A stretch of DNA of 13,217 nucleotides from Candidatus Zhuqueibacterota bacterium (lineage in GTDB: Bacteria > BS750m-G25), in contig JADHWK010000060.1 of assembly GCA_016783505.1 (NCBI GenBank), positions 1-13,217 of the forward strand. The letters are read 5' to 3'. The notes beneath the pieces are model-generated. The model worked only from the letters and a program-made list of their open reading frames with translations, did not search any database and was not told the origin of the DNA. This document shows positions 1 through 13,217 of the stretch, piece by piece (positions within the stretch are counted from its first letter, which is position 1; each line of letters begins with the position of its first letter). The position numbers and the translations under genes were made by a program.

Positions 1-2
1 TG

Positions 3-188
3 GGCGATCTTAAGACAAAAAGGGAATCCATCCTTAAAATCCTTACCGGTCCTCCGGACTATAGAGCCGAATGGAATTTTCCCTTGAGAAGTCAATCCCC
101 TGCTTATATCAGGGCGGAACTCAGAACAGAATGTGACGGCAAAACTTACTTCTGCCTGACAAATCCTATCTGGGTCAATCTCCCTTAA
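3..188 (+). CDS. C-terminal end of a probable PHP-domain (CehA/McbA-like) metallohydrolase, 5' truncated
   Basis: An open frame enters from the left edge and ends at TAA 186-188, giving the last 61 residues of a protein. The tail has a stretch SPAYIRAELR followed, after a short Cys- and Gly-containing turn, by LTNPIWVNLP and the stop. That arrangement (an 'AYIR.E.R' strand, then 'LTNPIW' just before the C-terminus) is what I know from the C-termini of CehA/McbA-type PHP-domain metal-dependent hydrolases. The metal-binding histidines and aspartates would lie upstream, outside the window, so the catalytic assignment rests only on this tail. It is the only well-supported plus-strand gene, and a strong hairpin terminator follows 63 bp downstream. 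Confidence 0.6.
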   Translation, partial: GDLKTKRESILKILTGPPDYRAEWNFPLRSQSPAYIRAELRTECDGKTYFCLTNPIWVNLP

Positions 189-251
189 GTAGTCTTTTAC
201 AGGTAGCCAACTTTGCTGCTTCAAGGTTACATATTGAAGCATTATGTAACA

Positions 252-282
252 AAAAACCAGCATCTTTTTAATGCTGGTTTTT
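252..282 (+). terminator. Rho-independent terminator of the PHP-like gene
   Basis: A perfect 12-bp stem (252-263 paired with 271-282) encloses a 7-nt loop. The core is CCAGCAT/ATGCTGG flanked by A-run and T-run, so the transcript ends in a U-rich tract. The A-run on the other side would also let it work on the minus strand, where the 457-1095 gene ends about 175 bp away. Confidence 0.85.
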
Positions 283-456
283 ACTTTTGTAGTTTTTAAA
301 TTTTTTAGTAATGTACCCCTAATATGTAAACGGAAAGAGTTTAGCTGTCGAAAAAAAGCGCGTGCTATTTTAAAGTAAGAATAATAATTAGTCAGCCAAA
401 AATAGAAACTACCTTTTTTCCATACTTACATTAAATGTTCCAATATTTCTATTTCG

Positions 457-1095
457 CTAATCCTCTAATATCTTATCTTCTTCTGGAGTTCTTCCATAAT
501 AGTACGAAATTTTATCTCGCAATTCAGATCTTGCTTGAATGGATAGTTGTAAGCATTTTGAATCCAATGGGGCGTCTTTTGGTGTTATTATCTTTTCGCA
601 ATTTATTTTATAGGTATTTCTAAAATCTATCATATAATAGTTTGTTTCCATATTATCCCCTCGTTGCCTATGTACAGTATATCTTGGGAACATACTATGT
701 TGTTCATAGATAAATACTTCAATGGAAGCGTAACCACGGCCTCCCATCAAACGTTTCTGTTTTTCTTCTGATGGAAATTTGTCCCAAACATAGGGGGAAA
801 CGGATTGTTGTGGTTCCATCTCTCGATTAATTCTTGTTAAATCTTCAGCAAAATAAGGATTATCAAAAAAGGAACTTAGCATTTCAATTAATGGAGATAG
901 AGAAATGACCTTTTTACCTATTGAGCAACAAGGAGAAAGTACAACACAGTAAGTTGGTAAATTAATATCAATTTTATAGTTCTTAAGTAAATTTGGTCCT
1001 TTAATATTTGGTGCTGTAAAAATAAATCCCTTCAAAACATCTCCAAATCTAAATGCCTTATCCATTTCCTCCTGATAGAACATATCCACACCCAT
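457..1095 (-). CDS. Uncharacterised protein, third gene of the TIGR04255 unit
   Basis: A 212-residue soluble protein that I do not recognise as a named family. The N-terminal third carries FRFGDVLKGFIF and then a hydrophobic strand with a Cys cluster, YCVVLSPCCSIGKK (Cys50, Cys56, Cys57). I associate an 'LSxxCxI' strand of this kind with sporadically distributed small proteins of unknown function, so this is only a resemblance. The rest is rich in charged and aromatic residues, with no signal peptide or membrane segment. The start is taken as the ATG of the TAATG overlap with the upstream stop, which implies coupled translation. ATGs at codons 5 and 11 are possible; the latter follows AGGAGG very closely. 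It is the last gene of a three-gene unit. Confidence 0.75.
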   Translation of the reverse strand: MGVDMFYQEEMDKAFRFGDVLKGFIFTAPNIKGPNLLKNYKIDINLPTYCVVLSPCCSIGKKVISLSPLIEMLSSFFDNPYFAEDLTRINREMEPQQSVSPYVWDKFPSEEKQKRLMGGRGYASIEVFIYEQHSMFPRYTVHRQRGDNMETNYYMIDFRNTYKINCEKIITPKDAPLDSKCLQLSIQARSELRDKISYYYGRTPEEDKILED

Positions 1096-1343
1096 TATTC
1101 GCGATAGAATTCATCAACATCATGGTAACCTTTAGATGCTATTTTTTGTTTATATGATAAAAATTCCTTATTGACTCCAACTTCAATTATTCCAAGAAAC
1201 TCATTGTTTGGAGTCAATTTTATCTTAATTTGGTATTTATCAAACGGATAAACGATTATATTATAATCATCAGGCTCACCATGACTACCTGTGCCTTGAT
1301 TTTTTAGTTTATTGTAATCATAATCTATCTCTTGTAAATCCAT
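1095..1343 (-). CDS. Small uncharacterised protein, middle gene of the TIGR04255 unit
   Basis: An 82-residue, acidic, Tyr-rich protein of unknown family. The centre has alternating hydrophobic/charged strands (YNIIVYPFDKYQIKIKLTP, then FLGIIEVGVN), which suggests a small beta-rich fold followed by a C-terminal helix. I chose the ATG at 1343 rather than the in-frame TTG at 1349. A GGGAG motif lies 8 nt before the ATG but only 2 nt before the TTG. The start lies 2 nt beyond the stop of the TIGR04255 gene, and its own stop overlaps the next start (TAATG), so the three genes are almost certainly co-translated. It could be a small partner of one of the flanking proteins, which is inference from gene order. 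Confidence 0.75.
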   Translation of the reverse strand: MDLQEIDYDYNKLKNQGTGSHGEPDDYNIIVYPFDKYQIKIKLTPNNEFLGIIEVGVNKEFLSYKQKIASKGYHDVDEFYRE

Positions 1344-1345
1344 TT

Positions 1346-2113
1346 TCAACTCTCCCTTCTTTGCCGCATATATTGATAAACTGGTTCTTTGATTGTTTTT
1401 TCGTACGCTTCCAATATTATTATATGTAAGTCGTCTGTAACTGTTAGGTAGTCTTCTGAAGTAATATGTTCCGCAAAACCATCAAAATCAAGAATCAATT
1501 TATATTCATCCTCAATTTTTCGTAGTGATTCGATATAACGCAAATAATATTCACCTTTTTTAATCACGGTTTTAAAGTCCATCTCCTTTGCTTCAGCCAG
1601 ATTAAATCTATCAATAGGAAAAATTGAGTTATAGTATGTTCGGAATGTATCATTGTCTTTAGATGGAAGTGGACATTCATCGATATACCGTAAACCTATA
1701 CGTTTAATGATTGGTACGGATGTAACTTCAAAAAAGGAATCCAATACAAACTTTATGATATCTCTAAACTTATCGGCACCCCCTAAATCATAAGTTTTAT
1801 GATACTGTGAAGTTATATCCAGTGTGTCAGTTAATACGTTCAATTGAAAATTCTTATCAGATTTGAATTGCCATATTTTTTTACCCGCTTCCTTTTCTAA
1901 ATCGCCTGAAATGTTCTCAAGTTTTACTTCAGGCCCTATATCTGCAAATAAAAGCTGCCTCCGAAATAGAAGAGTTGATTGTGGGAATTCTTTCATTATC
2001 TTCAACTGCAAGTCGCCTATTATTTTGCTTTCCATATAGAACAGATTAGGAAATCTAATCTGAAATATCACTTGTTTTACCGTTGGGTTAGGAAATACCT
2101 CGTTAATACTCAT
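1346..2113 (-). CDS. TIGR04255 family protein
   Basis: A 255-residue protein whose N-terminus (NPTVKQVIFQIRF, residues 9-21) and central RIGLRYID motif (residues 138-145) match the pattern I know for TIGR04255. That family is sporadically distributed, about 250 residues long and of unknown function. It begins with a 'NPP...E...IRF' strand and has a conserved 'GLRYI(N/D)' segment. No catalytic motif, signal peptide or membrane segment is visible. The ATG is well placed behind an AAAGGAGGTT ribosome binding site (2121-2130). It is first in a tight unit with two small unknown proteins, which suggests they act together. The sporadic family distribution and AT-rich composition fit an accessory, possibly defence-related, unit, but this is inference. 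Confidence 0.8.
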   Translation of the reverse strand: MSINEVFPNPTVKQVIFQIRFPNLFYMESKIIGDLQLKIMKEFPQSTLLFRRQLLFADIGPEVKLENISGDLEKEAGKKIWQFKSDKNFQLNVLTDTLDITSQYHKTYDLGGADKFRDIIKFVLDSFFEVTSVPIIKRIGLRYIDECPLPSKDNDTFRTYYNSIFPIDRFNLAEAKEMDFKTVIKKGEYYLRYIESLRKIEDEYKLILDFDGFAEHITSEDYLTVTDDLHIIILEAYEKTIKEPVYQYMRQRRES

Positions 2114-2401
2114 AGTTTAAAACCTCCTTTTTTGTTTTTCATCTACTTGTTCTATACCTTTCATATCTTCATTGCAGATAATTCGCCAACATAAAAGCTT
2201 TCGCTCACGATTGCGAATAACTTAAAGTGACTAAATTGGGTGCTTTATCACTTACGATGGGAAATAATCCGAACCTGTTTAGTTTATCTCGATAATAAAA
2301 GGGTAGCTCAGCAAAAGCCTAACTATATAATATATTGCAACATGCGGTACAACAATCATTACCTTTTTGTTTTATAAAATGGATATGAAATTTCGTTTTA
2401 T

Positions 2402-2430
2402 AAGGTAAAGAATTAATTCAAAAATGTCAA
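2402..2430 (-). promoter_or_regulatory. Possible sigma70-type promoter for the TIGR04255 unit
   Basis: On the minus strand a perfect TTGACA (2430-2425) is followed after 17 nt by TACCTT (2407-2402), a weak -10 box; a TATAAA lies slightly further on. It would give a leader of nearly 290 nt before the ATG at 2113. Two direct copies of GTTTTATAA (plus strand 2369-2377 and 2395-2403) lie in and just downstream of the box. Confidence 0.3.
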
Positions 2431-2483
2431 GAAAAAAACGAAAGAAATCACCATGTAAAAACCGAAATTTTTTTATCAGACAG

Positions 2484-2506
2484 TTTAAAAAAGTCTGAAA
2501 GACTTT
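2484..2506 (-). terminator. Weak terminator-like hairpin downstream of the CopG-like ORF
   Basis: On the minus strand a 7-bp stem AAAGTCT/AGACTTT with a 3-nt loop (2506-2490) runs into a T-rich stretch ending near 2484, 53 nt after the stop of the 2559-2720 ORF. The stem has only two G-C pairs, so it would be inefficient at best. Confidence 0.3.
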
Positions 2507-2558
2507 GTTGCTTCAACTATCACGATAATTCAATCTCCACAACTGCCGTTCCACCTTA

Positions 2559-2720
2559 TTATCGCTGTAGTTGATAAGGAAGGATAAGTATATTCTTTTT
2601 ATCCGAAATTATCACTTCTACCTCGTCATTTTCCATATCATCAAAATAATCTACCGAATCGTGGGTGGACCAGAACTCTTGGATTTCCACCTCGGTTATA
2701 AAGGTTGGGATTTTTGCCAT
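2559..2720 (-). CDS. Short CopG/BrnA-like antitoxin-type protein, no toxin partner
   Basis: A 53-codon frame (ATG 2720, TAA 2559). Its N-terminus reads MAKIPTFITEVEIQEFWSTH and continues DSVDYFDDMENDEVE. The 'E..EFW.THDS.DY.D' block is the hallmark N-terminal segment of CopG/BrnA-type antitoxins, where it precedes a ribbon-helix-helix domain. Here the protein stops about 20 residues after that block (IISDKKNILILPYQLQR), so the usual C-terminal DNA-binding helices are absent. It may be a truncated antitoxin remnant or a distinct short family. No toxin gene is adjacent on either side, and no clear Shine-Dalgarno sequence precedes the ATG. It was recognised by translation rather than length, and its expression is uncertain. 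Confidence 0.55.
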   Translation of the reverse strand: MAKIPTFITEVEIQEFWSTHDSVDYFDDMENDEVEVIISDKKNILILPYQLQR

Positions 2721-2744
2721 GATTATTTTTTCGGTGGTGACCGT

Positions 2745-2886
2745 TTAGTCGGGCGCCTGACCGATGCGATAGTTCTCCAACAGGTCCGGCAACGTCGTCC
2801 GCATATTCAGGCATGTCTGTAAGGTGTAATTTCGATTTTGAACCCGTCGTCCCGATGCCGACGTTGAAACCGTCAGGTTGCCATGC
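2745..2886 (-). pseudogene. Remnant of an 'NVGIGTT...YADD' C-terminal tail of a large surface or fibre-type protein
   Basis: On the minus strand, codons from about 2886 read GFNVGIGTTGSKSKLHL and then MPEYADDV. These match the repeat-like 'NVGIGTTSPxSKLHVxGLPxYADN/DAA' motif that ends many large secreted or tail-fibre-like proteins in environmental bacteria. Around 2790 the frame shifts. In the neighbouring frame the sequence continues to NYRIGQAPD and a stop at 2747-2745, at the place where the family normally has a 'FYRTGD' ending. There is no upstream body of such a protein: the 78-residue gene occupies that space. I read it as a decayed 3' end left by deletion. Pattern memory is the only basis for the family assignment. 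Confidence 0.5.
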
Positions 2887-3109
2887 TTTGAGCCAAATCC
2901 CCAAAACCTCTTTTTAATAACTCTATTACCTCCTGATGCCTCTGTTCACCTTCCTTATGGATCTCCAGAAGTGTTGCATGCATCTCCAGATTTGTTGCAT
3001 GCATCTCTTTGATCAATTTCTTTGTTCCATTGAATACATATGCCACAACTCCTGACACTGATGCTACCGTTCCAAAGATAGTTATAAATGCAATGGTTAA
3101 TTCACTCAT
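2873..3109 (-). CDS. Small membrane-anchored coiled-coil protein
   Basis: A 78-residue protein with one hydrophobic segment near the N-terminus (residues 4-27, LTIAFITIFGTVASVSGVVAYVF) and a basic Lys-Lys stop-transfer edge. It continues as a long charged helix that predicts as coiled coil. Within the helix a seven-residue unit, LEMHAT-like, is repeated in tandem, encoded by a 21-bp DNA repeat (2961-3010). The end is ELLKRGFGDLAQSMAT. The ATG follows GGGAGGAAGTA, a good ribosome binding site. Function is unknown; the layout fits an oligomeric membrane tether or scaffold. Its last codons abut the decayed NVGIGTT tail, so the C-terminus might have been altered by a deletion. Confidence 0.6.
   Translation of the reverse strand: MSELTIAFITIFGTVASVSGVVAYVFNGTKKLIKEMHATNLEMHATLLEIHKEGEQRHQEVIELLKRGFGDLAQSMAT
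2961..3010 (-). repeat. 21-bp tandem repeat encoding coiled-coil heptads
   Basis: Two consecutive 21-bp units (2961-2981 and 2982-3002) differ at only two positions, and a third partial unit begins at 3003. The unit is exactly seven codons, so gain or loss of a copy adds or removes one heptad without a frameshift. Confidence 0.8.
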
Positions 3110-3213
3110 TACTTCCTCCCTTTTTTATTTCGGCAATTATCCAATTAAAACACTATTTCAAAGCCACCTATTCTTCCATATCATCTACAACGGACCACTG
3201 ACAACGGGCATTA

Positions 3214-4722
3214 TTATCTTCTCGACTTAACCGGAGGTTTACTTTTTCCTGATGGCGGTTTCTTGTCCGTCTTGGGGGATGGTTTTTCAGCAGGCTTTTC
3301 CACCGGCTTCGGCGTGATCTTGCGCTTGATCTCCTCCCTTTTTGGCTTGGGCTTATACACTACCCCCTTGTTTTTAGCAGTGGATTTAATGGTCTCCCGC
3401 AGGATGAGGTCCAGGTTATTCTCTTTGGCAGTTCCCCGCTTTTTCGTCAAACCACTCAGTTTGTCCCGGGAGGAACGGACGTCGGTCTCCTCCACTACCC
3501 GGGTAGAAGGCTTGCTGGCGGGGTGTTTCTCCCCGGAAAAGGCCTTCGCCTTACTCAGAAAGAAATCATCGGAGGTCTTTTCGGCAACCCTATCTTCCTC
3601 AGCCGCAATGTAAACCCTATCACCCTCATAGTAGACGGGCTTCTCTTTCCCAGCATCGGTCAGGTAGACTTCACGGTAGGTCAGGAAGGCGAAGTTGCCG
3701 TTGGTCTTTCCCGAAACATACTTGTAAACATCCACACCCTCCTGGGAAATACCGCTGCAGGCGATGGTATGGATGCTGATGTGACGTTTGTTCGCCTCTT
3801 CCATCTCCTTACGATAATCATAATCGTCCCGGTAGTCCATATGGGGTGGGGCGTCCCCGATTAAAAAGGCGATCTTGCTCACCCCAGGCCTGAGATCCCA
3901 ATCCATAGACCAGATGGCCTCATGGAGGGCCTCGTTAACACTTTCCGGGTCATCCCCCCCACCACTGGCAGCGATCCCGTTCAGGTGGTTGATAAAAGCC
4001 TGAACATCCTCAGTTAGGCGAAATTTTTTAACGATATAAGGGTCGCCACGGTCCTTGTAGTCCACCATGCCGTAGCGGACCACCGGGGGCGGGATTCCCT
4101 GGCGGATGTCGTCCACCATCGTCCGAATGCGCTCCTTCACGGCGCTGATCTCGTCCCCCATGGAGCCGGTGGAATCGAGGATGAACACCACATCTATGTG
4201 GGGGGATTGGGGTGAAGTCCCGGCTTCCGTAATCTCCACCCCCATAAGGTCGGCGATCAGGCGGGTGGTCAGTTGATCGACCATATCAAAGATCCCCTCA
4301 ATCTTGCTCCCAAAGACCTTCTCAGCATGAATAATGGACCCGCTTTTTACCTCCAGAATGTGGGCATCTAACCGGACCTTCTTACCCCCGGTGGTTAGAC
4401 TGCCCAAGATCAACAGATCAGCGCCGATCATCTCCCCTACCGAAAGGGCCTGATTGTCCTCAATCAGCCCCGTCTGTCCCAGCTCCAGTTCCTCCAGGGC
4501 TTTCCCCAGCCTCTCCCGCTCCACCACGTTGATCCCCGATACACCGGAGATGTCGGTGATGATCATCTCGGCGATCCCTTCCCCTAAATAGTCCAGCTCA
4601 TCGGTAGCATGATTAATCTTGAAATTGAGAACCGCAACATTAGTCCCCCCCGCAAAGCCGATATTCAGGCGCAAGAGGAATAGCAGAGTCAGGGGAATAA
4701 CCGCCCAAAATCTTGGTTTCAT
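3214..4722 (-). CDS. Secreted CsgG/TolB-like plus von Willebrand factor A protein with basic proline-rich tail
   Basis: A 502-residue exported protein. The Sec signal peptide is residues 1-24 (MKPRFWAVIPLTLLFLLRLN...). Residues 27-165 form a CsgG/FlgO-type domain: VAVLNF start, LGEGIAEMIITDIS, VVERERLGKALEELELGQTG, GADLLILGSL. Residues 176-350 form a VWA domain with a complete MIDAS motif DSTGS (183-187), a GGGDDPE loop (254-260) and IGDAPPH (288-294). The last 150 residues are Lys/Pro-rich and low complexity. I chose ATG 4722 over the in-frame TTG at 4734 because the TTG overlaps the GGAG ribosome binding site, which sits 6 nt before the ATG. Role: probably a periplasmic or surface protein with metal-dependent ligand binding. 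No partner operon gene is adjacent downstream. Confidence 0.85.
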   Translation of the reverse strand: MKPRFWAVIPLTLLFLLRLNIGFAGGTNVAVLNFKINHATDELDYLGEGIAEMIITDISGVSGINVVERERLGKALEELELGQTGLIEDNQALSVGEMIGADLLILGSLTTGGKKVRLDAHILEVKSGSIIHAEKVFGSKIEGIFDMVDQLTTRLIADLMGVEITEAGTSPQSPHIDVVFILDSTGSMGDEISAVKERIRTMVDDIRQGIPPPVVRYGMVDYKDRGDPYIVKKFRLTEDVQAFINHLNGIAASGGGDDPESVNEALHEAIWSMDWDLRPGVSKIAFLIGDAPPHMDYRDDYDYRKEMEEANKRHISIHTIACSGISQEGVDVYKYVSGKTNGNFAFLTYREVYLTDAGKEKPVYYEGDRVYIAAEEDRVAEKTSDDFFLSKAKAFSGEKHPASKPSTRVVEETDVRSSRDKLSGLTKKRGTAKENNLDLILRETIKSTAKNKGVVYKPKPKREEIKRKITPKPVEKPAEKPSPKTDKKPPSGKSKPPVKSRR

Positions 4723-4765
4723 TTTGGACTCCAATTTTATTCTTTTATCCTATTTGCAACACTCT

Positions 4766-4793
4766 AATTTAATAAAATAATCGGAAATGTCAA
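4766..4793 (-). promoter_or_regulatory. Likely sigma70-type promoter of the CsgG/VWA gene
   Basis: On the minus strand TTGACA (4793-4788), a 16-nt spacer, then TAAATT (4771-4766) stands about 40 nt before the ATG at 4722. The -35 box lies just downstream of the displaced copy of the PP-loop gene 3' end, in sequence that still aligns with CTTGATAT beyond that gene's real stop. Confidence 0.5.
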
Positions 4794-4807
4794 GAGGGGT
4801 TTAAATA

Positions 4808-4851
4808 AAATCCTCATTTTATCTAATTCACCATCATTCAGGGACCTAACG
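4808..4851. repeat. Direct repeat, left copy: displaced 3' end of the PP-loop ATPase gene
   Basis: Forty-four bases match 10303-10346 at 38 positions (86%) in the same orientation and without gaps. Four of the six differences are transitions. Read on the minus strand in the gene's frame it gives VRSLNDGELDKMRI, against VRPLDDDKLDKMRI in the intact gene. Here the stop is lost, and a 4-nt gap is needed to extend the alignment further. The right edge coincides with the final attC core site GTTAGGT (4850-4844). Confidence 0.85.
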
Positions 4852-4970
4852 GACTTGCGCTTCAGCAGCGAGTCTCCGATACATCTGTTCTAATCCTTTA
4901 TCTCGTTTACCAATTGTCTTCATTGCTGGAACGGGCCGTCATTCCCGTCTGCTGCAGGCGCTTGTTATGC
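4844..4970 (-). repeat. attC site of the HEPN-like cassette (127 bp)
   Basis: Minus strand: R'' is GCATAAC (4970-4964) and R' is GTTAGGT (4850-4844). Inner arms AAGCGCCTGCAGCAG and CTGCTGAAGCGC pair with small bulges. It starts 7 nt after the stop codon of the 4977-5966 gene. It is the last attC in the array, and the sequence directly after its core is the duplicated 3' end of the PP-loop gene. Confidence 0.8.
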
Positions 4971-4976
4971 ATAATA

Positions 4977-5966
4977 TTATTTAAGAATTTCTATTAGAGA
5001 TTCAGCGGATGATAAGGCTTTGTTGGCTTGTCCTTCCCCAATATCAATTAAGTTCTGATGAACCGCCTTGTTTCTCAGTGTAATCGATTCTAGCATATTA
5101 TCGTAGACCATTTTATGCGTAGAATTCTCCTCATCAAGTAACTGAATTACTTCCACAGACATCAGGTAATGCAGATCGACCTTACTGGATAGTTCATTAA
5201 TTTTAGTCTTTGATACACCGCGAGTTTCCCAGGCATTCTTCACAGAATTGATGATAACAGGTTCAATGGCTGTGATTACGTCAATTAGACAATTACGGTA
5301 CTGTCCAAGTTCATACCAATATCTGGCAGAATTCATCGAAAGTCGTGTTGAGTTCAAATACTTATCATCAGCAAGTATGAGACGAAAATCGTTATGTGCT
5401 TTCAAGGGCAATGCATACTTCGCTTTTCTCATATCCAAATTCATATTTAGTCTGAACTTTTTTTCGTCGATGTTAGCCAGCCTCAGTACGCTTCTAAAGG
5501 GGAGATCTCTGAGTGTAGGCTTATAATATTCTCCAGAACAAATTCGATATTTCTCAATGAATTCATTTATCACACGCTTTATTCGTTTATAGAGTCTTTT
5601 CTCCTTTTTCTCCTGTTCATCTTTATCATCAAGAAATAATATTTCGTTCGAGGACCAAAAAATCTCTAGAATCGTTTTTCTAAAATGATCAGTATCATCA
5701 CGAATATACTCCACATTTCTCCCAATAAAATTCTGAAGAAAATCGGAATGATCTCCTGAAAATGACGGAGTTAGGAGACCCAATGATGTTGGCTTACGAT
5801 TTGGATCGTCTTCGTAATAATCAATATTGATGCTACCCTCTGCGTTTTGTGTCCAATAATTATATGTGACGATAGAATATTCCTTACCGTCTACTCTTAT
5901 GCGGTATTCATCATTTTTTAAACGAAGAGAAAAAGGAAGATTAGTTGTCAGTGAATATCTGATCAT
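4977..5966 (-). CDS. Cassette-borne protein with a HEPN-like C-terminal motif
   Basis: A 329-residue soluble protein not assignable to a named family. The N-terminal half is beta-rich and acidic, and a strongly charged helical stretch follows (DEQEKKEKRLYKRIKR, about residues 115-130). The C-terminal third is helical, with a YRNCLIDVITAIEPVI helix and then a second helix ending SITLRNKAVHQN. R298-N299...H303 fits the Rx4-6H signature of HEPN domains, which are often metal-independent RNases in defence and toxin systems. The layout (long variable N-terminus, C-terminal HEPN) resembles ApeA-like HEPN proteins, an inference from motif and order only. The ATG has AAGGA 9 nt upstream. It fills one cassette; its 27-nt leader resembles that of the next cassette. 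Confidence 0.75.
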   Translation of the reverse strand: MIRYSLTTNLPFSLRLKNDEYRIRVDGKEYSIVTYNYWTQNAEGSINIDYYEDDPNRKPTSLGLLTPSFSGDHSDFLQNFIGRNVEYIRDDTDHFRKTILEIFWSSNEILFLDDKDEQEKKEKRLYKRIKRVINEFIEKYRICSGEYYKPTLRDLPFRSVLRLANIDEKKFRLNMNLDMRKAKYALPLKAHNDFRLILADDKYLNSTRLSMNSARYWYELGQYRNCLIDVITAIEPVIINSVKNAWETRGVSKTKINELSSKVDLHYLMSVEVIQLLDEENSTHKMVYDNMLESITLRNKAVHQNLIDIGEGQANKALSSAESLIEILK

Positions 5967-5987
5967 CTGATTAAATCCTTTTATGCA

Positions 5988-6114
5988 TAATAACGCCCGG
6001 CATCACCAGTGGGCAGGGGAAACGGGACTTAGTCAATGGTAATTAAATACCAAACTTGGAAAAAGTCTTTAAACGCCACAACCCTGCCCATCTGGTGCAT
6101 GGCGTTGTTATGCC
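5988..6114 (-). repeat. attC site of the unknown-protein cassette (127 bp), variant core
   Basis: Minus strand: R'' GCATAAC (6114-6108) is followed by AACGCC and CACCAGATGGGCAGGG. The opposite arm is CCCTGCCCACTGGTG then GGGCGTTATTATGC. The arms pair over more than 20 positions. The core reads GTTATTA (5994-5988) instead of GTTRRRY. Compared with the GTTATGC core at 7452 it looks like a 3-bp insertion (GTT-ATT-ATGC). Confidence 0.8.
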
Positions 6115-6150
6115 ATCTTAATATCCCATATCGCAGAAACGTTTATAGAA

Positions 6151-7428
6151 TCACAGTATTGGCACATAGTCAGATTCAGCGTCAGTAATGAGTTGAAAAA
6201 CATGTTGCAATGCAACATCACTCTTAGAAGGATTCTCAAAAAGAAGACTGAGCAATAAGCTTGCACTGCTGGTCGCTAAACCCCCAATAAGGGAGGATAT
6301 AGGTTCTCCGGTAGTTGCGAAAGTTCCAATGACCCCACCACCAAAACTTAGGCCAGCTGTTTTCACTTTTGACCCCAATGAGTGCTTTGATATCCTTTCC
6401 TTAAGATGGAAGGAGAGTTCTGGTATTTCTTTTTTTGCGATGCGCGAAAAAGAGTTTGGACTTCCAATGTCCACAGTATCCAATATCTTTTCTAACTCAG
6501 ACCGCCACATGAAGAATGTATCGTTATCTTTATGTAAATCAGTTACTTCTCTCGCAGATAAATCGACTATGGAGGGTAAACGACAAGCTGACAGAACAAG
6601 ATCTTGCCGGACACCAAATTTGAAAGGCTTGAATGCACGTCCTGCTACCAATCCTTTTGCGACATACAATGCTGCACCAAATAGACCTTGAAGCACAATT
6701 TCGTAACCCTGTTGATCACAATAGAGCAGTCTTGCATTAAAAAAACGCCTATTAAGATTATCCTTACCCCTTGCAATATCAAGAAGGCCACAAAATGCTT
6801 TAGCCTGTTCAACGGGTAGATTTTCGAGAACAATCTTCTCTGCTTCATCAAGTACGTGTAAGTGATTATCGTCAAGTTCACAGAGAGCGTCACATTCAGG
6901 AGTACGAGTTATTGGGACGCTATAGCCGCTCGGAAATGTCTCAATAAGGCCGGTATTTAACAAAGGACGCATTCGAGCCCAAAAACGAAGAGCATGTTTA
7001 AGAACGGTGTCACCCAATCTTCTTGAGGCTTGTGCGGAAGTAAGTTTCAAGGTGTTCGCCCATGCTGGAGCTTCATAAACTGATGATGTTAAAGGTTCAG
7101 AAACCGCTACCGCATCATAATACAAAAGATACTTAAATATAGCGTTACCGACTTCATGTAATGGCTTGTAGTAGTTTTGACCGCCTGCAAATTCATGAGA
7201 AAGCCAAGCACTCATATCACGTGTATTAAACATTTCAAGAAATGCTACTCTGCGATCATTATCTGAAGAAGTACTCTCATATTGTTCACCACTGCTTAAA
7301 ATCAGGTCTCGAATATCGTCTATTTGGTTTGTGGAGACCTTATCAAATGTAATGTTTGGCGAGATTTTCTGATCGACTATTCTCTCTATCTCGCACAATT
7401 GCTTTTCCCACCAACATTTTTGTTTCAT
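6151..7428 (-). CDS. Cassette-borne uncharacterised protein with C-terminal Gly-rich hydrophobic segment
   Basis: A 425-residue protein that I do not recognise. Most of it is a soluble alpha-helical region with several Trp and Cys and no nucleotide-binding or nuclease motif that I can see. Near the C-terminus, residues 357-397 form a Gly/Ala/Ser-rich hydrophobic stretch (GLSFGGGVIGTFATTG, then SSLIGGLATSSASLLLSLLF) able to span or insert into a membrane as a hairpin. A 28-residue tail follows. Such a segment at the end of a soluble protein is seen in membrane-acting effectors, but nothing here proves that role. The ATG has AAGGA 9 nt upstream and lies 23 nt after the cassette start. It is framed by attC sites at 7446-7521 and 5988-6114. 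Confidence 0.75.
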   Translation of the reverse strand: MKQKCWWEKQLCEIERIVDQKISPNITFDKVSTNQIDDIRDLILSSGEQYESTSSDNDRRVAFLEMFNTRDMSAWLSHEFAGGQNYYKPLHEVGNAIFKYLLYYDAVAVSEPLTSSVYEAPAWANTLKLTSAQASRRLGDTVLKHALRFWARMRPLLNTGLIETFPSGYSVPITRTPECDALCELDDNHLHVLDEAEKIVLENLPVEQAKAFCGLLDIARGKDNLNRRFFNARLLYCDQQGYEIVLQGLFGAALYVAKGLVAGRAFKPFKFGVRQDLVLSACRLPSIVDLSAREVTDLHKDNDTFFMWRSELEKILDTVDIGSPNSFSRIAKKEIPELSFHLKERISKHSLGSKVKTAGLSFGGGVIGTFATTGEPISSLIGGLATSSASLLLSLLFENPSKSDVALQHVFQLITDAESDYVPIL

Positions 7429-7445
7429 TGATATTAATCCTTAAG

Positions 7446-7521
7446 GCATAACGTGCCGCATAACCGGCTGGTAAAGTAGCGCAGCGGATTTACCAGTCCG
7501 AGTTAATGCGGTTGGTTAGGT
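7446..7521 (-). repeat. attC site of the NTPase/Mrr cassette (76 bp)
   Basis: Minus strand: R'' ACCTAAC (7521-7515) and R' GTTATGC (7452-7446). The inner arms pair as ACTGGTAAA with TTTACCAG, extended by AACCGCATTAA with GGTTATGCGG, around a 13-nt terminal loop. The stop codon of the cassette gene (TAA 7518-7516) lies inside R''. This is the shortest and most regular attC here. Confidence 0.88.
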
Positions 7522-8649
7522 TTTGAGATCGTTTATCCATTGATTAAGAGAAATGTAATCCCTCAATTGCATTTGGTGTTTCACTTCTTGTTGGAATTCT
7601 TTAGCGCCTCTAGTAAAGCTTGAAGTTGTAGCTATGATGCCAGCAGTAGCTTTTTCTAATTGGACAATGCCATATAAAGATCTTACAACATCAACTTGGA
7701 CCTTGTTCGTCTTTGCGTACCTTTTACATTCCACAAGGAAAAGAAATCGACCAATCTCATCAGAACGAGCAGCGTATATATCAACACCACCATCTTTGGC
7801 TGGAGGTGTGAGGGTGATCTCATAACCAAGCTTATTAAGGAGTTCAGCCACCAGTCGTTCAAAATCCCTTGGGCTCAATGTGTACATTAGCTCTGGATTT
7901 TTCGTTACTTCACGGTAAAGCCTCTCCTCGAGATACTCAGACACCTCTACAATTGGTTTTGGCAGGGCAATAGATGGATCATATGGAACACCATCAGGGC
8001 CTATAATCCCTGGCTCTCTAAAAGGTTGAAGGTCTCTTATTAGCTCATTCCATGAAAGCAGACCTTCTCGAATCGTCGATGCACCCAACGATAGAAATAA
8101 AGGATGCCCTTTTACGTAATTGAAATATTTTTTTGCGGAATCTTCATTAATCAAGGCCAACCTTTTTCTCAAGAGCTCGTCCCATTCTGTATGAGAAAAA
8201 CCCTCAAGACGAACATTTACACTACCTAGCATTTGAACAGGGAGCTGAGTTTGAGAAACAATTATACAGTTTAAATTTATGTTAGCTGAAAGTTCATGAT
8301 TTAGTTGGTCAAATGCTTTTGGCTTTAGAAAGTGGGCCTCTTCTAAAACAAGCAAAGAGCGTTTTGTAGTGTCGAGTTTCCTTGTTTTGGGTAGATCATC
8401 TAAGACCGCACCCCAATGGGCATATGTAACCTCGATGCCCCCTGGAAAATCAGTTTCGTGCATACGCCAAAATTGATGAACAAGCGAGGTTTTGCCAATA
8501 CCAACTCTTCCGGTCACAATCACAACCTGAATGGTATCACTGAGCAGAGATTTTTCAAGGATACCAAGCTCTTTTGCCCTACCCACAAAAGTACTTTCAC
8601 TGGCTGGCACTGCCTCTGTTGCTGTAAGGTGTAAACGTTCAAATTGCAT
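7516..8649 (-). CDS. Cassette-borne STAND-type P-loop NTPase fused to an Mrr-family restriction endonuclease
   Basis: A 377-residue two-domain protein. Residues 20-210 form a P-loop NTPase: FVGR box (21-24), Walker A TGRVGIGKTS (46-55), Walker B LLVLEEAH (99-106), and a GHP motif (181-183) typical of STAND/NB-ARC-like ATPases. Residues 256-360 match the Mrr catalytic domain: SPRDFERLVAELL, LGYEI, DGGVD (286-290), ECKRY (308-311) and an ATTSSFTRGAKEF segment. Asp290 with Glu308-x-Lys310 gives the PD-(D/E)xK active site. It is likely a nuclease gated by nucleotide-dependent sensing, hence a defence protein, although no target can be read from sequence. Leader is only 16 nt with no strong Shine-Dalgarno sequence; the core's own TTAGG may substitute. 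Confidence 0.9.
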   Translation of the reverse strand: MQFERLHLTATEAVPASESTFVGRAKELGILEKSLLSDTIQVVIVTGRVGIGKTSLVHQFWRMHETDFPGGIEVTYAHWGAVLDDLPKTRKLDTTKRSLLVLEEAHFLKPKAFDQLNHELSANINLNCIIVSQTQLPVQMLGSVNVRLEGFSHTEWDELLRKRLALINEDSAKKYFNYVKGHPLFLSLGASTIREGLLSWNELIRDLQPFREPGIIGPDGVPYDPSIALPKPIVEVSEYLEERLYREVTKNPELMYTLSPRDFERLVAELLNKLGYEITLTPPAKDGGVDIYAARSDEIGRFLFLVECKRYAKTNKVQVDVVRSLYGIVQLEKATAGIIATTSSFTRGAKEFQQEVKHQMQLRDYISLNQWINDLKT

Positions 8650-8659
8650 TGGTTTTCAA

Positions 8660-8789
8660 ACCTAACGATTGCATAACCTGCGCGAAAGATTAAGGTCACG
8701 GAGCGTTGCACAACCACAGAGCTTCGAAGAATGCACCGAGCTCTGGAATCACGTTACAGCTTTCGCGTCAGGTTGATGCGATGTTAGGT
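8660..8789 (-). repeat. attC site of the nuclease-like cassette (130 bp)
   Basis: Minus strand: R'' ACCTAAC (8789-8783) and R' GTTAGGT (8666-8660) are exact complements. The arms continue ATCGCATCAACCTGACGCGAAAG against CTTTCGCGCAGGTTATGCAATC, nearly fully paired apart from single extrahelical bases. A long variable terminal structure follows. This is the textbook attC of the window and the strongest evidence for the array. Confidence 0.93.
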
Positions 8790-8844
8790 ACTCGTTATAG
8801 GATGCATTTTCTGAAAATTAATCCCAGCTTCATTCAATAAAGTA

Positions 8845-9846
8845 TCACAACGCAACCATTTTAAAATCTACAATAGCTTTTTTGAAAGGTTCAATTAATT
8901 CGAATGGCAATGTTTTGTATGCCTGTCGATTGACCCAGAAAATGGGTTCTGCGCTCCATTTTTCTGCAAATAAAATCGCTGAGAGATTTTCTAACAATTG
9001 ATGGTTAGTTTCATCCTCCAGACAATTATTGACTACGTGTTGGAAATCGGAATCACTTCGAGCGTCATGCGTACTGTACAAAACAACTACGTTGGTTTCA
9101 CCCTCTATAAGTTGTTCAGTCTTGGTCTTCAATTTTGTCCAAATCTCCTTAAAGCCATAGGGAATCTCTGAAAGTACAGTCCGGTTTTGTTTGAAGAACA
9201 AGTCGTTGTACAATTCCTCATCTGTTCGCAATCGTGTAAATTCTATATAGATATATTCGTTTTCAAAGTCTAGTTGATAATCAGGCCCTTTAGTTTTCAC
9301 CGTCGGATAAAAAGTTAGTTTTCGAATCCCTTCGATTTGTCTCATAAGCCCAACCGCAAACTTCCCTTCAAAAAATAAATCCTCGAATTGTAAAGAATCA
9401 CCAACATTAGCACGAAGCTTCTTTTGAAAAAGGTGTAGGTTGTTTACTTCCAATCCTTCGAGCTGCTCGGTTAATTGTCTCAGGCCATGTTCATGAGCAA
9501 TGACGAAAATTGCTTTCTGTCTAAGATTTGCTGGTAAATCACAAAATTTACTTAAGAGTTTGATATTGGATTTAATCTCTGTTAGACTTGAAACGAATTC
9601 TTTATAATTTGATTTGGATTGAAGTTCATCGATCAATATTTCCTGTTTTTGAGAATCACATAAAAGAGAGCCTAGCCATATCTCTGGTTTTTCTGAATCA
9701 AAGTCAGTCAAGATTGAACGGACATCCGAAAAATTTCGGTACAATTGTAAATTGTTAAGAAGGATAAATAGGTTGCGAAGTTCATCTCCCTTTGATTTTT
9801 TGATTGATTTCTTGAATCTTCCAAATGTTACATTATGGTGATCCAT
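8845..9846 (-). CDS. Cassette-borne uncharacterised protein with a nuclease-like core
   Basis: A 333-residue soluble protein of unknown family. The first 180 residues are helical and charged. Residues 183-206 then read VKTKGPDYQLDFENEY followed by IYIEFTRLR. This is a 'G-P-D ... hydrophobic strand with E-x' layout (Asp189, Glu202) as in PD-(D/E)xK nucleases, but the expected Lys after Glu202 is Thr204, so activity is doubtful. After a helical segment comes a strand VVVLYSTHDARSDSDFQHVV, and the C-terminus has FWVNRQAYKTLPFEL. The ATG has AAGGAG about 11 nt upstream, rather far. It is the first clear cassette, starting 48 nt after the core at 9895 and ending 55 nt before its attC. Confidence 0.75.
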   Translation of the reverse strand: MDHHNVTFGRFKKSIKKSKGDELRNLFILLNNLQLYRNFSDVRSILTDFDSEKPEIWLGSLLCDSQKQEILIDELQSKSNYKEFVSSLTEIKSNIKLLSKFCDLPANLRQKAIFVIAHEHGLRQLTEQLEGLEVNNLHLFQKKLRANVGDSLQFEDLFFEGKFAVGLMRQIEGIRKLTFYPTVKTKGPDYQLDFENEYIYIEFTRLRTDEELYNDLFFKQNRTVLSEIPYGFKEIWTKLKTKTEQLIEGETNVVVLYSTHDARSDSDFQHVVNNCLEDETNHQLLENLSAILFAEKWSAEPIFWVNRQAYKTLPFELIEPFKKAIVDFKMVAL

Positions 9847-9888
9847 TCAAATCTATTCTCCTTAAAGAATCAATCCATAAGTTATCGT

Positions 9889-9895
9889 ACCTAAC
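9889..9895 (-). other. Integron core site GTTAGGT opening the array
   Basis: Minus-strand GTTAGGT (9895-9889) stands 43 nt before the ATG of the first cassette gene and fits the 1R consensus GTTRRRY. I found no matching RYYYAAC partner upstream, so it may be the edge of an attI-like or degenerate attC site. Confidence 0.6.
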
Positions 9896-10302
9896 CTAGG
9901 TTTCGGTGTACTAATACAAAACGCAAACACGGCAAATCTGGCCGTATAAACTCAGATAAGAATTACCAGAAATGAGCAATTAATTAACTATAAAATAAAT
10001 AGCTAAGCTAAGGCGGTCTCTACACCTTCTCAAGTTTATACGGCTTAAAAATGGCATATAAATCCCCAAGATTTTCTTTCGAAATCAATTATTAATCAGG
10101 CTGATTCTATTTATTATACGTCAAAATGAGGCATGTAAACCTAAGAGAAATGTTTGTGATAATATAATTCAAGATATATAAAAAAATTGAATAGACTATA
10201 ATTTCACATTGTAAAGGCTTTAATTGTCCCGCAGAGGCCGGAGCCCCTACGTGACAGTAAAATTAGTTTGCTTGATCTACTTTCTTATATCAAGAAAAAT
10301 TT
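9896..10302. other. Gene-free stretch between the PP-loop gene and the first cassette
   Basis: About 400 bp with no plausible ORF. It contains a 12-bp inverted repeat (9941-9952 and 10033-10044, core GCCGTATAAAC) with roughly 80 nt between arms. It also holds an imperfect 13-bp hairpin (arms 10226-10238 and 10243-10255, 10 of 13 pairs) without a T-tract. Bounded by GTTAGG cores at 10345 and 9895, it has the size of a non-coding cassette, but I could not build a proper attC from the inverted repeat. Confidence 0.5.
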
Positions 10303-11335
10303 AAATCCTCATTTTGTCTAATTTATCATCATCAAGGGGCCTAACGTTAAATCGTTCACTCCCTTCCGGGCCATCCCCTTTTACCAAAATTGAGGACTGG
10401 TCCTTATCTTTACTGTAGCGGGCGGCGATAGAGGCTGCTGTTTTCTTTAATTCGTCATTGACGGGGCCAAAAAGCAATACCAGTCCCCCTGGATGTTCGA
10501 CTGTCTGAAAAGCCCAACAGTTGTCCTGATACCTTTCCAAGAACAGGTTTTCCTTTTCATTCCGACCCACTATCACCTTTGCCGCCGGGCTCAGCCGAAA
10601 ATGTCGTCCCACAGCCAAAAGATAAACCTCCTCCTGGGTAAGCACTTTTGCCTCCCGGTGATCCAGAAGGTCCCGGAACCGGGCGGCGTAGTGCTCATCG
10701 GTGAGGAAGCAGCACCCTCCCGCCGGCTGGGGGAAATCGGTAAGGCCAAATTTTTGGGCCAGTTCGATCTGTCTCTTACGGGATCGTCCCTGTATGTCGT
10801 AGAGTCCATCTGGGTCAATCCAGCCTTCCTTCTCCGGAATCGTAGGCCTAAGCAATTTAGCCGACAGGGGCCGCAACAGATATCCCCTAAGACCGGCTTC
10901 CCTTTCGATGGTGTTCATCACGTCCCGGCGCTGTGACATGGGCCGCTGGCCCAGCACCTCACCGGTAAAGACAAAGGAGGCTCCCTCAAGCTCCATTCGC
11001 CTTTTCGCCTCCCGTAACATGTGAATGCGGCAGTCAATGCAGGGGTTCATCTGCGAGCCGTAGCCGTGCCGGGGATGGGTCACCATCTTCAGGTAGTCTT
11101 CTGAGATGTCCACGATGTCCACTTCAACGCCCAGGTCCCTTCCGGCCCTCAAGGCCTCGTGTCGAACGGGCTGGTCCTTTTGTCCGGCAAAAACCTTCTT
11201 CAACCCGACGATACAGAAACCGGTATAGAAGTGGACACCTTTAACATCAACACCCTGATTGAGGAGGACCCTGGCCGCCAGGGTGCTGTCAAGACCCCCG
11301 GACAAAAGACCGATGGCTTTGATTTTTTTAGCCAA
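10301..11335 (-). CDS. PP-loop (N-type) ATP pyrophosphatase, ThiI/2-thiouridylase-like
   Basis: A 344-residue cytoplasmic enzyme. PP-loop SGGLDS is residues 12-17, followed by GVHFYTGFC (Cys41), MNPCIDCR (Cys99/Cys102), FTGEVLGQRPMSQ (123-135) and PAGGCCFLTDE (205-214). This is the layout of tRNA-thiolation PP-loop enzymes, which adenylate a substrate and transfer sulfur. The likely role is tRNA or cofactor thiolation; the substrate cannot be told. The start is TTG, overlapping the stop of the cNMP/FHA gene by 8 nt. No ATG exists before codon 84, and the PP-loop must be included. The codons for V331-R332 form a GTTAGGC integron core, and the 44 bp from there to the stop are duplicated at 4808-4851. 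Confidence 0.85.
   Translation of the reverse strand: MAKKIKAIGLLSGGLDSTLAARVLLNQGVDVKGVHFYTGFCIVGLKKVFAGQKDQPVRHEALRAGRDLGVEVDIVDISEDYLKMVTHPRHGYGSQMNPCIDCRIHMLREAKRRMELEGASFVFTGEVLGQRPMSQRRDVMNTIEREAGLRGYLLRPLSAKLLRPTIPEKEGWIDPDGLYDIQGRSRKRQIELAQKFGLTDFPQPAGGCCFLTDEHYAARFRDLLDHREAKVLTQEEVYLLAVGRHFRLSPAAKVIVGRNEKENLFLERYQDNCWAFQTVEHPGGLVLLFGPVNDELKKTAASIAARYSKDKDQSSILVKGDGPEGSERFNVRPLDDDKLDKMRI
10303..10346. repeat. Direct repeat, right copy: intact 3' end of the PP-loop gene beginning at a GTTAGGC core
   Basis: This is the coding end of the PP-loop gene (VRPLDDDKLDKMRI and stop). GTTAGGC occupies 10345-10339 on the minus strand and satisfies the integron 1R consensus. Right of 10346 the sequence has no similarity to the flank of the left copy, which is attC. 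On the other side, weaker similarity continues for about 20 bp past the stop. Confidence 0.85.
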
Positions 11336-12086
11336 TTATCAATTCAAACGAAAAAGGCGAATTTTGTGACCCGGCCACGATGGTATGTTCCCCGGGGTCC
11401 AAAATGACCTTGGTATCCGGAAGATTAGCCCCGATTGGCTGCCCATCAACGATGGTCCCCAGGCGGCTCCCCCGATCGAGGATGAGGACCTGCCCGGCTG
11501 TCTGGTTGATGGAAAAATGGTTGCGGGAGACATTGAAGGGAGCCCCGTCTTCGAGATGAAGATCATTGTATGATAGCACATCGGTGTACAAATCGTGACT
11601 CTCCCGTCCGATCATAAAGGGAAATTTTGTAATCACCATTTTTTGCCCCTTCAGGGCCCTCTTGGCCTCTTCGGAGAGACCAGCCAACACGACTCGGATT
11701 GGCTTTTCAACCGGTGCTTCTTCAGGAACCGGCTCCGCACGACTGACTACCAGCTCATTCATCTGGCGTAGCCGTTCGAACAGAACCTTCATAATGGGCA
11801 TCAGCACTGCGGGGTCTTTACTAAAGCATTCATTAAATTTTTCCCGGTCAAACACATCAAGTTCTACGTCCTCCAGAGCGGTGACAGTGGCCGAGCGGGG
11901 ACGGTCTTCAAACAGCCCCTGATCCCCGAAGATCCCGTCCTTACCTATTTCCGCCAGAACCACCTTCTTCCCATCCTTTCGCTTGGACACCTCAACCCGC
12001 CCCGAACGGATAATATACGCCGAGGTCCCGTAGGATTCCTCCTCAATGATCACATCCCCTTTTTTGAATCGAAGGACATCAATCAT
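11328..12086 (-). CDS. Cyclic-nucleotide-binding domain plus FHA domain protein
   Basis: A 252-residue cytoplasmic signalling protein. Residues 5-110 form a cNMP-binding (CRP-like) beta-roll: FKKGDVIIEEESYG, AYIIRSGRVEV, IGKDGIFGDQGLF and the RPRSATVTA phosphate-binding cassette (62-70). A Pro/Glu linker (118-128) follows. Residues 148-250 form an FHA domain with IGRE (159-162), VSRNHFSI (186-193) and DRGSRLGTIVDG (204-215), the usual phosphothreonine-recognition residues. There is no helix-turn-helix, so it is not a transcription factor. I start it at ATG 12086, which has AAGGAG 6 nt upstream. The longer open frame (72 more codons) runs back through the neighbouring gene and is not convincing. 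It follows the upstream gene after 22 bp and overlaps the PP-loop gene. Confidence 0.88.
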   Translation of the reverse strand: MIDVLRFKKGDVIIEEESYGTSAYIIRSGRVEVSKRKDGKKVVLAEIGKDGIFGDQGLFEDRPRSATVTALEDVELDVFDREKFNECFSKDPAVLMPIMKVLFERLRQMNELVVSRAEPVPEEAPVEKPIRVVLAGLSEEAKRALKGQKMVITKFPFMIGRESHDLYTDVLSYNDLHLEDGAPFNVSRNHFSINQTAGQVLILDRGSRLGTIVDGQPIGANLPDTKVILDPGEHTIVAGSQNSPFSFELIIG

Positions 12087-12108
12087 GGCATTCTCCTTTC
12101 CATAAGGT

Positions 12109-12834
12109 TCAATCGTATTCCTTCCATTTAATGGTATAGAAATAGTTTGATTCACCGGGATATTTATTTTGGGAGATAAAGCATTTAAAATCATCATATT
12201 CATTCGGCCGAATGCAGGTATCGGTGATGACACCGCTCCGGAAGGTATGCCGCGTCCCGTCAACGTAAGCCGAGTCAATCCCCACCGTTTCAGCTTTAGC
12301 ATTCAGAAAGTTGAATTTAATCTGCACGAAATCAGCCCGCCTGGATCCCTTGTTTTTTATCTTACCCACCAGCACCCTCTTCCCCGTATCAGGATCCCTC
12401 CTCGCCAGAATCTTGCCCAGCAGGATGCACTTGGCGGCCCTCTTTACCCGGTCCACCTCCTTGATCTGAATCCACTTCAGGTTCAGAATACCGATGTCCG
12501 TTTCCACGATTACGCTGCGCTTGTCCCGGCGCAAAATGTCCCCGAATACCATTGTCCCGTTGACCAAGGTTATCCGGTCAATTTCCTCTGGGGACTCGAT
12601 AATGGGACCCGTTGACGCCGGCCTGGGGATAAGCCTTCCTAAGCCCTTCCGCTCGGACGCTTTTAAGGCCTCAATTTCCGATTTTAATTGCTCAATTTCC
12701 CGGGTGAGGGAATCTAATTTTGAAGAAACAAGGGAGTCAGAATCCCCCTGGCACCAGCCCCATTCGGGAAATGATAAGACAAAAATTCCCAGGGAAAGCA
12801 TGAAATAACAGCTTAGCCATCTTTTCATACCCAT
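12109..12834 (-). CDS. Exported coiled-coil protein with FxLYD-like domain
   Basis: A 241-residue protein. Residues 1-29 are a Sec signal peptide (MGMKRWLSCYFMLSLGIFVL...); the Cys at 28 is not in a clear lipobox. Residues 34-62 are a short coiled coil (SKLDSLTREIEQLKSEIEAL). Residues 86-130 form a small beta region beginning ITLVNGTMVFGDILRRDKR. Residues 150-235 resemble an FxLYD/DUF3426-type Ig-like domain (VLVGKIKNKGSRRADFVQIK, LNAKAETVGIDSAYVDG, then a buried Cys pair in DTCIRPNEYDDFKCFI). Function is unknown, probably periplasmic or envelope. ATG 12834 has GAGGAA 6 nt upstream, which favours it over the ATG two codons later. It lies 27 bp after the HEAT gene and 22 bp before the cNMP/FHA gene. 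Confidence 0.8.
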   Translation of the reverse strand: MGMKRWLSCYFMLSLGIFVLSFPEWGWCQGDSDSLVSSKLDSLTREIEQLKSEIEALKASERKGLGRLIPRPASTGPIIESPEEIDRITLVNGTMVFGDILRRDKRSVIVETDIGILNLKWIQIKEVDRVKRAAKCILLGKILARRDPDTGKRVLVGKIKNKGSRRADFVQIKFNFLNAKAETVGIDSAYVDGTRHTFRSGVITDTCIRPNEYDDFKCFISQNKYPGESNYFYTIKWKEYD

Positions 12835-12861
12835 TTTTCGTTCCTCAATGTCTTGACAATT

Positions 12862-13217
12862 CTACTCTGTTTTTCGGCTCATCGCCTCTTGAACCCCGGC
12901 CACCGTCTGCCTCAGGGCCTCCAGGCCCCGATCTCCCCCAATTTTAATTACGCTCTCCTCGACCACGTTGTAGAAAATGTAATTCCTAGGATCCTTCATT
13001 AACTCCAGAAGTCCCTGTAGGGCCACCTCGTTACCGATCATTCCCAGGGTTTCCATGGCCACCAGCCTCACGGACAGATCCTTACGTTCATCCTGGGCCA
13101 GTTCTACCAGAACCGGCACTGCCCGGGGGTCCCCCATTTTCTCGAGGGCCTCAATGATCCGCTGCTCGAGGAGCAAGAATTCCTCGCGGGTGTGGATTAA
13201 GGCCTCCATCAGGATCA
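12862..13217 (-). CDS. HEAT-repeat protein, 5' end outside the window
   Basis: The frame is open to the right edge, so the start is not visible; 117 codons plus stop are present. The readable part consists of helical HEAT/armadillo-like repeats: EQRIIEALEKMGDPRAVPVLVELAQDE (in part), SVRLVAMETLGMIGNEVALQGLLELM, and VVEESVIKIGGDRGLEALRQTV. Each shows the helix-turn-helix pattern with conserved Gly/Asp-Pro turns. Such repeats form protein-binding solenoids; the partner is unknown. It heads the visible part of the right-hand operon. Confidence 0.85.
   Translation of the reverse strand, partial: ILMEALIHTREEFLLLEQRIIEALEKMGDPRAVPVLVELAQDERKDLSVRLVAMETLGMIGNEVALQGLLELMKDPRNYIFYNVVEESVIKIGGDRGLEALRQTVAGVQEAMSRKTE

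Follow-up and report, generated by a model that had tools for sequence, protein, structure and literature searches.

A degenerate integron at the end of a PP-loop ATPase gene, with an integrase-less attI-like platform carrying four cassettes

How did the 3' end of a PP-loop ATPase gene come to stand on both sides of an array of integron cassettes? The question is raised by a window of 13,217 nucleotides, the whole stretch of DNA that was analysed (contig JADHWK010000060.1, assembly GCA_016783505.1, Candidatus Zhuqueibacterota bacterium), from an assembly of approximately 2.5 Mb that is 60% complete and comprises 89 contigs. The PP-loop gene (10301..11335, minus strand) was identified from the open reading frame list and a family search and is complete, ending in ...RFNVRPLDDDKLDKMRI. 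A repeat search of the window confirmed the original observation that a 44-nt core recurs with 38/44 identity, and the direct repeat as a whole spans 49 nt, 41 of which are identical (84%), between 4803-4851 and 10298-10346. The runner-up ungapped pair within the window reaches 32/49, or 29/44, and the repeat is present exactly twice in the 2.5-Mb assembly. The direct repeat is real and far above chance. Weak similarity extends it to roughly 65 nt with a gap; a separate test for duplication past roughly 49 nt was not significant. Among 85 homologous gene loci, none has a second gene-end copy scoring above 30/49.

As predicted, each copy opens with GTTAGG on the minus strand. In copy 1 (10298..10346, minus strand; assigned from the repeat search and homologue C-termini), the core GTTAGGC at 10345-10339 forms codons V331-R332 of the PP-loop gene and opens its 3' end. 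In copy 2 (4803..4850, minus strand), GTTAGGT at 4850-4844 doubles as the R' box of attC4, the last attC site, and the copy continues as VRSLNDGELDKMRI and then reads through. Downstream of the crossover G of an integron, the next six bases are part of the DNA that follows. As the R' box of attC4 is at the same time the start of copy 2, the right end of the array joins PP-loop coding sequence at the crossover, and the predicted right junction was thereby resolved to a single base, the IntI crossover G^TTAGG (4850).

The protein was used to evaluate which copy represents the normal gene end. It consists of a ThiI/MnmA-type ATPase and a C-terminal NFACT-R_2 domain, and the match to the latter reaches profile position 102 of 104. 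The C-termini of homologues, the nearest of which are approximately 50% identical, read ...PL....RI up to the stop, with the nearest, L003, ending in KVKPLDRNLLDKFRI before its stop. Because NFACT-R_2 is complete and the C-termini of the homologues match, copy 1 is the normal gene end; aligned to the homologues, it fits their C-termini and supplies the gene with a normal one. Copy 2 has a P to S exchange at a conserved proline and no stop at the homologous place. The sequence behind the last attC site is therefore the displaced PP-loop 3' end in decayed form, and both proposals on the nature of the copies stood.

The right-hand flank is formed by a CsgG/VWA gene (3214..4734, minus strand; open reading frame list and family search). 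Immediately behind copy 2 lies a promoter-like TTGACA-16-TAAATT (4766..4793, minus strand), recognised by consensus match only, which is probably the promoter of this gene and suggests that copy 2 is in its old neighbourhood. Neither adjacent PP-loop and CsgG/VWA genes nor an empty site were found among the related genomes examined, and a survey for recurrent cassette insertion at the same codon, which had been suggested as a check, found no attC sites across 1.02 Mb surrounding 89 homologue loci. Elsewhere in the window, three AT-rich genes at 457-2113 (32% GC, one a TIGR04255 member) look like a separate foreign insertion. An Rfam search returned nothing relevant.

The 5.5 kb between the repeat copies holds four cassettes in one orientation, with attC sites on the minus strand. 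Cassette 1 (8666..9894, minus strand) has an open reading frame at 8845-9846 for which no family was found, and attC1 at 8660-8789. Cassette 2 (7452..8665, minus strand) encodes a fusion of an AAA ATPase with an Mrr-type nuclease (7516-8649) and ends at attC2 (7446-7521), while cassette 3 (5994..7451, minus strand) carries an open reading frame at 6151-7428, again with no family found, and attC3 at 5988-6113. Cassette 4 (4850..5993, minus strand) has an open reading frame at 4977-5966, the protein of which gave no family match above the cut-off, and attC4 at 4844-4970 with R'' GCATAAC and R' GTTAGGT. Two of the products invite comment on their own account: the cassette 2 fusion protein resembles candidate anti-phage systems and is defence-like, and the cassette 4 protein (4977-5966) has an RNKAVH motif reminiscent of HEPN nucleases.

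Single strands of attC1, attC2 and attC3 fold far better than shuffles (z -4.4, -4.0 and -5.2, respectively), and the search that recovers them gave zero matches in shuffled sequence. attC4 is imperfect in that whole-site folding is weak (z -1.0); it scores 43 bits in an attC model of which it is itself a training site. The model was built from seven sites, those of the window included, and its matches to these sites are therefore by construction. Pairs of cassette 5' end and R'' were read by inspection for cassettes 2 to 4 as TTAGGT/ACCTAAC, TTATGCC/GGCATAAC and TTATTATGCA/TGCATAAC, the last of which carries a 3-nt insertion. No integrase open reading frame or Pfam integrase match is present in the window. 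The locus thus has what defines a CALIN, that is two or more foldable attC sites with R''/R' boxes, complementarity of cassette 5' ends to R'', cassettes in a single orientation and no adjacent integrase. Unlike a CALIN, the array starts at a recurring attI-like platform and has copies of a gene 3' end on both sides.

A direct repeat of a gene 3' end around foreign DNA, with an inner copy that restores the gene and the old end at the far side, is the usual picture of islands placed by phage- or ICE-type tyrosine integrases, with the PP-loop 3' end serving as attL and attR. This picture is matched at the locus as far as the repeat and the restoring inner copy are concerned. However, the interval has no integrase gene of this kind and is itself an integron array, and the shared DNA begins, to the base, at the crossover of an attC site, which is an integron core. 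An island of this type is largely refuted and is the least probable of the explanations considered.

In a circular cassette the 5' end is complementary to the R'' of the cassette's own attC site. The R'' of cassette 1 is GTACCTAAC, and the matching 5' end, G^TTAGGTAC, is found at 9895, where the run of complementarity is 9 nt versus 6 nt at the PP-loop core. The array had been predicted to start at the in-gene GTTAGGC (10345); the cassettes proper instead begin with G^TTAGGT at 9895. The intervening 450 bp or so (10345-9896) contains no attC site and was rejected as a first cassette, as its inverted repeat is without attC boxes. It is composed of copy 1, approximately 110 bp of unique DNA (10181..10297, minus strand, with no relative detected) and a dispersed genomic repeat. 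The unique segment is possibly an eroded intI remnant; a test of 10297-10180 for such a remnant detected none. The dispersed repeat is the attI-like platform (9889..10180, minus strand), which ends in AAACCTAGG^TTAGG with the crossover after G9895. As the segment that follows the in-gene core is not a cassette and contains this platform, cassettes alone, which had been assumed responsible, did not replace the gene end. The end was replaced by a platform with its cassettes or by a crossover that involved the platform.

Copies of the platform were sought by searching the assembly with 9896-10297. Partial copies were found on C69 (two, C69a and C69b), C11, C73 and C37, making at least six together with that of the window. 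The platform is palindromic and differs in length among copies, which align up to ...AAACCTAGG (...CCTAGG) and diverge beyond. In five of the six (window, C11, C37, C73 and C69b) it directly abuts the first base of a cassette, with junctions G^TTATACA (R'' TGTATAAC) on C11, G^TTAGCTGGC (R'' GCCAGCTAAC) on C37, G^TTAGCGC (R'' GCGCTAAC) on C73 and G^TTAGA with an imperfect R'' at C69b. Runs identical to the complement of R'' span 9 nt in the window, 8 on C11, 10 on C37, 8 on C73 and 6 at C69b. The best-matching GTT was the platform end at all five loci, among 17-61 GTTs at each, although at C69b it was tied with one other at 6 nt; the chance of this is approximately 1e-8 if all GTTs are equally likely, a value that is optimistic given the tie. 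The displaced right halves behind the arrays on C11, C37 and C73 all read GTTAGGC. The remaining copy, C69a, has a full GTTAGGC, reading CCTAGGTTAGGC, and no attC site was found downstream of it, on which account it may be an empty site.

Since first cassettes enter at the platform-end G^TT in five copies, the platform behaves like attI, and we deduce from these junctions that it is a putative attI-like docking site. As in known integrons (PMC2426708, PMC12444791), there is one fixed G^TT entry point and, on C11, a linked intI remnant. Unlike a known attI, the platform recurs in at least six similar, scattered copies that have no integrase, and a first cassette is present in five. A limited literature search found no report of dispersed attI platforms. 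Duplications of gene ends flanking the copies on C11, C37, C73 and C69b were also looked for and none was convincing, the weak candidate on C11 being reached by 1.5% of shuffles. As these four are without convincing flanking duplication, the event in the window is separate from the general mode by which platforms move.

Relics of the integrase were found elsewhere in the genome. On C11 the platform is preceded by the remnant of an IntI N-terminus (57% over 35 aa, E 9e-10, against the copy on C44), and the C11 and C44 intI remnants share 74% DNA identity over 103 nt; on the account of this linkage the platform would represent an eroded intI-attI module. At the platforms the C11 N-terminal remnant is the only one found, and none is detectable in the window. 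The intI on C44 has an internal deletion, a TIGR02249 match at the N-terminus and recognisable C-terminal sequence, and C44 also carries a second platform type in two copies. Similarity between the window-type platform and an attI beside the C44 remnant was tested and was not significant. Two modules, each combining a deleted intI with this second kind of attI-like end (GATGGATATACTTAGG^TT), lie there within a single array (L106/L157, 2866-3308 and 5314-5545). An intact integrase is absent from the 60%-complete assembly, and further attC sites are present on C53, C44, C17 and C39, with a candidate on C72. By these matches the genome is rich in putative integron relics. Pseudogenes of intI are common, genomes with multiple or decayed intI genes have been described (PMC2426708, PMC12444791) and several integrons in one genome are known (PMC2426708).

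Several of these loci have features of their own. C11 (L121, 1-9341) has an exact 111-nt terminal overlap that would close it into a circle of 9,230 bp, holding ABC transporter-like genes (judged from translations), one platform and one cassette; either the circle is real or the assembly looped at a repeat. On C82 (L107, 6600-12320) a cassette array lies directly behind a XerA/IntI-like tyrosine recombinase fragment that is oriented toward the array, with a tRNA-Ala gene nearby. C39 (L159, 1-6085) is a 6-kb contig with four attC candidates and appears to be nearly all cassettes. The array on C37 (L123, 10450-10760) stops roughly 210 bp short of a tRNA-Sec gene.

The dispersed repeat could also be read as a transposable palindromic element that is a favoured target of cassettes, with the duplication in the window stemming from its own transposition. 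The palindromic structure, the variable length and the other loci that are without convincing flanking duplication agree with this. On the other hand, an intI remnant adjoins the C11 copy, the copies end at the cassette crossover and the apparently empty copy has a full GTTAGGC box, leaving such an element improbable.

We describe the locus as a degenerate integron, in which an integrase-less attI-like platform at the PP-loop 3' end is loaded with four cassettes. The best explanation, to which we assign a probability of roughly 55%, is that IntI recombined the platform with the core of a diverged PP-loop allele. In the simplest such event, the platform would have lain behind an intact PP-loop gene end, and a now-eroded IntI would have recombined it, either as attI before loading or through the last attC site, with the GTTAGG core at codons 331-332 of another PP-loop allele, diverged by some 14%. 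In the product, the left-hand gene end (copy 1) would be the one from the platform side and the right-hand end (copy 2) that of the target itself, after which copy 2 would have lost its function and decayed. A crossover at the PP-loop G^TTAGG is indicated because it is otherwise difficult to see why the displaced half-site coincides with the PP-loop core. The arrival of copy 1, the direction and the order of events are what we infer, as no empty or intermediate relative was found. For two alleles to cross over, there must have been a second, diverged chromosome or DNA coming in from outside. IntI recombines secondary GTTRRRY sites, attI x attI-like reactions included (PMC10127599).

Insertion of cassettes into attG sites is also published, as cited in PMC12901181 and PMC12444791. 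As far as these citing texts describe it (Loot et al. 2024; Recchia 1994 and Francia 1993, as cited), attG or secondary-site insertion resembles the locus in that the last attC site meets coding sequence at G^TTAGG and the displaced half of the target lies behind the array. It differs in that the left side of the target joins a second gene-end copy and then the platform instead of a cassette. In fact, the two halves of the core do not flank the cassettes, the right half being behind attC4 while the half at 10345 joins DNA that is not a cassette. Repair could account for this if cassettes entered the PP-loop core, cutting off 13 codons, and homologous DNA from a relative, with an intact PP-loop end and the platform downstream of it, recombined with the locus afterwards, the right crossover falling at the shared GTTAG. 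Published attG insertion and ordinary homologous recombination would suffice, and the scheme would account both for two diverged copies and for a normal copy 1. This needs two events, however, the second with a crossover exactly at the platform G^TT, where IntI puts cassette 1 anyway, and we consider it unlikely.

Two diverged gene ends could be present in one genome without exchange between strains if the PP-loop gene once had a tandem paralogue, cassettes entered the GTTAGG of the second copy and the integrase brought about a deletion from the platform end that took out the remainder of this second copy. Deletions between IntI sites would be plausible. Neither a second PP-loop gene nor a further gene-end copy was found in the assembly, and the deletion would have to be precise, sparing only the sequence after GTTAGG; we regard a paralogue as unlikely too, slightly more so than repair. 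The platform may, as a tentative and minority reading, once have been an integrative element, a circle with intI, attI and a spare PP-loop 3' end directly behind attI. IntI would have integrated this circle at the PP-loop GTTAGG, restoring the gene much as phages restore tRNA genes, with the cassettes loaded later and the integrase decayed.

Integron integrases are viewed as cassette engines, and attI as a fixed neighbour of intI. In this genome, related attI-like platforms stand at six or more separate sites and five are loaded with a cassette; the outer junction of one falls within the coding sequence of a gene, whose end is found in duplicate on the two sides. Taken together, the junctions form a natural series from which attI could be defined in a deep-branching lineage. 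If the platform entered the gene via IntI, integrons can spread docking sites and swap gene ends, which, if true, bears on the origin of integrase-less arrays.

Follow-up and report, generated by a model that had tools for sequence, protein, structure and literature searches.

For many integron cassettes, no phenotype is known. Among the nucleases that resemble the protein described here, AspBHI and MspJI are modification-dependent restriction enzymes, and the characterized enzymes of this type have a DNA-reading domain at the N-terminal position. The archaeal ATPase_2-DUF234 proteins combine an NTPase of the STAND-AAA+ region with a C-terminal PD-(D/E)xK domain. Mrr-like effectors have been described in conflict systems that depend on NTP and that make use of STAND NTPases as well (PMC7159879). 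In the STAND proteins the specific winged helix, as seen in PH0952, comprises 77 residues, and arm and repeat sensor domains are present "in most cases" (PMC6468293). Integrons are known to store anti-phage cassettes, among them shrunken forms of type II and type IV restriction genes (PMC12409362); the integron-borne anti-phage cassettes of Darracq 2025, Kieffer 2025 and Getz 2025 are cited here as reviewed in that article.

The NTPase-Mrr gene analyzed in this work lies on a contig of 13,217 bp, which was taken whole and is called the window below, from a 60%-complete, 2.5-Mb MAG. Like the integron anti-phage cassettes, it is a single gene with an attC and a promoterless leader, set in an array with other cassettes of unknown function; it differs from them in protein architecture, in its MAG host, in the lack of an integrase on the contig, and in being known from sequence alone. 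Integron-borne defence genes are already published, and NTPase-Mrr is a variant with a different protein architecture. No description of this compact architecture was found in the mainly open-access literature searched, and an earlier report may exist.

All main genes of the window are on the minus strand. A low-GC stretch (0.39 in the cassette region vs 0.50-0.54 in the thiI-like, FHA and VWA genes next to it) separates a ThiI-like gene (10301-11335) from a VWA-domain gene (3214-4734). It contains four ORFs, with an attC-like hairpin after each of them. The NTPase-Mrr ORF is the second of the four in transcription order (Table 1). The proteins of the other three had no match among the families searched (Pfam, NCBIfam, PADLOC), and an Rfam scan of the window found nothing. 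By eye, the motif RNKAVH near the C-terminus of the protein from the last cassette resembles the HEPN R-x4-H RNase motif.

Table 1. Coordinates of the cassette array and of the repeats on its two sides
Feature	Position	Strand	Basis
NTPase-Mrr integron cassette, 1214 nt	7452..8665	-	crossovers read from sequence; attC on both sides
NTPase-Mrr nuclease gene, ATG start, 377 aa	7516..8649	-	ORF list, Pfam, homologue alignment
attC of NTPase-Mrr cassette (ACCTAAC...GTTATGC)	7446..7521	-	held-out attC-model match and sequence
attC of upstream cassette; its R' box sets the 5' boundary of the NTPase-Mrr cassette	8660..8789	-	stem scan and attC model
Upstream cassette, ORF 8845-9846 (333 aa, no family found)	8666..9894	-	
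Next cassette, ORF 6151-7428 (425 aa, no family found), attC 5987-6113	5994..7451	-	
Last cassette, ORF 4977-5966 (329 aa, no family found), attC 4844-4970	4850..5993	-	
3' end of ThiI-like gene, begins CGTTAGG; repeat copy 1	10298..10346	-	
Far copy of ThiI-like gene tail, begins at crossover of last attC	4803..4851	-	

The cassette crossovers fall on the minus strand between 8666 and 8665 (G^TTAGGT) and between 7452 and 7451 (G^TTATGC), leaving a leader of 16 nt upstream of the ATG. At the other end, the TAA stop (7518-7516) is located within the R'' box ACCTAAC (7515-7521), read as the codons ACC TAA, and in an excised circle the R' box GTTAGGT would pair perfectly with this R''. The attC of the upstream cassette scored 18.5 in the stem scan, in which two sites of the window reached 15 against 0.1 per strand in shuffles. 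An alignment of three sites from the array of the window with six sites of the loci in Cyanobium and Pseudoalteromonas described below had 39 cells changed on both sides of a pair, compared with 14.9 in shuffles, and the signal collapsed in slid controls. The covariance model R1, built with the attC of the NTPase-Mrr cassette left out, recovered this site with 35.6 bits (E 9e-6 genome-wide). Across the whole genome the attC model gave 22 candidate sites, weaker ones counted, and in three non-integron loci it gave none. The held-out match, the pair covariation and the clean non-integron loci together make the attC identity secure, and the NTPase-Mrr gene is a true integron cassette with attC crossovers at both ends, the orientation of the array, and the R/L-box hairpin. 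The original prediction of an integron cassette whose gene stops inside its own attC is thus upheld, with the coordinates right. Its description of the cassette as self-contained is too strong, given the short leader and no coding-strand promoter signal above chance. These two properties make transcription from upstream in the array likely, and expression of the gene probably depends on such transcription, from array promoters upstream of it. No integron integrase was found on the 13.2-kb contig and none intact above the cut-off in the genome, so that the array is CALIN-like on present data; as the genome is incomplete, an intact integrase may sit in its missing part. Located inside an array of this kind, the gene may be silent.

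The protein consists of a P-loop NTPase with a helical lid (residues ~19-208), a linker (209-256) and an Mrr_cat domain (257-372). The motifs named in the original prediction are exactly placed in the translated ORF, namely Walker A TGRVGIGKTS at 46-55 with K53, Walker B LLVLEEAH at 99-106 and GHP at 181-183, as is the length of 377 residues; of the nuclease core, D290 is correct and the E-x-K motif, given as E308-x-K310, was numbered one too high and is E307-C308-K309. The fusion of an Mrr nuclease to an NTPase also stands. The nuclease matches Pfam Mrr_cat (PF04471) far beyond chance (100.8 bits, E 6.5e-29), and the NTPase half matches AAA_22, AAA_16 and ATPase_2 at levels that range from just under the Pfam curated cut-offs to some distance under them (23.9-26.9 bits, E 6e-6 to 4e-5). 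Neither Pfam, NCBIfam nor PADLOC holds a model of the full-length protein. The residues G47, G50, G52, K53, T54, G181, D290, E307 and K309 are invariant in five full-length homologues, and H182-P183 is kept in four of the five, with GNA in Cyanobium. Conservation of the catalytic residues in such distant homologues indicates that the gene is under selection. Identity between homologues is 25-32% in the NTPase-lid part vs 55-71% in the nuclease.

The AlphaFold model of the full-length protein, obtained with a four-sequence alignment, is usable only at ~23-208; the Mrr half has pLDDT under 50 and the domain arrangement is not given. Since the poor folding of the Mrr half is due to the small alignment, this domain was folded alone (pLDDT 73.5, pTM 0.68), which yielded an alpha-beta3-alpha-beta PD-(D/E)xK core similar to AF1548 (Z 11.4), AspBHI (Z 9.9) and MspJI (Z 9.1). 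These matches come from the fold search; a search of solved structures with the Mrr sequence profile gave none. The D and E-x-K core together with the predicted fold assign the domain to Mrr_cat. NTPase-Mrr thereby shares its C-terminal nuclease fold and D...E-x-K core with the MspJI-AspBHI nucleases (PF04471), and has an N-terminal NTPase in place of their DNA-reading domain. It differs from ATPase_2-DUF234 in nuclease family, and its match to ATPase_2 is weak (E 4e-5).

The NTPase half was compared in particular with the STAND ATPases (PH0952, APAF1, Avs; PMC6468293), which it resembles in having a P-loop, an acidic Walker B, a helical domain with GxP and an effector at one end. The nucleotide-binding domain has Walker A and B, and the helical domain has GxP in the form of GHP. 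The best solved match by profile is the STAND protein PH0952 (E 1.4e-12, vs 1.7e-7 for RFC), in an alignment that spans the P-loop and the GHP motif. The modeled region ~23-208, in which a helical lid follows the P-loop domain, matches the AAA+ proteins RFC, Cdc6 and p97 with Z about 14-15; these scores are as high as those of STAND proteins, so that the fold alone cannot separate STAND from AAA+. Between lid and nuclease are about 34-48 residues, predicted as mostly linker in a low-confidence part of the model, which is less than the ~77 of a STAND winged helix and leaves no room for this domain; none is seen in the AlphaFold model, whose confidence in the linker is low. Nor are there residues left in a protein of this length for an arm or repeat sensor domain, although these are not strictly defining, being present only in most STAND proteins. 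Of the original description as a STAND-like sensor plus nuclease, the kinship of the NTPase with STAND proteins stands, but the terms STAND and sensor are overstated. The protein has a nucleotide-binding and a helical domain of STAND type and, as judged from the models, is devoid of winged helix, arm and repeat sensor.

Full-length homologues identified by tblastn and profile searches have 37-42% identity and are rare and scattered: Bradyrhizobium plasmids, a Phycisphaerae MAG, Cyanobium sp. Morenito 9A2 and Pseudoalteromonas sp. B95. The Bradyrhizobium plasmid "restriction endonuclease" WP_247790105.1 is 39.8% identical over 94% of the protein; it and its relatives are alike over the full length and differ from the cassette in the window by the lack of an attC array and by an LmuB-like neighbor. 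The Cyanobium and Pseudoalteromonas homologues are integron cassettes with attC on both sides and the stop within R''. The integron integrase is intact in the Cyanobium genome and decayed in Pseudoalteromonas, where one fragment and the homologue are ~2 kb apart. The seed genome alone matched in each of three samples, which comprised 369 Gammaproteobacteria, 386 Cyanobacteria and 392 genomes of the Phycisphaerae phylum, and a domain-wide sample gave no match in 385 genomes besides the seed; as scoring was limited to the five best candidates of each genome, these counts are a lower bound. Scans with the single sequence returned no relative from the genome and viral collections. A profile scan returned three relatives from genomes and, from viruses, one distant match to Mrr only, later scans of the viral collection returned no relative, and phage records had Mrr-domain matches only, with 25-31% coverage. 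The homologue count is drawn from pattern-limited scans and comprises five sequences; within this scope, the homologues make up a rare, scattered and mobile family. Proteins from Acinetobacter and Priestia were not counted as having the same architecture, their tblastn matches spanning the Mrr domain only. The C-terminal Thr shared by the three cassette forms was considered as a mark of common cassette descent and dropped, because any R'' box read as RYY-TAA would give it.

Some of these homologues have defence genes as neighbors. In Cyanobium, a PD-T4-3 cassette (E 6.5e-39) is immediately upstream and a PDC-M14B-like cassette immediately downstream, with a toxin-antitoxin-like pair farther upstream. 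In Bradyrhizobium, where the homologue is outside any attC array, a Lamassu LmuB-like ATPase gene precedes it by ~85 nt. The Phycisphaerae locus has no defence neighbor and no attC. This mobile and defence-rich company, made up of integron arrays, plasmids and defence neighbors, answers the objection that homologues might occur only in housekeeping contexts.

Taken as a prediction from sequence, NTPase-Mrr is probably a DNA endonuclease that consists of one protein, is gated by NTP and is spread in the form of an integron cassette; most likely it defends the host against phage or other DNA that enters the cell. We hold this interpretation with moderate confidence. It is supported by the cassette structure, the intact Mrr-type PD-(D/E)xK site, the intact Walker A and the acidic Walker B, as well as by the recurrence of relatives in arrays and plasmids of unrelated bacteria and by their defence neighbors. 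The low GC of the cassette region, the patchy distribution, the SfiI-type restriction-modification cassette in a decayed integron of the same genome and the published anti-phage cassettes of integrons (PMC12409362) also speak for it. The occurrence of architectural relatives in cassette arrays of unrelated bacteria, one of them beside an anti-phage gene, suggests that it is probably a portable defence gene; the targeting of phage or foreign DNA is what we infer from this. In the proposed mechanism, the NTPase-lid module would keep the C-terminal nuclease off in the resting state. A trigger from phage or foreign DNA would lead to nucleotide exchange and assembly of multiple copies, and the assembly would pair the Mrr domains and permit DNA cleavage. 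The trigger would probably be recognized by the NTPase-lid part itself, as no other sensor domain is present and this part diverges much faster than the nuclease. A conserved nuclease joined to a fast-changing NTPase-lid that keeps its nucleotide-binding residues suggests an NTP switch that would also make the recognition contacts. From the sequence, neither a DNA specificity nor the kind of trigger (phage protein, DNA structure or modified base) is readable.

The nuclease half bears on a rather unlikely alternative, that of a modification-dependent (type IV) restriction enzyme without an infection sensor, in which Mrr would cut foreign-modified DNA and the NTPase would help to bind DNA or translocate on it as in McrBC. 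Such an enzyme is suggested by the modification-dependent AspBHI and MspJI among the nearest solved nuclease folds, by the PADLOC mREase_IV models, which match the Mrr part (46.5 bits), by the similarity of the NTPase fold to the AAA+ DNA machines RFC and Cdc6, and by the shrunken type IV genes reported in integrons (PMC12409362). However, Pfam revealed neither an SRA or winged-helix domain nor any other known reader of modified bases, and the NTPase profile prefers PH0952 over RFC. The PH0952 similarity and the GxP motif would also suit a full STAND (NLR-like) sensor, whose ligand-binding domain detects a phage protein and sets off abortive DNA degradation. Avs4 and plant NLRs are among the Foldseek matches of the NTPase part, and several homologues have weak Pfam matches to nSTAND1, nSTAND3 and NACHT. 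We nevertheless regard this sensor as improbable, as the winged helix, arm and repeat sensor do not fit into the protein and AAA+ clamp loaders rank equally high in the fold comparison.

A role outside defence, either as a repair or recombination nuclease or as a selfish or neutral hitchhiking cassette, appears very improbable in view of the very patchy distribution, the mobile contexts, the defence neighbors and the catalytic residues kept in five distant homologues. On its side are the many integron cassettes, indeed most, whose function is not known, the possibility that the NTPase-Mrr cassette is unexpressed, and the resolvases and the repair enzyme EndoMS among the Mrr-fold relatives.

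Under the preferred reading of a cassette-borne, NTP-gated nuclease, NTPase-Mrr is a single-gene candidate for a minimal defence nuclease of this kind, and the idea of integrons as a store of defence genes, published mainly for Vibrio and mobile integrons, would extend to the lineage of the window and to Cyanobium. An NTPase that recognizes the trigger, if true, would show how little protein suffices for sensing plus killing. More tentatively, the homologues may form a rare but widespread family of compact NTPase-Mrr defence proteins, mainly cassette-borne across phyla, in which the NTPase-lid is both switch and recognizer. If so, they would be immune proteins without a separate sensor domain, and their trigger may differ from the ones to which the known STAND and type IV systems respond.

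Several minor observations concern the surroundings of the array and the rest of the genome. A 49-bp tail of the ThiI-like gene is found on both sides of the array with 84% identity and in the same frame (VRPLDDDKLDKMRI and VRSLNDGELDKMRI); both copies begin at CGTTAGG, the crossover sequence, and the pair brackets the array. This duplication looks like the result of an IntI-type event in which a circle, itself already equipped with a related gene tail, was inserted at a secondary site of the gene, so that the ThiI-like gene remains whole. Between the end of this gene and the first cassette, ~450 nt without an ORF (9895-10344) contain an inverted repeat (CCGTATAAACT / AGTTTATACGG) and are possibly an attI or promoter region. 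Outside the array, an AT-rich block (1-2120, GC 0.33) contains a protein of the "sporadically distributed" family TIGR04255 (1346-2113, E 6e-24).

The integrase search of the genome found relics only. One of them, on contig C44 (2911-3190), belongs to a decayed integron with a cassette array; it has model residues 1-55 fused to 262-304, the middle lost and the frame broken. This array contains an SfiI-family restriction enzyme (E 7.1e-88) and its methyltransferase, together at 7127-8850, with the methyltransferase stop within the next attC, and a DUF2130 gene. About 18 more attC candidates, mostly single and each usually right after an ORF, are spread over 14 contigs of the genome (C11, C13, C17, C30, C35, C39, C44, C53, C59, C66, C72, C73, C81 and C85), and the sequence of one on C53 is close to that of the NTPase-Mrr attC. 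On contig C72, a 374-nt direct repeat (92%) starts from CGTTAGG after the attC at 33637-33698 and is found again ~1.5 kb upstream, a second case of the tail-repeat pattern that brackets the array of the window.
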